Source: an uncultured Flavobacteriales bacterium
Lineage (GTDB): Bacteria; Bacteroidota; Bacteroidia; Flavobacteriales_D; Crocinitomicaceae
Assembly: GCA_903935095.1 (NCBI GenBank)
Contig: CAIZQH010000025.1
Coordinates: 1-64,000 of the forward strand
Reading direction: 5' to 3'
Length of the DNA stretch: 64,000 nucleotides
Shown here: piece by piece, positions 1 through 64,000 of the stretch
How positions within the stretch are numbered: the first letter of the stretch is position 1
Layout of the letters: each line of letters opens with the position of its first letter
Made by a program: the position numbers and the translations under genes
The notes under the pieces: generated by a model
What the model was told of the DNA's origin: nothing
What the model saw: only the letters and a program-made list of their open reading frames with translations
The model's database searches: none

Positions 1-206
1 CCAGCCAAGAATCCTTTTTTCTTGTACTCCCATGCTTCTTCTACCGTTGGTACAGGAATAATGGATTTGATTCCATTTTCAAATGCAGCGCAAATAGCTG
101 AAGTAGCACGCAGTACGTCGATCACGACTATAATTTCGTATTCTCCTTTGAAGTAGTCGTATTCTCCTGGTGTGAAGCAAACTTCAATGCGATTTCTTTC
201 TTTCAT
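1..206 (-). CDS. 2-phosphosulfolactate phosphatase-like protein (ComB family), 3' part cut off
   Basis: Only the first 68 residues are present; the gene runs off the left edge. The translation starts MKERNRIEVCFTPGEY and contains VIDVLRATSAI, the signature of the ComB family. ComB enzymes hydrolyse 2-phosphosulfolactate, a step first described in coenzyme M synthesis; in Bacteroidota the physiological substrate is uncertain. The ATG at 204-206 is the only start giving the conserved N-terminus. It lies downstream of the barrel gene at 284-985 on the same strand but is separated from it by a strong terminator, so it is probably transcribed separately. Confidence 0.78.
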   Translation of the reverse strand, partial: MKERNRIEVCFTPGEYDYFKGEYEIIVVIDVLRATSAICAAFENGIKSIIPVPTVEEAWEYKKKGFLA

Positions 207-237
207 AATGTGGGCAAAGGTACGAAATAACGTAAAA

Positions 238-262
238 CAAAAAAGGGGGCCGAAGCCCCCTT
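238..262 (-). terminator. Intrinsic terminator with TTCG tetraloop
   Basis: Read on the minus strand: an 8-bp stem (AAGGGGGC/GCCCCCTT at 243-250 and 255-262) closed by a TTCG tetraloop and followed by a run of T (244 down to 239). It sits about 20 nt after the stop codon of the outer-membrane barrel gene and should end its transcript. Confidence 0.88.
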
Positions 263-283
263 AATACATTTCAATTTTGGATA

Positions 284-985
284 TTAAAATCTCCAACCAA
301 TACGAACTGAACCATGTGCAGCTCCTATATTTGTGTAAGATTCTTTGTATGCAGGCTCATACCCAGCAACTGTACCTCCAACGGTTACAACTCCCGCATC
401 ATAACTTACATTTGATTTAGAAAGATTCATTTCCAAACCTAAATATAAATTTTCTGCAATGTAATAGTCGAATCCAGCACCAAGACTCACTCCGAAAGTT
501 GAATATCCTCCTGTAACTGTTGCATTCAATCCATTTACATAAGATGCGCCATCTGAGTTAGTCCATGTTTCTTCATAGCTTCCTCCACCTAAATTTAAAC
601 CTAATGCAAAATATGGTGACATTTTTTCCGTTCCAGCTAAGTGATATTCTCCACCTAATTGAAGATTGTACGCTCCTCTTTTGATATCTTGCGTACCAGA
701 AGCACCTGTACCATTTGCATTTTCAAAGTACGTGTAAGATTCAGTACTTGGGACTCCAGCAACAGACGTACCATCACCACCAAAACCAAATTGAATACGC
801 GCTGCAATGTTGTCATTCACAAAGTAACGTAAACGAAGGGAAGGCGCTGTCCAGCTCATACCATTAGAGGTATTCAAGTTAGCTAATCCTTCTAACGAAA
901 AATGCGAATCATCACTCGCAGTTTTTTGTGCGAACATTGTACCTGACAATGTTAAAGCACCAACAAAAATCATAAACTTTTTCAT
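284..985 (-). CDS. Outer-membrane beta-barrel protein (porin-like)
   Basis: A 233-residue protein with a cleavable signal peptide (MKKFMIFVGALTLSGTMFAQ) followed by alternating hydrophobic and polar strands rich in Gly, Tyr and Asn, ending in WRF, a typical outer-membrane C-terminal aromatic. It fits the small 8-stranded barrels (OmpA/OmpW-like superfamily) common in Bacteroidota. No substrate can be assigned. It is a single-gene unit: a TAnnTTCG-type box (1008-1015) lies about 22 nt upstream of the start, and a terminator follows the stop. Confidence 0.75.
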   Translation of the reverse strand: MKKFMIFVGALTLSGTMFAQKTASDDSHFSLEGLANLNTSNGMSWTAPSLRLRYFVNDNIAARIQFGFGGDGTSVAGVPSTESYTYFENANGTGASGTQDIKRGAYNLQLGGEYHLAGTEKMSPYFALGLNLGGGSYEETWTNSDGASYVNGLNATVTGGYSTFGVSLGAGFDYYIAENLYLGLEMNLSKSNVSYDAGVVTVGGTVAGYEPAYKESYTNIGAAHGSVRIGWRF

Positions 986-1090
986 AGTAATTGTTTTAAA
1001 GTTGAAACGAACTTACGCTGAAAATCAATAGATTGTTTCAATAAAAGATAAACAATAGAATGTTGAAAAGTTTGAAAAGCGACTACTTTT

Positions 1091-2857
1091 TCATTCTTTG
1101 TCTTGCTGCAGCTGCTTTTCGTAGAGTTCAAAATAGGTTCCTTTCAAGGAAATTAATTCATCATGACTGCCCTGCTCGGTGATGGCACCATCGCTGATAA
1201 CGATGATTTTCGTTGCATTTCGGATGGTGGAAATACGGTGGCTAATGATGATGGATGTGCGCTTGTCTATATCTTTTTCTAGATTCCTCAATATAATTTC
1301 CTCCGTTTCGGTATCTACTGCGGAAAGACAATCATCTAAAATTAACAACCTAGGTTTTTTTAACAAAGCACGTGCAATGCTGATGCGTTGTTTTTGTCCC
1401 CCACTTAAATTCACCCCACGTTCTCCTAGCAAGGTTTCAAATCCATCTGAGAATCCTTGAATGTTGTGATATACATGTGTCATTTCGCAAGCAGCAATGA
1501 GTTCTTCGTCGCTACAAGTGCGGTCATTTACTCCGAATTGTAAATTCTCTCGAATGGTATCTGAAAACAAGAAAACATCCTGCGGGACAATTCCAGTTTG
1601 ATCGCGAAGTGCGTGAAGATTGATGTCAGTTAAGGGTTTCCCATCAAACAGTATTTCTCCACTCTGTGGATCGTATTGCCGCATCAATAAAGCATTGATC
1701 GTGGATTTCCCACTGCCAGTATGTCCAACAATAGCAAGTGTCTCACCTTTTTCAACTCTGAAGGAAACATTCGACACAGCGGTAATGTTGGTTATGGGAT
1801 ACTGAAAAGTAACGTGCTTAAATTCAATGCTTCCATCAAACTCATAAGGACTATTTACGGAGTTGAAAATCGTTGGCTTCGTCCATAAAAACTCATTGAT
1901 GCGTTTCTGTGAGGCCGATGCACGTTGAATGATACTGGAAACCCATCCCAAACTGGCAAATGGCCAAGTTAAGCTGTTGACGAACATGATAAAGGCAACA
2001 ATGCTTCCGATGGAAATACGCTCCGTTTTTGGTCCCGTGAAGGATAAAATTCCTCCATAATAAACTGCAATCAAAATACTGATCCCGATTAAAAACATGA
2101 TGGTTGGAATGAAAAACGCATTCACGAGTACCAAACGCATGCTTTGTTTTTTGTAATTTTCGGCACTTTCACTTAACTTCTCTTCCGTTTCTTTTTCTCG
2201 GTTATAAGCCTTAATGATTCGGATGCCCGAAAAGGTTTCTTGCGCAAGGGTGGAGAGGAGTGATTGTTCCTTTTGCACCAGGGTACTCATGGCGTTCATT
2301 CTAGAGGAGACACGGTAGATTAATACCGACATAATCGGCAAGGGAATGAGAACGTAAAAAGTTAAGGAGGGACTGATTCGAATCATCTGCGTGACAATTA
2401 AGGTAAAGGCAACCATCAAATTGATGATGTACATGATTCCAGGCCCGAGGTACATGCGTACCAATCCAACGTCCTCTGATATTCGATTCATTAAATCTCC
2501 AGTCGCATTTCGTTTAAAGAACCCTTGATCAAGCGACTGGTAATGGGAATAGATTTCATTCTTCAGGTCAAACTCAATGTTTCTGGACATCACGATGATT
2601 GTTTGACGCATCAAAAACAAGAAGAATCCTTTGGCTACGGATAATAACATGTAAAATCCACCTAACTGAAAGGCGAGCCACAGGAAATCACTCGGTTTGG
2701 TATGGGTAATGTTTGCTTGGAAATGATCAATGGCATCCTTGAAGTAAATGGGCATTTGAACACCGTAAAAGTTACTCACAACGGTGAAAAGAATTCCCAA
2801 AAGAAGACGCCATTTATATTTTAGGAAATATTTATTTAAGTATTGAAGGGACTTCAT
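1091..2857 (-). CDS. ABC exporter, fused permease and ATPase (MsbA/MdlB-like)
   Basis: 588 residues. Residues 1-310 form an ABC type-1 transmembrane domain with about six hydrophobic helices; residues 345-580 form the nucleotide-binding domain with Walker A GHTGSGKST (378-386), signature LSGGQ (484-488), Walker B LLILDD (504-509) and switch His in SHRIS (about 540). The residue after the Walker B Asp is Asp rather than the usual catalytic Glu, seen in part of the heterodimeric exporter group (inference). Such half-transporters dimerise in the inner membrane to export lipids, peptides or drugs; the cargo cannot be read from sequence. It is divergent from the dehydrogenase at 2942. Confidence 0.88.
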   Translation of the reverse strand: MKSLQYLNKYFLKYKWRLLLGILFTVVSNFYGVQMPIYFKDAIDHFQANITHTKPSDFLWLAFQLGGFYMLLSVAKGFFLFLMRQTIIVMSRNIEFDLKNEIYSHYQSLDQGFFKRNATGDLMNRISEDVGLVRMYLGPGIMYIINLMVAFTLIVTQMIRISPSLTFYVLIPLPIMSVLIYRVSSRMNAMSTLVQKEQSLLSTLAQETFSGIRIIKAYNREKETEEKLSESAENYKKQSMRLVLVNAFFIPTIMFLIGISILIAVYYGGILSFTGPKTERISIGSIVAFIMFVNSLTWPFASLGWVSSIIQRASASQKRINEFLWTKPTIFNSVNSPYEFDGSIEFKHVTFQYPITNITAVSNVSFRVEKGETLAIVGHTGSGKSTINALLMRQYDPQSGEILFDGKPLTDINLHALRDQTGIVPQDVFLFSDTIRENLQFGVNDRTCSDEELIAACEMTHVYHNIQGFSDGFETLLGERGVNLSGGQKQRISIARALLKKPRLLILDDCLSAVDTETEEIILRNLEKDIDKRTSIIISHRISTIRNATKIIVISDGAITEQGSHDELISLKGTYFELYEKQLQQDKE

Positions 2858-2895
2858 GTTTTATTTTCTAATTTTGCCAGCGTTGAATAGCGTTA

Positions 2896-2903
2896 CAAAA
2901 GTA
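2896..2903 (-). promoter_or_regulatory. Bacteroidota -7 box (TACTTTTG) for the ABC exporter
   Basis: The minus strand reads TACTTTTG, matching TAnnTTTG, 38 nt upstream of the ATG at 2857. No clear -33 TTG element is seen at standard spacing. Confidence 0.5.
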
Positions 2904-2941
2904 ACCATTCATCTGATTAGTTAACGAACTCAAGCAAAAAC

Positions 2942-4033
2942 ATGTCTGATTTGACAGTTACTTCCTTAACAGATTTGAATTCAAATCCGGTTATCCAACA
3001 AATGTCCAACTTGGGACATGAACAAATCCTTTTTTGTAACGATCACGCTACCGGATTAAAAGCAATTATCGCTGTGCATAATACTGTTTTAGGTCCTGCC
3101 TTAGGTGGAACCCGCATGTGGATGTACAACAACGAAATGGAAGCCTTAAATGATGTGCTTCGTTTGTCCCGTGGGATGACCTACAAAAATGCCATTTCAG
3201 GATTAAACCTTGGTGGTGGAAAGGCAGTGATTATCGGAGATTCTAAAACCCAAAAATCAGAAGCACTCTTCCGTCGATTTGGACAATTTGTCAATGGATT
3301 GGCTGGAAAATACATCACCGCTGAAGATGTGGGAATTTCTCCATCTGATATGAAGTGGGTGAGTGAAGAAACAAAGTATGTGGTTGGTTTACCAGGAAAA
3401 AGTGGTGATCCATCTCCTGTGACTGCCTTTGGCGTTTACATGGGAATGAAAGCGGCTGCGAAAATGCAATATGGCAGTGATGACCTTAGTGGGAAAACCA
3501 TCGCCGTGCAAGGTGTTGGTCACGTAGGTGAATACCTTGTTTCATATCTAGCAAAAGAGAAGGCGAATGTATTCATTACGGATATCAATCAGGAAGCATT
3601 AAAACGCGTTTCGGAGAAATATGGTGCGACCATCGTTGAGCCAAATGCAATTTATGATGTGGATATGGATATTTATGCTCCATGTGCACTTGGTGCGACA
3701 GTGAACGACGAAACATTAACACGTTTGAACTGCTCGATCATTGCTGGAGCAGCGAATAATCAATTAATGGACGAGAAAATCCACGGATTAGAAGTGATGA
3801 AGCGTGGAATCGTTTATGCTCCTGATTTTGCCATCAATGCTGGTGGTGTGATTAATTGTTTTTCAGAAGTGGAAGGATTAAGCCTTGATTGGGCACATCA
3901 AAAAGCAGAAGAAATTTATGGAACAATCTACAATATTGTGAAACGTTCACAAGACGAAGGTGTTCCAACGTATCAGATTGCGAATAAAATGGCTGAAGAA
4001 CGTGTTCAGTCCAAAGGAAGTTTGAATCTGTAA
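2942..4033 (+). CDS. Glu/Leu/Phe/Val family dehydrogenase, probably leucine/valine dehydrogenase
   Basis: 363 residues, the size of leucine dehydrogenases. The N-terminal dimerisation domain carries GPALGGTRMW (51-60), the substrate lysine in MTYKNA (82) and the catalytic lysine in GLNLGGGKAVI (94); TAEDVG holds the conserved Asp. The C-terminal Rossmann domain has GVGHVG (191-196) for NAD. The enzyme reversibly deaminates branched-chain amino acids to 2-oxo acids. Length and motifs favour Leu/Val over glutamate dehydrogenase, but exact specificity is inferred. nusB follows after 9 nt. Confidence 0.85.
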   Translation: MSDLTVTSLTDLNSNPVIQQMSNLGHEQILFCNDHATGLKAIIAVHNTVLGPALGGTRMWMYNNEMEALNDVLRLSRGMTYKNAISGLNLGGGKAVIIGDSKTQKSEALFRRFGQFVNGLAGKYITAEDVGISPSDMKWVSEETKYVVGLPGKSGDPSPVTAFGVYMGMKAAAKMQYGSDDLSGKTIAVQGVGHVGEYLVSYLAKEKANVFITDINQEALKRVSEKYGATIVEPNAIYDVDMDIYAPCALGATVNDETLTRLNCSIIAGAANNQLMDEKIHGLEVMKRGIVYAPDFAINAGGVINCFSEVEGLSLDWAHQKAEEIYGTIYNIVKRSQDEGVPTYQIANKMAEERVQSKGSLNL

Positions 4034-4042
4034 AAACCAATA

Positions 4043-4990
4043 ATGCTCAATAGAAGACACTTACGTATTAAAGTACTCCAAATTCTATACGCTTTCTTTC
4101 AAAGCGAAGAGGAAAGTATTTTGAAAGCGGAAAAAGAATTGCTTTCGGCAGTTGAACGGATGTACGACATGTACCTGTTCATGCTGATGACTTTGCCAGA
4201 GTTGAAGCGTGCGGCGCTAAATAGCATGGATGAGCACAAAAAGAAATTGCGGCCAACGGAGGAAGATTTGAATCCAAAAATGAAGTTCGTGAATAATGTA
4301 CTGATTGAAGCCATTAAGTCATCTTCTCAACTGACAAAATTGAGTGAAACGCGCAAAGTCAACTGGCTAGGAGTGGAAAGTCAAGAAATCTTCAGAAAGT
4401 TGTATTTGACTATTTTGGAATCAGAAGTGTTTTTTGAACACATGAACAATGATTCAGAAGGATTAGAAGAGGATATGTCGTTTGCACTTCAGTTGTTTAA
4501 AACGGAAATTGCGAATTCAGAGTTAATCCAATATTTTTTCGACGAGAAAAGTATTTATTGGGCCGATGATTTAGACCTATGTTGTTCCATGGCGATGAAA
4601 ACCATCAAATCTTGGTCGCCAGGAAAAGCTTTTGATGTTCTGCCATTATATAAAGAAAACGACGACGAGAAAGAGTTTATCGTGAATCTACTGCGTAAAA
4701 CCATTCAGATGAACGAGGAAAATGAAGCGCTGATAACGGAATTGACACAAAACTGGGAATTGGATCGTATCGCGAAAATGGACATCCTTCTTTTGAAAAT
4801 GGGATTAACGGAATTACAAACATGCAGTAGCATTCCAACAAAGGTGAGTTTGAACGAATACATCGAGATTTCAAAGTTTTACAGCACGCCGAAAAGTAAC
4901 TTGTTTATCAACGGTGTATTGGATAAAGCCATTGCTAAATTGACAAAGGAGAAAAAAATAGTGAAAATTGGACGTGGATTAATGACCTAA
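4043..4990 (+). CDS. nusB: Transcription antitermination factor NusB (long Bacteroidota form)
   Basis: 315 residues, about twice the length of E. coli NusB. It begins with MLNRRHLRIKVLQILYAFFQ, the NusB RNA-binding start, but has an inserted region (about 60-200). The C-terminal NusB helical core is clear in WELDRIAKMDILLLKMG and SLNEYIEISKFYSTPKS. NusB binds boxA RNA with NusE (S10) for rRNA antitermination. The start at 4043 is set by the family N-terminus. It leads the conserved Bacteroidota trio nusB-DUF1573-yajC, with a 4-nt gap to the next gene. Confidence 0.9.
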   Translation: MLNRRHLRIKVLQILYAFFQSEEESILKAEKELLSAVERMYDMYLFMLMTLPELKRAALNSMDEHKKKLRPTEEDLNPKMKFVNNVLIEAIKSSSQLTKLSETRKVNWLGVESQEIFRKLYLTILESEVFFEHMNNDSEGLEEDMSFALQLFKTEIANSELIQYFFDEKSIYWADDLDLCCSMAMKTIKSWSPGKAFDVLPLYKENDDEKEFIVNLLRKTIQMNEENEALITELTQNWELDRIAKMDILLLKMGLTELQTCSSIPTKVSLNEYIEISKFYSTPKSNLFINGVLDKAIAKLTKEKKIVKIGRGLMT

Positions 4991-4994
4991 TACT

Positions 4995-5387
4995 ATGAAT
5001 ATGAAAAAGATCGTTTTATTTTTTGGGATTGGATTTTTGTTGTCTTGTGGCGATGATCAAGCGTTACAAGTGGGACAAAAAACGACCATGGAAGTGGAAA
5101 CGGTATTTGACGCTGGTACCGTTGTGAAAGGTGAGGTGATCAATGCTAAGTTCAAGGTGACGAATACTGGGGAATATCCACTCGTTATTGGAGATGTGAC
5201 TCCGTCATGTTCTTGCACGGTGGCTGAAGAGCCAGAAGACCCAATCCAACCGGGTGAATCAAGTGAAATTATTGCTCAAGTGAAAACAGATAACTTGAGT
5301 TCGAAAAAAATCCAGAAAATGATTACGGTAATGGCGAATACAGAACCATCCGTAACCGTTTTGGAGATAAAAGGAAAAATACGTTAA
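4995..5387 (+). CDS. DUF1573 lipoprotein
   Basis: 130 residues with a lipoprotein signal (MKKIVLFFGIGFLLSCGDD; lipid-modified Cys about residue 18). The remainder is one DUF1573 immunoglobulin-like domain, recognisable by FDAGTVVKGE, FKVTNTGEYPLVI and SCSCTVAEEPEDPIQPGESSEI. The role of DUF1573 is not established; the fold suggests adhesion or scaffolding. ATG at 5001 (six nt inside) is an equally good start. It lies between nusB and yajC. Confidence 0.85.
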   Translation: MNMKKIVLFFGIGFLLSCGDDQALQVGQKTTMEVETVFDAGTVVKGEVINAKFKVTNTGEYPLVIGDVTPSCSCTVAEEPEDPIQPGESSEIIAQVKTDNLSSKKIQKMITVMANTEPSVTVLEIKGKIR

Positions 5388-5406
5388 TAAATTAAAAACA
5401 AAAATT

Positions 5407-5688
5407 ATGGGAGGCGGACAAGGAATGCAAAGTATTTTGATGCTAGGACTGATGGTCTTAGTGTTTTATTTTTTCATGATCAGACCACAAATGAAAAAAC
5501 AGAAGGAATTAAAAAAATTCCGTGAAGGATTAAAAGCAGGAGATAAAATTGTTTCGATTGGTGGTATCCACGGAAAAATCTTAGAAGTTGCTGATACAAC
5601 CGTTTTGGTTCAATCTGAAGGCACGAAATTACGTTTGGAAAAATCTGCGGTATCTCAAGCAATGGAAGATACACTTCAAGCGAAATAA
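5407..5688 (+). CDS. yajC: Preprotein translocase accessory subunit YajC
   Basis: 93 residues with one transmembrane helix (SILMLGLMVLVFYFFMIRP) followed by QMKKQKELKKFREGLKAGDKIVSIGG, the hallmark of YajC. YajC is a single-span inner-membrane protein that associates with SecDF and the Sec channel. It is the last gene of the nusB-DUF1573-yajC unit, with a terminator 22 nt downstream. Confidence 0.93.
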   Translation: MGGGQGMQSILMLGLMVLVFYFFMIRPQMKKQKELKKFREGLKAGDKIVSIGGIHGKILEVADTTVLVQSEGTKLRLEKSAVSQAMEDTLQAK

Positions 5689-5709
5689 AACAAACTTGAT
5701 AGACATAGT

Positions 5710-5735
5710 AAGGAGGGCTTTGGTCCTCCTTTTTT
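5710..5735. terminator. Intrinsic terminator between convergent genes
   Basis: A 7-bp stem AAGGAGG/CCTCCTT (5710-5716, 5725-5731) with an 8-nt loop is followed by a T run (to 5735). It ends the nusB-yajC unit. The tail touches the stop codon of the convergent gene at 5734, so it may also act on that strand, where an A-rich run is less favourable. Confidence 0.75.
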
Positions 5736-6729
5736 ATTTGATCAATTTCAGTTTTAGCACTTTTCCCTTTACGCAAGAAACGTACAAGTACTTTTTGTCA
5801 GTGCACATGGATAACCCATTTTCAGTGGAAATCTTCCGCCAATTTTGTCCGTGATCAGTTGAGTAATCGATGCCATTTGTTCCACAAGCATAATAAACAC
5901 CGTTTGCATAAATAACTGACGAACGATACCCCGATGGTGGATTCTTGGATGCTTGCCAACTTTGACCGCCGTCCAATGAATAAAAGCAGGTGTTCATGGA
6001 TTCGTTTGGCCTAGTGTAATCGCCACCAACTGCCACCAATTCTTGACGGTTTTTGTATGCGAGGGAATAAGCTCCGCATGATTTGCAGGACTCGAATGGG
6101 ATTTTCGTTGACTGCCAAGAATTTCCTAAATTGGAACTCCAAATAAAACGTGTCGTTTCGCCACCACTGATAAACACAAAATCTCCTTCAATGATGTGAT
6201 TCGTTGAGCCACTTGCGGCATACGCAGCTTCGTTTGTTTGACTAAAGACCTTTCCGGGACAAGTTTCCCAGGATTCTCCGAAGTTCTGCGTTCGATATAA
6301 AGCAAAGTCCCCATCTATGGGATCGCCTAATAGAAATCCAAGGCTGTCTTGAAGGGCAATACCATCCAAGAAAACGGGTTTCCCGTGGTGTGTAAAGTTC
6401 AGTAAACTGTCCTCTTTTCCGTTCCATTTTTCACGAAGTAGATGCGATTCATCGTTGCTCTGCATGAAAAACAAGTACTGTTCATTCTTGTCTGCATCAC
6501 GAATTTCCTTTATGGTATGGAACGTAGTTGGAAGATACATGCTGACTGGTTTTTTCGCATTTTTCGAAATAAGCACGTATTTCCCCACATTAGTACCTAT
6601 TAGAAGCTCATTTTTTGAAAAGTTCTGAATGCTTCGTGCGTGGACATTCTCATTGGAATAGGTGAGGACTTCAAATTTTGGTGGATGTGCAAAGCAAATC
6701 ACCAAGAAAAGTGTGAAAAGGATTTTCAT
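5734..6729 (-). CDS. Secreted BNR/YCF48-like beta-propeller protein
   Basis: 331 residues with a signal peptide (MKILFTLFLVICFA). Asp-box/BNR-type motifs recur: TQNFGESW, SSNLGNSW, SLDGGQSW and STDHGQNW, each starting a propeller blade, so a sialidase-like or YCF48-like beta-propeller is likely. No sialidase catalytic residues were identified and there is no T9SS sorting domain, so enzymatic activity is not claimed. It is the last gene of a minus-strand unit after rarA and the acyltransferase (6-nt gap). Confidence 0.75.
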   Translation of the reverse strand: MKILFTLFLVICFAHPPKFEVLTYSNENVHARSIQNFSKNELLIGTNVGKYVLISKNAKKPVSMYLPTTFHTIKEIRDADKNEQYLFFMQSNDESHLLREKWNGKEDSLLNFTHHGKPVFLDGIALQDSLGFLLGDPIDGDFALYRTQNFGESWETCPGKVFSQTNEAAYAASGSTNHIIEGDFVFISGGETTRFIWSSNLGNSWQSTKIPFESCKSCGAYSLAYKNRQELVAVGGDYTRPNESMNTCFYSLDGGQSWQASKNPPSGYRSSVIYANGVYYACGTNGIDYSTDHGQNWRKISTENGLSMCTDKKYLYVSCVKGKVLKLKLIK

Positions 6730-6735
6730 AGCGAA

Positions 6736-7650
6736 TTAGCGGTATTTTTCTTCAAACTTGGACTTCTGCGAGGCTTTTAATGCGTCCAAGTCAGCGGGCA
6801 CCTCTCGTTTCCATCTCTTATGGGACCAAAGCCAATTGCATGGTTGTTCGATGATGCTTTCCTCCAACAATTGCACATGTTTTTCTGTCAACACACCATA
6901 TGGAAGACTTTTTGGATCATCCGTTAGCACTTGGAATTCTATCGAATACTGTCCACGTTTGATTTTATTCATGGTAAAATACACGACGGTCAAATCAAAT
7001 TCATTCGCCATCTGTTCTACGCCAAATAGAATAGGAGTGGATTGATGTAAGAATTCCATCCAATAACTTTTTCGTCCGTCCGCTGGAGCTTGGTCACTTA
7101 ATACAAGAACAGAAACCGGTCTATCTTGTTGAAAAATCGCTTTGTAATTCTTTGCGTGAACAACGTTTAATCCAAAGCGTTGGCGTCGCTCAGTGAGTTT
7201 TTTATCCCAAAAGCCATTGCTCAATGGCATGCCAATTCCGTAGGATTCAAAAGGTACCAACAAGGCTTGAGAAGTAATGAACCATTCCCAATTATTGAAG
7301 TGTCCAGAAACAAATAAAACGGATTTGCCTTTTTTCTCGAGCTCTTGTAGGACTTCCGGATTGATTACGTCCATTCGGCGTAGTAATTCCTCTTTTGAAA
7401 TGCTCAGGTTCTTGATGCTTTCAATCAGTAAATCGGAGAAATGACGGTAAAATCCGCGTACTAAAACCACTTGATCCTTCGGACTCAAATCAGGGAAGGA
7501 CTTTTCAATATTCCCTTGAACCACTTTCTTGCGGTACGGGATGATGCTCATGAATAGGAGAAACACCAAATCGCTCAGTCGATAAAGTATCCACAAGGGC
7601 AGGAGGGACAATGGATAAACCACACAATAATAAAGAATGGCCGTCATCAT
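6736..7650 (-). CDS. LpxL/HtrB-type lysophospholipid/lipid A acyltransferase
   Basis: 304 residues of the Lip_A_acyltrans family. An N-terminal membrane anchor (about 8-37) precedes the catalytic HX4E motif in SGHFNNWEWF (His117, Glu122). These inner-membrane enzymes add secondary acyl chains to lipid A or aminolipids. The size and motif are normal; the exact acceptor is unknown. It overlaps rarA by 4 nt, so the two are translationally coupled. Confidence 0.85.
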   Translation of the reverse strand: MMTAILYYCVVYPLSLLPLWILYRLSDLVFLLFMSIIPYRKKVVQGNIEKSFPDLSPKDQVVLVRGFYRHFSDLLIESIKNLSISKEELLRRMDVINPEVLQELEKKGKSVLFVSGHFNNWEWFITSQALLVPFESYGIGMPLSNGFWDKKLTERRQRFGLNVVHAKNYKAIFQQDRPVSVLVLSDQAPADGRKSYWMEFLHQSTPILFGVEQMANEFDLTVVYFTMNKIKRGQYSIEFQVLTDDPKSLPYGVLTEKHVQLLEESIIEQPCNWLWSHKRWKREVPADLDALKASQKSKFEEKYR

Positions 7651-8927
7651 TTTTGGTATTTATCCTTCCATAAAGTGGAAATCGTCTGAGCAATTTCCTG
7701 TTCTTTGGAACTACTTCCCGCTTGAAAGAAATTCGTTCCCTTTATTTCATTTGGTAGAAATTCTTGTTCAGCGAAATTCCCGGGATAATCGTGACTGTAC
7801 AAGTAGTTTTCGCCGTAGCCAAGTTGTTTCATTAAAGCAGTTGGTGCATTGCGCAAGGGGAGAGGAATGTCCAAATTCCCCGTTTGCTGAACCAATTGCT
7901 GCGCCTTGTTTATCGACATATAGGCTCCGTTTCCTTTTGGGGAGGAGGCTAAATAGATGGTGCATTCCGCCAAGATGATTCTCGATTCCGGCCACCCCAC
8001 ACTTTCCACTGCTTGAAAACAGGCATTGGCTAACAACAAAGCGTTTGGATTTGCAAGTCCGATGTCCTCCGTTGCTGAAATCAATAATCTACGCGCAATG
8101 AATTTTGGATCTTCTCCTCCTTCCACCATGCGTGCCAACCAATAAATCGCTGCGTTTGGATCGCTTCCTCGAATGGATTTTATAAACGCAGAGATGATGT
8201 CGTAATGTTGTTCACCGTCCTTGTCGTAGCGCGAAAGACTCTGCTGTGCATTTTGCATGACAATTTCGTCGGTGATTTCAATGTCTTTCTGTCCTTGAAA
8301 GGTTCCGATGATGATCTCAAAAACATTTAAGAGTTTTCGTGCGTCTCCACCTGAAATAGCTAACAAACTATTCGTTTCTGTTAAGGTGATTTTTTTTGTT
8401 TTCAAGACGGAATCTTGAAGAATGGCACGATCCAAGAGATGTAATAAGTCTTCTTTCGTGTGGTCTTTTAGAACATAAGTCTGACAACGACTAAGCAAGG
8501 CGGAAATAACTTCAAAGGATGGGTTTTCCGTTGTGGCGCCAATTAATGTAATCGTACCTTTTTCAACGGCTCCAAGTAATGAGTCCTGTTGCGCTTTACT
8601 AAAGCGATGAATCTCATCAATAAACAAAATCGTTCCCTTCGCTTGAAACATCCCGCCGTTTTCTACACGTGTAATAACTTCGCGCACATCCTTCACGCCA
8701 GATGAAATTGCGGAAAGTGTATGAATGGGACGATCTAAGTGTTTAGCGATTAATTGTGCCAATGTCGTTTTTCCAACTCCGGGTGGACCCCAGAAAATCA
8801 TGGATGGAATAACTCCGGCATCTAATGCACGCCTGAGTGCAGCGCCTTCAGCGAGTAAATGTGCCTGTCCAATGTACTCATCGAGTGTTGTAGGTCGCAT
8901 TCGTTCCGCAAGTGGCGCATTGATCAT
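7647..8927 (-). CDS. rarA: Replication-associated recombination protein RarA (MgsA)
   Basis: 426 residues, the usual size. AAA+ ATPase with Walker A GPPGVGKTT (47-55), Walker B LFIDEIHRF (101-109) and sensor I in GATTENPSF, followed by the RarA tetramerisation region (GSDPNAAIYWLARM, NAPTALMKQLGYG). RarA acts at stalled replication forks. The start lies exactly 4 nt after a TAACTTTG box, suggesting a leaderless transcript. First gene of a three-gene minus-strand unit, divergent from the glycosyltransferase at 9030. Confidence 0.93.
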   Translation of the reverse strand: MINAPLAERMRPTTLDEYIGQAHLLAEGAALRRALDAGVIPSMIFWGPPGVGKTTLAQLIAKHLDRPIHTLSAISSGVKDVREVITRVENGGMFQAKGTILFIDEIHRFSKAQQDSLLGAVEKGTITLIGATTENPSFEVISALLSRCQTYVLKDHTKEDLLHLLDRAILQDSVLKTKKITLTETNSLLAISGGDARKLLNVFEIIIGTFQGQKDIEITDEIVMQNAQQSLSRYDKDGEQHYDIISAFIKSIRGSDPNAAIYWLARMVEGGEDPKFIARRLLISATEDIGLANPNALLLANACFQAVESVGWPESRIILAECTIYLASSPKGNGAYMSINKAQQLVQQTGNLDIPLPLRNAPTALMKQLGYGENYLYSHDYPGNFAEQEFLPNEIKGTNFFQAGSSSKEQEIAQTISTLWKDKYQK

Positions 8928-8931
8928 CTTT

Positions 8932-8939
8932 CAAAGTTA
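8932..8939 (-). promoter_or_regulatory. -7 box TAACTTTG, 4 nt before the rarA start
   Basis: Minus strand TAACTTTG, then AAAG, then ATG. A transcript starting 4-7 nt after the box would have essentially no 5' leader. Confidence 0.65.
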
Positions 8940-9017
8940 AGGTATTCTTCACAAATATGCTAGGCTTTGTCATCAAAGAAACTCTATCTGGACAAGTGAA
9001 CTATGAAACAAATCGCT

Positions 9018-9025
9018 TAACTTTG
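9018..9025 (+). promoter_or_regulatory. -7 box TAACTTTG, 4 nt before the glycosyltransferase start
   Basis: TAACTTTG, then TTCC, then ATG at 9030. It has the same geometry as the divergent rarA promoter 79 nt away. Confidence 0.65.
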
Positions 9026-9029
9026 TTCC

Positions 9030-9776
9030 ATGTTAAACGGAAAGAAAATCTGTATCGTTCTGCCAGCATATAATGCGGCTGAAACATTGGAAATGACGTA
9101 TGCTGAAATCCCTTTTGATATTGTGGACGAAGTCGTTTTAGTTGATGACGCGAGCAAGGATAATACCAGCGATGTTGGACGTAAACTTGGCATTCAACAC
9201 ATTGTTCGTCACGAGCAGAATCGCGGTTACGGTGGGAACCAAAAGTCCTGTTACGAAAAAGCTTTAAGTTTAGATGCAGACATCATCATCATGTTGCACC
9301 CAGATTATCAATACACACCAAAACTGATTCATGCGATTTCTGGTATCATCGCATTCGATGTGTATCCGGTTGTGCTGGGATCGCGCATCCTTGGTAAAGG
9401 TGCTTTGAAAGGTGGAATGCCGATGTACAAATACATTGCCAATCGCTTTTTAACCTTGTTTCAAAACATTTTGATGTCACAGAAGCTATCAGAATACCAC
9501 TCTGGTTACCGTGCATTTTCTAAAGAGATATTCGAAAAAATCAATATTGAAGCAAACTCAGATGATTTCATTTTTGACAATCAAATGTTGGCGCAAATCT
9601 TTTATGCAGGATTCGAAATAGGGGAAGTGACTTGTCCGACGAAATATTTTGAAGAAGCTTCGTCTATTAATTTTGCGCGTTCAACGACCTACGGACTAGG
9701 GGTACTTTGGACATCTGTCAAATACCGTTTGGCGAAATGGAAAATCTATACAGCAATCGAATTCAAACAGAAGTAG
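9030..9776 (+). CDS. Family 2 glycosyltransferase (dolichyl/polyprenyl-phosphate mannosyltransferase-like)
   Basis: 248 residues. A GT-A fold is shown by CIVLPAYNAAETLEMTY, the nucleotide-sugar/metal motif VLVDDASKDNT (37-47) and the acceptor-side HPDYQYTP; RAFSKEIFE is typical of the DPM1-like subgroup. There is no transmembrane extension, so it probably acts at the cytoplasmic face. It most likely transfers a sugar to a polyprenyl phosphate; donor and acceptor are not readable. Single-gene unit between rarA and fabG. Confidence 0.82.
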   Translation: MLNGKKICIVLPAYNAAETLEMTYAEIPFDIVDEVVLVDDASKDNTSDVGRKLGIQHIVRHEQNRGYGGNQKSCYEKALSLDADIIIMLHPDYQYTPKLIHAISGIIAFDVYPVVLGSRILGKGALKGGMPMYKYIANRFLTLFQNILMSQKLSEYHSGYRAFSKEIFEKINIEANSDDFIFDNQMLAQIFYAGFEIGEVTCPTKYFEEASSINFARSTTYGLGVLWTSVKYRLAKWKIYTAIEFKQK

Positions 9777-9801
9777 TCGAATTCAGTTTGTGAGGAATTT
9801 A

Positions 9802-9809
9802 TATCTTTG
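9802..9809 (+). promoter_or_regulatory. -7 box TATCTTTG for fabG-hemB-hutH
   Basis: TATCTTTG lies 15 nt upstream of the fabG ATG at 9825. Its last bases create a TTG that could be misread as an upstream start (9807); the box makes ATG 9825 the better choice. Confidence 0.6.
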
Positions 9810-9824
9810 ATTAAAATAAAAAAT

Positions 9825-10571
9825 ATGGGATTACTAGCTAATAAAATTGTGTTAATTACAGGAGCTTCTCGTGGAATCGGGAAAGCAATTGCAGAAGAAT
9901 GTGTTCGTCAAGGTGCAACAGTTGCCTTTACGTACTTGTCGTCAGAGGAAAAAGCGCGCGCTTTGGAAGCTGAATTGACAGCAAACGGAGGGAAAGCAAA
10001 AGGATTCCGTTCGGATGCTTCTAATTTTGATCAAGCACAACAATTAGTAGATGACGTCGTGGGTGAATTCGGAACAGTTGACGTGCTGGTAAACAACGCA
10101 GGAATCACACGTGATACCTTGTTGATGCGTATGACCGAAGAACAATGGGACGAAGTCATCAATACCAACTTGAAATCAGCATTCAATTTAACGAAAGCGG
10201 TTCAAAAACCGATGTTGAAAGCACGAAGCGGATCCATTATCAATATGTCATCAGTTGTCGGTGTGAAAGGTAACGCAGGACAATCGAACTACGCAGCTTC
10301 GAAAGCGGGATTGATTGGCTTCACTAAATCCATTGCTGCGGAACTTGGTTCGCGTAACATCCGTTGCAACGCCATTGCTCCAGGATTCATCGAAACAGAA
10401 ATGACGGATGCATTGAATCCAGAAGTGGTTCAAGGCTGGAGAAATAGTATCCCATTGAAACGCGGTGGACAGCCAATCGACGTAGCAAATGCGACTGTTT
10501 TCCTTGCTTCTGATATGTCCGCGTACATCACAGGTCAAACACTACACGTTTGTGGTGGAATGTTAATGTAA
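9825..10571 (+). CDS. fabG: 3-oxoacyl-[acyl-carrier-protein] reductase FabG
   Basis: 248 residues, standard for FabG. Short-chain dehydrogenase with cofactor motif GASRGIGKAIA, NNAG (in VDVLVNNAGITRD), and the catalytic Ser/Tyr/Lys in INMSSVVGVKG and QSNYAASKAG. It reduces 3-oxoacyl-ACP with NADPH in fatty-acid elongation. ATG 9825 is chosen because it gives the family N-terminus and sits just after a -7 box. First gene of a four-gene run; hemB begins 4 nt after its stop. Confidence 0.9.
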   Translation: MGLLANKIVLITGASRGIGKAIAEECVRQGATVAFTYLSSEEKARALEAELTANGGKAKGFRSDASNFDQAQQLVDDVVGEFGTVDVLVNNAGITRDTLLMRMTEEQWDEVINTNLKSAFNLTKAVQKPMLKARSGSIINMSSVVGVKGNAGQSNYAASKAGLIGFTKSIAAELGSRNIRCNAIAPGFIETEMTDALNPEVVQGWRNSIPLKRGGQPIDVANATVFLASDMSAYITGQTLHVCGGMLM

Positions 10572-10575
10572 TCTT

Positions 10576-11547
10576 ATGAATATTCGTCCAAGACGCAACC
10601 GAAAAAGTAGTGCAATCCGCCATATGGTGGAAGAAACGAAATTAGGAGTCGAAAACTTGATTTATCCCATCTTTTTGAAGGATGGAAAAAATATCAAAGA
10701 AGAAGTTTCTTCCTTGCCTAATAACTTTCGTTGGTCCATCGATAAACTATTGCCGGAAATCGAAGAATGCATGAATCTTGGGATTCACACCTTTGATATC
10801 TTTCCAGCTGTCGATGAATCCCTGAAGGATCAAGTAGCCAGTTACAGTTACGCAAGCGATAATTTCTACCTGGAAGCCATTCGTCAAATCAAAGCACGTT
10901 TCCCAGAGTCTGTGGTGATGAGCGATGTCGCGATGGATCCATATTCTTCTGATGGACACGATGGACTTGTGATCGATGGAAAAATCGTGAACGACGAAAC
11001 TTTACCGATTTTAGCTAAAATGTCCATTGCTCAAGCGCAAGCTGGCGTGGATATCATTGGTCCCTCGGATATGATGGATGGACGCATTGGTGTCATACGT
11101 GAAGCGCTTGATGGCGCAGGATTTACGGATGTGAGCATCATGTCTTACACCGCGAAGTACGCAAGTGCGTTCTATGGTCCTTTCCGCGATGCTTTGAACT
11201 CCGCTCCGAAATCTGGGGATAAAAAGACGTATCAAATGAATCCGGCGAATCGTCGCGAAGCACTTTTGGAAGCGCAATTGGACTTCGAAGAAGGTGCGGA
11301 CATGTTGATGGTGAAACCGGCTTTGTGTTACTTGGATATCATTCACGTACTAAAAGAACAATTTCCGATTCCGATTACGGCATACAATGTCAGTGGTGAA
11401 TGTGCGATGGTTCACGCCGCAGCACAGAATGGCTGGTTGAATTATGACCTTGCTGTATATGAAATGCTTTTGAGTATTCGTCGAGCAGGAGCGGATGGAA
11501 TCCTAACGTATTTCGCGAAGGACTTTGCGCAAATGCTACGAAAATAA
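10576..11547 (+). CDS. hemB: Porphobilinogen synthase (delta-aminolevulinic acid dehydratase)
   Basis: 323 residues, full length. Catalytic lysines lie in SYTAKYASAFYGPFR and MLMVKPALCYLD; the allosteric region GPSDMMDGRIG and N-terminal RPRRNRKS are conserved. It condenses two 5-aminolevulinates to porphobilinogen for haem synthesis in the cytoplasm. The Asp/Ser-rich segment SDVAMDPYSSDGHDG replaces the Cys-rich zinc site, so a Mg-type or metal-free enzyme is likely (inference). Cotranscription with fabG and hutH is suggested by 4- and 7-nt gaps. Confidence 0.93.
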   Translation: MNIRPRRNRKSSAIRHMVEETKLGVENLIYPIFLKDGKNIKEEVSSLPNNFRWSIDKLLPEIEECMNLGIHTFDIFPAVDESLKDQVASYSYASDNFYLEAIRQIKARFPESVVMSDVAMDPYSSDGHDGLVIDGKIVNDETLPILAKMSIAQAQAGVDIIGPSDMMDGRIGVIREALDGAGFTDVSIMSYTAKYASAFYGPFRDALNSAPKSGDKKTYQMNPANRREALLEAQLDFEEGADMLMVKPALCYLDIIHVLKEQFPIPITAYNVSGECAMVHAAAQNGWLNYDLAVYEMLLSIRRAGADGILTYFAKDFAQMLRK

Positions 11548-11554
11548 CAAGTTT

Positions 11555-13054
11555 ATGTCAGAATATACAATTCATTTAAATTACATCGAATTAGCTGAAT
11601 TCGAGCAAATTATAAATGATAACTTAAAGTTAAGCTTATCCAAGGAAGCGACGGATGCAGTTCTTGCTTGTCGTGCGTATTTGGATCAAAAAATGCAGGA
11701 CTCCGACAAGTTGATTTATGGAATCAACACGGGATTTGGTTCCTTGTGTGATACCGCCATTTCTTCGAATGACTTGGAAGCGTTGCAACGAAACTTGGTA
11801 CTTTCTCATGCCTGTGGAGCAGGGGAGGAGGTGCCTTCGGAAATCGTGAAGCGCATGTTGTTCTTGAAAGTCCTTGGATTATCGAAAGGAAATTCGGGAG
11901 TTCAATTGGAAACAATCGAGCGTTTGTTGTTTTTCTATAACGAAGGAATTTATCCAGTGGTCTATCAACAAGGAAGTTTAGGAGCTTCAGGTGATTTGGC
12001 GCCGTTGGCTCATTTGTGCTTGCCTTTACTGGGTGAGGGGGAAGTCGATTACCAAGGAAAACGCTATTCTGGTGCGGAGATCAATGCGAAATTTGGCTTG
12101 AATCCGATTGTTTTGCAATCCAAAGAAGGATTAGCGCTCTTGAACGGAACACAGTTCATGTCCGCATATGCAAGTTACGCAGTAAAGGAATCTCAAGAAC
12201 TATGGAACAAATGGATTCTTGTGGCTGGAATGTCCTTGGATGCATACGATGGACGTTTGAATCCTTTTCAAGCGAATGTGAATGTGATTCGCAACCAACA
12301 CGGACAAATTCAACTGGCGGAAGCCATGTGCGAGCTGATGTCCACCAGTGAAATCATTACCCAAGAAAAGAAACATGTACAAGATCCATATTCATTCCGT
12401 TGCATGCCGCAAGTTCATGGTGCGACGAAGGACACGATTGACCATTGTGCAAACATCGTTGAACGGGAAATGAATGCCGTAACGGATAATCCAACGGTTT
12501 TCCCAGAAACGGATGAAGTGGTTTCTGCCGGGAATTTTCATGGACAACCTTTGGCCTTAATCATGGACTTTCTAGCGATTGCCATGGCAGAGATGGGTAG
12601 TATTTCCGAAAGACGAGTTTACAAACTGATTTCCGGAACACGTGGATTACCCGCGTTTTTAGTCGCGAATCCAGGATTGAATTCAGGAATGATGATTTCG
12701 CAGTATACCTGTGCATCCATTGTGAGTCAGAACAAGCAATTGTGTACACCAGCATCCGTTGACACCATCGATTCCAGTAATGGACAAGAAGACCATGTGA
12801 GTATGGGCGCAAACGCAGCAACTAAATTGTACCGTGTGATTCAAAATTGCCAGACAATTTTAGGAATTGAATTAATGCATGCCGCACAAGGACTCGAATT
12901 TCGTCGTCCATTAAAAAGTGCAGATCAAATTGAAAAAATACACAGTGAATTTCGTGCGGAGGTTCCTTTCTTATCAGAAGATCGTTACTTATCGATAGAC
13001 ATGAAAGCAGCACGAAATTTTGTGACTAAAAACTGGAATGAATGGAAGAGTTAA
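11555..13054 (+). CDS. hutH: Histidine ammonia-lyase (HAL/PAL family)
   Basis: 499 residues from ATG 11555, the normal length. The self-cyclising Ala-Ser-Gly that forms the MIO cofactor is in GASGDLAPL (144-146); Tyr55 is in YGINTGFG, and QDPYSFRCMPQ, SERR and NQEDHVSMG-like segments (NGQEDHVSMG) are present. It deaminates L-histidine to urocanate. No hutU, hutI or hutG is nearby; instead it follows fabG and hemB. A related aromatic ammonia-lyase specificity cannot be excluded. The longer ORF start inside hemB adds ten unconserved residues. Confidence 0.87.
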   Translation: MSEYTIHLNYIELAEFEQIINDNLKLSLSKEATDAVLACRAYLDQKMQDSDKLIYGINTGFGSLCDTAISSNDLEALQRNLVLSHACGAGEEVPSEIVKRMLFLKVLGLSKGNSGVQLETIERLLFFYNEGIYPVVYQQGSLGASGDLAPLAHLCLPLLGEGEVDYQGKRYSGAEINAKFGLNPIVLQSKEGLALLNGTQFMSAYASYAVKESQELWNKWILVAGMSLDAYDGRLNPFQANVNVIRNQHGQIQLAEAMCELMSTSEIITQEKKHVQDPYSFRCMPQVHGATKDTIDHCANIVEREMNAVTDNPTVFPETDEVVSAGNFHGQPLALIMDFLAIAMAEMGSISERRVYKLISGTRGLPAFLVANPGLNSGMMISQYTCASIVSQNKQLCTPASVDTIDSSNGQEDHVSMGANAATKLYRVIQNCQTILGIELMHAAQGLEFRRPLKSADQIEKIHSEFRAEVPFLSEDRYLSIDMKAARNFVTKNWNEWKS

Positions 13055-13617
13055 ATGAAGTGAATGAAGGACAAGTGATCGAAAAACGTCCAAAATTCTT
13101 GTTAGTGATTTCGATTCTTTCCTTTGTGAACATTGGAATAACAATATTGACATCCCTTTTTGGAGCTCTTGGTGGAAAACCAAGTGCAGACGAATTAGAA
13201 GCTGCGAAACTACAGTTTGCCGATTCTCAAGAAAAATTAGAGGCTTTAGCACAAAGTGAAAAAGTAGATATGTCCTATTGGTCAGAAATCTTGACAAAAA
13301 TGGAAATCATGTCCGATAATATGTATGCGAATTTTTCCATGTACAATTCCTTGATCCTACTTGTGGCTATCTTCGCCTTGGTTGCCGTTTACCTCATGTT
13401 CACCGGTAAAAAACTTGGCTTCCATTTCTACATCGGCTACTGCTTTTTGTACGTCATTCAAAGTTATTTCTTTACGGCACCAAGCGATGTACCAACCTTT
13501 GTCATCGTCTTAAATATCCTCTACGGTGGAATCTGGGTGTATCTTTATTCGAGAAATTTAAAGTGGATGAAGGTAATTAGCTCATTCGTTTGTCACAAAA
13601 ATGATCAACATAATTAG
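13042..13617 (+). CDS. Four-helix membrane protein of unknown function
   Basis: 191 residues, not recognised. An acidic N-terminus precedes four predicted transmembrane helices (about 24-46, 98-120, 123-142, 148-171) with a polar, Glu/Lys/Ala-rich loop (50-90). It overlaps hutH by 13 nt, so translation is probably coupled. The last residues after KWMK (VISSFVCHKNDQHN) are encoded by sequence merging into an ATTAGCAC tandem repeat, suggesting the original C-terminus was replaced or extended. Confidence 0.7.
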   Translation: MEELNEVNEGQVIEKRPKFLLVISILSFVNIGITILTSLFGALGGKPSADELEAAKLQFADSQEKLEALAQSEKVDMSYWSEILTKMEIMSDNMYANFSMYNSLILLVAIFALVAVYLMFTGKKLGFHFYIGYCFLYVIQSYFFTAPSDVPTFVIVLNILYGGIWVYLYSRNLKWMKVISSFVCHKNDQHN

Positions 13618-13640
13618 CAAATTAGCACATTAGCACATTA
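13613..13640. repeat. Short tandem repeat, unit ATTAGCAM, 3.5 copies
   Basis: ATTAGCAA (13613-13620), ATTAGCAC (13621-13628), ATTAGCAC (13629-13636) and ATTA. The repeat fills the space between two convergent genes and supplies both stop codons (TAG at 13615-13617 and, on the minus strand, TAA at 13638-13640). A degenerate copy (ATTAGCTCATT) starts near 13576. Confidence 0.85.
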
Positions 13641-15044
13641 AAAAACCTTCCCAGGATTCAAAATCCCTTTCGGGTCAAAGACTTTTTTGATGTTTCTCAT
13701 CAGTTCCAATGCCACCTCTGGAAAGGCAAGGTCCATGTAGGACTTCTGTACGAGTCCGATGCCGTGTTCGCCTGAAATCGTTCCGCCAAGTTTAATGACT
13801 TCGGTGAATAATTCGCGAATGGCGATCGGTAGTTCGTTGTTCCATTGTTCATCGCTCAAGTCTCCTTTGATGATGTTTACGTGTAAATTTCCGTCTCCTG
13901 CATGACCGTAGCAAACGGAATGAAACCCGTATTTCTTACCGATTTCTTTTACGTGGAAAAGTAGTTGAGGCAAGGCGTAACGTGGAACAACCGTGTCTTC
14001 TTCCTTGTAAATGGACTGCGCTTTCACGGCTTCTCCAGCTTTTCGGCGCAAACTCCATAACGTATTTTTCTGTGCGTCCGAATCCGCAAAGAGAATTTCA
14101 TCGGTTTCGAATCCTTCAAGTACGCCTAAAATCTTTTCACATTCCTGCATCAATTGATCTGGATCAAATCCATCCACTTCGATGATTAAATGCGCTTGGT
14201 GATTATCGGCAACTGGAATCGATGTTTCTCCCGTAAAGGCTTGCGTCCAAGTCAATGCATCTCGTTCCATGAACTCTAATCCACTTGGGGTGATTCCTGC
14301 TTGGAAAATCGCCGCGACCGCTTCACAGGCTTTCTGCGCATCGAAAAATGGAACCAACATTAATAAGTCGTGCGTGGGATGTGGAATCAACTTTAAGACA
14401 ATTTTGGTGATGATGCTTAAGGTTCCTTCTGATCCGACGATGAGTTGCGTTAAATTATATCCAGTCGCGTTTTTCAATACATTGGCGCCTGTCCAGATGA
14501 TTTCTCCGGTTGGAAGAACAATTTCTAAATTCAATACGTAATCCTTCGTCACGCCATACTTCACCGCTTTAGGTCCACCGGAATTTTCTGATACGTTTCC
14601 ACCAATAAAACAAGATCCTTTACTCGCTGGATCAGGTGGATAAAACAATCCTTTTTCCTTTACGGCATTTTGCAATACTTGTGTGATGACTCCGGGTTCC
14701 GTCGTGACTTGATGATTTTTCTCATCAATGTGTAAAATGCGATTGAATTTCTCCATGGAAAGCAAAATCCCTCCATGTATCGGAAGTGCGCCGCCACTCA
14801 ATCCGGTGCGCGCCCCTGCGGGTGTCACTGGAATTCCATGTTCGTGGCAATACGACATGATTTTGGAGATTTCCTCAGTGTTTTCGGGACGTAAAACTGC
14901 GCTAGGTGGAAAGGATAAATCTTCCGTTTCATCGTGTCCGTAATTCACGCGTTGTTCTTCACTGAATAAGGCATTGGAGCCCAGTAATTCCGAGAAAAAT
15001 TGAATGTCCGTGTTGGAAATAGCATGAAAAGGATAAGCGCTCAT
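13638..15044 (-). CDS. FAD-linked oxidase, GlcD/lactate dehydrogenase type
   Basis: 468 residues. The N-terminal FAD-binding type 4 (PCMH) domain includes VTPAGARTGLSGGALP and DPASKGSCFIGGNVSENSGG; the C-terminal FAD-oxidase domain includes CYGHAGDGNLHVNI and GTISGEHGIGLVQK. Such enzymes oxidise D-2-hydroxy acids such as glycolate or D-lactate; the substrate here is unassigned. No glcE/glcF is adjacent. ATG 15044 starts the conserved part; the longer ORF adds 30 residues that look like untranslated leader. A TAnnTTCG box (15065-15072) is 20 nt upstream. Confidence 0.85.
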   Translation of the reverse strand: MSAYPFHAISNTDIQFFSELLGSNALFSEEQRVNYGHDETEDLSFPPSAVLRPENTEEISKIMSYCHEHGIPVTPAGARTGLSGGALPIHGGILLSMEKFNRILHIDEKNHQVTTEPGVITQVLQNAVKEKGLFYPPDPASKGSCFIGGNVSENSGGPKAVKYGVTKDYVLNLEIVLPTGEIIWTGANVLKNATGYNLTQLIVGSEGTLSIITKIVLKLIPHPTHDLLMLVPFFDAQKACEAVAAIFQAGITPSGLEFMERDALTWTQAFTGETSIPVADNHQAHLIIEVDGFDPDQLMQECEKILGVLEGFETDEILFADSDAQKNTLWSLRRKAGEAVKAQSIYKEEDTVVPRYALPQLLFHVKEIGKKYGFHSVCYGHAGDGNLHVNIIKGDLSDEQWNNELPIAIRELFTEVIKLGGTISGEHGIGLVQKSYMDLAFPEVALELMRNIKKVFDPKGILNPGKVF

Positions 15045-15185
15045 TGTTGTTTGTATTGGTCTTACGAACTTAGGAATAATTCGCTTTTCCGTGACTGAAT
15101 ACATGGATTTTTTCCGCTTTAAAACGCAATGCAAGGGTCATTGAAACAATTCCTTTTCACTTGTTCAACTTTCTGCTTTTTCAAT

Positions 15186-15193
15186 TACCTTTG
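15186..15193 (+). promoter_or_regulatory. -7 box TACCTTTG with -33 TTG for the thiolase-envelope operon
   Basis: TACCTTTG lies 17 nt before ATG 15211. A TTG at 15161-15163, 22 nt upstream, fits the Bacteroidota -33 element. Confidence 0.6.
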
Positions 15194-15210
15194 GTAAAAG
15201 ATTAACATTT

Positions 15211-16419
15211 ATGTCAAAAGAAGTGTATTTGGTGGATGGTGTCCGCACCCCAATTGGAAGTTTTGGAGGAAGTTTGTCCTCCGTGCGTGCAGACGATTTA
15301 GCCGCACATGCCTTAAAAGCATTGGTGGACCGTCATCCTAACTTGGATTTAACGAAAATTGAAGATGTCATCCTTGGTTGTGCAAATCAAGCTGGTGAGG
15401 ATAACAGAAATGTTGCGCGCATGGCTTCGTTGTTGGCTGGACTCCCGCAAGATGTCGCTGGTGAAACAGTGAACCGACTTTGTGCATCTGGACTAGCGGC
15501 GGCGGTAAACGCTGGACGCGCGATGAAAGATGGATCAGGAGACTTGTACATTGCCGGTGGAGTGGAGCACATGACGCGTGGACCTTGGGTGATTTCAAAA
15601 ACGAGCAGCGCCTTTGGTAGAGATGCACAAATGTTCGATTCTTCTTTTGGATGGCGTTTTATCAATCCGAAAATGGAAGCGATTTACGGCGTGGATTCCA
15701 TGGGTATGACCGCTGAAAACTTAGCAGAGAAATTTCAAATAAGCCGTGTGGATCAAGATGCATTCGCGTGTTGGTCTCAAGAAAAAACGGCAAAAGCAAC
15801 AGCGCAGGGATATTTTGAGGGAGAAACCGTTCCGGTTTCGATCCCACAACGTAAAGGAGATCCAATTATTGTGTCGAAAGATGAGTTTTCTCGTCCTACG
15901 ACAAGCATGGAAAGTTTAGCTGGATTGCGTCCTGCGTTTAAAAAAGACGGAACAGTGACTGCTGGAAATGCTTCTGGACTAAACGATGGAGCAGCAGCCT
16001 TATTGATGGCGAGTGAAGATGGCTTGAACCTTCATGGTTTAACACCAATGGTTCGCATGGTTTCCGCAGCGGTTGCTGGCGTAGAACCGAGAATCATGGG
16101 CATTGGTCCTGTGCTAGCTTCGCAAAAAGCCTTAAGTCGCGCCGGATTAACACTCGATCAAATGGATTTGATTGAAATCAACGAAGCTTTCGCTGCACAA
16201 GTATTAGCGTGTACACGAAATTTAGGATTAGCAGATAATGACCCGCGCATCAATCCAATGGGAGGTGCGATTTCTTTGGGACATCCACTTGGAATGTCAG
16301 GAGCGCGTTTGCTTTTAACAGCAGCAAGACAATTAAATACCACAAACAAACGTTATGCGTTGGTGACCATGTGTATAGGAGTTGGTCAAGGATATGCAGC
16401 GGTAATTGAACGAATGTAA
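15211..16419 (+). CDS. Thiolase, PcaF/PaaJ-like (3-oxoadipyl-CoA or acetyl-CoA acyltransferase)
   Basis: 402 residues with the complete thiolase triad: Cys91 in [11 protein letters not shown], His358 in [11 protein letters not shown] and Cys388 in [15 protein letters not shown] is at 324-330. The length and NRLCASGL / CIGVGQG variants resemble the 3-oxoadipyl-CoA thiolase (PcaF/PaaJ) branch, but specificity is an inference. Thiolases cleave 3-oxoacyl-CoA with CoA, or run in reverse. It leads an operon whose other three genes are envelope proteins, with only 2 nt to the next gene. Confidence 0.85.
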
Positions 16420-16421
16420 CG

Positions 16422-18002
16422 ATGAAAAAAATACTTTTCCTTTGTTTCCTAATTGGACTCGTTTCTTGTAAAAAAGAAGAAACATCTTGGAATCTCGATT
16501 TGGAGGCACCTTTGCTACACGACACCTTATCCTTGAAAAATTGGGTGAATGATTCCACTTTGACGGAAACGAATGGAGAAATCGAAGTAGATTTAACACG
16601 TACCTTGTTGGATATCGGTCTTTCAGAACTGATAAAAATTCCAGACACCTCTGTTACACAGTTGTTTTCACCAATTATTACCTTGAGCAATATTCCCCCG
16701 GGAACGACATTCGTAAATGCCATCGAAGAGCATACTGTCGACCTAGACGATGTGCAATTAAAGTCCATTCGTATATTTGATGGAAGAGTTAAAGTAAAAG
16801 TGTTCAATCCACTTGGAACCAAAGTCTTATTTAAAGTTCAAATGCCCGGAGTGACGCAAAACGGTGTGATGTTCGAACAAAACTATAGCGTGGATGCTGG
16901 TTCTGTAGCGAACCCAACCGTAAAAGAAGAATGGTTGGAATTGAATAACTATCAAATCGACTTGCGTGGAGTTAGCGGATTAGAATACAACATTCTGCAA
17001 ACAAAATTGACGTTAACAACCGATCCAAATGGTGATCCAGTTTCCATCAGTTCTGCTTACGATTTTAAATTTCAAGCGAGTTTATCAGACATCAAAGTAG
17101 ATTATGCTAAAGGTTATTTTGGGTCGAAGGTGTTTTCAGATACCGCAGACTTTAACATTGATTTCTTGAGTAAAATTACAGAAGGTTCCTTGGATGTACC
17201 GGGGACTTCTCTTCAAATCACTGTCGAAAATGGTATCAAAGTTCCAGTACGCGGACAATTGCATTATTTGAAAAACACCAATCAACAAGGGAATACGGTA
17301 TCCTTGACTTCACCGGAAATCGGTCCAAGTTTTTACATTTCACCTGCTGTCGGAGCATGGAACACACTTCAATCCAATTCACAGGAACTTTCCTTTAATC
17401 CAACGAATTCTAATTTAGAATCCTTTCTAGAAAATCTTGGTGCGACGAATGAAGCGTCCTATGAAGTGCAACTGAATCCTTGGGGAAATACTTCCGCAGG
17501 AAACGATGAAGCTTTTCCAAACAGTCGAATTAAGGTAAAAGCAAGTGCGCAACTCCCTTTGAAACTTGGTTTAGACGGACTGACCTTGCGCGATACCTTT
17601 GATATCAACTTGAAACAAAATGACGCTAAAACTCATATTGAATCAGGATTGATCTTAATCGATGTCACGAATGCTTTTCCGTTTAGCTGTGATCCGGTCT
17701 TGTATTTAATGACGGAGGATGGTCAAATTTTACATACATTGATTGGAAGTAGTCAGATTTCTTCTTGCGAAATGGCGGCGATTGATCCAATCGATGGATT
17801 AAAAAAACAACCTTCGCACATCGAGTTTTTACTCGGGAAAGAGCAGCTTGCGGATTTATCAATCTTAAAGAAAATAATTGTAGAGGCTCGATTTGATTCA
17901 CCGAATGCGTCTACAGGACTCAGTGAGCCAAAGCAAGTGCAAGCGAAAGCTTTCTTGTCCTTCAAACTTCGAATGAAATTGAACACCAAAGTAATTCTAT
18001 GA
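16422..18002 (+). CDS. Large lipoprotein of unknown function
   Basis: 526 residues, not recognised. It begins MKKILFLCFLIGLVSCKKEE: hydrophobic signal, lipobox ending in Cys and a Lys/Glu tail, so a lipoprotein. The rest is beta-rich with repeated polar/hydrophobic alternation, lacks further transmembrane segments and looks like stacked beta-sandwich domains. It overlaps the following DUF5723 gene by 4 nt, suggesting that the two products work together at the outer membrane. Confidence 0.72.
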   Translation: MKKILFLCFLIGLVSCKKEETSWNLDLEAPLLHDTLSLKNWVNDSTLTETNGEIEVDLTRTLLDIGLSELIKIPDTSVTQLFSPIITLSNIPPGTTFVNAIEEHTVDLDDVQLKSIRIFDGRVKVKVFNPLGTKVLFKVQMPGVTQNGVMFEQNYSVDAGSVANPTVKEEWLELNNYQIDLRGVSGLEYNILQTKLTLTTDPNGDPVSISSAYDFKFQASLSDIKVDYAKGYFGSKVFSDTADFNIDFLSKITEGSLDVPGTSLQITVENGIKVPVRGQLHYLKNTNQQGNTVSLTSPEIGPSFYISPAVGAWNTLQSNSQELSFNPTNSNLESFLENLGATNEASYEVQLNPWGNTSAGNDEAFPNSRIKVKASAQLPLKLGLDGLTLRDTFDINLKQNDAKTHIESGLILIDVTNAFPFSCDPVLYLMTEDGQILHTLIGSSQISSCEMAAIDPIDGLKKQPSHIEFLLGKEQLADLSILKKIIVEARFDSPNASTGLSEPKQVQAKAFLSFKLRMKLNTKVIL

Positions 18003-19213
18003 GAAATTTAATCAGTTTAGTCTTTTTATTCTGTGGATTGACAGTTTTTGGACAGCACATGCTACCGCTCGTTCAAGATACGACAGGAAATTACAAAGGA
18101 TCAATTACCTTCACATCAAACGGTGATTATGCCTCCAACTCGATTGGAAAAAACATCGTTCAGTCGTTTTTTTATGGTGGATTCATCGATCAAGACATGA
18201 AAAACAGCAGCATTGAGCGATTGCAAAACATCAATCAGTTTGGTTTGGATATGAACGCGGAGTTGTCCTTTCGTTCCAAAGGTAACTTAACAAAAAAAGA
18301 AAGTAGTCCATTCCATAATCATGGTTACATCGTTCAAGCAGGATACCATCAGTTTTCATCACTTGTTTTTTCCAGAGATGTTTTTCGCTATGCATTTGAA
18401 GGAAATAGTTTGTTTTTAGGTGATACCGCTGACTTCTCCGGGACACGTTTTCAATCCATGGGATATTCGAAAATTGGATTTGGGATTTTTAACCGTTCCA
18501 CCAATAATGCACTTACGTTAAACGTGATTTCTTTAAATCAATTTGCTTCTGGAAACATGCAAACGGCAAGTATTATTCAGGATAGTCAAAATGACACGAT
18601 CAACCTTGACTACACCGGTGGATTTTCGTTTGCAAAATATGGAGGATTTGCGAAGGGATTTGGGATTTCGTTTGATGTCGATTACCGAATTCAAACCAAC
18701 GAAAATGAGCATGCGATGACGTTTCAGTTCTTAGCGAAAAACATTGGATTCATCCTTCCAACACAAATGACACGATATGCTGCTGATTCTTCGTTTCAGT
18801 ATACCGGATTTAACCTGAATCAACTCGTTCAACAAAATATCTTGAGCACCATTCAACTGGCAGATACACTTGGGATTGAAAAAGGCACAGAGAAAAGAGC
18901 CTTATTGTTGCCCGGATTCATTCAGTTTTCCAAATTAGTGGATATGCAAGCGACTCAACGCATTCAGAGTTTTTACGGGGCACGCATGTTCCTTTCAAAA
19001 AATTACATTCCATACTTCTTTGCAGGTGTGCACGGAAGAGTAACCAAAAACTGGTCAACAGGACTTAGTGCTTCATACGGAGGCTTCTCTCAATTGAAAT
19101 GGGGGATGTATTCAAGTTTCCAGTTCTCACGTTGGAACATTGGTGTGGCAAGTGAGAATTTATTCAATAAAACAGGTGAATCCATAATTCTTCAGGTAAA
19201 ATGCGCATTTTAA
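17999..19213 (+). CDS. DUF5723 family outer-membrane protein
   Basis: 404 residues with a signal peptide (cleavage after VFG, leaving QHMLPL). The body is Gly/Phe/Ser-rich beta-barrel sequence and ends in VKCAF, with a C-terminal aromatic. The N-terminal pattern (FTSNGDYASNSIGK, MNAELSFRSKG) matches my recollection of the DUF5723 family of putative Bacteroidota outer-membrane barrels; function unknown. It overlaps the gene before by 4 nt and the gene after by 13 nt. Confidence 0.7.
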   Translation: MRNLISLVFLFCGLTVFGQHMLPLVQDTTGNYKGSITFTSNGDYASNSIGKNIVQSFFYGGFIDQDMKNSSIERLQNINQFGLDMNAELSFRSKGNLTKKESSPFHNHGYIVQAGYHQFSSLVFSRDVFRYAFEGNSLFLGDTADFSGTRFQSMGYSKIGFGIFNRSTNNALTLNVISLNQFASGNMQTASIIQDSQNDTINLDYTGGFSFAKYGGFAKGFGISFDVDYRIQTNENEHAMTFQFLAKNIGFILPTQMTRYAADSSFQYTGFNLNQLVQQNILSTIQLADTLGIEKGTEKRALLLPGFIQFSKLVDMQATQRIQSFYGARMFLSKNYIPYFFAGVHGRVTKNWSTGLSASYGGFSQLKWGMYSSFQFSRWNIGVASENLFNKTGESIILQVKCAF

Positions 19214-20685
19214 TCACGATTTTCAGTTTTTTGTTTGTGACCACTTCATGGTCACAACAGTATTTCTATAAGTTGTATTCAGGAAATAGCTTTGATAAAG
19301 GAGAGGACATCATTGAGACAGCTGATTCTTCGTATCTGATTGCGGGAAGTTCAGGGAGTTGGGGAGGAAATTCTCAAGCTTTTTTGATGAAAATTGACAC
19401 ACTTGGTAATTATGTGTGGAGTCAAGCTTACGGTGGTTCGGAATCCGAAGAGGCAGTGACGGTACTGGAACGTCCGGGAAGTGGATTTTATATCGCGGGA
19501 ATGTCGAATTCTTCTAGTCAAGGTAATTTTGATGCGATGCTGATTAAAACGGATGAAAATGGAAGTCAAGAATGGATAAAAACCTATGAAAGTCCTGCGT
19601 GGGAGCGCATTAACGATGCAGTGATGACAAAGGACACCGGAATCGTGATGGTGGGATATCGTCAAGCATTAATGGGATCTAATTCAGACATTCTACTCAT
19701 GCGTTTAAACAAAGATGGCGATACCTTGTGGACAAAAACCATCGGTTCAATAGGGGAGGATCAGGCAACATCTGTAAAGCGCATGCAAGATTCTTTGTAT
19801 GTAGTAGTTGGAGATATGTATGTGCCCGATTCCATGTTGGTGAAAGGATTCATCATGAAAATAAATGATCAAGGAACCATCCTTTCTCAAGAAATCATTG
19901 GTCCTAAATCCGGCACTTATCACATATCGGATATTGAGGTTGGACCTAATAATTTTTATATAGTTGGTAGCCGGATTGTTACTGATCAAAATCACGATAA
20001 TTATATCCGTATTATCAATGAAAACGGGATATTAAATAGTGAATATACCGAAACGGATAATTCGTCTTCTTCCATTTCAGACCTTCAATTTGAACAGGCT
20101 GTATATATGGGGAGTCCAAACTATTTACTTTCGATTTGCTTTAAGAACCGAAACCTTACCAATAGTCTTTTTGCCTACGATTTAGGCAATGGGTTTTATG
20201 ATATCTTTAATGGATATTGGTTAGGATTGCCTTGGACAGGAATAGTCAATCAAGGCGTCGATCAATGCAATGAAATGACAGCTACGCATGACGGTGGATA
20301 CATTTCGGTAGGATTTAATACCATGATTTCGGTGGGAGAAAATGCGTTGAATGGTGGATCAAATATTTATGTTTTCAAATACCATCCAAGTCATTTACCT
20401 TCTTTAGTTACGGATACCGTGAATACCTTCAATCAATTGGTGGAAACCATTGAAATAAATCAATCCTTTGTTGAATTGACCATGTATCCCAATCCAACAT
20501 CGAACGAACTACATGTTAGCCTGAGTGAGCAGGTTAGTGGTGATTACAGTGTAAGCGATTTAATGGGTAAACGACTCTTGATAGGAAAATTAGCATCTAA
20601 TTTCACGATTGAAACTGCGGCTTGGAATCAGGGGATTTACTTCCTGAACATCGGACAGCATTCCTTCAAGTTTATCAAGCAGTAG
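19201..20685 (+). CDS. T9SS-secreted beta-propeller protein with type A sorting domain
   Basis: 494 residues: signal peptide (ends TTSWSQQ), five or six repeats of about 50 residues with a pattern like SYLIAGSSGSWGGNSQ..MKID.LGNYVWSQAYGG (about 30-330), then a C-terminal T9SS sorting domain (from about 420: YPNPTSNELHVSL, GIYFLNIG, KFIKQ). The repeats suggest a propeller and the sorting domain indicates surface attachment or release by type IX secretion. The start overlaps the DUF5723 gene by 13 nt; last gene of the operon. Confidence 0.82.
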   Translation: MRILITIFSFLFVTTSWSQQYFYKLYSGNSFDKGEDIIETADSSYLIAGSSGSWGGNSQAFLMKIDTLGNYVWSQAYGGSESEEAVTVLERPGSGFYIAGMSNSSSQGNFDAMLIKTDENGSQEWIKTYESPAWERINDAVMTKDTGIVMVGYRQALMGSNSDILLMRLNKDGDTLWTKTIGSIGEDQATSVKRMQDSLYVVVGDMYVPDSMLVKGFIMKINDQGTILSQEIIGPKSGTYHISDIEVGPNNFYIVGSRIVTDQNHDNYIRIINENGILNSEYTETDNSSSSISDLQFEQAVYMGSPNYLLSICFKNRNLTNSLFAYDLGNGFYDIFNGYWLGLPWTGIVNQGVDQCNEMTATHDGGYISVGFNTMISVGENALNGGSNIYVFKYHPSHLPSLVTDTVNTFNQLVETIEINQSFVELTMYPNPTSNELHVSLSEQVSGDYSVSDLMGKRLLIGKLASNFTIETAAWNQGIYFLNIGQHSFKFIKQ

Positions 20686-20686
20686 T

Positions 20687-21856
20687 TTATTTACCAGCTC
20701 TGCGATCTAATTCTTTCATGATGAGTGAAAGTTCGCGTCCGGTTTGACCAGCAACGGAGGTGTTTTCATCCGCACGTCGCAACAAATACGGCAACACTTC
20801 TTTCACAGGTCCAAATGGAACGTATTTCGCTACATGGTATTTTGCATGTGCTACGTTGTACGAAATGTGGTCACTCATCCCCAACAACTGTGCAAAGTAA
20901 AATTGCTCGTTTTGTGGATCAATCTGCGCTTCTTGCATTAAGTTCATCAAAAGGATCGAACTGTCTTCATTGTGCGTGCCAGCGCAAAGAGAGAAAATCG
21001 AGCGATTGTCTAATATCACTTTCAGAGCAGCATTAAAATCTTTATCAGTGTCGGCTTTCGTTGCTTGAATCGGTGAAGGATATCCTTTCTCAATGGCACG
21101 CGCGCGTTCTTTTTCCATGTAGGCACCACGAACTAGTTTGATTCCGTATTTCACTTTATTTTCTTTCGCTAAGGTTATGCATTCATTCAAAAACGCTAGG
21201 CGATTGTGTCGGTACATTTGAAGCGTGTTGAATACGATGCATTGTTCTTTGTTGTATTTCAACATCATGTCGAAAGTCCATTGGTCAATCGCATCTTGAA
21301 TCCACGATTCCTCTGCGTCGATGAATACGGATGTTCCGGCTTCATGCGCAGCTTTACAAATTAGGTCAATGCGTGAAACGATCACGTCAATTTCTTCTTG
21401 TTCCTCCGGTGTAGGTGTGTATCCTGAAGTGGAAGCTTTCTCGATTAAATCATGTCGACCAATTCCGGTTACTTTAAACACCGCAAATGGAATGTGTGGA
21501 TCATTTGCTGCTCGATGAATGGTTTGAATAATGATATCCACCGTTTGATCAAAATCCTCGTCGCTCGTTTTTCCTTCAACGGAATAATCTAAAATGGTTC
21601 CAATACCGAATTTACCTAGATTAGCAATCGTTCGGTCACATTCTGCTATCGTTTCTCCGCCACAGAATTGACGAAAAATGGTTGCTTTGATTGGTGCAGA
21701 AATAGGAAGGCGCAATTTTAACGCGATGTTCGTTGCTCCTTTTCCAAATTTTACGATGGCAGGGGAAGCGATGATACGAAATAGCCAATAAGCTCTTTTT
21801 AAGTCGCTCTTAGATTTGCTTGAGAAGGCAACTTCTGTGTTGTCAAATGATATCAT
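20687..21856 (-). CDS. Proline dehydrogenase
   Basis: 389 residues with the ProDH TIM-barrel: YSVEGK (conserved near the N-terminus), FIDAEESWIQDAID, KLVRGAYMEKERARA, AGTHNED and the C-terminal YLLRRADENTSV motif whose arginines bind proline. It oxidises proline to pyrroline-5-carboxylate with FAD. It is a stand-alone, monofunctional form rather than fused PutA. It is convergent with the T9SS gene (1-nt gap) and divergent from aroB. The start is 4 nt after TAAATTTG. Confidence 0.92.
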   Translation of the reverse strand: MISFDNTEVAFSSKSKSDLKRAYWLFRIIASPAIVKFGKGATNIALKLRLPISAPIKATIFRQFCGGETIAECDRTIANLGKFGIGTILDYSVEGKTSDEDFDQTVDIIIQTIHRAANDPHIPFAVFKVTGIGRHDLIEKASTSGYTPTPEEQEEIDVIVSRIDLICKAAHEAGTSVFIDAEESWIQDAIDQWTFDMMLKYNKEQCIVFNTLQMYRHNRLAFLNECITLAKENKVKYGIKLVRGAYMEKERARAIEKGYPSPIQATKADTDKDFNAALKVILDNRSIFSLCAGTHNEDSSILLMNLMQEAQIDPQNEQFYFAQLLGMSDHISYNVAHAKYHVAKYVPFGPVKEVLPYLLRRADENTSVAGQTGRELSLIMKELDRRAGK

Positions 21857-21860
21857 ATTC

Positions 21861-21868
21861 CAAATTTA
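21861..21868 (-). promoter_or_regulatory. -7 box TAAATTTG, 4 nt before the proline dehydrogenase start
   Basis: Minus strand TAAATTTG, then GAAT, then ATG. Same spacing as the rarA, glycosyltransferase, pabB, nrnA and mutS2 promoters. Confidence 0.62.
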
Positions 21869-21919
21869 CATCGTTTTTTAGAATAGAAGTCATCTCGAAA
21901 GTTTAATTTTAACCCACGA

Positions 21920-23005
21920 ATGAAAAGCATGAAAATCGAAGGGATATATTGTCAGTTGGAAATCGGGTCGATCGGAAACGGTGGATTCCAAGATTTTTTG
22001 AAAGGGTTTGAAAATCAGCAGATTCTCATCTTGGTGGATGAAAACACGCACGATTATTGCCTCGAATACTTAATTACCAGTTTTCCGGAATTGGAACGCG
22101 CCGAAATCATGCTCTTGCCTTGCGGGGAAGAAAACAAAGTGATGGAAGTGTGTTTTCAAGTTTGGCAGGCTTTCACCGAATACGGAGTTGGACGACAGGA
22201 CCTTGTGATCAATCTTGGTGGTGGAGTAGTAACAGATATGGGTGGATTCATAGCGTCTATTTACAAACGTGGCTTGTCCTTCATTCATGTACCGACTTCA
22301 TTATTGGGAATGGTAGATGCAGCAATCGGTGGGAAAAACGGCATTGATCTAAATGGATATAAAAATCAACTAGGGACGATTACACAACCAAATCGTGTGT
22401 TTATTGATACGGGATTTTTGTCAACACTACCAGCGGAAGAGATTTTTAACGGATACGCGGAAATGTTAAAGCACGCTTTAATTGGTGATGCAGACTTATG
22501 GGAGGAAATTCGCCACATTCAATCGGAAGAAGAACTCATCCAACAAGAGGTGATTGTGAAAGCGATTCGGGTGAAAACGAACATCATCGAACAAGATCCA
22601 TTGGAAGGTGGCTTACGTAAAAAGTTAAACTTTGGACATACTGTTGGACACGCTTTGGAATCGTATTTTTTGCCATCGACACCCGTTTCACACGGACACG
22701 CGGTCGCTTTGGGAATGATTGCTGAATCGTTTCTATCCATGAAACGGGGCATGTTGAGCAAAGAAGTGTTCAAGGACATTGAAGAAACAATCATACGTTC
22801 ATTTCCAATGATTACTTTAAATGCAGACGATGTATCGCTTGTTATTTCTTTGATGTATCAAGATAAAAAGAATGTCGCAGGTGAAATTCGATCTTGTTTA
22901 TTGGAAGGTGTCGGAAAATGCGTCTATGATCAGTCGCTGAATGAGGAGGAAATAGGGGAGTCCCTGTTTCATTTGACATTGCTTCACAGTTCACAATCCA
23001 ATTAA
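21920..23005 (+). CDS. aroB: 3-dehydroquinate synthase AroB
   Basis: 361 residues. NAD-binding NLGGGVVTDMGGFIAS, substrate/metal segments VPTSLLGMVDAAIGGKNG, FNGYAEMLKHALIGD, KLNFGHTVGHALE and SHGHAVALGM are all present, giving the zinc ligands (Glu and two His). It converts DAHP to 3-dehydroquinate in the shikimate pathway. Monocistronic: divergent promoter region upstream and a strong terminator just after the stop. Confidence 0.95.
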   Translation: MKSMKIEGIYCQLEIGSIGNGGFQDFLKGFENQQILILVDENTHDYCLEYLITSFPELERAEIMLLPCGEENKVMEVCFQVWQAFTEYGVGRQDLVINLGGGVVTDMGGFIASIYKRGLSFIHVPTSLLGMVDAAIGGKNGIDLNGYKNQLGTITQPNRVFIDTGFLSTLPAEEIFNGYAEMLKHALIGDADLWEEIRHIQSEEELIQQEVIVKAIRVKTNIIEQDPLEGGLRKKLNFGHTVGHALESYFLPSTPVSHGHAVALGMIAESFLSMKRGMLSKEVFKDIEETIIRSFPMITLNADDVSLVISLMYQDKKNVAGEIRSCLLEGVGKCVYDQSLNEEEIGESLFHLTLLHSSQSN

Positions 23006-23006
23006 A

Positions 23007-23042
23007 AAGAAGCCCCCTGACGATTCAGTCAGGGGGCTTCTT
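23007..23042. terminator. Strong bidirectional terminator
   Basis: A perfect 15-bp stem (23007-23021 with 23028-23042; core AAGAAGCCCCCTGAC) with a 6-nt loop. A T-rich run follows on the plus strand and an A-rich flank (T run on the minus strand) precedes it, so it can stop both aroB and the convergent S46 peptidase gene. Confidence 0.92.
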
Positions 23043-23062
23043 TCTTTTTATATGCTAATGAA

Positions 23063-25207
23063 TTAACGAATAATCGTCATTTCATCTACGATGTGTTTCG
23101 CTCCTGCGTATTTGTCGATGATGAACAATACGTAACGGATATCCACGTTGATGGTTTTTTGCAATTTCGTATCGAAGATTACATCTCCAGCCATTGCTTC
23201 GATGTTTCCATCGAATGCCAAACCAATCAATTCACCTTTTCCATTTAGTACTGGAGAACCAGAGTTTCCACCAGTGATATCATTGTCTGTCAAGAAACAT
23301 ACAGGCATGTATCCCGCTTTATCTGCATATTCGCCGAAATCTTTCTTGTCGTTCAATTCCATCAAACGTTTTGGTAAGTCAAACTCTTCATCATTTGGTT
23401 TGTATTTGTTAATCGCTCCTTGAAGGGTTGTGTAGTAGTTGTATTTCGCATCGTTGCGTTTGTCCGCAGGCAATGCGCTTACATTTCCGTAAGTCAAACG
23501 CAAGGTACTGTTTGCATCTGGGTATTGAATAGGACTCATTCCTGACTCACGAAGTCCAGCCACCAATAAACGGAATGATTTCGAATAATCATCGGTCATT
23601 TTGATTAACTCTTCCGAACGGAACATTAAGTGTGATGTAATGTCCGCTGACAATTTCATCAATGGATCGTTCGTCAAAGCTGCTTCGCTTGGTAATTCCA
23701 AGAATGCCAACATGCGCTCTTTCGAAGCTAGGATGGACATCGCGAATGCTGCGTTGATTTCGTTTGCCACGGAGCCGTCTTTGTACATTTCTTCTACTGC
23801 CGGAACCAATTTGTATCCTGCTTTTTGAGCGTACAAGTTCAATCCGTCAATCAAGATATCGATTTCTGCTGGAATGAACGTCAATTCGAAAAATTCCTTG
23901 ATTGCAGCTGTTAATCCAGCTTTCATCTCTGCACGTTTCACTGCATCTGCTTTCGCGTATGCTTGAAGTTGTCCACCTAGTGAACGACTAATTCCTGCGT
24001 AATCTGAGAAACGGAAAACGATTTGTAAGTAATTGTCGTGACGAGATTTTTCGTTCGTTGCCGCGTAGAACTTGTTGATTGTTTCCACAACTGTTCCGTA
24101 TTTATCTTTGTTTGCTGGCTTGTTTGCCCACGTATTGAATTTCGCTTCGTTTTTTGCTTTGTCAGCAGCCGTTTGGAATTTCGTTAAAGCATCAATCATT
24201 CCTTGACGGTTTTTCCAGTAATTAGCGATGCGTGCATATTTAGAAGCGTAGTTCAAACGAACATCGTCATTTTTGTCCATGTATTTTTTCATGGCATCCA
24301 TACTTGATTTAGAAGCTTCTACCCAAGCTGGATAAGCGAATTTTACGTTTTGGTCAATTCCACCTGCAGGTAACCAACGGTTGGTTCTTCCTGGGTATCC
24401 TAAAATCATCGCAAAATCACCGTCTTGAATTCCTTTGATGTTAACCGGTAAGTGGTGTTTTGGATGCAATGGAACATTTGCTGTAGAATAGTCAGCTGGA
24501 TTCCCGCTAGCGTCAGCGTAAACGCGGAACATCGAGAAGTCTCCCGTATGACGTGGCCATTCCCAGTTGTCTGTGTCCCCACCGAATTTACCAATGTTGT
24601 TTGGAGGCGTACCTACCAAACGAACATCTTTAAAATCTTGATAAACGAAGTAGTAGAATTCATTTCCTTGGAAGAACGAACGAACACTTACCGTATATTT
24701 TCCACCTTCGCTGTTTTCTTTCTCAATCGCAGCGATTTCTTCTTTAATCACTTTCTCACGCTCTGCTTCCGTCATTTGATCATTGACTTTACCTAGAATT
24801 CGTTTGCTGACATCGTCCATGCGAACGAAAAATCGCACGTAAAGTGATTTAGGTTTCATTTCCTCTTGGCGCGTTGCTGCCCAGTATCCATTGGTCAAAT
24901 AATCTTTCTCTGGTGTTGATAATTCTGCAATAGCATCGAATCCACAATGGTGATTTGTCAAAATCAATCCATCTTTGGAAATGATTTCAGCGGTACATCC
25001 ACCGTTGAATTGGACAACAGCATCTTTAATCGAAGAATGGTTGATGCTGTAGATTTCTTCCGTCGTCAACTGCAATCCCAACTTCTCCATATCTCTGTGA
25101 TTTAGACGTTCAATGAACATCAAAAACCACATTCCTTCGTCCGCACGAACGAAAAAGCCTACGAACAAAGCGATGGCTAAAAAAGTACTTTTTAAACGTG
25201 TATTCAT
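23063..25207 (-). CDS. S46 family serine peptidase, DPP7-type dipeptidyl-peptidase
   Basis: 714 residues from ATG 25207, with a signal peptide (ends VRADEGMW). The catalytic triad of family S46 is visible: His in LTNHHCGFDAI (about 87), Asp223 in HTGDFSMFR and Ser649 in TGGNSGSP. The S1-specificity position, 18 residues after the Ser, is Gly667 (AFDGN). In characterised enzymes DPP11 has Arg there (acidic P1) and DPP7 has Gly (hydrophobic P1), so this is DPP7-like. It removes dipeptides from peptide N-termini in the periplasm. The longer ORF start adds 28 residues before the signal peptide and is rejected. Confidence 0.93.
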   Translation of the reverse strand: MNTRLKSTFLAIALFVGFFVRADEGMWFLMFIERLNHRDMEKLGLQLTTEEIYSINHSSIKDAVVQFNGGCTAEIISKDGLILTNHHCGFDAIAELSTPEKDYLTNGYWAATRQEEMKPKSLYVRFFVRMDDVSKRILGKVNDQMTEAEREKVIKEEIAAIEKENSEGGKYTVSVRSFFQGNEFYYFVYQDFKDVRLVGTPPNNIGKFGGDTDNWEWPRHTGDFSMFRVYADASGNPADYSTANVPLHPKHHLPVNIKGIQDGDFAMILGYPGRTNRWLPAGGIDQNVKFAYPAWVEASKSSMDAMKKYMDKNDDVRLNYASKYARIANYWKNRQGMIDALTKFQTAADKAKNEAKFNTWANKPANKDKYGTVVETINKFYAATNEKSRHDNYLQIVFRFSDYAGISRSLGGQLQAYAKADAVKRAEMKAGLTAAIKEFFELTFIPAEIDILIDGLNLYAQKAGYKLVPAVEEMYKDGSVANEINAAFAMSILASKERMLAFLELPSEAALTNDPLMKLSADITSHLMFRSEELIKMTDDYSKSFRLLVAGLRESGMSPIQYPDANSTLRLTYGNVSALPADKRNDAKYNYYTTLQGAINKYKPNDEEFDLPKRLMELNDKKDFGEYADKAGYMPVCFLTDNDITGGNSGSPVLNGKGELIGLAFDGNIEAMAGDVIFDTKLQKTINVDIRYVLFIIDKYAGAKHIVDEMTIIR

Positions 25208-25348
25208 TTGTATAGTTTTTTGAAGGGCTAATTTACGGATTTCAAACCAAGGAAAAAAAAGGACTTTTCCACAATTTTTGGAGCGAAACATGAATAATCA
25301 AAAATGCTTAAATAGCAGTAAATAATGATTCAAAAACGTAGATATTAA

Positions 25349-25882
25349 TTACTTTTTGATTGACTTCAGTTTCATTTTTAGACCAACACTGAATATTAGT
25401 GACCTCCCTTGATTAATGAAATCGTAATTTTCGCCGAAATGTCCATAATAGGTATCCTTCCAATGATCAGCGTAAAGTTCATTTTTTGAAAAAAGGATAA
25501 ATTGCTGGTTGATTGGATATTCGACATGAAGTCCGAGCAACCAACCGTAATTACCAGAAGTCCGAACGAATCCACCCGCAGCGGGACAAATCCTTAGTTT
25601 CTCGCCAATGATGAGTTTCAAATAGATGGGTTCCGTGAAGGTCGCATACGTTTTATCAAACAAGACAAATGGATCCGTATTGATGGAAAAGTAAGCGTGC
25701 TTCGGACGGAATTCGAAGTTTACACCAACGGAATAATAGTTGCTGCCTTGACAGGGCAAATACCCGAGATTTAAACCTGCGTTGAATTCTTGTGCATTTG
25801 AATAAAAGGTAGACATGAAAATAGTGCAGAGGACGAATGGATTTCGAAAATACCGTAGAAAAATGAAAGGTATAAATGTCAT
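25349..25882 (-). CDS. Small outer-membrane barrel-like protein, unknown function
   Basis: 177 residues. A hydrophobic N-terminus with a basic patch (LRYFRN, then PFVLCTIF) and a likely cleavage before QEFNAG precede short amphipathic strands (GLNLGYLP, SVGVNFEFRP, WLLGLHVEYP, IFSVGLKMKL). I read it as a small exported beta-barrel. No family recognised. It lies alone between the S46 peptidase and the toxin-antitoxin pair, at the edge of an AT-richer stretch. Confidence 0.55.
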   Translation of the reverse strand: MTFIPFIFLRYFRNPFVLCTIFMSTFYSNAQEFNAGLNLGYLPCQGSNYYSVGVNFEFRPKHAYFSINTDPFVLFDKTYATFTEPIYLKLIIGEKLRICPAAGGFVRTSGNYGWLLGLHVEYPINQQFILFSKNELYADHWKDTYYGHFGENYDFINQGRSLIFSVGLKMKLKSIKK

Positions 25883-25921
25883 ATTTGAACTTATTAAATG
25901 GATATGCTAAAAACAGTTTTC

Positions 25922-26236
25922 CTATTCTCCAACGCTAATATGAAGGTTTGGAAGTTCTACTTGAAGCTTAATTTTTGCTTTAAGTGCACTAAAAACCCTT
26001 AACAAGGTATCCATTGTAACGTTACTTGCATTGTTCTCAATTCGTGAAATTTGTGCTTTTTGAACACCAATTAATTTCCCGAGTTCTTCCTGTGTCATGT
26101 TTCGGTTTTGTCGAGTTTGCTTAATTGCTTTGCCTATAAGATCCATTTGAAGTTCGTACTCAAAAACATCTCTTTCCGTTGAGCCTTTTTTGCCAATCAA
26201 TTTATCCTGTACCTCGTCTAAAGTATATGTTTTCAT
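25922..26236 (-). CDS. higA: HigA-type antitoxin (XRE helix-turn-helix)
   Basis: 104 residues. A Cro/C1-type HTH spans about 34-90 (IKQTRQNRNMTQEELGKLIGVQKAQISRIENN), the antitoxin's DNA-binding part. In type II systems the antitoxin neutralises the toxin and represses its own operon with it. The gene overlaps the toxin by 4 nt and follows it, the toxin-first order characteristic of HigBA. Inverted repeats in the promoter (26622-26647, 26680-26697) are candidate operators. Confidence 0.88.
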   Translation of the reverse strand: MKTYTLDEVQDKLIGKKGSTERDVFEYELQMDLIGKAIKQTRQNRNMTQEELGKLIGVQKAQISRIENNASNVTMDTLLRVFSALKAKIKLQVELPNLHISVGE

Positions 26237-26589
26237 ATCCTGTTATTTTTAATTTTCTTTTCTTCTAAATATTTTGTCCTAATGCGAATTGCTTTCTCAA
26301 TTTCGTTTTCGGGTACTTTACTTCTTTTTTTAATAAATCCATGAGTAGAGACAACCAAGGTATCCAATCCTGAAGTTTTGTCCCAAAATGCAAGGAGCCG
26401 GTATTGATGACCTTGATAAAGTGTTCGAAACTCCCAAATATCGTTTGAGAGTTTTTTAAAAAGTTCCGAGTCAATCTCAACTTGAGATTTACGAATGTTG
26501 TAAAGGATCTTTTCATAATGTTTGCGTTCCAAACTGCTTAAAAAGGCAAACGCCTCCTCTAGAAAAAGTATTTCAAAATGTTTTTGCAT
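26233..26589 (-). CDS. higB: HigB/RelE-type toxin (phage Gp49-like)
   Basis: 118 residues. The segment EFRTLYQGHQYRLLAFWDK and STHGFIKKRSKVPENEIEKA matches the phage-derived Gp49-like branch of the RelE/HigB superfamily, ribosome-dependent mRNA interferases. Basic residues (Arg, Lys) clustered near the C-terminus fit catalysis without a classical His-Glu pair. ATG 26589 is preferred over 26598 as it is closer to the family N-terminus. First gene of the toxin-antitoxin pair. Confidence 0.87.
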   Translation of the reverse strand: MQKHFEILFLEEAFAFLSSLERKHYEKILYNIRKSQVEIDSELFKKLSNDIWEFRTLYQGHQYRLLAFWDKTSGLDTLVVSTHGFIKKRSKVPENEIEKAIRIRTKYLEEKKIKNNRI

Positions 26590-26611
26590 CGAATACACTG
26601 ATTTTCCAATT

Positions 26612-26619
26612 CAAATATA
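26612..26619 (-). promoter_or_regulatory. -7 box TATATTTG of the higBA operon
   Basis: Minus strand TATATTTG, 22 nt upstream of the toxin ATG, with a perfect inverted repeat immediately upstream of it. Confidence 0.6.
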
Positions 26620-26621
26620 CA

Positions 26622-26647
26622 AATAGTTTCCTTATAACGAAACTATT
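26622..26647. promoter_or_regulatory. Candidate HigA operator 1 (perfect inverted repeat)
   Basis: AATAGTTTC (26622-26630), 8-nt spacer, GAAACTATT (26639-26647). It abuts the -7 box, so repressor binding there would block transcription. The spacing suits an HTH dimer. Confidence 0.6.
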
Positions 26648-26679
26648 CAACTTCATTGTAACAAGAATATTCTTCGAAT

Positions 26680-26697
26680 AAAACTATTTTTAGTTTT
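26680..26697. promoter_or_regulatory. Candidate HigA operator 2 (related inverted repeat)
   Basis: AAAACTA (26680-26686), TTTT, TAGTTTT (26691-26697). It reuses the AAACTA/TAGTTT half-sites of operator 1 in the opposite arrangement. Between them AAGAATATTCTT (26663-26674) is a separate perfect palindrome. Confidence 0.4.
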
Positions 26698-27031
<334 letters not shown>

Positions 27032-27051
27032 CTGCTCTCCGATACGACGGA

Positions 27052-27735
27052 TTATTTCACCGCAATTCCGTAGCTAATGTATTTCCATTTGTCTGGACAG
27101 ATTTTATTCAATAGGAACTCGTCCATTGATGACAGTAAATTTCGCTGATTTTCATTTCTACCAAATGTAGCAAGCACACCAGTGGTTTTAATTTTGTACG
27201 ATGAAAAGTCTATAAGGAATTCTTCTATTTCCTTAACGGAAACATATCTCCAATCAGTCCCCCATTTAACGAATCGTTTTCTCAAGAATTGGTGAAAAGG
27301 AGAGGCAATGAGATTTTCAGCAAATAAAAGTTTTCCACCTGGTTTCAAGGCTTTATATATTTCATTGAAAACCTTATGTTGAATTTGATAATTATCATTT
27401 CTTCCTATACCTCCAATAATTGATTTGAATACGATAACATCGAAATGATTTTCATACGGAATATCCGTTGCATCAATATCTTGGTAAGTAATAAGTGAAG
27501 TAATATCATATCTAAGGTGAAGCTTTTCCGCTGTTTTTTGCACATCCTTTAAGTCAGAGCAAACGATATTTTTTCCTTTTAAGGCTAGCCAAAGCGAAAG
27601 TCCCCCTTCGTGTCCACCAAGTTCAAGTCCATTCTGAATTTTATCCCATTCTAAATGGCTTTCCCAATAGGAGAGGGCTTTTGACCAAGATTTAATGTCC
27701 CATTTAATGATGTCTTTTTGTAATTCTTTTGTCAT
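27052..27735 (-). CDS. Class I SAM-dependent methyltransferase
   Basis: 227 residues. Motif I is GLELGGHEGGLSLWLA (about 36-51), followed by the acidic VCSDL and motif IV FDVIVFKSIIGG; LKPGGKLLFAENL is the usual post-motif III. SAM-dependent methyl transfer is therefore likely, with a small molecule or glycan as possible substrate. No partner genes are adjacent. It lies in the AT-rich accessory stretch next to a toxin-antitoxin pair, consistent with horizontal acquisition (inference). Confidence 0.8.
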   Translation of the reverse strand: MTKELQKDIIKWDIKSWSKALSYWESHLEWDKIQNGLELGGHEGGLSLWLALKGKNIVCSDLKDVQKTAEKLHLRYDITSLITYQDIDATDIPYENHFDVIVFKSIIGGIGRNDNYQIQHKVFNEIYKALKPGGKLLFAENLIASPFHQFLRKRFVKWGTDWRYVSVKEIEEFLIDFSSYKIKTTGVLATFGRNENQRNLLSSMDEFLLNKICPDKWKYISYGIAVK

Positions 27736-27870
27736 GATGTAGTGTTTTCTATTGCTTCTTTTAGCTATGAAACCAAAATTGAACCTCGCAAAGCATCATA
27801 TGGTGAAATTTAAACTCAAATATTGATTCATTCTTTAGTTTCATAAATTTAAACATTTTTTTTAAAAAAT

Positions 27871-27899
27871 ACGGGGGGTTGCGCTATCCGCTCCTTCGT
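27871..27899 (-). repeat. Candidate dispersed GC-rich element after the Crp gene
   Basis: Immediately after the Crp/Fnr stop (minus strand) runs ACGAAGGAGCGGATAGCGCA and then a C run, unusually GC-rich for its surroundings and followed by a T/A run. The start TGAACG...AAGGAG resembles the element at 36691-36771. Confidence 0.35.
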
Positions 27900-28493
27900 T
27901 CACTTCTTATACAACAACTTCTTCATCCGACTCAATGACTCCGGTAAGATTCCCAAATACGATGCGATTTGATGCTGTGGAACCAATTGTTCAATGCCTG
28001 GGTGACGTTGGATCAATTCCTTGTAGCGTTCTTCTGCGTTTGCGGAAATGGTGAGTAAAAAACGATTTTGAAGGACTGCCAAAGTGCGCTGAGCCATGAT
28101 TCTGAAAAGTCGTTCAAGTGGTGGGACTTCAGTAAAAAGCCATTCCAAATCATCTTTGGTGAAGGAAAGAATGTGGCTATCTTCCATCGCTTGGATGTTC
28201 ATGTTTGTGGCTTCTTGACTATGGAAAGAGGCAATGTCTCCAACCCACCAGTCTTTGAATCCAAAATACAATACGTGTTCGGAAGCTTTTTGATCGATGA
28301 AAAACACACGAAACGTTCCTTCCACAATGAATCCCTGCGAATAACATTCGTCGCCTTCCCGCAAGAAAAGTTCTTTTCTTTTTAACTTTTGTAAATGAAA
28401 ACGACTTTTAATTAGGGCCTCGTGTTCTGGTGTAATACTGATTTTTTGCTTGATGTAATCAATCAGTTGGTGGTGTGCAATTTCTTCGGTCAT
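27900..28493 (-). CDS. Crp/Fnr family transcriptional regulator
   Basis: 197 residues. A cyclic-nucleotide-binding-like beta-roll (about 25-125: FLREGDECYSQGFIVEGTFRVFF) is followed by a dimerisation helix and a C-terminal HTH (HQIASYLGILPESLSRMKKLL), the short wing typical of Bacteroidota Crp/Fnr proteins. There are no Fnr-type N-terminal cysteines, so an Fe-S sensor is unlikely. The effector is unknown. ATG 28493 starts 2 nt after the stop of the rRNA methyltransferase; a longer ORF start would overlap that gene. Confidence 0.85.
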   Translation of the reverse strand: MTEEIAHHQLIDYIKQKISITPEHEALIKSRFHLQKLKRKELFLREGDECYSQGFIVEGTFRVFFIDQKASEHVLYFGFKDWWVGDIASFHSQEATNMNIQAMEDSHILSFTKDDLEWLFTEVPPLERLFRIMAQRTLAVLQNRFLLTISANAEERYKELIQRHPGIEQLVPQHQIASYLGILPESLSRMKKLLYKK

Positions 28494-28495
28494 GA

Positions 28496-29824
28496 CTAAT
28501 TTCTTGGGATATTCATTCGGATTCGCCACTCTTTTGGATGGGAATTGTTAAATCGATTTCCTAAATGCTTGATGATTCCAATTTGATGTCCTTCGTGAGT
28601 GAGTAAGGTATAGCCCTGTTTTCCTTCGAGTGGAAAGGTATCCCCATGCAAGTACTGTAAAGCTTCTTGTCTGCTCAATTCAATGCTCGGTATGTTCGGA
28701 TTTAAGGAGAAATTCAAGGCCAATTCAATTTCCAACTGCCATCCTTTTCGTTGCTCTGTCGCTAGTTGTGTTCCGCGTTTCATCCACTTTAGGACATTAC
28801 TGATTTCATCGTAACGCGCGCCACAAAATTCCGTGGTGGCGTAAATTTCTTCTGCTTCTTTGAAGTAAATATGGGAAAATGTCGGGCTTAAAGTTATCGG
28901 AAATAGCTGCTCTTCTAAAAATGTCAATTTGCCCGATTTCCGCTTGTTTTGACCTGAAAAAGACCTTTTTTGGAGTAAAACAGCGTAAAAACCTTCACTT
29001 TTTGCAATTCCTGGGATAAAGTGATATCCGTATTCGTTGACATCTGGCGTTAATCCATCGAAGAATGGAATAGAAACAATTTCCGCATCGTGTTCTTCTA
29101 GGAAGGAAGCGATGCATGCTTCGTTTTCCGCTGGATTAAACGTACAGGTCGAGTAGAGTAGGTAGCCGTGTTCTTTCAAACTTGGCCATACGGATTTTAA
29201 GATATCTGCTTGACGAACAGCACAATGTGCAGCGCTTTCCAAACTCCATTCCAAGCGCGCATTTGGATCCTTGCGAAACATTCCCTCACCGGAACAAGGT
29301 GCATCGACCAAAATAAAATCGAAGTAGGAGTGAAGCTTTTCAAAATCCGCCGGAGCATTGTTACTCACAAACGTATTCGAATATCCCCATTTCGTCAACG
29401 TTTCCGCCAGAATGTAGGCGCGGGAACGAATGATTTCGTTGGAAATCAGCATCCCACGGTTATCTAAGTAACTCGCTAACAAGGTGCTTTTCCCACCTGG
29501 AGCAGCACATAAGTCTAATAAAACTGGATTTTTCGGAAGTTCAATGCTTCGAACGATGGCATCAATGTACATCGATCCTGCTTCTTGTGGATAATAGGTT
29601 CCGGCGTGAAAAAGTGGGTCCAGCGTAAAGGAAGGACGTTCTTTCAAATAGCGTCCATCTGGACACCAAGAAACGACCTCTTCCGTCTCAAATTGTGTGG
29701 GTTTCTTTCTGGGATTCAAGCGTATCGAAATAGGTGACTCGGTGTCTAGGGACTGAATCAGTGGTGTTTGTCCCAGTGGACCAGCTTCGATGCGTGCGAC
29801 AAAATCTTTCGGCAGTGGAATCAT
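28496..29824 (-). CDS. RsmF/RsmB-type rRNA (cytosine-C5) methyltransferase
   Basis: 442 residues of the NOL1/NOP2/Sun family. SAM site LLDLCAAPGGKST (102-114); DAPCSGEGMFRKDP carries Cys177, and YSTCTFNPAENE carries Cys227, the release and catalytic cysteines of m5C methyltransferases. The C-terminal extension (from about 270, ending in a PUA-like region with QGYTLLTHEGHQIG) is typical of RsmF. It methylates 16S rRNA cytosine(s). 16 nt downstream of tilS and 2 nt upstream of crp. Confidence 0.88.
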   Translation of the reverse strand: MIPLPKDFVARIEAGPLGQTPLIQSLDTESPISIRLNPRKKPTQFETEEVVSWCPDGRYLKERPSFTLDPLFHAGTYYPQEAGSMYIDAIVRSIELPKNPVLLDLCAAPGGKSTLLASYLDNRGMLISNEIIRSRAYILAETLTKWGYSNTFVSNNAPADFEKLHSYFDFILVDAPCSGEGMFRKDPNARLEWSLESAAHCAVRQADILKSVWPSLKEHGYLLYSTCTFNPAENEACIASFLEEHDAEIVSIPFFDGLTPDVNEYGYHFIPGIAKSEGFYAVLLQKRSFSGQNKRKSGKLTFLEEQLFPITLSPTFSHIYFKEAEEIYATTEFCGARYDEISNVLKWMKRGTQLATEQRKGWQLEIELALNFSLNPNIPSIELSRQEALQYLHGDTFPLEGKQGYTLLTHEGHQIGIIKHLGNRFNNSHPKEWRIRMNIPRN

Positions 29825-29840
29825 GAGCTAAAAGTACCGA

Positions 29841-31112
29841 TTATTGTTGAAATTCGATACGAACAATGAGCTTCGATTCATCGTTTGCAATGCTTCTTCG
29901 ATCAATGCGGTGTGAGATGCAACAAATGATTTTTTCATCATCACAGAGAACAAATCGTCCATGTTTTTCACTTGCTGGAACATGGTCATCTTTGAGGATG
30001 TCAGAGATAAGTTTAGAACCCTTTAATCCGACAGGTTGCATGCGGTCTCCTTTTGTCCATGGACGAACATACAACTCTCCAACAAGCTTGGATTGATCCA
30101 AAAACAAGGTGTTTTTATCGAATTCACTTGGAAGTTCAGTGATGAATTGAGCTTGAAAAGTAGGCGTAGAGAAGGAGTCGGGAATGGCAGGGATGAAGCG
30201 TAAGCAATCGCGTTCCTTTACGATGGATTGAAAAGGTCCTTCATTGGCTTTCCAACTCAATCGTTTCCCTACTTCACTTTGGATAAGTTCAGGAATTTTC
30301 TTTGTAAAAACAAGGGGGATAGTTAAGATCTTTAAAACCTCAACTAATTTATAATCAGGTATATTAATTACCTCAGTTAATGCAATAGTTTCGTTATTTC
30401 GAATTCCATTAAGAACTGTATCAATTTCTGCTTGGTTTTCCTCCAATGTGGATTGAAAAAAACCTTGAATGCGTTGAACGGAGTCCCGCAAATTGGGAAT
30501 TTCCTCTTCCAACGCTGGAAGTAATTTCAAGCGAAAAAGGTTCCGTAAATACTTCGTGCTTAGGTTACTGGAGTCATCTCGCCATTTCAGATGAAGTTCA
30601 TTTGATAGTTCAGTAAGTTCCTTTCGTGAAAAGGGTAAGAGTGGACGAATAATTCGCCCATTTTTCTCCAGCATTCCTTGTAATCCCGACATACCCGAAC
30701 CTCGATATAACTGTAACCAAAATGTTTCTAGTTGATCATCTTGGTGCTGTGCCACCAGTAAAAAGGAATTAGGTACACGACTCAAGTGTGTCTGAAAAAA
30801 GTCGTAGCGTTCAGTTCTAGCGAAATTTTGTAGGTTTCCTCCGTGAATTAGTTTTTCTTTTAGTTCAACGCGGTGAACGTGACTTGGAATCGCGTATGTT
30901 TGACAGTAGTCTTCTACAAACGCCTGATCTTTATCACTTTCTTCTCCGCGCAATTGATAGTTGACATGAAGTACAGTAACGGCAAGTGAATTTCTACGAC
31001 ATAGTTCCAATAAGAGCATCGAATCGTGTCCGCCGCTTACTGCTAAAAAGTAGTGTGGAGCAGGATGTTTTTCAATGAAGGATTGGAAGTACGTCAGGAA
31101 CTTATTCAGCAT
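29841..31112 (-). CDS. tilS: tRNA(Ile)-lysidine synthetase TilS
   Basis: 423 residues. The PP-loop SGGHDSM (about 26-32) activates C34 of tRNA-Ile(CAU) for lysine addition; HHNQDQLETFW-type metal/ATP segment appears as AQHQDDQLETFWLQLYRGSGMSGLQGM. Full-length with the C-terminal TilS domain (LYVRPWTKGDRMQPVGLKGSK). Essential for reading AUA codons. It overlaps pabB by about 11 nt; an alternative start three codons upstream (31121) is possible. Confidence 0.93.
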   Translation of the reverse strand: MLNKFLTYFQSFIEKHPAPHYFLAVSGGHDSMLLLELCRRNSLAVTVLHVNYQLRGEESDKDQAFVEDYCQTYAIPSHVHRVELKEKLIHGGNLQNFARTERYDFFQTHLSRVPNSFLLVAQHQDDQLETFWLQLYRGSGMSGLQGMLEKNGRIIRPLLPFSRKELTELSNELHLKWRDDSSNLSTKYLRNLFRLKLLPALEEEIPNLRDSVQRIQGFFQSTLEENQAEIDTVLNGIRNNETIALTEVINIPDYKLVEVLKILTIPLVFTKKIPELIQSEVGKRLSWKANEGPFQSIVKERDCLRFIPAIPDSFSTPTFQAQFITELPSEFDKNTLFLDQSKLVGELYVRPWTKGDRMQPVGLKGSKLISDILKDDHVPASEKHGRFVLCDDEKIICCISHRIDRRSIANDESKLIVRIEFQQ

Positions 31113-32310
31113 ACATGCCATTTAGGATTTTCTGAATCTTGGTCTGACATTCCTCGTATTCTTTTTCGGGGTCAGATAAAATGGTGATGGCGCCTCCAAC
31201 AGCACAAGAAAGGTATTTTTTTTCACGGTTGTAAATGAAGCTACGAATGACCACGTTGAAATCGAAATCCCCGTTTGGACTAATGTATCCGATCGATCCA
31301 GAATAAATTCCTCGATTGAAATCCTCCGTCTCGTCAATGATTTTCATGGCTTCCACTTTCGGAGCACCGGTCATGCTTCCCATGGGGAAACTTGCTTTTA
31401 GTACATCCAAGAAGCGAATGTCTTTGTCCACGTTACATTCCACGGTAGAAATCAGCTGATGAACCGTTTCGAAGGAATGAATGCCACATAGTTCACTCAC
31501 TTGTACAGTTCCTTTTTTCGCGATACGAGATAAATCGTTTCTAACTAAGTCAACAATCATTATATTTTCCGCACGTTCCTTGGGATCGTTTTGTAATTGT
31601 TGTTTCAGTGCTTCATCCTCTGTTGCGTTGATTCCTCTGGGCGCGGTTCCTTTGATGGGCTGAGATAACATACGCTCACCTGATTTTTTCATGTAGCGCT
31701 CTGGACTCCCGCAAAATACGACATGATGGTCTGTTTGAAGATAGGTCGAAAATGGAGCTTTGGTGATGCGATTCAATTTGAAATAGGTATCCAGCGGAAA
31801 CTCAATCTCTACATTTTCTGCATAAAACTCTTGGCAATAATTCACTTCGTAAATATCTCCACGCTGAATGTGTGCCTTTAATTTCTCCACTTGAGAAAGA
31901 TAGTGTTCCTTGGATGTTCGGGCTTCGAATCGATAGGGAAAGGTGTGGAAATTGTGGTCAATTTCCTCTTCCATAAAGTAATCTAAAAATTGAAAGGACT
32001 CTTCATCTTGCTCACCTTGTAGGTATTGAAATTTCTCTTTTTCTAGATGGATTACATATTTCGGAACCCAAAAATGTGCTAATGGATAGTTTAAAGGATC
32101 TTCATGGCGTGAATGGAGCTTTTCGAATTCATTTTTCAACTCATAAGAAAGGGATCCAAATAAATAGCGTCCCTGATTGTCTTGAATATATTGCTGCAAT
32201 TGTTCGATTGATTGTCCATTATCCATCATAAACTCACTTTCGATACCAAAGGACAATAGTCCAGTTCCGTCATTGCTATTTAAGAAACAAATGTTTTTCC
32301 ATTTTTTCAT
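31102..32310 (-). CDS. pabB: Aminodeoxychorismate synthase component I (PabB-like)
   Basis: 402 residues of the chorismate-binding family. The motif PIKGTAPRG has the Lys typical of PabB (TrpE has Ala at that place), and MTGAPKVEAM, RGIYSGSIGY and DFNVVIRS complete the active site. It makes 4-amino-4-deoxychorismate for folate. The short N-terminus fits stand-alone PabB. No pabA is adjacent. First gene of pabB-tilS-rRNA methyltransferase-crp; its start is 4 nt after a TAATTTTG box. Confidence 0.85.
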   Translation of the reverse strand: MKKWKNICFLNSNDGTGLLSFGIESEFMMDNGQSIEQLQQYIQDNQGRYLFGSLSYELKNEFEKLHSRHEDPLNYPLAHFWVPKYVIHLEKEKFQYLQGEQDEESFQFLDYFMEEEIDHNFHTFPYRFEARTSKEHYLSQVEKLKAHIQRGDIYEVNYCQEFYAENVEIEFPLDTYFKLNRITKAPFSTYLQTDHHVVFCGSPERYMKKSGERMLSQPIKGTAPRGINATEDEALKQQLQNDPKERAENIMIVDLVRNDLSRIAKKGTVQVSELCGIHSFETVHQLISTVECNVDKDIRFLDVLKASFPMGSMTGAPKVEAMKIIDETEDFNRGIYSGSIGYISPNGDFDFNVVIRSFIYNREKKYLSCAVGGAITILSDPEKEYEECQTKIQKILNGMYAE

Positions 32311-32314
32311 AGGA

Positions 32315-32322
32315 CAAAATTA
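32315..32322 (-). promoter_or_regulatory. -7 box TAATTTTG, 4 nt before the pabB start
   Basis: Minus strand TAATTTTG, then TCCT, then ATG. Predicts a leaderless mRNA for the pabB-tilS operon. Confidence 0.6.
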
Positions 32323-32386
32323 CAAGGATTTGGATTCATTGTCATCTAAACACAAGAATCTTCAAACACTTTCGTTATTAAGTTGT

Positions 32387-32394
32387 TACTTTTG
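32387..32394 (+). promoter_or_regulatory. -7 box TACTTTTG for the TonB-dependent receptor
   Basis: TACTTTTG lies 63 nt before ATG 32458, implying a 5' leader of roughly 55-60 nt. No riboswitch-like structure was recognised in that leader. Confidence 0.5.
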
Positions 32395-32457
32395 CATGGA
32401 ACTAAGTAACGATTTTGCTTCTAAAGCGTCCAAACTTGCATAAAATCCTTTGGGAAA

Positions 32458-34857
32458 ATGAAAATAGTACTCTCCTTTATTTTAATACTCTCCTGTTTTT
32501 TTGCCGCTGCGCAAACAAAAGTCACACTGAGCGGCTATATCACAGATGCCATCGACGGTGAAGCATTAACCGATGTGAAAGTATTTATACCTTCACTCAA
32601 AGTTGGTGCAATGTCGAATTCCTATGGATTTTATTCACTTACCGTTGCTCCGGGAAAATACAGCGTTGAATTCCGCTCCATGGCCTATGGTTCTGAAGTG
32701 AAAGAAATTGATTTATCGAAAAGCCAAGTGTTTTCTATCGAACTTGGTTCTAAAGTGAATAATGTCAATGAAGTGGTTGTCAACGTGAAAAAAACGGAAA
32801 ATGTCACATCCACGAAAATGGGTCAAATTGAATTGCAAATGGACCAAATCAAAACACTTCCAGCGTTTATGGGAGAGGTGGATGTCATCAAAGCCATTCA
32901 ATTGTTGCCGGGGGTATCTTCGGTTTCAGAGGGTGGACAAGGATTTTACGTCCGTGGTGGTGGTCCAGATCAAAATTTAGTTTTATTGGACGAAGGAGTT
33001 GTCTACAATGCAGCTCACTTGTTTGGATTCTTCTCCGTTTTTAATGCAGATGCTGTAAAATCAGTGAATTTGATTAAAGGTGGAATGCCTGCCAATTTTG
33101 GAGGTAGGATGTCCTCCGTACTAGAAGTAAATATGAACGAAGGGAACATGAAGCGTTTAAAAGTAACCGGTGGCATAGGTGCTATTTCTTCACGATTAAC
33201 CTTGGAAGGCCCCATTAAAAAAGACAAAGGTTCTTTTATCGTTTCTGCTCGTCGAACCTACATTGATATCATCATGAAAGCGGCCATTTCAGACACATCG
33301 CCTTTTGCAGGATCTTCTTATTTCTTTTATGATTTCAATGCGAAACTGAACTATAAATTATCTCCGAAAGACCGAATCTTTTTAAGCGGATATTATGGAA
33401 AGGATGTGTTTAATTTCTCGGATAAAAAAGGTGGGTTTGGTGCAAACATGCCTTGGGGAAATGGTATCGCTGCATTGAGATGGAATCACTTGTTTTCGGA
33501 TAAATTGTTTATGAATTTGACCACAACCTATTCAGACTACATGTTTAAATTTGGTTCTCAACAAGATGAATTCCGTTTTGAGCTTGCATCAGGAATCCGA
33601 GATGTAGGCGCAAAAGTGGATTTTTCGTATTTCCCGAATCCCACTCACCGAATTAAGTGGGGAGCAGATTACAAATACCATACGTTTACTCCCACAAGTG
33701 TCACAGCGCAAAATGACACCACTGTATTTGATACGGGTGCAGCACAAAAATTGTATTCACATGAAGCTGCAGCTTACATCTTAGATGAATTTGACTTAAA
33801 TGATCAACTGCGCTTAAATGTAGGATTGCGGTACAGTGCCTTTGCTCACGTGGGACCATTTACACGGTACATCAAAGGAGATGGAATCAGTACACAGGAC
33901 ACGACGATTCAGTACCAAAAAGGCGATTTAATTAAGTTTTACCACGGATTAGAGCCACGGGTTTCCATGCGATGGTTGTTACCGGACAATAGTTCGATTA
34001 AAGCGGGATATGCGTACAATTACCAGTATGTGCATTTAACTTCCTTGAGCGCAGTTTCTCTTCCTACAGATATTTGGTTTCCAACAACAGATATTGCTAA
34101 ACCAGAAAAAGGATGGCAGGGTTCAGTAGGTTATTTCAGAAACTTTTTCAACGATAAATTTGAGAGTTCTGTTGAAGTGTATTATAAAGAAATGAAAAAC
34201 TTGATCGAATTCAAAGAAGGTGCCTTACCAGGTGATAATGTGAATGATAATACCGATAATATCTTGGTGTTCGGTGAAGGCAGAGCCTTTGGAATTGAAT
34301 TCTTTTTGAAAAAATCTGTTGGACGTTTTACTGGGTGGATAGGATACACTTGGGCGAAAACGGAACGAAGATTTCCAGACATCAATGAAGGAAATATCTA
34401 TCCTGCGAAGTATGACCGCCGTCATGACTTAAGTCTTGTTGGAACATACAAACTAAATGACCGTTGGACTTTCTCCGCAAGTTTCATTTATGCAACAGGA
34501 AATACACTGACTTTACCAAGTTCGTGGTATGTGCAAGAACAAAACTTATTATTTAACTACGGTCCTCGTAATTCGACGCGAATGGCGCCATATCACCGAT
34601 TGGATTTGTCCGCAACATTGTACAGCAAAGCATATAAAACAAAAACCGATCCAGCAACCGGAAAAGAAATCGATGTCAAAAAGAAATACCGAAGCAATTG
34701 GTCATTTTCGGTTTACAATGTCTACAACCGCATGAATCCATTCTTCCTATATGTGGATAACGATGGTGATTTCCTATCGGGAAATTTTAAACTAACCGTA
34801 AAACAAGTGTCCTTATTTCCAATTATACCTAGTGCAACATGGAATTTCGAATTTTAA
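32458..34857 (+). CDS. TonB-dependent receptor with carboxypeptidase-like N-terminal domain
   Basis: 799 residues. Signal peptide (ends FFAAAQTK), a carboxypeptidase regulatory-like domain (about 22-100: SGYITDAIDGEALTDVKVFI), a plug domain (about 130-235: VIKAIQLLPGVSSVSEGGQGFYVRGG) and a 22-strand-type barrel to the end (WNFEF). It takes up an unknown large ligand through the outer membrane using TonB energy. It lacks the SusC signature and is followed by a DUF4249 lipoprotein overlapping by 19 nt, a recurrent Bacteroidota pairing that probably forms a receptor complex. Confidence 0.92.
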   Translation: MKIVLSFILILSCFFAAAQTKVTLSGYITDAIDGEALTDVKVFIPSLKVGAMSNSYGFYSLTVAPGKYSVEFRSMAYGSEVKEIDLSKSQVFSIELGSKVNNVNEVVVNVKKTENVTSTKMGQIELQMDQIKTLPAFMGEVDVIKAIQLLPGVSSVSEGGQGFYVRGGGPDQNLVLLDEGVVYNAAHLFGFFSVFNADAVKSVNLIKGGMPANFGGRMSSVLEVNMNEGNMKRLKVTGGIGAISSRLTLEGPIKKDKGSFIVSARRTYIDIIMKAAISDTSPFAGSSYFFYDFNAKLNYKLSPKDRIFLSGYYGKDVFNFSDKKGGFGANMPWGNGIAALRWNHLFSDKLFMNLTTTYSDYMFKFGSQQDEFRFELASGIRDVGAKVDFSYFPNPTHRIKWGADYKYHTFTPTSVTAQNDTTVFDTGAAQKLYSHEAAAYILDEFDLNDQLRLNVGLRYSAFAHVGPFTRYIKGDGISTQDTTIQYQKGDLIKFYHGLEPRVSMRWLLPDNSSIKAGYAYNYQYVHLTSLSAVSLPTDIWFPTTDIAKPEKGWQGSVGYFRNFFNDKFESSVEVYYKEMKNLIEFKEGALPGDNVNDNTDNILVFGEGRAFGIEFFLKKSVGRFTGWIGYTWAKTERRFPDINEGNIYPAKYDRRHDLSLVGTYKLNDRWTFSASFIYATGNTLTLPSSWYVQEQNLLFNYGPRNSTRMAPYHRLDLSATLYSKAYKTKTDPATGKEIDVKKKYRSNWSFSVYNVYNRMNPFFLYVDNDGDFLSGNFKLTVKQVSLFPIIPSATWNFEF

Positions 34858-35771
34858 CCAAACTGTTCATCAGTAGTATGCTCCTATTGGGCTTTACATC
34901 GTGTACCAAAGAAGTTCAAATTGATATTCCTGGTTACATGGATCAATTAGTCATTGATGGCAGCATCGAAACCGGTCAACCAGCGATTGTCCTGCTTAGC
35001 AAATCGAATAACGTGTATTCGCCAACAAATTTCCAAGCGTATCTCGATGGATTTGTATCCGGCGCTACGGTGACAATTTCGAATGGCGTTCAAACCGATA
35101 CTTTGACAGAAATTTGTTCAGATAACCTGCCTCCAGGAACGGAAGAAATTGCTGCTGCGTTCTTCGGATTACCAGTTGATGTTTTGGTGAATTTGCATTT
35201 GTGTGCCTACATTTCCTTTGGAATGATTGGTGAAGTAGGGAAGACCTATACCTTGAGGGTTATTCATAACGGTTCTGAATATACGGCTGCAACAAATATT
35301 TCAAGTCCAACACCACTGGATTCTCTTTATTGGAAACCGGAAGGCTCATATACGGATCGTGGATTCTCATGGGTGAAACTGAGCGATCCAAGCCAAAGCG
35401 GAGATTCCTATGCGTGGCAGGTGAAATTAGCTGGAATGCCAAATTTCAAACGAACATTTAATCCCTTTTTTAACGATAAATTCTTCAATGGTCAAACCTT
35501 TGATTTTGCCTATGAAAACCCCATGAGTTTCGATGATCCAAATGGTGACCCTGCCTATAGAGGGTACTATAAACTTGGTGATACGGTCATCATTAAATTG
35601 TCCAAAATTGGAAAGTCAGAATACAATTTCTTTGAAAAGAAGTACAATCAAATGTATTCAGGTGGGAATCCATTTGCCACGCCAACCAATGTCCCAACAA
35701 ACATCAAAGGTGGCGCTTTAGGAATCTGGGTTGGCTATTCACCCTGGTTCGATACCTTGGTTTGTCAGTAA
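34839..35771 (+). CDS. DUF4249 lipoprotein
   Basis: 310 residues with a lipoprotein signal (lipobox Cys at about 22 in LLGFTSCTKEV). Beta-rich DUF4249 features: YMDQLVIDGSIETGQPAIVLLSKS, the immunoglobulin-like N-terminal part, and the later Tyr-rich section. Its function is unproven; it always seems to sit beside a TonB receptor and may cap or assist it like SusD. The start overlaps the receptor's last codons by 19 nt. Confidence 0.85.
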   Translation: MEFRILTKLFISSMLLLGFTSCTKEVQIDIPGYMDQLVIDGSIETGQPAIVLLSKSNNVYSPTNFQAYLDGFVSGATVTISNGVQTDTLTEICSDNLPPGTEEIAAAFFGLPVDVLVNLHLCAYISFGMIGEVGKTYTLRVIHNGSEYTAATNISSPTPLDSLYWKPEGSYTDRGFSWVKLSDPSQSGDSYAWQVKLAGMPNFKRTFNPFFNDKFFNGQTFDFAYENPMSFDDPNGDPAYRGYYKLGDTVIIKLSKIGKSEYNFFEKKYNQMYSGGNPFATPTNVPTNIKGGALGIWVGYSPWFDTLVCQ

Positions 35772-35827
35772 ACAAATTTCCTTGAATTTATAGAATGAGA
35801 ATAAAGTTGCTATTCATATTGAAACGA

Positions 35828-36394
35828 TCAAGCTCCAATTTTCTCTATAGGAATACGCTGGTTAACTTCCAAGTGCCGGTAATGGGTTGGAGAAAAGCCA
35901 GTAATCTTTTTAAATTGATTTGACAAATGAGCAATGCTACTGTAATTTAGTTTGTATGAAATTTCAGACAAATTCAACTCACCGTATAACAACAAAGTCT
36001 TAATTCGTTCTACTTTATTCATGATGATGAACTGTTGGATGGACATTCCATTTTCTGCACGAAACACATTGGATAAATACGTGTAATTGTGTTTCATTTG
36101 TTCACTCAAATAAACAGAGAAATTTGTTTTGATGTTTTCCTCTGAATAATGAACCATTTGAATGATAATGAGTTTGATACGTTCCGCTAAAATAGATTGA
36201 CTGTTTTCAATTAATTCAAATCCCTCTTTTTTTAATTCATTCTTAAAATCTAATTTTTGAATCAAATTTAGTTCATTGATTAATTCCACTTGACCAAGTT
36301 CAATCTTAAGATAAGAGATACCTGTATCTTTCAGTATGCAAGCAACGTGGTTAACACATCTAGCGCTGAACATATTCTTGATGATTAATTTCAT
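35828..36394 (-). CDS. AraC family regulator with degenerate HMA-like N-terminal domain
   Basis: 188 residues. The C-terminal AraC HTH pair is clear (MKHNYTYLSNVFRAENGMSIQQ; LNLSEISYKLNYSSIAHLSNQFKK). The N-terminal about 75 residues (MKLIIKNMFSARC, ILKDTGI, IELGQVEL) resemble the heavy-metal-associated-type domain found in a Bacteroidota AraC group whose motif is usually NMxCxxC; here the first Cys is Ser, leaving SARC. ATG 36394 gives that domain its proper start; the longer ORF adds 25 residues. It is convergent with the DUF4249 gene; targets unknown. Confidence 0.8.
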   Translation of the reverse strand: MKLIIKNMFSARCVNHVACILKDTGISYLKIELGQVELINELNLIQKLDFKNELKKEGFELIENSQSILAERIKLIIIQMVHYSEENIKTNFSVYLSEQMKHNYTYLSNVFRAENGMSIQQFIIMNKVERIKTLLLYGELNLSEISYKLNYSSIAHLSNQFKKITGFSPTHYRHLEVNQRIPIEKIGA

Positions 36395-36675
36395 CGCATT
36401 AGTTTTAGGTTTGAATTCATTCGAAAATGAACCAACTTTTCGTTGTGAGGAGATCTCGATCTTGAGCATATGTTTGTGTATTTTTGAAAATGGTGTGTGA
36501 ATTTGATGTCTATGTGTTTTTATCGTAATTGGTATAATTTTCTCGAAGTTGTAGTTGTCGTTTTTGTAAGGTAGTTAAAATAACTAATGTAAACGTAAAA
36601 AATTGAAAATGTGATGATTATAAATTTGTTATCACCATCATTAATGTGGTTTCCATTCGGGATGAATGAATTGAT
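36395..36675. other. Upstream region of the AraC regulator, no gene
   Basis: AT-rich sequence with no supported ORF. It should hold the AraC promoter, but no clean TAnnTTTG box was found on the minus strand. Confidence 0.45.
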
Positions 36676-36771
36676 TTACTGGTTTTCTGTTGAGGGAGTA
36701 CAGATCCCGTTGTCCCGACGTGCAGTGGATAAAAGCACTCCTTCACTGCGTTCAGGCGGTCCTTTTTTCAT
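36676..36771 (-). repeat. Candidate dispersed GC-rich element holding a 31-codon ORF
   Basis: An unusually GC-rich stretch for its neighbourhood. On the minus strand it carries an ATG at 36771 and an open frame of 31 codons (begins MKKGPPERSEGV, ends STENQ). It contains the inverted repeat GCAGTG/CACTGC and duplicated CGTCCTTTTTT-like words just beside it (36758-36786). I regard the ORF as probably spurious and the stretch as a candidate repeated element near the tRNA. Confidence 0.35.
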
Positions 36772-36813
36772 TTCCGTCCTTTTTTGAGTAAACTCAAAAC
36801 GTCCTGAAACGAA

Positions 36814-36841
36814 AAAAGCACCATCTCACGATCGTGCTTTT
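36814..36841 (-). terminator. Terminator after tRNA-Val
   Basis: Minus strand: stem AAAAGCAC/GTGCTTTT (36834-36841 with 36814-36821), 12-nt loop and a T run (TTTTTT to 36812), starting 8 nt after the tRNA 3' end. Confidence 0.7.
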
Positions 36842-36848
36842 ATCAGAG

Positions 36849-36923
36849 TGGGAGTTGAGGGATTCGAACCCCCGACCCTCTGCTTGTAAGGCAGATGCTC
36901 TAAACCAACTGAGCTAAACTCCC
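36849..36923 (-). tRNA. tRNA-Val (anticodon TAC)
   Basis: 75 nt folding as a cloverleaf on the minus strand: acceptor GGGAGTT/AACTCCC, D arm GCTC..GAGC, anticodon stem TCTGC/GCAGA with loop CTTACAA (anticodon TAC, reads GTA/GTG), variable GGGTC, T arm GGGGG-TTCGAAT-CCCTC, discriminator A. CCA is not encoded. A terminator follows. Confidence 0.97.
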
Positions 36924-36985
36924 AGGTTATTTAACGAGTGCAAAGATATGCATACTTTTTAATCTTGCAAGCCTTTTTTCAAAAA

Positions 36986-37240
36986 TTATTGATTGGATTT
37001 GATTTCTTCAATTTTCGCTAATACGTCATCCAGCCCTTCGCGAAATTTCTCAAAGTCCTCCTTGTAAAGGAAAATCTTGTGCTTCTGATAGTTACCATCA
37101 CCATCGTCATCAAACGATTTTTTGCTCTCTGTCAGTGTGATGTATAGATCATTTCCTTTGGTCGCCTTAATGTCAAAAAAATACGTGCGCTTTCCAGCTC
37201 GAACGACTTTTGAGTACATTTCCTTTTGTTCATTGCTCAT
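36986..37240 (-). CDS. DUF3276 (PUR-like) nucleic-acid-binding protein
   Basis: 84 residues. The pattern YSKVVRAGKRTYFFDIKATKG, LYITLTESKKSFD and HKIFLYKEDFEKFREGLDDVL is that of DUF3276, a PUR-alpha-like beta-beta-beta-beta-alpha fold predicted to bind single-stranded nucleic acid. Full length; ATG 37240 preferred over 37246. Divergent from mltF. Specific role unknown. Confidence 0.87.
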   Translation of the reverse strand: MSNEQKEMYSKVVRAGKRTYFFDIKATKGNDLYITLTESKKSFDDDGDGNYQKHKIFLYKEDFEKFREGLDDVLAKIEEIKSNQ

Positions 37241-37353
37241 ATACAATCATTTGAATGTCAAATATCCATTTATTTTTGAAATAAACCAAATGTTCGGAAA
37301 AGGTTGTAACTTTCTCATAAATCTTTCGTAGAGAAAGACTTAAAAAAGTGCAC

Positions 37354-38694
37354 ATGCGTTTAACATGGACTACTTTATTGATTGTCATGATTTTAGTTTC
37401 TTGTGGGGGTAAACACATTGGTCCTGCAGTGAAAATTGACTTCAAAGAAATTCAGAAAAAAGGCAAATTAACCATCCTCACCGAGAATAGTTCCTTGTCC
37501 TTTTTTGAATACCGAGGGAAACGTCTGGGATTCGAATACGAAATCATGGATTCTTTCTGTAAATCTCAAGGACTGGAAATGGAGGTAAAGGTTATTTCGG
37601 AATCCAAAGACTTTCAAAAACTGTTAAATAACGGCGAAGGCGATGTGATTGCCTCCAATTTGGTGGTTTCTCTGGAGGATGAAAATCGATTGTGTTATTC
37701 AACTCCTTACTACTATACGCATCAAGTGTTGGTGCAACAATCCAATGATACACTGATCAAAGAACCTGCTGAACTGGCCAATCAAACGGTCTGCGTTCGG
37801 AAGAATTCTCCTTTTTCCAGACGGTTAACCGATTTACAAGATGAAATCGGAGCAAGAATTAACATTCGTTACAAATCGGAAAACCCCATCACAGAAGATT
37901 TAATTGAAATGGTGGCAAACAACGTGATTCCTTTTACAGTGGCTCATGAAAATCTTGCGCGCATTAGTAAAGAGATGCACCCAAATTTGAACATTGACAC
38001 GCGCATGTCCTTTCAGCAAAAAATTGCTTTCGGATTGAGACTGAATAGTCCTGAGTTGAAAAAGAAATTGGATGCCTTTATTTTGTCTTATTGCGCTTCT
38101 ACAGCCTACACCGATTTGAAAAAAAGATACTTTGATTATTTAGATACTAAACCTGTTGAGTTCTACATTACTAAAAAAGGACAGCTTTCACCCTTTGATG
38201 ATATTTTTAAAGCAGTTGCGAAAAAATATGCGTGGGATTGGAAGATTATCGCTGCAGTAGCCTTTAAAGAATCTCGCTTTAATCCGAATGCCCGTGGTTT
38301 CGGTGGGGCTTATGGAATGATGCAATTCATGCCAAATACAGGTCCAAGTTGTGGCGTTTTCCCCGGTTCTACTCCAGATGTTCAAATCGCTGGTGGAATG
38401 CGCTTGCTGAATCGCACCTACCACAAATGGAAAGATGTTCCGGATGCGGATCAACGTTTGAAATTTACCTTGGCTTCCTATAATGCCGGACCTTGTCACA
38501 TTGAGGATGCGCAAAACCTTGCGCGTGCAACGGGATTAAATCCACTTATGTGGGATGGAAACGTGGAAGAAATGGTTCGACACCTCGATGAACCGAAATA
38601 TTATCGATCGGAACATGTGCGCTGCGGCGCCTATCGTGGACATGCCGTTTCTTACGTGAAAAAAGTATTTGCAATTTATACCTCTTGGAAGTAA
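37354..38694 (+). CDS. MltF-like membrane-bound lytic transglycosylase
   Basis: 446 residues from ATG 37354. Lipoprotein signal (TLLIVMILVSCGG), a periplasmic solute-binding (SBP_bac_3) module (about 35-265) and a C-terminal SLT transglycosylase domain with catalytic Glu in FKESRFNPNA (about 306), GAYGMMQFMPNT and NAGPCHIEDA. MltF-type enzymes cleave peptidoglycan with anhydro ends, with the SBP module sensing muropeptides. miaA begins with the nucleotide after its stop codon. Confidence 0.9.
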   Translation: MRLTWTTLLIVMILVSCGGKHIGPAVKIDFKEIQKKGKLTILTENSSLSFFEYRGKRLGFEYEIMDSFCKSQGLEMEVKVISESKDFQKLLNNGEGDVIASNLVVSLEDENRLCYSTPYYYTHQVLVQQSNDTLIKEPAELANQTVCVRKNSPFSRRLTDLQDEIGARINIRYKSENPITEDLIEMVANNVIPFTVAHENLARISKEMHPNLNIDTRMSFQQKIAFGLRLNSPELKKKLDAFILSYCASTAYTDLKKRYFDYLDTKPVEFYITKKGQLSPFDDIFKAVAKKYAWDWKIIAAVAFKESRFNPNARGFGGAYGMMQFMPNTGPSCGVFPGSTPDVQIAGGMRLLNRTYHKWKDVPDADQRLKFTLASYNAGPCHIEDAQNLARATGLNPLMWDGNVEEMVRHLDEPKYYRSEHVRCGAYRGHAVSYVKKVFAIYTSWK

Positions 38695-39609
38695 ATGGCT
38701 AATGTGAAAGGGAAGGTCTTGGTTATTCAAGGTCCTACGGCTTCTGGAAAAACTTCGTTGGCGATTCAACTCGCTAAAACATTGAAAACGGAAATCATCT
38801 CTGCGGATTCACGTCAATTTTATAGAGAAATGTCCATCGGGACAGCAAAACCATCCGAAGATGAATTAAGTCAGGTCAAACACCACTTTGTCCATTCACA
38901 TTCCATTCATCAGGAAGTTTCCGCTAGTCAGTTCACACAAGAAGCAAAACCGATATTGGATGATCTTTTGGCTCGAAATCAAGCGGCAGTGATTGTCGGA
39001 GGCTCTGGAATGTTCATCGATGCCTTGACTCTTGGATTAGACGAAATCCCACACGATAAAAAAGTTCAGGAAAAATGGATTGCGCTGCATGAAACTGAGG
39101 GACTTGAATTTTTACAAAACGAATTAGCACGTTTGGACCCCGTTTATTTTGCGGAAGTGGATACTCATAACCCAGTTCGACTCATTCGCGCATTGGAAGT
39201 CATAGAACTCACAAAGAAACCGTTTTCTGAATCCCGGAAAGGAAAAGTGAAATACGATTATGACATTGTGCGTTATGGCATTGCTTGGAATCGCTCGGAT
39301 TTATATGAACGCATTGATCAACGCGTAGATTTCATGATTGAAGCGGGCTTGTTTCAAGAAGCAAAATCCTTATTTCCACTTCGAAACTTAAAAGCATTAA
39401 ACACCGTTGGGTATTCAGAATTCTTTCGATATTGGGAAGATGAATACGATTTCGATGAAGCAGTAGAAAAAATTAAACAACACACTCGAAATTACGCGAA
39501 ACGTCAACTCACATGGATCAAACGCTATTCGGATATTGTTGAATTGGACCCATATTCCGATAAACCACTCCTTGAGCAACTTTTGTCGCATTTTAACGTT
39601 TCTGATTAA
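38695..39609 (+). CDS. miaA: tRNA dimethylallyltransferase MiaA
   Basis: 304 residues. P-loop GPTASGKTS (13-21), ISADSRQFYREMSIGTAKP, SGMFIDALTLG and RQLTWIKRY are diagnostic. It adds dimethylallyl to A37 of tRNAs reading UNN codons. Normal length. Its start directly abuts the mltF stop, so the two are one transcript; the next gene has a 116-nt upstream gap. Confidence 0.95.
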   Translation: MANVKGKVLVIQGPTASGKTSLAIQLAKTLKTEIISADSRQFYREMSIGTAKPSEDELSQVKHHFVHSHSIHQEVSASQFTQEAKPILDDLLARNQAAVIVGGSGMFIDALTLGLDEIPHDKKVQEKWIALHETEGLEFLQNELARLDPVYFAEVDTHNPVRLIRALEVIELTKKPFSESRKGKVKYDYDIVRYGIAWNRSDLYERIDQRVDFMIEAGLFQEAKSLFPLRNLKALNTVGYSEFFRYWEDEYDFDEAVEKIKQHTRNYAKRQLTWIKRYSDIVELDPYSDKPLLEQLLSHFNVSD

Positions 39610-39725
39610 TGCCATTATCTTTTACTCAGGTTTGATGTCGTTTTTTCTTTGGTTAAAGAAATGTTAAAAAAACCGACGAGAACTGAATTAACAGCATATT
39701 CGTAGTGTAAAATTTATTATTTCTT

Positions 39726-41282
39726 ATGAAAAATATTCTAACATTTTTATTTTTAGTTTGTGCATCAATGACTTATGCGCAAAAAATCCGTTTGAAAGTG
39801 GAAGGACAAAAAGATACCACGGTATTCTTAATTAAGTATTTCGGATCTCGATTGAATTATGCGGATACGGCTCAAATGAAAAATGGCGAAGTGATTTTTG
39901 ATGGTAAAAAACAAAGACCAGGGATTGTTGGACTTTTATTGCCAGGACAAAAATATTTTGAGTTCGTGTACAACAACGAAGAAATTCAATTGGAAACCAA
40001 GGGCCCTGATTTCACGGGAAATTTAGTAATTAAAAAATCTGAAGAGAATAAAATCTTCATTCCTTATGTGAAATACATCAGTTCCAAAAAAGGAGAAGCA
40101 AACAAATTAGCGGAACAAAGAGCGAAATTAAAGGATACAGATGCGGAATATAAAACATTAAGTACGACCATCGACGCCTTGAATAAAGAAGTGGATGAAT
40201 ACCAAAAATCAATCGTTCTGTCTAATCCCACTATGCTCGTAGGGAAAATTGTGCAAATGTCCATTGATGTTTTTGTCCCAGAACCACCTAAAAACGAAAA
40301 AGGTGACATCATTGATTCGAATTTCCGTTACAAATACTATTTTGAGCACTATTGGGATAATGTAGACTTAAAAACGGATGCCTTGGTCAATAATCCTATT
40401 TTCCATAATAAATTGGAGTTCTATTTTGGTAAAAACATGATGATTCAACATTGGGACACCATCATTAAATATGCCTTCAAGTTTTGTGACGGATTAGACC
40501 CAAAATCTAAGATGTACGAATACAGTGTTGGATGGATCGCTTCCACTTTTGGGAAAAGTCAAATCATGGGAATGGACAAGGTGTACATTTACATGTTGAA
40601 TCGTTATTTCTGTACAACAGATCCTTCAACAGGTAAATCCCCAGCGACATGGGTGGCAGAGGATAAATTTGAGGAACTCTGCAAAGACTTGAAATGGAAA
40701 ATGAACTTGGTCGTTGGTGCAAAGCCGTACAACCTTATTTTGCGTGATACATCTGATACAAAATGGTTGGATTTTTATTCATTGAAATCTGAATATACCA
40801 TCCTGTATTTCTGGGATCCAGAATGTGGACATTGTAAAAAAGTGACACCAAAATTAGTGACATTGTATAACGAGAAATTTAAAAATCGAAACATCGAAGT
40901 ATTCGCTGTTGGGAAAGGGATTGGAAAAGATTTTGAGTCTTGGAAGAAATATATCCGCGAAAACAACTTGAACTTCATCAATGCCGCAGTCACAAATAGC
41001 ATCTATGAAATCGCGAAGGCAACGCCTGAGAAATTAGTACCAATTTATGCTGGGGAGAAAGGGAAACCAACAACTTTGGAATCCTTGAATTTCCAAACGA
41101 CGTATGATCTTTATTCGACACCTAGAATTTTCGTTTTGGATAAAGACAAGAAAATCATTGCCAAAAACTTATCCATTTCGCAACTAGAAGATTTGATGGA
41201 TAACCTGCAAGGAAAGAAAGATTTACCGAAATTATTTGAAGAAGATAAAGAAGAAGCTGAACACATGCAGCAGAACAATTAA
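39726..41282 (+). CDS. Periplasmic thioredoxin-like protein (TlpA/DUF5106 type)
   Basis: 518 residues. Signal peptide (ends MTYAQ), an N-terminal DUF4369-like beta domain (about 20-110), a helical linker rich in Lys/Glu (110-190), and a C-terminal thioredoxin fold (about 340-500) with active-site CGHC (367-370). It is probably anchored in or near the periplasm and acts as a disulfide reductase or oxidase. The tail is acidic (EEDKEEAEHMQQ). Single gene before nrnA (9-nt gap, but nrnA has its own promoter). Confidence 0.83.
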   Translation: MKNILTFLFLVCASMTYAQKIRLKVEGQKDTTVFLIKYFGSRLNYADTAQMKNGEVIFDGKKQRPGIVGLLLPGQKYFEFVYNNEEIQLETKGPDFTGNLVIKKSEENKIFIPYVKYISSKKGEANKLAEQRAKLKDTDAEYKTLSTTIDALNKEVDEYQKSIVLSNPTMLVGKIVQMSIDVFVPEPPKNEKGDIIDSNFRYKYYFEHYWDNVDLKTDALVNNPIFHNKLEFYFGKNMMIQHWDTIIKYAFKFCDGLDPKSKMYEYSVGWIASTFGKSQIMGMDKVYIYMLNRYFCTTDPSTGKSPATWVAEDKFEELCKDLKWKMNLVVGAKPYNLILRDTSDTKWLDFYSLKSEYTILYFWDPECGHCKKVTPKLVTLYNEKFKNRNIEVFAVGKGIGKDFESWKKYIRENNLNFINAAVTNSIYEIAKATPEKLVPIYAGEKGKPTTLESLNFQTTYDLYSTPRIFVLDKDKKIIAKNLSISQLEDLMDNLQGKKDLPKLFEEDKEEAEHMQQNN

Positions 41283-41287
41283 CTTTG
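41280..41287 (+). promoter_or_regulatory. -7 box TAACTTTG, 4 nt before the nrnA start
   Basis: TAACTTTG overlaps the stop codon of the thioredoxin-like gene, then TTGC and ATG 41292. It suggests an internal leaderless start for nrnA and the FKBP genes. Confidence 0.6.
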
Positions 41288-41291
41288 TTGC

Positions 41292-42281
41292 ATGATAGAT
41301 GCACTTCGCTTACACATAGATCAAAGCCAAAAGGTTTTAATCACTACACATAAATCTCCCGATGGTGATGCCATTGGGAGTGTTGTTTCCTGGTATTTCT
41401 TTCTGAAAAACATGGGAAAGGAAGCACATGTTTTGATACCGGATCGTCCTGCTGATTTCTTGTTGCCTTTCTTGGAAGATGTTGCGTATTCTATTTTCGA
41501 CCAAGGATTCACACAGGATGTTTCGTCGTTTGACACGCTATATTGTTTGGACTATAATGGGGCAGGACGAGTAGGGAAGGACATGGAGCCTTTTGTATTG
41601 GATTTTCCAGCAACGAAAGTGATGATCGACCACCATCCACATCCGCAGGATTTTTGTCAAATCACGATTTCACGTCCAGATGTTTGTTCCACTGCTCAGT
41701 TGATTTTTGAATGCATCGAAGAAATGGGATTGTTGCATGTCATCGATGTGGCCATTGGAAACGGAATCTATTTAGGTATGTTGACCGATACGGGTTCGTT
41801 TCGTTTTCCATCCGTGAAAGCCAAAACGCATGAAGTCCTCGCGTATTTATTGAAGATAGGCGTGAACCATGTAGCTATTCATGAAGCGATTTACGATGTG
41901 AATACCGTTTCTCGTTTGCAATTAAGAGGTTACGCCATCGCTGAAAAATTAGAACTTTTTCCCGGATTGCCCATTGGAATGATCAGCCTCACCTTGGATG
42001 AATTGCATCGTTTTCACTACCAAAAAGGAGACACTGAAGGATTGGTCAATGTGATTTTATCCATCGAAGGTATTTCCATTGCAGCATTCTTCGTGGAGCA
42101 CGAAGACGGAATAAAAATATCCTTCCGATCCAAAGGAAAGTTCTTTGTGAATGACTTCTCCAACAAGCACTTTATGGGTGGTGGACACCAATATGCTGCT
42201 GGTGGATTTTCAAATGATTCTTTACCTGTAACAATTGATCGCTTTCGTTCGTTAGTAGGTGAGTTAACACACGTGAAATGA
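41292..42281 (+). CDS. nrnA: DHH/DHHA1 phosphoesterase NrnA (oligoribonuclease/pAp phosphatase)
   Basis: 329 residues. DHH domain: HKSPDGDAIGS (metal), LDYNGAGR, and MIDHHPHPQD; C-terminal DHHA1: GGGHQYAAGG. NrnA degrades short RNA oligonucleotides and 3'-phosphoadenosine 5'-phosphate. Length and motifs are complete. It overlaps the GldI-like gene by 4 nt, a neighbourhood known from flavobacteria. Confidence 0.92.
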   Translation: MIDALRLHIDQSQKVLITTHKSPDGDAIGSVVSWYFFLKNMGKEAHVLIPDRPADFLLPFLEDVAYSIFDQGFTQDVSSFDTLYCLDYNGAGRVGKDMEPFVLDFPATKVMIDHHPHPQDFCQITISRPDVCSTAQLIFECIEEMGLLHVIDVAIGNGIYLGMLTDTGSFRFPSVKAKTHEVLAYLLKIGVNHVAIHEAIYDVNTVSRLQLRGYAIAEKLELFPGLPIGMISLTLDELHRFHYQKGDTEGLVNVILSIEGISIAAFFVEHEDGIKISFRSKGKFFVNDFSNKHFMGGGHQYAAGGFSNDSLPVTIDRFRSLVGELTHVK

Positions 42282-42802
42282 CCCGTTTAATTTTCCTTCT
42301 TCTTTCTATTGCTTTGCTTTCTTGTAGAGCGGAAAAAAACAAAGAATCCAAAAGTAAAAACTGGGGAACAGCGCATTCGGTTGATTTTAATCAAGAATTA
42401 AATGCTCGAGAAGAACTGAAAATCAAACTATTTTTAGCCCATCACCGAGAGTTGAACATGCGTGCTACAGAAAGCCAGTCTGGCTTGCGTTTTATGCGTT
42501 ATTGTGTGGGAATTGGTGAAGATTTGGCAACGGAAGGACAAGAAGCGATTATTCGATTGAAAATTGAATTATTAGATGGACGCGTTTGTTATGAAACCGC
42601 AAAAGATGAAGTTGAACGCGTGGTCATTGCCAAACAAGAGAAGGAAACTGGAATTCATGAAGCGCTTCAGCTCATGAGAAAAGGAGATAAAGCAAAAGTA
42701 ATTTTACCGAGTTACCTCGGACATGGATTATTGGGGGATCGTATGAAAATTCCACCACAAGCTGTGTTATACATTGATATTCAATTAATTGATATAAACT
42801 AA
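42278..42802 (+). CDS. GldI-like FKBP lipoprotein
   Basis: 174 residues. Lipoprotein signal (lipobox Cys16 in IALLSCRAE), then an FKBP peptidyl-prolyl isomerase domain (about 75-174: ALQLMRKGDKAKVILPSYLGHGL and VLYIDIQLIDIN). In Flavobacterium, GldI is an FKBP lipoprotein needed for gliding and T9SS function and sits near nrnA, which supports this call. Whether this organism glides cannot be seen. It overlaps the next FKBP gene by 1 nt (TAATG). Confidence 0.72.
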   Translation: MTRLIFLLLSIALLSCRAEKNKESKSKNWGTAHSVDFNQELNAREELKIKLFLAHHRELNMRATESQSGLRFMRYCVGIGEDLATEGQEAIIRLKIELLDGRVCYETAKDEVERVVIAKQEKETGIHEALQLMRKGDKAKVILPSYLGHGLLGDRMKIPPQAVLYIDIQLIDIN

Positions 42803-43680
42803 TGAAGAAAATCATCCTCTGTTTTTTAGTCTGTGCGTTGGCAGCATGTCAAACGACAACTGCAGATAAAGCCACGACCGCTAAAAAAAACATTCAAAAA
42901 CCTTTGCAAAATAAGGAACAGGTGGAAAAAGAATTCAAGTCCACCAAAGACAATTTAAAATCCTTTGAAAAAGGAAAAGTATCGGATGTGAAATCCTTCT
43001 CCAATGGATTGGTAATCAAGTGGATTCTAAAAGGAAAAGGAAGAAAACTGAAGAAAGGGGAGATGGCCTTGATCGATTATCGTTTGGCACTTCCAGATGG
43101 TAAAATCGTAGATGGTAACAACCGCGTCAACATGCCTTTTATTCCATTTGTGATTGGATACAACATGCAAACCCCAGGGTGGGATCTCGCTTTTCAAGAA
43201 CTTACGCCGGGTGATTTTGTTAAAATTGAAATTCCAGCTAATCTGGCACTTGGATCAAAAGAATTAAAAGGTATCATTCCTTCAAATTCTGCCAATTGGT
43301 TATATGTGAAAGTGGTGGCACTTGTGATTCCTAGTGTATTTGAAGATGGAGTAACCTCCTGGAAGATTAAAGACGGAGAAGGTTTATCCTTAGCGAAGGA
43401 TCCGAGCAAAGAGATTTCGTTTCATGCCATGGTGTCTACGGAATCGAAAGCGTCTGTAATGAATACACGTTTGGGCAATTATCCACTCAAATATTCGCCA
43501 GGACAAAAAACAATCGTTCCAGGTTTAAGGAAGATCATGAAGAATGCAAAAAAAGGTGAGCGGTATTTTATCATCCTTGATGCACCTCAAGCATATGGTA
43601 CTCGTGGTTATGCTGATTTAGTGAAACCAAATGAGCAAGTGTTTTACAACATAGAAATCATGGATATTCGGGCATTGTAA
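42802..43680 (+). CDS. Lipoprotein with two FKBP-type isomerase domains
   Basis: 292 residues. Lipobox Cys16 (LVCALAACQTT), a Lys/Ala-rich linker, then two FKBP-like domains (about 65-175 and 195-290). In each, KKGEMALIDYRLALPDGKIVDGNN / GWDLAFQELTPGDFVKIEIP and SPGQKTIVPGLRKIMKNAKKG / FYNIEIMDIRAL correspond to the family's core. It may fold outer-membrane or secreted proteins beside the GldI-like protein. Domain 2 looks more divergent. Confidence 0.78.
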   Translation: MKKIILCFLVCALAACQTTTADKATTAKKNIQKPLQNKEQVEKEFKSTKDNLKSFEKGKVSDVKSFSNGLVIKWILKGKGRKLKKGEMALIDYRLALPDGKIVDGNNRVNMPFIPFVIGYNMQTPGWDLAFQELTPGDFVKIEIPANLALGSKELKGIIPSNSANWLYVKVVALVIPSVFEDGVTSWKIKDGEGLSLAKDPSKEISFHAMVSTESKASVMNTRLGNYPLKYSPGQKTIVPGLRKIMKNAKKGERYFIILDAPQAYGTRGYADLVKPNEQVFYNIEIMDIRAL

Positions 43681-43691
43681 AAGGAATTCAC

Positions 43692-43699
43692 TATCTTTG
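43692..43699 (+). promoter_or_regulatory. -7 box TATCTTTG of the M23-bamD-recN operon
   Basis: TATCTTTG lies 19 nt before the TTG start codon at 43719. Confidence 0.55.
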
Positions 43700-43718
43700 A
43701 AATCCTTATTTTTCGATC

Positions 43719-44687
43719 TTGACCCGTAATATCCTATATACTGTTTTTTTCCTCGCATGCTTGAGCTCTCAAGCGTTTGCACAACGTGCGTTGGATACCG
43801 TAGATACGGAGATTGGAAAGGTGATTATTTTTTCCAATAAAACATGGGCGCTGTTTAACCCATTTAAATTTGATGGAATTATGAATGCCCGTATTCATAA
43901 AATCATGACGGAGGAACAGGAGGTGCCCTTTACGCTTACTTGGAATAATGAAGTTTGTTTCACAAGTCGAAATGATTTATCTAAGTTAAAAGATACCATA
44001 TGGTTGTGTGTGAACGACGAGATAAACGATGGATTTTCCATGCCGACGAAGGGAATTGTTACTTCTCGATATGGATACAGAAGCGGAAGGTATCACAATG
44101 GAATTGATGTCGGATTAAATGTTGGTGATACGGTGTATGCTACATGGTCTGGAAAGGTTCGGTATGCAAAGTACAATGATGGTGGATTTGGGAACCTGGT
44201 CATTCTAAGACACAGTAATGGATTAGAAACGTTTCACGCCCACCTAAGTAAGTTTCTTGTCTACCCGGATCAAGAAGTAAAGGCAGGAGATCCAATAGGA
44301 TTAGGGGGAAATACAGGTCGTTCGTTTGGTCCTCATTTGCACTTTGAGATACGTTTTTATGATGCACCAATGAATCCAGAGGAAATCATAGATTTTGATA
44401 AGCGACTGTTGAAGAATGAAAACTTATTTGTGCATAAAGGACTGTTTCGTCCGGGTGCCAAACCAACAGATTATTACGAGGAACATCCCGCGGAAACACC
44501 AAACGCAGAAACGCCTCCACCAGTAGTGGTGCGCGCACCGCAAGTAAAATACTACCAAGTCCGTTCGGGAGATACCTTGACGGAAATTGCCGATAGAAAT
44601 CGAACCACTGTTTCAAAAATATGTTCATTAAACGGCATTAAACCAACAACCGTTCTTCAAGTAGGAAGAAGTTTAAGAGTAAAATAA
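43719..44687 (+). CDS. M23 peptidase with LysM domain (peptidoglycan endopeptidase)
   Basis: 322 residues. The start is TTG 43719: it gives a full signal peptide (cleavage before QRALD), while an in-frame stop lies upstream and no ATG is near. The M23 LytM domain (about 110-225) has HNGIDVG with its zinc His and Asp, FHAHLSKF and HLHFEIRF. A LysM peptidoglycan-binding domain ends the protein (about 277-322: YYQVRSGDTLTEIADRN). It likely cleaves or regulates cleavage of peptidoglycan cross-links. First gene of a long run ending at GSCFA. Confidence 0.9.
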   Translation: MTRNILYTVFFLACLSSQAFAQRALDTVDTEIGKVIIFSNKTWALFNPFKFDGIMNARIHKIMTEEQEVPFTLTWNNEVCFTSRNDLSKLKDTIWLCVNDEINDGFSMPTKGIVTSRYGYRSGRYHNGIDVGLNVGDTVYATWSGKVRYAKYNDGGFGNLVILRHSNGLETFHAHLSKFLVYPDQEVKAGDPIGLGGNTGRSFGPHLHFEIRFYDAPMNPEEIIDFDKRLLKNENLFVHKGLFRPGAKPTDYYEEHPAETPNAETPPPVVVRAPQVKYYQVRSGDTLTEIADRNRTTVSKICSLNGIKPTTVLQVGRSLRVK

Positions 44688-45479
44688 ATGAAAAACTATT
44701 TCTTCATCGTAAGTTTTGGCTGGCTGTTATTGACGGCCTGTTCCAATTACAATGCTGTTGTGAAAGCAGATGATTTTGCAGCAAAGTATAACTTGGCTAA
44801 TGAATTATATGATGGGAAATCATATGAGAAAGCCATCGTTTTGTACGAACAAATTTACCAACACTCGCCTAAAAGTGCTGAGGGTGAATTATCCTATTAT
44901 CGTTTGGCTAAAAGTTATTTTCAAATCGAAGATTACTACATGGCACAATATTATTACAGTGCATACATGCAACGCTTTCCTTATAGCGTAAAAAATGAGG
45001 AAGTGCTTTTTATGGTGGCACTTTGCAGCGTAAAAAACTCTCCAGAACATTCCCTAGATCAAACAGAAACAGAATTAGCCATCAATAATGTTCAACAGTT
45101 TATTGATCGATATCCACAGTCATATTTGATTGATTCGTGTAATCAAATTATTGATCAGTTGCAATTTAAATTGAATACGAAACAGTATGATCAAGTTAAA
45201 TTGTACGATAAAACGCAAAATTACAAGGCGGCAGTTACTTCAGGGGAGTTATTTTTAGAGGCTCATGGTCAATCCGTTTTTTCCGAAGAAATTAACTACT
45301 TCGTGGTTAAAAATTCGTATTTTTTAACATTGAATAGCATTGAAAGCAAAAAATCAGAGCGAAACGAACAAACTATCGAAAGATTCCGTACCTTTGCGCT
45401 TCGCCATCCACAGTCAAAATACACGCAAGAACTAAGCGAATACATTGATAAGCTAAGCGAAAAAACAACTGAAAAGTGA
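44688..45479 (+). CDS. bamD: Outer-membrane assembly lipoprotein BamD
   Basis: 263 residues. Lipobox Cys18 (LLLTACSNYN), then TPR-like helices (AKYNLANELYDGKSYEKAIVLYEQIYQ pattern split over 33-60, DYYMAQYYYSAYMQRFPYS) typical of BamD. With BamA it inserts beta-barrel proteins. Bacteroidota BamD is shorter and divergent, as here. It immediately follows the M23 gene and precedes rpoZ by 3 nt, its usual place. Confidence 0.88.
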   Translation: MKNYFFIVSFGWLLLTACSNYNAVVKADDFAAKYNLANELYDGKSYEKAIVLYEQIYQHSPKSAEGELSYYRLAKSYFQIEDYYMAQYYYSAYMQRFPYSVKNEEVLFMVALCSVKNSPEHSLDQTETELAINNVQQFIDRYPQSYLIDSCNQIIDQLQFKLNTKQYDQVKLYDKTQNYKAAVTSGELFLEAHGQSVFSEEINYFVVKNSYFLTLNSIESKKSERNEQTIERFRTFALRHPQSKYTQELSEYIDKLSEKTTEK

Positions 45480-45482
45480 ATT

Positions 45483-45806
45483 ATGAGTTTAAAAAACACA
45501 CCAGCAGAAAAGTCAACCATTACGCGTGATACCATTCGTATGGAAGAAAAAACAGGAAATATCTACCAATCGTTAGTGGCTATTTCGAAAAGAGCGAATC
45601 AAATTTCTTCTGAAGTGAAAGAAGAATTGACGCAAAAATTGCAAGAATTTGCTTCTACTACAGATAACCTAGAGGAGATTTTTGAAAACCGCGAGCAAAT
45701 TGAAATTTCTAAGCACTACGAGAAAATGCCAAAACCAACAGCGATTGCGACGCAAGAGTTATTGGATGACAAAATCTACATGCGTCAACCAGAAGAAAAA
45801 GAGTAA
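45483..45806 (+). CDS. rpoZ: RNA polymerase omega subunit (Bacteroidota type)
   Basis: 107 residues. ITRDTIRMEEKTGNIYQSLVAISKRANQIS is the Rpb6/omega core; the extended C-terminus (SKHYEKMPKPTAIATQELLDD) is typical of Bacteroidota. Omega assists assembly of RNA polymerase beta-prime. Its position between bamD and coaBC is conserved and supports the call; the coaBC start codon overlaps the stop by 1 nt. Confidence 0.88.
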   Translation: MSLKNTPAEKSTITRDTIRMEEKTGNIYQSLVAISKRANQISSEVKEELTQKLQEFASTTDNLEEIFENREQIEISKHYEKMPKPTAIATQELLDDKIYMRQPEEKE

Positions 45807-46996
45807 TGCAAGGAAAGCGCATCCTTCTTGGAATAACAGGAGGTATTGCAGCTTACAAAATTGCTTACCTCATACGAATATTAAAGAAACAAGGGGCAGA
45901 AGTCAGAGCAATCATGACTCCTGCCTCTTCTGATTTTATTAGTCCCCTCGTTGTCTCTACCTTATCTGAAAATCCTGTTCACATCGAATTTTGGAATAAG
46001 AAATCAGGAGAATGGGCCAATCACGTCGAATTAGCACTTTGGGCAGATGTCCTCCTTGTGGCGCCTTGTACGGCGAATTCCATAGCAAAAATGGCCAGTG
46101 GTATCTGCGATAATCTCTTACTCGCCACATATTTTTCCATGAAAGGAAAAACCATTATTGCACCAGCGATGGACTTGGATATGTACCAACATCCAACGGT
46201 GAAACGAAACATGGATACCTTAATTTCCGATGGCGTTTCGATCATTCCAGCGACGGAAGGAGCTTTGGCTAGTGGACTCGAAGGACAAGGACGCATGGAA
46301 GAGCCTGAGAACATTTCCGCTTACTTGCAGGATTTCTTTTACATGGATAAATCGAAAACATCAAAGCGCATTTTAATCACTGCTGGTCCAACGTTTGAAG
46401 CAATTGATCCTGTTCGCTTTATTGGGAATCATTCGAGTGGTAAAATGGGTTATGAACTGGCTCAAGCGTGCTTAGCGATTGGTTATCAAGTAACCTTAAT
46501 TAGTGGTCCGACTGCATTGGAATTGACACATCCAAACCTTCAAGTAATTAAGATTCAAACCGCAGAAGAAATGTTGGGAGCTGTACAAGAGCATTGGGAC
46601 CTGTGTTCATGCGGAATTTTTAGCGCTGCAGTAGCGGATTATCGTCCAGAACATACGGAGACTCAAAAAATCAAGAAACAAGCCAACGAAATCTCATTGA
46701 GCTTGGTGAAAAATCCCGATATCTTAACGTGGGCATCCAAACACCGCAAGGAGCAACAAATAGTGGTTGGATTTGCCTTAGAAACAAATAATGTAAAAGA
46801 AAATGCGTTAGATAAGTTGACGCGTAAAAATCTAGACTTCATCGTCCTCAATGAATTCGTAAAAGATGTTAGTGGTTTTCAAGCGGAAACAAATAAAATT
46901 ACTATTTTCGATAAGGATAAAAAGGAGTTTGCATTTCCACTAAAATCAAAAAAAGAAGTGGCTAAGGACATCTTATCCATCGTTTTAAAAGATTAA
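45806..46996 (+). CDS. coaBC: Phosphopantothenoylcysteine decarboxylase / phosphopantothenate-cysteine ligase
   Basis: 396 residues, bifunctional. The N-terminal flavin decarboxylase CoaC (1-175) has GITGGIAAYK, the catalytic His in WANHVELA, and AMDLDMYQHP; the C-terminal ligase CoaB (about 190-396) has LITAGPTFEAIDPVRFIGNHSSGKMG (split by nucleotide contacts) and the AAVADYRP motif. It makes 4'-phosphopantetheine for coenzyme A. Normal length. Confidence 0.94.
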   Translation: MQGKRILLGITGGIAAYKIAYLIRILKKQGAEVRAIMTPASSDFISPLVVSTLSENPVHIEFWNKKSGEWANHVELALWADVLLVAPCTANSIAKMASGICDNLLLATYFSMKGKTIIAPAMDLDMYQHPTVKRNMDTLISDGVSIIPATEGALASGLEGQGRMEEPENISAYLQDFFYMDKSKTSKRILITAGPTFEAIDPVRFIGNHSSGKMGYELAQACLAIGYQVTLISGPTALELTHPNLQVIKIQTAEEMLGAVQEHWDLCSCGIFSAAVADYRPEHTETQKIKKQANEISLSLVKNPDILTWASKHRKEQQIVVGFALETNNVKENALDKLTRKNLDFIVLNEFVKDVSGFQAETNKITIFDKDKKEFAFPLKSKKEVAKDILSIVLKD

Positions 46997-46998
46997 AA

Positions 46999-47904
46999 AT
47001 GAAGGGATTAATTATATTATTGTTGACTTTATTTGGGATTCCATTTTCCTATGCTCAAGAATTGAATTGTCAAGTTTCGGTAATAGTTGACGCAAAAGTG
47101 GAAATTTCATCCACCGAAAAAGAAGTCATCAAGCAAATGGAGCAAAGTATTTTCGATTTGATGAATAATACGCAATGGACCAAAGACAAATTCAAAACGG
47201 AGGAACGCATTAAGTGTAATATTCAAATTCAAATTCGCGAAATACCATCCACGGGAACGTATAAAGGTTATATTCAAGTTCAATCGACTCGTCCATCGTT
47301 TAATTCAAGTTACAACACCCTTTTATTGAATTTCGAAGATGAGAATTTTGCGGTGAGCTTTTCACGAAATGCGGTACTGGTATACGCTCAAAACCAATAC
47401 CGAGATAATTTGACATCGATTTTGGCATTCTATGCATATTTCATGATTGGCTTGGATTACGATTCATTTTCTTTAAAAGGAGGTACTCCTTACTATATCG
47501 AAGCACAGGCTATTGTGACAAATGCACAAGTAGGTGGTGCACCTGGATGGAAATCCTCGGAATCTGGGAAACGCAACCGTTTTTATTTAGTAGACAACAT
47601 CTTACAACCTGTTTTTGATCCGATGCGCGAATGTTTGTACATGTATCATCGAAAAGGAATCGATAAATTATACGAGGATAAAGCCGCGGGTAAAAAGGCC
47701 ATTTACGATGCCTTAAATAAATTAACGCCACTTGCAGCAACACGTCCAAATGCTGTAAACTTATTGAGTTTCCTTTTTTGTAAGATTCCTGAGTTTACAA
47801 ATGTATTTTCAGATTCGGAATTAAAGGAGAAACAAGATTTGGTAACTCTTTTAAAGAGATTAGATTCCGCTAATTCAGCTCGTTATCAGGAAATTTTAGA
47901 CTAA
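46999..47904 (+). CDS. DUF4835 family exported protein
   Basis: 301 residues with a signal peptide (ends FSYAQELN). The DUF4835 pattern is shown by ELNCQVSVIVDAKVEISS, EERIKCNIQIQI, YAYFMIGLDYDSFS and GWKSSESGKRNRFYLVDN. Function unknown; always in the coaBC-recN region of Bacteroidota, so a role in the envelope near BamD is only a guess. It abuts recN. Confidence 0.87.
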   Translation: MKGLIILLLTLFGIPFSYAQELNCQVSVIVDAKVEISSTEKEVIKQMEQSIFDLMNNTQWTKDKFKTEERIKCNIQIQIREIPSTGTYKGYIQVQSTRPSFNSSYNTLLLNFEDENFAVSFSRNAVLVYAQNQYRDNLTSILAFYAYFMIGLDYDSFSLKGGTPYYIEAQAIVTNAQVGGAPGWKSSESGKRNRFYLVDNILQPVFDPMRECLYMYHRKGIDKLYEDKAAGKKAIYDALNKLTPLAATRPNAVNLLSFLFCKIPEFTNVFSDSELKEKQDLVTLLKRLDSANSARYQEILD

Positions 47905-49554
47905 ATGTTAGCAGCGCTTCGCATTTCAAATTTTGCCTTGATCGACGAAGTTGAATTGAACTTTCAATCTGGATACACAGTTTTAACTGGAGAAACTGGC
48001 TCTGGTAAATCCATTTTATTGCATGCTTTGCAGTTGATTTTAGGCGAACGCGCAGAACTTTCGGTCATCGGTCCAACATCACCGAAAGCAATTGTAGAGG
48101 CGAATTTCAGCTTGAATGAGTCTTACCTTTCGTTTTTTGAGGAACATGACTTGGATTATGATGCAAATACCATCATTCGTCGAGAAATTGCGAAGGAAGG
48201 AAAGTCCCGCGCATTTATTAACGACGTTCCGGTTTCCTTGCAAACCTTGAAGTTATTGACCTCTCGATTGGTTCAAATCCACTCACAATACAATACCCTG
48301 GAACTGAGATCGAAATCCTTTCAATTGGAATTGATTGATGTTCTAACCGGGCTAATTCCCGAACGCAAATCGTTTGACAAAAAATACGCTTCGTATGAAT
48401 CCCTCTCTAAGGAACTGAAATCCTTGGACGAACATTACCACGCCGCGGTTCAAGCAGAGGATTACGACCGTTTTATTCTAGATGAACTGCAAGAATTATC
48501 TTTAGATACGATGGATTTTACGCAGTTGGAAATCGACATTACCCGAATGGAAAATGCTTCTCAGATTCTTCAGGTATTTGGGGAAATAAGTCATTTAACG
48601 GCAGAGAATGGAATCTATGAGCAACTATATCGCATAAAGACGAGTGTGGATAAACAATCTAACTACGATCCACAGTTAATGTCCATGAAAGAGCGCTTGG
48701 ATTCGGTTTTACTTGAATTAAAGGAACTTGCATTGGAGGCGGATGATGCAATAGATCAATTGGATGTAAATGAGTCGGATAAAGCCTTGTTATTGGAAAA
48801 ATGGAATGCGTTTAATAAGATTTTGAATAAACACCGATTTAGTTCAGCGGATGATTTGAAAGCGATGCATGATCAATTGACCAGCAAATTGAATTCTCTT
48901 GAAGAGCTTTTGAAGTCCTGTAGCAAAAAACGAGCGGAGTACGAGCAATTGAAAAATGAACTTTGGAAGGATGCACAATTGTTGCATGAACAACGTGAAC
49001 AGCGAATTCCTGCGATTTTAGCTGTTCTTCAAGATCGATTAAAAGAATTAAAACTACCACATACCACACTTAGGTTTGATCTTTGTCTACAATCAGATTT
49101 GAATCGAACAGGATGTACGGGAGTAGAATTCTTGTTTTCAGCGAATTACGGAATTGAGGCTGTGCCTATCGAGAAAGCTGCCAGTGGGGGAGAATTGTCC
49201 CGTTTGATGCTCGCTTTACAGCAGTTGATTTCTGAAAAACAGTCCTTGCCAACTATTTTCTTTGATGAAATTGATACAGGTGTTTCAGGAGACGTCGCAT
49301 TGAAAATGGGACAACTATTAGAGAAAATGGGTCGAACCGTTCAACTCATGGCGATTTCACATCTTCCCCAAGTTGCAGCGAGAGCAGGACACCACATGGT
49401 TGTGGCGAAAGAATTACGTAACGAACGCATGCAAACAACCGTACGTACGTTAGAGTCAAGTGAACGTCCAGAAGAAATCGCACGTTTGATGAGTGGAGAA
49501 GTCATTACCGAAGCTGCGCTTCAAAATGCCTTAAACTTGTTGAGCGAAAAATGA
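47905..49554 (+). CDS. recN: DNA repair ATPase RecN
   Basis: 549 residues, SMC-like. Walker A TGETGSGKSILLHAL (about 29-43), coiled-coil middle (about 160-370), signature KAASGGELSRLMLAL and Walker B PTIFFDEIDTGVSGDVALKMG. RecN acts in double-strand break repair. Full length; begins at the nucleotide after the DUF4835 stop codon, and overlaps GSCFA by 4 nt. Confidence 0.94.
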   Translation: MLAALRISNFALIDEVELNFQSGYTVLTGETGSGKSILLHALQLILGERAELSVIGPTSPKAIVEANFSLNESYLSFFEEHDLDYDANTIIRREIAKEGKSRAFINDVPVSLQTLKLLTSRLVQIHSQYNTLELRSKSFQLELIDVLTGLIPERKSFDKKYASYESLSKELKSLDEHYHAAVQAEDYDRFILDELQELSLDTMDFTQLEIDITRMENASQILQVFGEISHLTAENGIYEQLYRIKTSVDKQSNYDPQLMSMKERLDSVLLELKELALEADDAIDQLDVNESDKALLLEKWNAFNKILNKHRFSSADDLKAMHDQLTSKLNSLEELLKSCSKKRAEYEQLKNELWKDAQLLHEQREQRIPAILAVLQDRLKELKLPHTTLRFDLCLQSDLNRTGCTGVEFLFSANYGIEAVPIEKAASGGELSRLMLALQQLISEKQSLPTIFFDEIDTGVSGDVALKMGQLLEKMGRTVQLMAISHLPQVAARAGHHMVVAKELRNERMQTTVRTLESSERPEEIARLMSGEVITEAALQNALNLLSEK

Positions 49555-50498
49555 GCACCGGTAACAATCAACAATGGTTGAAGGAACAGAACTATCCATC
49601 CTTTTCGCATGGAGATTCTTTTGTTTTTTTAGGCAGTTGTTTCTCCGACGAACTTGGACAGATTATTCGTTCGAATGGCTTTGAGTCTTTGGTGAATCCC
49701 GGTGGAACCATTTTTCATCCACTTGCCATTGCGAAAATCATTCATTGGTGTTTTGATGAATCCATTTCCTTCCGAATCTTGCAACAGGAAGACATCTACT
49801 TTGCTTGGGAATTATCTGGAATGGTATTTGGAATGAGTGAGGATGAGTTGAATAAGAAAATGGAGAAACTCCGACTGGAACTCAAGCCCTTTCTTCGTAA
49901 AGCCACACATTTATTCGTTACGTTCGGCAGTGCGTGGGCGTATCGCTTGCGTTCAGATGGCGAAATCGTTGCCAACTGTCACAAACAAAATACCCAACTT
50001 TTTCAAAAAGAAAATAGTCAAGTAGCTGAGATTGTTGCTTGTTGGACGACTGTTCTTTCCCTTTTAAAAAAGGAGAATCCAACGTTGAACTTTTTTTTTA
50101 CGGTGAGTCCAGTTCGTCACATCAAGGATGGCTACATCGAAAACAATCGCAGTAAAGCGCGTTTATTGATGGCTGTCGAGGAGTTGCAAGCGGAGTCGGA
50201 CGTTTATTATTTTCCAGCGTACGAATTTGTATTGGACAACCTTCGTGATTACCGATACTATAAATCCGATGGAACCCATCCATCACAGGAGGCGGTAAGC
50301 GAATTATGGGACTTTTTTCAATCCAGTTTCTTTCGCGAAGAAACCATCGAATTACTAGTCAATTGGCAACAAATTCGTCAAGCCGAGCAGCATAAAATCT
50401 TATATCCAAAGAGCCAAGCTGCTCGAAAACACATGGAAACAACCATGAAGCGCAAGGCACAATTTCTGGCCGCTCATCCCACATTTTTCCTTCCTTAA
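49551..50498 (+). CDS. GSCFA-domain protein
   Basis: 315 residues. The name-giving motif is in FLGSCFSDELGQII (26-39), followed by NPGGTIFHPLAIAKII, FGSAWAYR and SPVRHIKDGYIENNRSKARL, DGTHPS, all typical of GSCFA (SGNH/GDSL-like hydrolase relatives). The Ser of GSCFS, and a DxxH-like DGTHP, would form the active site, so an esterase or acyltransferase activity is plausible. No signal peptide. Last gene of the operon beginning at 43719. Confidence 0.85.
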   Translation: MSTGNNQQWLKEQNYPSFSHGDSFVFLGSCFSDELGQIIRSNGFESLVNPGGTIFHPLAIAKIIHWCFDESISFRILQQEDIYFAWELSGMVFGMSEDELNKKMEKLRLELKPFLRKATHLFVTFGSAWAYRLRSDGEIVANCHKQNTQLFQKENSQVAEIVACWTTVLSLLKKENPTLNFFFTVSPVRHIKDGYIENNRSKARLLMAVEELQAESDVYYFPAYEFVLDNLRDYRYYKSDGTHPSQEAVSELWDFFQSSFFREETIELLVNWQQIRQAEQHKILYPKSQAARKHMETTMKRKAQFLAAHPTFFLP

Positions 50499-50505
50499 TT
50501 CGCAA

Positions 50506-50604
50506 TCAACTGATTTCTTTTTGTCGGATATAATCATTTAATAACCGACTCATTTCTTGACTTCCATCGATATTTATCTGGTGATTGGATTCTTGTCCAT
50601 TCAT
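50506..50604 (-). CDS. Possible small ORF or gene remnant, 32 codons
   Basis: Minus strand ATG at 50604 to TGA; 32 residues, hydrophilic, beginning MNGQESNHQINIDG and ending YIRQKEIS. It is convergent with GSCFA and divergent from the ORF6N gene. The composition looks protein-like, but there is no homology I recognise and no promoter box; it may be the tail of a decayed gene. Confidence 0.2.
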   Translation of the reverse strand: MNGQESNHQINIDGSQEMSRLLNDYIRQKEIS

Positions 50605-50635
50605 ATATTTTTTAAGGATTATTAAAAACGAAGAA

Positions 50636-51139
50636 ATGGAATTAGTACACATTAAGGACCGTATTCATGAAGTACGAGGAATGAAAATCATGTTGGATTT
50701 TGATTTGGCGCAACTGTATGCCATAGAAACTAAAAGATTGAAGGAAGCAGTTCGTAGGAACATTCGACGTTTCCCTGAAGATTTTATGTTTGAACTAACT
50801 TCAAATGAATGGGAGAACTTGAGGACGCAAATTGCGTCCTCAAGTTGGGGAGGTAAAAGATACCTTCCTTTTGCGTTCTCTGAACATGGAATCGCCATGT
50901 TGTCAAGTGTACTTCACTCAGATGTAGCAATTGAAATAAACATTTCCATCATGCGTGCCTTCGTACACATACGTCAGTGGGCTTTGTCGCACGAGGAACT
51001 AGCTTTGCAATTGCGCGATTTGGAAAAGCGCTACGACCGAAAATTTGTGGACATCGAGCAGGTATTGACGTATCTAATGCAAAAGGATCAAAAGAAGGTG
51101 AGTCAGTCGAACCGTTCAAAAATTGGATTTAAGGAATAG
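50636..51139 (+). CDS. ORF6N-domain protein
   Basis: 167 residues from ATG 50636. The ORF6N domain (about 8-95) is clear: VRGMKIMLDFDLAQLYAIETKRLKEAVRRN-type start (split here by length), RFPEDFMFELT, and the LPFAFSEHGIAMLSSVL motif. ORF6N occurs in phage antirepressors and in many stand-alone bacterial proteins of unknown role. The C-terminal part is charged and helical. A perfect inverted repeat lies inside the reading frame at 50816-50846. Flanked by intergenic spaces of 137 and 162 nt; probably acquired. Confidence 0.8.
   Translation: MELVHIKDRIHEVRGMKIMLDFDLAQLYAIETKRLKEAVRRNIRRFPEDFMFELTSNEWENLRTQIASSSWGGKRYLPFAFSEHGIAMLSSVLHSDVAIEINISIMRAFVHIRQWALSHEELALQLRDLEKRYDRKFVDIEQVLTYLMQKDQKKVSQSNRSKIGFKE
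50816..50846. repeat. Perfect 31-nt inverted repeat inside the ORF6N gene
   Basis: AACTTGAGGACGCAA (50816-50830), one central A, TTGCGTCCTCAAGTT (50832-50846). Both 15-nt arms match perfectly. It encodes the NLRTQIASSS segment just before the conserved WGGKRY. Confidence 0.95.
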
Positions 51140-51301
51140 TTCAGACAAATAGAATAATCAGGTAATTTACTCATTAGAGGCTGCAGGTGAATTTCTTTAT
51201 TTATTTTTGAATAATTAATTCCTAATGTATTGATCAATCTACTAAATCAAAGGTACCAATTACTATTTTGTGGAATGAAATAATTATAAGTAAAACACTA
51301 A

Positions 51302-52090
51302 ATGAAAATCTATTTATTTCCTTTCTTGATTTATTTCGGTCTAAACAACACTTTATTTGGACAAATTTTACCGCCCATTCAATTGGATAGACCTGATCAA
51401 ACCGAGTGCCCATTTATTACACCAACCAATTACATTCAAATTGAAAACGGTTTTACCGTTGAGAATCTAGAGAACAACCAACGAATTTATAATTATCCTT
51501 CAACGCTTTGGAAATATGGGGTGAATGAGAAGTTTGAACTTAGATTAATTACAGAACTAGTGTCCTTAAAATCATCTGTGAATTTGAATTCCGGTTTATT
51601 ACCGATTACAATTGGATTTAAAACATCACTCTTTGAAGAGAAAGGGTTGATACCAAAAACATCTTTTATTGGTCACATTTCCACCTCAAGAATGGGTAGT
51701 AAAGAATTTCACACAAAGTTAATAGCTCCTGCTTTTCGATTTACGATGCAACATACCTTATCCGATAAAATAATGCTTGCTTACAATTTAGGAGCTGAAT
51801 GGAATGGGGAAAATGAACAATATAATTACATCTACACCTTAACAACTGGTTTTTCTTTGACAGATAAAATCGGTTGTTACACGGAACTATATGGATTTCT
51901 CTCAAACCAAAATGTAGCTGATCATCGATTTGATGGTGGCTTCACGTATTTAATCAACGACGATGTAATAGTTGATATTTCTGGTGGATTTGGATTAACC
52001 GAAGGTGTACACAAAAACTACATTTCCTTAGGATTTTCTTTTAGGTTTAATACGATAAGTGATCATGTTGATATCGAAAAGGTGAGGTAA
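51302..52090 (+). CDS. Outer-membrane transporter-like barrel (phenol MetA-degradation family)
   Basis: 262 residues, signal peptide (ends TLFGQ). The start IQLDRPDQTECPFITPTNYIQIENGF and alternating strands through the body match the MetA-pathway-of-phenol-degradation (Phenol_MetA_deg) barrels often annotated simply as transporter; no phenol link is implied. Ends FSFRFNT followed by a short polar tail. Single gene after ORF6N. Confidence 0.75.
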   Translation: MKIYLFPFLIYFGLNNTLFGQILPPIQLDRPDQTECPFITPTNYIQIENGFTVENLENNQRIYNYPSTLWKYGVNEKFELRLITELVSLKSSVNLNSGLLPITIGFKTSLFEEKGLIPKTSFIGHISTSRMGSKEFHTKLIAPAFRFTMQHTLSDKIMLAYNLGAEWNGENEQYNYIYTLTTGFSLTDKIGCYTELYGFLSNQNVADHRFDGGFTYLINDDVIVDISGGFGLTEGVHKNYISLGFSFRFNTISDHVDIEKVR

Positions 52091-52102
52091 ATACCTAATT
52101 GT

Positions 52103-52747
52103 TTAGCGTGTTCCCCATTCCTTGTTAAACTGCTTCAAGAAATCCAACATAAATTGATGTCTTTCCTCTGCTAATTGACGTGCAGTTGAAGTTTCCATGC
52201 GGTCTTTGAGTAACAAGAGTTTTTCGTAAAAATGATTGATAGTGTGGCTTTTCGCCGCAGCGTAATCCTCTTTGGTGGCGTGCAGAAGGGGAGGGATGCT
52301 CGGATCGTAGAGTGGACGTGCTTTGCTGCCTCCATACGAGAAGGCACGTGCAATGCCAATGGCTCCAATTGCGTCCAAACGGTCAGCATCACGAACAATC
52401 TTTCCTTCAATGGATGTTGCTTCGTCTGAAACAAGCGCTCCTTTGTAGGAAACCACTTGAACGATTTTCGCGACACGGTCAGCTATTTCGAAGGGGCAAT
52501 TTAATTTATTGAGTAAATTCAAAACCTCACGGGAACCGGCTTCAAAATCACCACCATTGTATTTATGGTCCGAATAGTCGTGAAGTAATGCTGCCAAAGA
52601 AATTTCATCTGCATTTCCTCCTTCCATCGTTTGTAAGTGCAAGGCCGTTTGCCACACACGCTTGATGTGAAACCAATCATGGCTGCCCTCTAGTCCTGTG
52701 AATTTTGCTTCAACGAGCTGAGCAACTTGATCGATCAAATGTGTCAT
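52103..52747 (-). CDS. HD-domain phosphohydrolase
   Basis: 214 residues from ATG 52747. Metal ligands of the HD superfamily: SHDWFHIKRVW, ALLHDYSDHK and RDADRLDAIGAIGIAR. Such YedJ/YpgQ-like proteins hydrolyse phosphoesters, possibly nucleotides. The start codon overlaps the stop of the T9SS gene (TAATG), implying coupled translation. Longer ORF start is rejected for lying inside that gene. Confidence 0.87.
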   Translation of the reverse strand: MTHLIDQVAQLVEAKFTGLEGSHDWFHIKRVWQTALHLQTMEGGNADEISLAALLHDYSDHKYNGGDFEAGSREVLNLLNKLNCPFEIADRVAKIVQVVSYKGALVSDEATSIEGKIVRDADRLDAIGAIGIARAFSYGGSKARPLYDPSIPPLLHATKEDYAAAKSHTINHFYEKLLLLKDRMETSTARQLAEERHQFMLDFLKQFNKEWGTR

Positions 52748-53544
52748 TAGTTTTTTGTAAAGCGTTTTGTGGACGTCTCTCCATTCATGGTGCAACGAAT
52801 CAAGTACATGCCTGTTGGTATCTCTTGAACGTTCATGTATGATGACTTCGTTGTTTGAAGCAACATTCCGTTCAAATCCAATAATTCCATTTTTTCTAAG
52901 TTTTGAGATCCGGAAACATAAATCATATCGGAACTTGGATTCGGGTACACCACAAAACTGATGGGACTCGGCTCTTGAAGTCCAACTGGATCATCTTTGC
53001 GCACTTCAATATCATCGATATATAATTTGAATCCATCCAACGTCCTATTGACAAAAGCCACATAAATAGTTTGATCATGGTATCCTTCGGTGAATAAATT
53101 CACCTCGCGATTCGTCCATTCAAAATTTTCTTCTTTGATGTATCCAATGGTGTCTGTAAAACTAGCAAGCAGATTATCTGTCGTAGATACCAAGACTAAA
53201 TAATCATCAGGATAAGATGGATCGTGCGATTTTGCATTCCATTCAATGTAATTACCGAAAGCACCTAGAGCTAGGGGAGGAGTGATCATCCAACGACTAG
53301 CGGAATCCATAGCGGTGAAAAAAGAAGTAGAAGCAGCTATGGTATCCATTGCATTTTCAGGATCCACAACCGTAATCCAAGCGCTTGTATATTCAGCAAC
53401 CAAAGGATCTGGTGAATTTTCGTCATTGTCCAAAAGCGTGTAATTTGTAGGAATTCCTTGTTGGAAATCAGTCGACAAAATCACTATTTGTGCAAACGCA
53501 GGTAATATGGACCAAAGAAAAGAAAGCGTAAGTAGTTGTTTCAT
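52747..53544 (-). CDS. T9SS-sorted protein with choice-of-anchor J-like domain
   Basis: 265 residues. Signal peptide (ends PAFAQ), a jelly-roll domain (about 22-185) with FQQGIPTNYTLLDND, SRWMITPPLALG, WNAKSHDPSYPDDYLVLVS and YIDDIEVRK, features of cleaved-adhesin/choice-of-anchor J modules, then a type A sorting domain (about 195-265: YPNPSSDMIYVSG, PTGMYLIRC, KRFTKN). Exported to the surface by T9SS. Confidence 0.85.
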   Translation of the reverse strand: MKQLLTLSFLWSILPAFAQIVILSTDFQQGIPTNYTLLDNDENSPDPLVAEYTSAWITVVDPENAMDTIAASTSFFTAMDSASRWMITPPLALGAFGNYIEWNAKSHDPSYPDDYLVLVSTTDNLLASFTDTIGYIKEENFEWTNREVNLFTEGYHDQTIYVAFVNRTLDGFKLYIDDIEVRKDDPVGLQEPSPISFVVYPNPSSDMIYVSGSQNLEKMELLDLNGMLLQTTKSSYMNVQEIPTGMYLIRCTMNGETSTKRFTKN

Positions 53545-53607
53545 ACTGTAAAATTAAGGTTTAATGTAGCAAGTTCCAAGAACACGAATCCATCCACATT
53601 TTGTTAC

Positions 53608-54072
53608 TTAGTCGACCAAGGTGATCAGAATGTCACTAAATTCTTGGTAAAAGGAATCAAACTCCATTAAATGTTTTTGAAAGAACGCGTAAATCGATGG
53701 CCAGTCAGCTTTTTCGTAAAAATTCACATTTTCCATCTCCCAAGAAATACGTCCAATGGTGAGTCCTTCAGCATTGTAAAAAACGGGATCCCAAGATGTT
53801 GGAATGGACATCGTATTTTCCAAAACGACTTTCAATTCAGTCAATTGTTCCCAAAAGATGGCTTGAATTCCCGTATCGCGGAACTGTACATCGTAGCAAA
53901 TGGCTGTTTGATTCCCCGTGCAAATCATGCGTAAATAGGTGTTTTTCACCTGAGTAGGATAATTAACCCAATTGACGCGTCGACCTGTACTAGACATCTT
54001 TCCACGCATATGATCTTTGAATCCAGACCAAAACGCTTCGTTGTATACCTTACGTTCTTCCTTTGGAAGCAT
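53608..54072 (-). CDS. DUF4268 protein
   Basis: 154 residues. It looks like a stand-alone DUF4268: RKVYNEAFWSGFKDHM, IRDTG-like QFRDTGIQAIFWEQLTE, and WPSIYAFFQKHLMEFDSF. The fold relates to restriction-endonuclease accessory domains, but this short form in Bacteroidota is of unknown role. It follows the transaldolase gene by 2 nt and is the last gene of the pyrG operon. Confidence 0.78.
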   Translation of the reverse strand: MLPKEERKVYNEAFWSGFKDHMRGKMSSTGRRVNWVNYPTQVKNTYLRMICTGNQTAICYDVQFRDTGIQAIFWEQLTELKVVLENTMSIPTSWDPVFYNAEGLTIGRISWEMENVNFYEKADWPSIYAFFQKHLMEFDSFYQEFSDILITLVD

Positions 54073-54074
54073 GC

Positions 54075-54731
54075 TTATTTGTTTCCTTTCGCGTAATCCG
54101 CTAAGAATTGTTGCAAGCCTAAATCCGTTAATGGATGTTTCGCTAAGGCTTTGATTGCGCTCAATGGACCAGTCATGACGTCCGCACCAATCTCCGCACA
54201 GTGAATGATGTGCATTGGGTGACGAACAGATGCTGCAAGAATTTGCGTATCAAATGCATAGTTATCGTAAATCACACGGATTTGCTGAATCAATTGAATT
54301 CCATCGGTAGAAACATCGTCCAAACGTCCCAAGAATGGAGAAATGTACGTTGCTCCAGCTTTTGCCGCCAATAACGCTTGTCCTGAAGAGAAAATCAAGG
54401 TACAATTCGTACGAATTCCTTTTGAAGCAAAATACTTAATTGCTTTGATTCCTTCCAAAATCATCGGGATTTTCACTACAATGTTCTTGTGTAAGGCTGC
54501 TAATTGCTCACCTTCACGTACCATTCCTTCGAAATCCGTAGAAATCACTTCCGCACTAACGGGACCATCAACGATGTTGCAAATCGCTACGTAGTGATTC
54601 AAAATATTTTCAGCTCCAGTGATGCCTTCTTTCGCCATTAAAGATGGATTTGTAGTGACTCCATCAAGGATTCCTAGCGCATAAGCTTCCTTAATTTCTG
54701 CTAGATTTGCTGTATCGATGAAAAATTTCAT
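54075..54731 (-). CDS. Transaldolase of the small TalC/FSA family
   Basis: 218 residues, FSA-size. Schiff-base Lys87 in VVKIPM; Asp6 in FIDTAN; TTNPSL. Usually named fructose-6-phosphate aldolase, but the two discriminating positions are transaldolase-like: Glu61 (VSAEV; E. coli FSA has Gln59) and Phe133 (SPFLGR; FSA has Tyr131). I therefore predict dihydroxyacetone transfer in the pentose-phosphate pathway. It overlaps yidC by 4 nt. Confidence 0.88.
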
Positions 54732-56569
54732 AGGTCTTTTTTTTTGTTTTTATTCATTTCTAATTGTTTGCGTTGCATTTCTTCCAGTTTTTCTTGGAAA
54801 CGCGATTTTTTCTTTGTCTTATCACTTCCCGCTTTACTCGATTTGCGTTCCGCCATTTTCACACGAAGTTTATCTTCATCTACAAAGAAATGCTTGATTG
54901 CTACCATCATTAAAATCGAAATCAAGGTTGAAATAAAGTAGTAGTAACTTAATCCAGCTGAATAGTTATTGAAAAAGAAAATCATCATCACAGGGAAGAG
55001 GTACATGATTACTTTCATGTTTGGCATTCCTGGCTGTTGCGGTTGTTGGACATTTCCACTATTCATAAAGGTATATGCTAGGGTAGTTCCGGACATAAGC
55101 AAGGTAAACAAACTCACGTGATCTCCATAAGGCCAAATGTTGAATCCAAGATCTAAAATCGAGTCATACGAACTTAAGTCTTCGGCCCATAAAAATGCTT
55201 GTTGACGTAATTCAAAAGCAGCTGGGAAGAAACGGAATACGGCAAGTAGAATCGGCATTTGAATCAACATTGGAACACATCCGGCTAATGGACTCGCGCC
55301 AGATTCCTTGTACAGACTCATCATTTCCATTTGCTTTTTCATCGCATCCTCTTGTTTTGGATACTTCGCCGTCAACTCGTCAACCTCTGGTTTTAGGATA
55401 CGCATCTTAACCGATGAAACAAACATCTTCCATTGAATTGGCATTAAAATCAATTTCAAAATCAAGGTGAGGATTAAAATCGCGATTCCAATTCCCATTC
55501 CATAATCAAGTAATAAGGTGAAAATCGGTTGAACAGCATACAAGTTGATCCAACGGAATAAGCCCCAACCGAAGTTTAGGATATCATCGTAGTTGCTATT
55601 GTAGGTTTTCAATAATTCGTAGTCGTTTGGACCAAAGAACCAATTGAAAGAAGCTTTGTTATTGGTGAAATCTAAGGCCATTGTTGCACTGTATCCTTTT
55701 AATAAAGTCCAGCTTTTGTGTTGGTTTCCGCTAAAGGTATTGATGCGGAATTTCGTTCCAGACTTCGGGAAAGCTTTTGCTGGTTTCAAAATAGAGGAGA
55801 AGTAGGATTGTTTGAAAGCGACCCATTCTATGTCGTCTTCAGCTTCTTGATTGTCGTTGCTTGTTTCACTTAGGTAATCCAATCCTTCGTTCTTCTGATT
55901 AAAACAAACGGTAGAAACGCGACGTTGCTCACTGAACAAACGCTCCGTTTTATTGTAATCTGCTTTCCAGTTGAATTGAATATTATCGGTTGCAACACCT
56001 TTTAATTCAATTAGTTCAACATTGTAATCTAAATCATAGCTTTTATTCAATGTATACGTTTGACGAACTTTCCCACCCGCTAATGAGGCTTCGAATACGA
56101 TGGATTTCGCATCTTGCTTCACGACGTTGAATAAGTAATTACGTGTATGAATCTTTTGATTTCCAACAGGAATCACCAACTGATTGTATGCATTTCCGTT
56201 TTTAAACAAACACAATTCTGCATCGCGTTTTGCTGCAAAGTCCTTGTATGACTTGTATTTTTTCAAATATACAGCAGCTACGATTCCACCTTTTGTATTG
56301 AAGTCCACATGTAAATCTTCATTTTCTAAACTGATGATTTTTCCTTCAGCAACTTTCTTTGCTTTCGTGCGATCATTAGGTGTAATTTCAGGTCCAGCAT
56401 TGGTTGAAACCGCTGTGTTGTTTTTCTTATTAGCAGGTTTATCAATAACTTTCGTTGTTGCTGCTTTTGCTTTTTTCTTATAATCATCCGCTGAAGGTTG
56501 ATTCATGATGGAGAAAACCGTGAGGATGAGTCCAATCAATACAAGTCCGGTTACCGAATTACGATCCAT
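54728..56569 (-). CDS. yidC: Membrane protein insertase YidC
   Basis: 613 residues. N-terminal membrane anchor, a large periplasmic beta-domain (about 60-340) and the 60KD_IMP core with five transmembrane helices (about 350-580): [43 protein letters not shown]. The C-terminus is strongly basic ([17 protein letters not shown]). It inserts inner-membrane proteins with or without SecYEG. Ten nt downstream of pyrG, its usual Bacteroidota partner. Confidence 0.95.
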
Positions 56570-56579
56570 ATTCTTTCTT

Positions 56580-58241
<1,662 letters not shown>

Positions 58242-58272
58242 CTATTCAAATGTTAACAAAAAAGGAGAATGT

Positions 58273-58866
58273 TTATTTCTTTTTATGCCAAACAAAGTAA
58301 TCTTGGGTTTGCATGGGACGATTTTCCTCTATTTCCCTTAGTGGTTCGCATGGTAGGAGGGAAGCGTGGCAATCTGATGGCAGCTGTTGATAAAGTGCCG
58401 TTCCTTCCGTTTTCCACTCGATCATTTCCTCACTGACTTCCTTTACAATTTTCGCTGGATTTCCAACCACAACACTTCGCGGTGGGATATTGGTATTTGC
58501 CGGAACGAAACACAAAGCACCAACTACCGATTCCTTTCCAATCACCACATCATCCATGATGACACTGTTCATGCCAATTAAACAGTTTTCTTCTAGAATT
58601 CCTCCGTGGATAATGGCTCCATGTCCGACATGCGCTCCTTTTTTCAAATGAACAGTCGTTCCTGGAAACATATGAATCGTACAGTTTTCCTGCACATTGC
58701 AGCCATCTTCTATGATGATTTGTCCCCAGTCACCGCGAATCGCAGCTCCTGGCCCAATGTAAACATTTTCTCCGATGATGACATTTCCAGTCACACAAGC
58801 TTGTGGATGAATGAAACTGGATGCTTTAACAACCGGAACGAATCCATTAAAAGAGTATATGGCCAT
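58273..58866 (-). CDS. Left-handed beta-helix protein, PaaY/gamma-carbonic anhydrase-like
   Basis: 197 residues. Hexapeptide repeats over about 12-150; His ligands in IHMFPG, HVGHGAIIHGG fit the gamma-carbonic anhydrase metal site. The C-terminal tail (EWKTEGTALYQQL, CHASLLPCEPLREIEENRP) matches PaaY/CaiE rather than plain gamma-CA. PaaY is a thioesterase in phenylacetate catabolism. No other paa gene is adjacent, so the role is open. ATG 58866 gives the family start. Confidence 0.8.
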   Translation of the reverse strand: MAIYSFNGFVPVVKASSFIHPQACVTGNVIIGENVYIGPGAAIRGDWGQIIIEDGCNVQENCTIHMFPGTTVHLKKGAHVGHGAIIHGGILEENCLIGMNSVIMDDVVIGKESVVGALCFVPANTNIPPRSVVVGNPAKIVKEVSEEMIEWKTEGTALYQQLPSDCHASLLPCEPLREIEENRPMQTQDYFVWHKKK

Positions 58867-58970
58867 AAATTTGATTTTGGACGAAATTAAACAAAAGTTG
58901 AAAACAACTCCTTTTATTATGTTAAATAGACTTTGGTAACACAAGTTACTGAAGAGAATTCATCAATACG

Positions 58971-58978
58971 TATCTTTG
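58971..58978 (+). promoter_or_regulatory. -7 box TATCTTTG for the rhodanese gene
   Basis: TATCTTTG lies 18 nt before ATG 58997; no convincing -33 element. Confidence 0.5.
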
Positions 58979-58996
58979 TATCCTAAATAAAAGCTT

Positions 58997-59347
58997 ATGA
59001 AATTTTTAATGTCAATTGTACTTGTTGGATTATCAGCAGTATCGTGTGCACAGAATCGTGTATCACAAACAGAATTTAAAAAATTGATGAAGGATCCATC
59101 TGCACAAATTGTCGATGTAAGAACATCAAAAGAGGTAGCCGAAGGTAAAATTTCAGGTTCGATGAACATGGATTATTTTTCATCTTCGTTTATCGCTATA
59201 GCTGAAAAGAAATTAGATAAGAACAAACCAGTGCTCGTTTATTGTGCGGCAGGTGGAAGATCAGCAAGTGCAGCGAAAGATTTGAAGAAAGCGGGATTCA
59301 AAAAAGTATATGACTTAGAAGGAGGATACGACGCTTGGAAAGACTAA
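58997..59347 (+). CDS. Exported rhodanese-like sulfurtransferase
   Basis: 116 residues. Signal peptide or lipoprotein-like N-terminus (GLSAVSCAQNR: Cys at about 16 could be a lipobox), then one rhodanese domain (about 22-116) with IVDVRTSKEVAEGKISGS and active-site Cys in VYCAAGGRS, GGYDAWK. Periplasmic single-domain rhodaneses move sulfane sulfur or sense redox. Followed by a terminator. Confidence 0.87.
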   Translation: MKFLMSIVLVGLSAVSCAQNRVSQTEFKKLMKDPSAQIVDVRTSKEVAEGKISGSMNMDYFSSSFIAIAEKKLDKNKPVLVYCAAGGRSASAAKDLKKAGFKKVYDLEGGYDAWKD

Positions 59348-59355
59348 TTAAATAG

Positions 59356-59386
59356 AGGGATTGTTTAGAGCAATCCCTTTCTCTTT
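59356..59386 (+). terminator. Intrinsic terminator after the rhodanese gene
   Basis: Stem AGGGATTG (59356-59363) / CAATCCCT (59371-59378) with a 7-nt loop, followed by TTCTCTTT. Confidence 0.8.
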
Positions 59387-59504
59387 AAATAACTATTTAA
59401 CATAATATTAATTATAACTCATTCATTTGAATATGGATTTAAAATGAACTCAATTGATATTCCTTTGTTTAAAGGCTATTAGCGTTACACCAAGACATTT
59501 ATAG

Positions 59505-59512
59505 TAACTTTG
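59505..59512 (+). promoter_or_regulatory. -7 box TAACTTTG, 4 nt before the mutS2 start
   Basis: TAACTTTG, then TTTT, then ATG 59517; leaderless geometry. Confidence 0.65.
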
Positions 59513-59516
59513 TTTT

Positions 59517-61625
59517 ATGCACACAACGGATTCACAAACACTAAACGATTTGGAATTTCAACTCATTCGTGAATGGTTGGAATCTTTTTGTGTGGGTCCA
59601 AGTGCGAAATCAAATGCGCAAAAACTAACACCTGGAAATCGCTTCAAACAAATTCGCATCGATTTGAATCGTCTCAACGAATTCAAATCCGTACGCATGC
59701 ATGGAGAGAAATTTCCAGCCTTGGATTTTGAAGAACTCGAAGCGGAAATTCGTTTGTTAGGAATTCAACAAGCCGTTATTCCGATTGAAGGATTTCGTCG
59801 CCTGTATCAAGCATCCGATTTGGTGAATCACATCATTCAATTCTTTGATAAGTCCTTGTTTCAATATTCTTTGTTGAAGGAACTCACCAACGAGGTGTTT
59901 TTCACGAAAGAAATCATAACGGAAATCGATAAAGTCTTTGACCGTGCAGGAAATGTCAAGGATGATGCTTCTCCAGCATTAAAAGAGATCCGCGCGCGAA
60001 TAAAAACCCTTCGTACCCAAATCAACCGAAATTTCGACCGTGAACTACGCAAATACAACAAGGATAAAGTCCTCGGTGAAACACTGGAAGGATTCATCAA
60101 TGATCGTCGTGTATTAACTGTTCAGTCTACGTTTAAACGAAAAGTCCCGGGAAATATTCATGGTTCCAGTAAAACAGGTAGCTTGACATTTGTCGAACCG
60201 GTCATCAACGTTCCTTTAAATAATGAATTAGAATTCCTGTTCGACGACGAACGCAAGGAAATTCATCGCATTTTACAAGTGTTAACTACAACTATCGCGC
60301 ATTTTAAACCCTTGATTGAAGCCTATCAGAAGTTACTTGTCCAGTTGGACTTCATCAACGCGAAATGTAAGCTAGCTTTGGATTTGAATGCGAATTTACC
60401 GGCGATTGGACAAACAACTGGTTTTCACATCAAGGATGCCTTCCACCCTATTTTATGGAAATCCAACCAGGCTTCTGGTAAACCAACCTTTCCTCAATCG
60501 GTTTCAATGAGTCCAAACTCACGCCTGTTGGTGATTTCAGGACCAAATGCTGGTGGAAAAAGCATTACCTTGAAAACAGTTGGTTTGCTTCAAATGATGT
60601 TGCAGGCTGGATTGTTGGTTCCGGTGAATGAAAACAGTACGATGTGCTTTTTTAGCACCATTTTATCAGATATTGGTGATAATCAATCCATTGAAAATGA
60701 ATTAAGTACATATTCTTACCGATTGCAACGAATGAAGTACTTTTTGGAGGTTGCAAACCACCAGTCCTTGTTGCTTTTAGATGAATTTGGAACAGGGTCT
60801 GATCCAGAATTAGGTGGAGCACTTGGTGAAGTATTCTTCGAGCAAATTTACCGTTTGAAGTCCTTCGGAGTAATTACCACACATTACGGAAACATCAAGT
60901 TGAAAGCGAGTGAGTTGCCACATGCGCAAAATGGATGTATGTTGTTTAATGAGAAGAACTTACAGCCATTATATCAATTTTCGATTGGTCAACCTGGAAG
61001 TTCCTTTACCTTTGAAGTAGCACAAATGAATGGTATTTCCAAAGAGTTAATTGAGGATGCGAAAAGTCGCTTGGATCAAAAGAAAGTCAAACTAGACACC
61101 TTGCTAAACGCGCTTCAAAAGGATCGAAATCAACTATTAGAGAAATCCCGAAAGTTTGACCGAGTTTCGTCGGAAGCCATTCGTGCTAAAGCGGAATATG
61201 AATCCAAAGAATCCAAGTTGGATAGTCGTTTGACACAAATAAATCAAGTCACAGAAGTCAACAGCAAGCAATTGCAAGCTGGAAAGAAAATGCTGCAATT
61301 CATTGAGCGATTCAATGCGAAATCAAGGAAAAAGGAGGTCAACTCTGAATTATTTCATGAGTTGACGCAATTCCTTCGCATGGAGAAATCCAAAACGGAA
61401 ATCAAAAAGCAGGAAACGATTGAGCCGAAAAAGCCAACGAAGAAACAGCAAGAAAAGGTAGAAACGTATCAGCAAGAGCTGATTAAAGTTGGATCCCAAG
61501 TCCAGTTGATTCAAACAAATCGCATTGGTGTGGTGGAAGAAATAAAAGGAAAGCAGCTTTCGGTAATCTTTGGACAGGCAAGGATTAAGCTAAGTTTAGA
61601 TAAGCTTCGTTTTCTAAAAAATTAA
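59517..61625 (+). CDS. mutS2: MutS2-type ATPase lacking the Smr domain
   Basis: 702 residues. MutS core and clamp (about 1-320), ATPase with Walker A GPNAGGKSITLKTVG and Walker B LLLLDEFGTGSDPELGGAL (about 340-520), coiled coil (530-640) and a C-terminal KOW-like bit (VGSQVQLIQTNRIGVVEEIKGKQ). The protein stops where MutS2 of other bacteria continues into the Smr nuclease domain. MutS2 suppresses recombination or rescues collided ribosomes; without Smr the latter cleavage role is doubtful. Confidence 0.9.
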   Translation: MHTTDSQTLNDLEFQLIREWLESFCVGPSAKSNAQKLTPGNRFKQIRIDLNRLNEFKSVRMHGEKFPALDFEELEAEIRLLGIQQAVIPIEGFRRLYQASDLVNHIIQFFDKSLFQYSLLKELTNEVFFTKEIITEIDKVFDRAGNVKDDASPALKEIRARIKTLRTQINRNFDRELRKYNKDKVLGETLEGFINDRRVLTVQSTFKRKVPGNIHGSSKTGSLTFVEPVINVPLNNELEFLFDDERKEIHRILQVLTTTIAHFKPLIEAYQKLLVQLDFINAKCKLALDLNANLPAIGQTTGFHIKDAFHPILWKSNQASGKPTFPQSVSMSPNSRLLVISGPNAGGKSITLKTVGLLQMMLQAGLLVPVNENSTMCFFSTILSDIGDNQSIENELSTYSYRLQRMKYFLEVANHQSLLLLDEFGTGSDPELGGALGEVFFEQIYRLKSFGVITTHYGNIKLKASELPHAQNGCMLFNEKNLQPLYQFSIGQPGSSFTFEVAQMNGISKELIEDAKSRLDQKKVKLDTLLNALQKDRNQLLEKSRKFDRVSSEAIRAKAEYESKESKLDSRLTQINQVTEVNSKQLQAGKKMLQFIERFNAKSRKKEVNSELFHELTQFLRMEKSKTEIKKQETIEPKKPTKKQQEKVETYQQELIKVGSQVQLIQTNRIGVVEEIKGKQLSVIFGQARIKLSLDKLRFLKN

Positions 61626-61684
61626 GTCCCGGAAGGATTATTCTGAACTAAATTCTTTTGAATCTATTATTTGTCGCAATTATA

Positions 61685-61700
61685 CAATAGAAATCTATTG
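61685..61700. promoter_or_regulatory. Inverted repeat in the polyamine gene promoter
   Basis: CAATAGA (61685-61691), AA, TCTATTG (61694-61700): perfect 7-bp arms ending 8 nt before the -7 box. Candidate regulator-binding site. Confidence 0.4.
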
Positions 61701-61708
61701 GAAATCCG

Positions 61709-61716
61709 TAAATTTG
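61709..61716 (+). promoter_or_regulatory. -7 box TAAATTTG of the polyamine gene
   Basis: TAAATTTG, 33 nt before ATG 61750. Confidence 0.55.
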
Positions 61717-61749
61717 CGCCACTTTTTCACTTAAATAACACGAACTAGC

Positions 61750-63033
61750 ATGAGTACAGCATTAGGAAATCACATTTTAGTTGAATTTATGAACTGTGAT
61801 CCGCACGTGATGAATGACGTGGCAGCTATTGAACGAGATATGGTTGGAGCGGCAAAAAAAGCCGGTGCAACAGTGATTAACTCTACGTTTCACCATTTCT
61901 CTCCATACGGAGTTTCTGGTGTCGTGGTGATTCAAGAAAGTCACTTGGCGATTCATACGTGGCCGGAATATGGTTACGCGGCTGTAGATTTATTTACATG
62001 TGGTGAAATGAATGCGTGGATTTCTTTCGATCACTTGAAAGAATGTTTCGGTTCGAAGTCCTACTCAGCGATTGAATTGAAAAGAGGATCTGTGAATTTA
62101 TTGCAACGAAACGATTTTGATATCTCCTCCGCTCGCGAGAAAGCAGCTGAATGGAGAAATCCAGAGTTCTATACACGAAACGTTTGGTTTACGGATAAAG
62201 ACGAAGATCAAGCATTGTCCTTGCGTTTTACAGGTGATGTCATGGTAGATGTTCAATCACCTTTCCAACGTGTTCGTATTCTAGAATCCTTGAAGTACGG
62301 TAAAATGTTGGCCTTAGACGATATGGTCATGACAACAGAGAAAGACGAATTCCATTACCATGAAATGATTTCACATCCTTCCCTATTCACTTTACGCAAT
62401 GCGAAAAATGTATTAGTGATCGGTGGTGGAGATGGTGGGACTGTGAGAGAGGTACTGCGTCATTCAAACATTGAGAAAGTTACGATGGTAGAAATCGACG
62501 GTGAAGTAATTGAGGCGTGTAAAGTGCATTTACCTCAAATCGCTGCATCATTTGGTGACCCACGTCTGGAATTGATTGTGGACGACGGAATTGAGTTTGT
62601 GAAAAATGCAAAACAAGGCGAATACGACATCATCATTGTCGATGGATCTGATCCAGTTGGACCGGCTGAAGGATTGTTCTCAGTCGATTTCTACACAAAT
62701 TGCTACAACGCATTGAAAGCGGAAGGAATTCTTGTTGCACAAGGAGAATCTCCAAAATTCAATGAGAAAGCATTCGCTGAATTGAATCATACTTTACAAG
62801 GAATTTTCGGGGAAAACAATGCACCTGTTGGATTGTTCTTTGTTCCTACCTACCCTACTGGTATGTGGAGTTTCCAATATGGAATCAAAGGAAATTGCCA
62901 TCCGAAAAACGTTCAAAATGTAGACGAAATCCGTCAGTTTGTTGCTGATCAAGGATTGCGTTATTACAATGAGGACATTCACTTTGCAACGTTTGCAACG
63001 CCAAATTTTGTCAAAACATTATTACGTAAATAA
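61750..63033 (+). CDS. Fused S-adenosylmethionine decarboxylase and spermidine synthase
   Basis: 427 residues, two enzymes in one chain. Residues 1-120 are a class 1b AdoMet decarboxylase: self-cleavage site Glu63-Ser64, His69 and Cys84 ([18 protein letters not shown]) match the SpeH residues of Thermotoga (62/63, 68, 83). Residues about 135-427 are a complete spermidine synthase: [18 protein letters not shown]-site GGGDGG (225-230), catalytic Asp298 in [10 protein letters not shown]. It makes decarboxylated AdoMet and transfers its aminopropyl group to putrescine. Cleavage at Ser64 would leave the pyruvoyl chain joined to the synthase. Single-gene unit with its own promoter. Confidence 0.94.
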
Positions 63034-63074
63034 TCAGTCGGAAGCGACAATAGAACTTAAATAAACAATTGAGT

Positions 63075-63581
63075 ATGCAAATTTCAGCTAACAAGGTAGT
63101 TACGTTAAAATACACGCTATCGAATCATTCAACTGGTGAGCAGATTGAAGAAACAAATGAAACGAATCCACTTGTATTTTTATACGGTGTTGGAAGTTTA
63201 ATTCCTGAATTCGAACAGAATCTAGCGGACAAAACGACAGGTGATGCTTTTGATTTTCACATCATTGCAGTAAATGCGTATGGTGATCATGATCCACAGC
63301 ACATGGCGATGATTCCTACGAACATTTTCCATGATGAAGAAGGTAAATTCGACGAACAAATGTTTCACGTTGGTGCCTTGGTTCCAATGAGTGATAATGA
63401 TGGAAATCAATTGCGTGGTAAAATCGTTGAAGTGGATGAAGAAAATGTAAAAATGGACTTCAATCATCCACTTGCAGGTACAGACTTGCATTTTGCAGGT
63501 GAAGTGTTGGAAGTACGTGAAGCAACTGTAGACGAAATCGCACATGGTCACGCGCATGGTCCAAACGGACATCAGCACTAG
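63075..63581 (+). CDS. slyD: SlyD-like FKBP peptidyl-prolyl isomerase
   Basis: 168 residues from ATG 63075 (TTG two codons upstream is not needed). FKBP core with the insert-in-flap chaperone domain (about 70-120): LEFLYG-like LVFLYGVGSLIPEFEQNL, NAYGDHD, VPMSDNDG. The C-terminus is a His-rich metal-binding tail (HGHAHGPNGHQH), as in nickel-handling SlyD. It folds proteins in the cytoplasm and may buffer metal. Confidence 0.88.
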   Translation: MQISANKVVTLKYTLSNHSTGEQIEETNETNPLVFLYGVGSLIPEFEQNLADKTTGDAFDFHIIAVNAYGDHDPQHMAMIPTNIFHDEEGKFDEQMFHVGALVPMSDNDGNQLRGKIVEVDEENVKMDFNHPLAGTDLHFAGEVLEVREATVDEIAHGHAHGPNGHQH

Positions 63582-63668
63582 GAACGGATAGAAAACCAGT
63601 ATTTTAGTGTGGTATTACGGATTTTTTCCTTATTTTTCTCATCTCAAAAGTGAAAAGAACATAGATTT

Positions 63669-64000
63669 ATGGCAACAATTTTTGAAACAAGGTTAATAGG
63701 AAACATCGGGAAGGATGCATTGACAAAAACAATGGATCGTGGCATTATTGCCATCAATTTCCCGGTTGCTCATAATAAAAACTGGAAGGACAAGCGCACA
63801 GGTGAGGTGAAAACCAAAACTACCTGGGTCAACTGTACCATTTGGAAACGCGAAGGGTCCAACATGCGCATTGCGGATTTTTTAAAACGCGGTACGATGG
63901 TTGAAATCATCGGGACACCGTTTTCCAAAGCCTTTCAACATGAGGATGGCTCCATTCGTTCAGAGATTCGATTGAATGTATCCAAAACAAATATATTACG
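63669..64000 (+). CDS. ssb: Single-stranded DNA-binding protein, 3' part cut off
   Basis: 110 residues visible, running off the right edge. OB-fold features: RLIGNIGKDALTKTMDRG, INFPVAHNKNW, TWVNCTIW (Trp contacts) and GTMVEIIGTP. It coats single-stranded DNA in replication and repair. Bacteroidota often carry several such paralogs, so this may not be the main one. ATG 63669 is in the family position. Confidence 0.87.
   Translation, partial: MATIFETRLIGNIGKDALTKTMDRGIIAINFPVAHNKNWKDKRTGEVKTKTTWVNCTIWKREGSNMRIADFLKRGTMVEIIGTPFSKAFQHEDGSIRSEIRLNVSKTNIL

Follow-up and report, generated by a model that had tools for sequence, protein, structure and literature searches.

The window analysed here, a 64,000-nucleotide stretch of DNA from an uncultured Flavobacteriales bacterium of the Crocinitomicaceae, most probably encodes a bifunctional, self-processing AdoMet decarboxylase (AdoMetDC)–spermidine synthase, whose fused gene would have arisen once by merger of speD and speE and would have been inherited within the family with losses and with one transfer to a phage. 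Spermidine is a small molecule used by many cells, and its two enzymes are normally separate. In the mechanism proposed, the chain would cut itself between Glu63 and Ser64 into a 63-residue beta chain and a 364-residue alpha chain, the latter starting with a pyruvoyl group and bearing the synthase at its C-terminus. The decarboxylase half would make decarboxylated AdoMet, and the tethered synthase would move the aminopropyl group onto an amine presumably derived from arginine via the arginine-decarboxylase-like enzyme of the genome, spermidine being formed directly from putrescine or via N1-aminopropylagmatine. The tether would impose a fixed 1:1 ratio and common regulation, with no indication of a hand-off tunnel. 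This reading draws on gene anatomy, single copies, conservation, selection, phylogeny and co-occurrence with the decarboxylase-like gene, from which we infer cleavage, activities and substrate. Its interest lies in how widely the lineage keeps the fusion, in the acceptor question and in the phage copy. A lineage that has long kept an AdoMetDC–spermidine synthase fusion, and whose phylum also has unfused relatives for comparison, allows the value of tethering to be tested.

Gene and Domain Architecture

The gene is a single open reading frame of 427 amino acids with an ATG start and a TAA stop, and the frame above the ATG stays open for only five codons, which would give 432 amino acids. Its features are collected in Table 1.

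Table 1. Features of the fused gene (window positions) and location of its phage homologue.
Feature	Position	Strand	Basis
Fused AdoMet decarboxylase–spermidine synthase gene, 427 aa	61750..63033	+	Single ORF; Pfam and NCBIfam domains; sole SpeD/SpeE matches in genome
AdoMet decarboxylase domain, residues 8-113	61771..62088	+	PF02675; 1tlu E 1e-40; 1tlu Z 21.9, 1.0 A over 116 residues
Predicted beta chain, residues 1-63	61750..61938	+	Inferred from aligned T. maritima AdoMetDC processing site
Ser64 codon AGT, predicted pyruvoyl source	61939..61941	+	Aligned to serine altered in S63A non-processing mutant 1tmi; invariant 34/34
Linker, residues 115-143	62092..62178	+	Between two domains; pLDDT <50 over 111-158
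Spermidine synthase N-terminal (tetramerisation) domain, residues 145-197	62182..62340	+	PF17284
Aminopropyltransferase domain, residues 200-377, fold continues to C-terminus	62347..62880	+	PF01564; 1jq3 Z 34.6 over model residues 141-427
GGGDGG motif, residues 225-230	62422..62439	+	Sequence; invariant 34/34
Asp298 codon GAT, predicted catalytic aspartate	62641..62643	+	Sequence; invariant 34/34
Phage fusion gene	L185 9995-11278, ATG at 10001		IMG/VR contig, also L184, L186

Three Pfam domains score above their curated cut-offs, namely AdoMet_dc (E 4.1e-40), Spermine_synt_N (E 2.3e-10) and Spermine_synth (E 3.1e-59), and two NCBIfam equivalog models recognize the decarboxylase half (TIGR03330, SAM_DCase_Bsu, 139.6 bits, cut-off 75.65) and the synthase half (TIGR00417, speE, 294.6 bits, cut-off 249.55). 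SpeD comes first and the synthase (145-427) second, in one reading frame and separated by a linker of about 29 residues. The original prediction of both enzymes in one chain is confirmed by this single frame and its Pfam and NCBIfam matches, and it had placed Glu63, Ser64, His69, Cys84, the GGGDGG motif and Asp298 at the right residue numbers. It had also described both enzymes as intact-looking, which agrees with the conservation of the processing and synthase motif residues: Glu63, Ser64, His69, Cys84, GGGDGG, Asp298, Asp301 and Gln331 are invariant in 34/34 aligned fusions (34 of 46 representatives, leaving out five of other fusion types, L166, L167 and L169-L171, and seven close ones). Asp298 we take to be the catalytic aspartate, from what is known of spermidine synthases.

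The genome (2.48 Mb in 29 contigs, 99.63% complete) has one place matching PF02675 and one matching PF01564, both in this reading frame, and the profile searches of the 29 contigs, a check proposed in the original prediction, detected no separate speD or speE elsewhere. An assembly artefact or frameshift is ruled out, since both domains lie in one frame in all 80 named loci compared, which are the best 80 of 234 and were thus picked for closeness. The closest of them are metagenome-assembled genomes (MAGs) of Crocinitomicaceae and Flavobacteriales with 97-98% identity; the 80 also include Taishania pollutisoli CZZ-1 (L088; 82% identity to the window protein), a record that is not labelled as a MAG. 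Four MAG records carrying 85-98% identical fusions are named Polynucleobacter meluiroseus, Chryseobacterium gleum, Sphingomonadales and Chitinophaga pinensis (L034, L035, L042 and L055, respectively); these names are probably wrong labels.

A polyamine operon is ruled out, the gene neighbours encoding MutS domain V and FKBP-type proteins, which adjoin the fusion in only 24/71 and 33/74, respectively, of the named loci with enough flank. Between 61300 and 63800 no known RNA element matches Rfam at gathering thresholds, and scans for promoters and terminators near the fusion gave no more hits than shuffled sequences, the promoter scan using a sigma-70 consensus that may not suit Bacteroidota.

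Distribution, Selection and Origin

In the survey of the order, SpeD was found in 114/245 genomes. The match lies in a frame of fusion length (407-464 aa) in 97 cases, in a SET fusion of 625 aa in one, and in frames of 98-269 aa in 16, some of which are cut by contig ends; for matches without a locus sequence, these classes reflect frame length alone. Across the phylum, SpeD occurs in 60/296 genomes and the window-type fusion in five of these 60 (432-446 aa), two of the five being the window genome and a genus-mate. The remaining frames comprise one SET fusion of 619 aa, three shorter fusions of 366-380 aa, 50 frames of 119-185 aa and one of 295 aa.

Purifying selection acts on both domains. 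Compared with seven closest relatives, there are 0-6 nonsynonymous and 15-38 synonymous differences in SpeD, 0 and 8-18 in the linker, and 6-13.5 and 54-106.5 in SpeE. For six more distant relatives, pN/pS is 0.026-0.094 in SpeD, 0.17-0.31 in the linker (29 codons) and 0.15-0.28 in SpeE, with several dS values saturated.

In the synthase tree, 25 window-type fusions form one group (85/93, below the star threshold), two state changes are needed, and the SET fusion L166 sits elsewhere on a long branch. Rows no longer than 200 residues (L167, L169, L170, L171, L129, L132 and L142) are absent from this tree, although L009 was kept despite its shortness. The SpeD tree, from which L175, L178 and L180 were dropped, needs four changes; at 117 columns it is too short and was abandoned as a guide to placing all the fusions. 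A single origin of the window-type fusion within this Bacteroidota lineage is most likely, a reading against which stand the value below threshold and the four changes of the SpeD tree. With regard to its source, speE lies downstream of speD on the same strand in 27 of the 29 unfused loci having both genes (three of the 27 being plasmid or phage records; SpeD matches below 30 bits excluded), with stop-to-stop gaps of -70 to 864 bases, so that a merger of neighbouring speD and speE would be the simplest origin. The other two loci (L168 and L174) have a longer SpeE-like gene upstream, and nine further unfused loci show no speE within the stretch examined.

Amine Supply and the Acceptor Question

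The likely route, as far as the encoded proteins suggest, would lead from arginine through agmatine and putrescine to spermidine, or from agmatine through N1-aminopropylagmatine to spermidine. One PF02784 protein of the genome exceeds the cut-off (C28, L112). It is arginine-decarboxylase-like, with the biosynthetic arginine decarboxylase 3n2o as best PDB match and 166.4 bits against the speA model, under that model's cut-off of 624.1. The same protein scores higher as arginine-decarboxylase-like (166 bits) than as lysA (79 bits, cut-off 298), and the PF02784 search of the genome showed no separate diaminopimelate decarboxylase. Four arginase-family proteins are encoded: one is agmatinase-like (L115 1426-2472; TIGR01230, 172.8 bits, just below the cut-off of 174.3), another scores as arginase (231.9 bits, cut-off 227.6), and the two others are weakly hutG-like. 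Searches of the genome found no agmatine deiminase (PF04371), no AAT-fold ornithine/lysine/arginine decarboxylase (PF01276) and no deoxyhypusine-synthase-like protein (PF01916); the ornithine decarboxylase folds covered were PF01276 and PF02784. Because arginine-decarboxylase-like and agmatinase-like proteins are both encoded, putrescine or agmatine could serve as acceptor; the original prediction had taken it to be putrescine.

Natural losses within the genus bear on the source of the amine. No SpeD is present in 8/50 listed genus members of at least 90% completeness (G009, G017, G026, G027, G033, G462, G465 and G478), so the gene is dispensable for some. PF01564 matches are absent from five of the eight and weak in three (35.8-47.3 bits, in frames of 527-563 aa), while a full synthase is present in all six fusion genomes chosen for comparison, two of which have extra weak PF01564 matches. 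The arginine-decarboxylase-like gene is found in 6/6 of these fusion genomes vs. 1/8 of the fusion-less ones (Fisher p 0.0047, kinship ignored), G009 being the one that retains it. Given that the two genes tend to be kept or lost together, the fusion appears tied to an arginine-derived amine; and, since the arginine-decarboxylase-like gene is missing as well from seven of the eight fusion-less genomes, part of the genus seems to have lost triamine synthesis or replaced it.

The synthase half belongs with the spermidine synthases (SpeE) both by the TIGR00417 cut-off and by its fold. Its best sequence matches among solved aminopropyltransferases are 6qmm (231 bits), 1inl (227) and 1iy9 (225), and in the AlphaFold2 model it superposes on 1jq3 over 271 residues at 2.2 A. 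It is tentatively possible, if somewhat doubtful, that this half mainly takes agmatine, which would make the protein an AdoMetDC–N1-aminopropylagmatine synthase producing spermidine without free putrescine, with the agmatinase-like ureohydrolase acting last. The presence of both arginine-decarboxylase-like and agmatinase-like genes, the failure to find agmatine deiminase or an AAT-fold decarboxylase in the genome, and the co-occurrence just described all accord with it. So do the results in the available text of PMC11107197, in which agmatine, too, was an aminopropyl acceptor for 17 of 18 bacterial spermidine synthases and most species with this activity encode arginine decarboxylases only. 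The identical gene set, however, also fits a pathway in which agmatinase acts first and putrescine is the acceptor, and putrescine-using spermidine synthases such as 6qmm are among the closest structures, the Thermus triamine/agmatine enzyme (3anx) lying further off at 137.5 bits. Choosing between the two amines by motif fails, as no motif separates the two activities according to the same available text.

Structural Model and the Linker

The AlphaFold2 monomer model of the bifunctional enzyme, built on the 34-row alignment, has a mean pLDDT of 78.5 and a pTM of 0.65, with low confidence over residues 1-4, 111-158 and 301-306. With pLDDT below 50 over 111-158, the model does not define how the two active sites lie with respect to each other. 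Human spermine synthase (3c6k) spans both halves of the model, but with an rmsd as high as 12.4 A. What the model supports is two normal folds joined by a tether that is flexible or undefined; nothing in it favours channelling.

The original prediction had proposed that the tethered sites could pass decarboxylated AdoMet directly from one to the other, which looks unlikely. In its favour, the halves are physically linked, and the linker shows zero nonsynonymous change among eight close sequences. On the other hand, the monomer model gives the linker low confidence and predicts no set geometry between the halves; at wider distances the linker evolves about like the synthase (pN/pS ranges above); and unfused speD–speE pairs are common in the phylum.

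Comparison With Known Systems

Bacterial AdoMetDC–aminopropyltransferase fusions are already published and shown to be active, as the available text of two papers makes clear, so the statement in the original prediction that such fusions are known was well founded, and the window protein adds a further example. Ca. Pelagibacter fusions restored spermidine in Escherichia coli lacking speD and made spermine or thermospermine in a strain lacking speE (PMC11107197, available sections), and one fusion each from a delta-proteobacterium and from Krumholzibacteria are active AdoMetDC–spermine synthases (PMC12803844, available sections, where Green et al. 2011, Mol Microbiol 81:1109, is cited for bacterial AdoMetDC–SpdSyn fusions). 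As far as these texts describe them, they share with the window protein a class 1b AdoMetDC at the N-terminus, an aminopropyltransferase at the C-terminus of the same chain and a retained processing site. The window protein, known from its sequence, differs in belonging to another lineage (Crocinitomicaceae and relatives), in a synthase half that resembles spermidine synthases and in having a phage copy.

Whether the second half might be a spermine or thermospermine synthase, as in those bacterial fusions and in animals, must be considered, since the published fusions of the same architecture yield these products and an Asp followed by GG in motif 2 suits spermine synthases as well as spermidine synthases. 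This reading is very improbable: the half scores 55 bits against human spermine synthase (3c6k) vs. up to 231 bits against spermidine synthases, exceeds the spermidine synthase cut-off of TIGR00417 and has Asp228 where most thermospermine synthases have Glu in motif 2 (two exceptions; PMC11107197, section 10, as available), and the genome has no second synthase to supply spermidine, though a bifunctional enzyme could do so. Human spermine synthase likewise joins a SpeD-like N-terminal domain to an aminopropyltransferase; its SpeD-like half is described in the available part of PMC12803844 as no longer an AdoMetDC, whereas the window protein, with its processing site retained, falls outside the animal type.

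The first half has the class 1b residues (Glu63-Ser64, His69 and Cys84), and the family-model cut-off, the fold and these residues together place it in class 1b SpeD. The closest solved structure by sequence is the AdoMetDC of Thermotoga maritima (1tlu), which shares 53% identity over the 116 residues that align with the AlphaFold2 model. Judging from the conserved site, self-cleavage of the chain is very likely. That this half has turned into an ornithine or arginine decarboxylase or into a structural domain only, both documented for SpeD homologs (the former in PMC10407285, available text), is barely conceivable given the invariant processing residues (34/34 fusions), the identity to T. maritima AdoMetDC, the TIGR03330 score, the low pN/pS and the lack of a second SpeD in the genome to feed the synthase. 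The SpeD–SpeDC fusions of that same paper, in the text available, also hold a self-processing SpeD within a fused chain; their partner is a second SpeD-like ornithine decarboxylase, unlike the aminopropyltransferase found here, and the window protein is therefore not of that type. In T. maritima, the AdoMetDC and the spermidine synthase (1inl, 1jq3) match the respective halves in sequence and fold and are separate proteins.

A Phage Copy of the Fusion

A scan of IMG/VR revealed one 107 kb contig (IMGVR_UViG_3300030012_002034) with a single-ORF AdoMetDC–spermidine synthase fusion, 72% identical to the window protein over residues 1-422 and conserved at 23/23 compared positions, among others Glu63, Ser64, His69, Cys84, Asp228 and Asp298. 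The gene sits two genes downstream of a phage DNA polymerase (phrog_1252, E 1.2e-139), and its other neighbours encode an exonuclease VIII-like protein, a phage ATPase, a phrog_1314 protein and a 1565-aa protein with a LysM domain. The contig is taken as viral from IMG/VR and from the genes in the 16 kb read, and its host is deduced from the tree. A short hairpin followed by a T run, read by eye just upstream of the gene, suggests that it may be its own transcription unit. The GC content of the phage gene, at 29.0%, is phage-like, that of the rest of its stretch being 29.9% and that of the window gene 40.9%.

In the tree, the phage fusion pairs with that of a genus member, G012 (100/99), inside a 23-row group of the window's family (99/99); in G012 the fusion lies among chromosomal genes (Lgt, M24 peptidase, PorP/SprF). 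When G012 is removed, the phage sequence becomes sister to the other 21 rows of the group. Transfer to the phage from the lineage of the window's family thus holds with or without G012, the exact position inside it being unsure, with two AT-rich, longer branches; an AU test of the placement (p 0.0485), made after the tree was seen, counts for little.

Among 30 viral loci from a profile search, one is fused (L186, of the same contig as L184 and L185) and one has separate speD and speE (L191). The other 28 have no synthase match within the stretch examined, two of them (L214 and L215) also having no SpeD match at cut-off. Single-protein queries, which reach close relatives only, found no phage-borne arginine decarboxylase or agmatinase of the kind in the window genome. 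The main text of a virosphere survey (PMC9992855) does not contain the words "fusion" or "fused", and a full-text literature search, limited in extent and in the portions of papers available and hence no proof of absence, met no description of a phage AdoMetDC–spermidine synthase fusion.

There is about an even chance that a Crocinitomicaceae phage captured the fusion and, during infection, obtains triamine from this one gene, with agmatine of the host possibly serving as substrate instead of putrescine. With both activities in one gene, the whole aminopropyl step is movable as a unit, and the phage copy suggests that a pathway step gains portability through fusion; this copy also allows the need of phages for newly made triamine to be tested.

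Other SpeD Fusions and Variants in Bacteroidota

Other arrangements of SpeD were noticed in the phylum. Two Bacteroidota genomes of different families encode, in one frame, triple fusions of a SET domain (PF00856), AdoMet decarboxylase and spermidine synthase: L166:2082-3956 (+, G547; 625 aa) and L167:1468-3324 (-, G260; 619 aa). They present the SET-like motifs NHSC.PN and E(I/L)TYDY together with the SpeD Glu-Ser site. Nothing obviously describing such a fusion appeared among the literature matches listed (15 of 92), and no plasmid record covered 80% of it. A third, shorter kind of SpeD–synthase fusion (366-380 aa), with a weaker synthase half, occurs in another family of the phylum (L169:2309-3448, G245; L170:1878-2975, G123; L171:1935-3035, G090). 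Finally, the window's family has SpeD-like proteins of about 100 aa with a Glu-Ser-His site (L178:1441-1740, -, G442; L180:1726-2052, +, G382), which score 55-57 bits against PF02675 and could be decarboxylases for another substrate.
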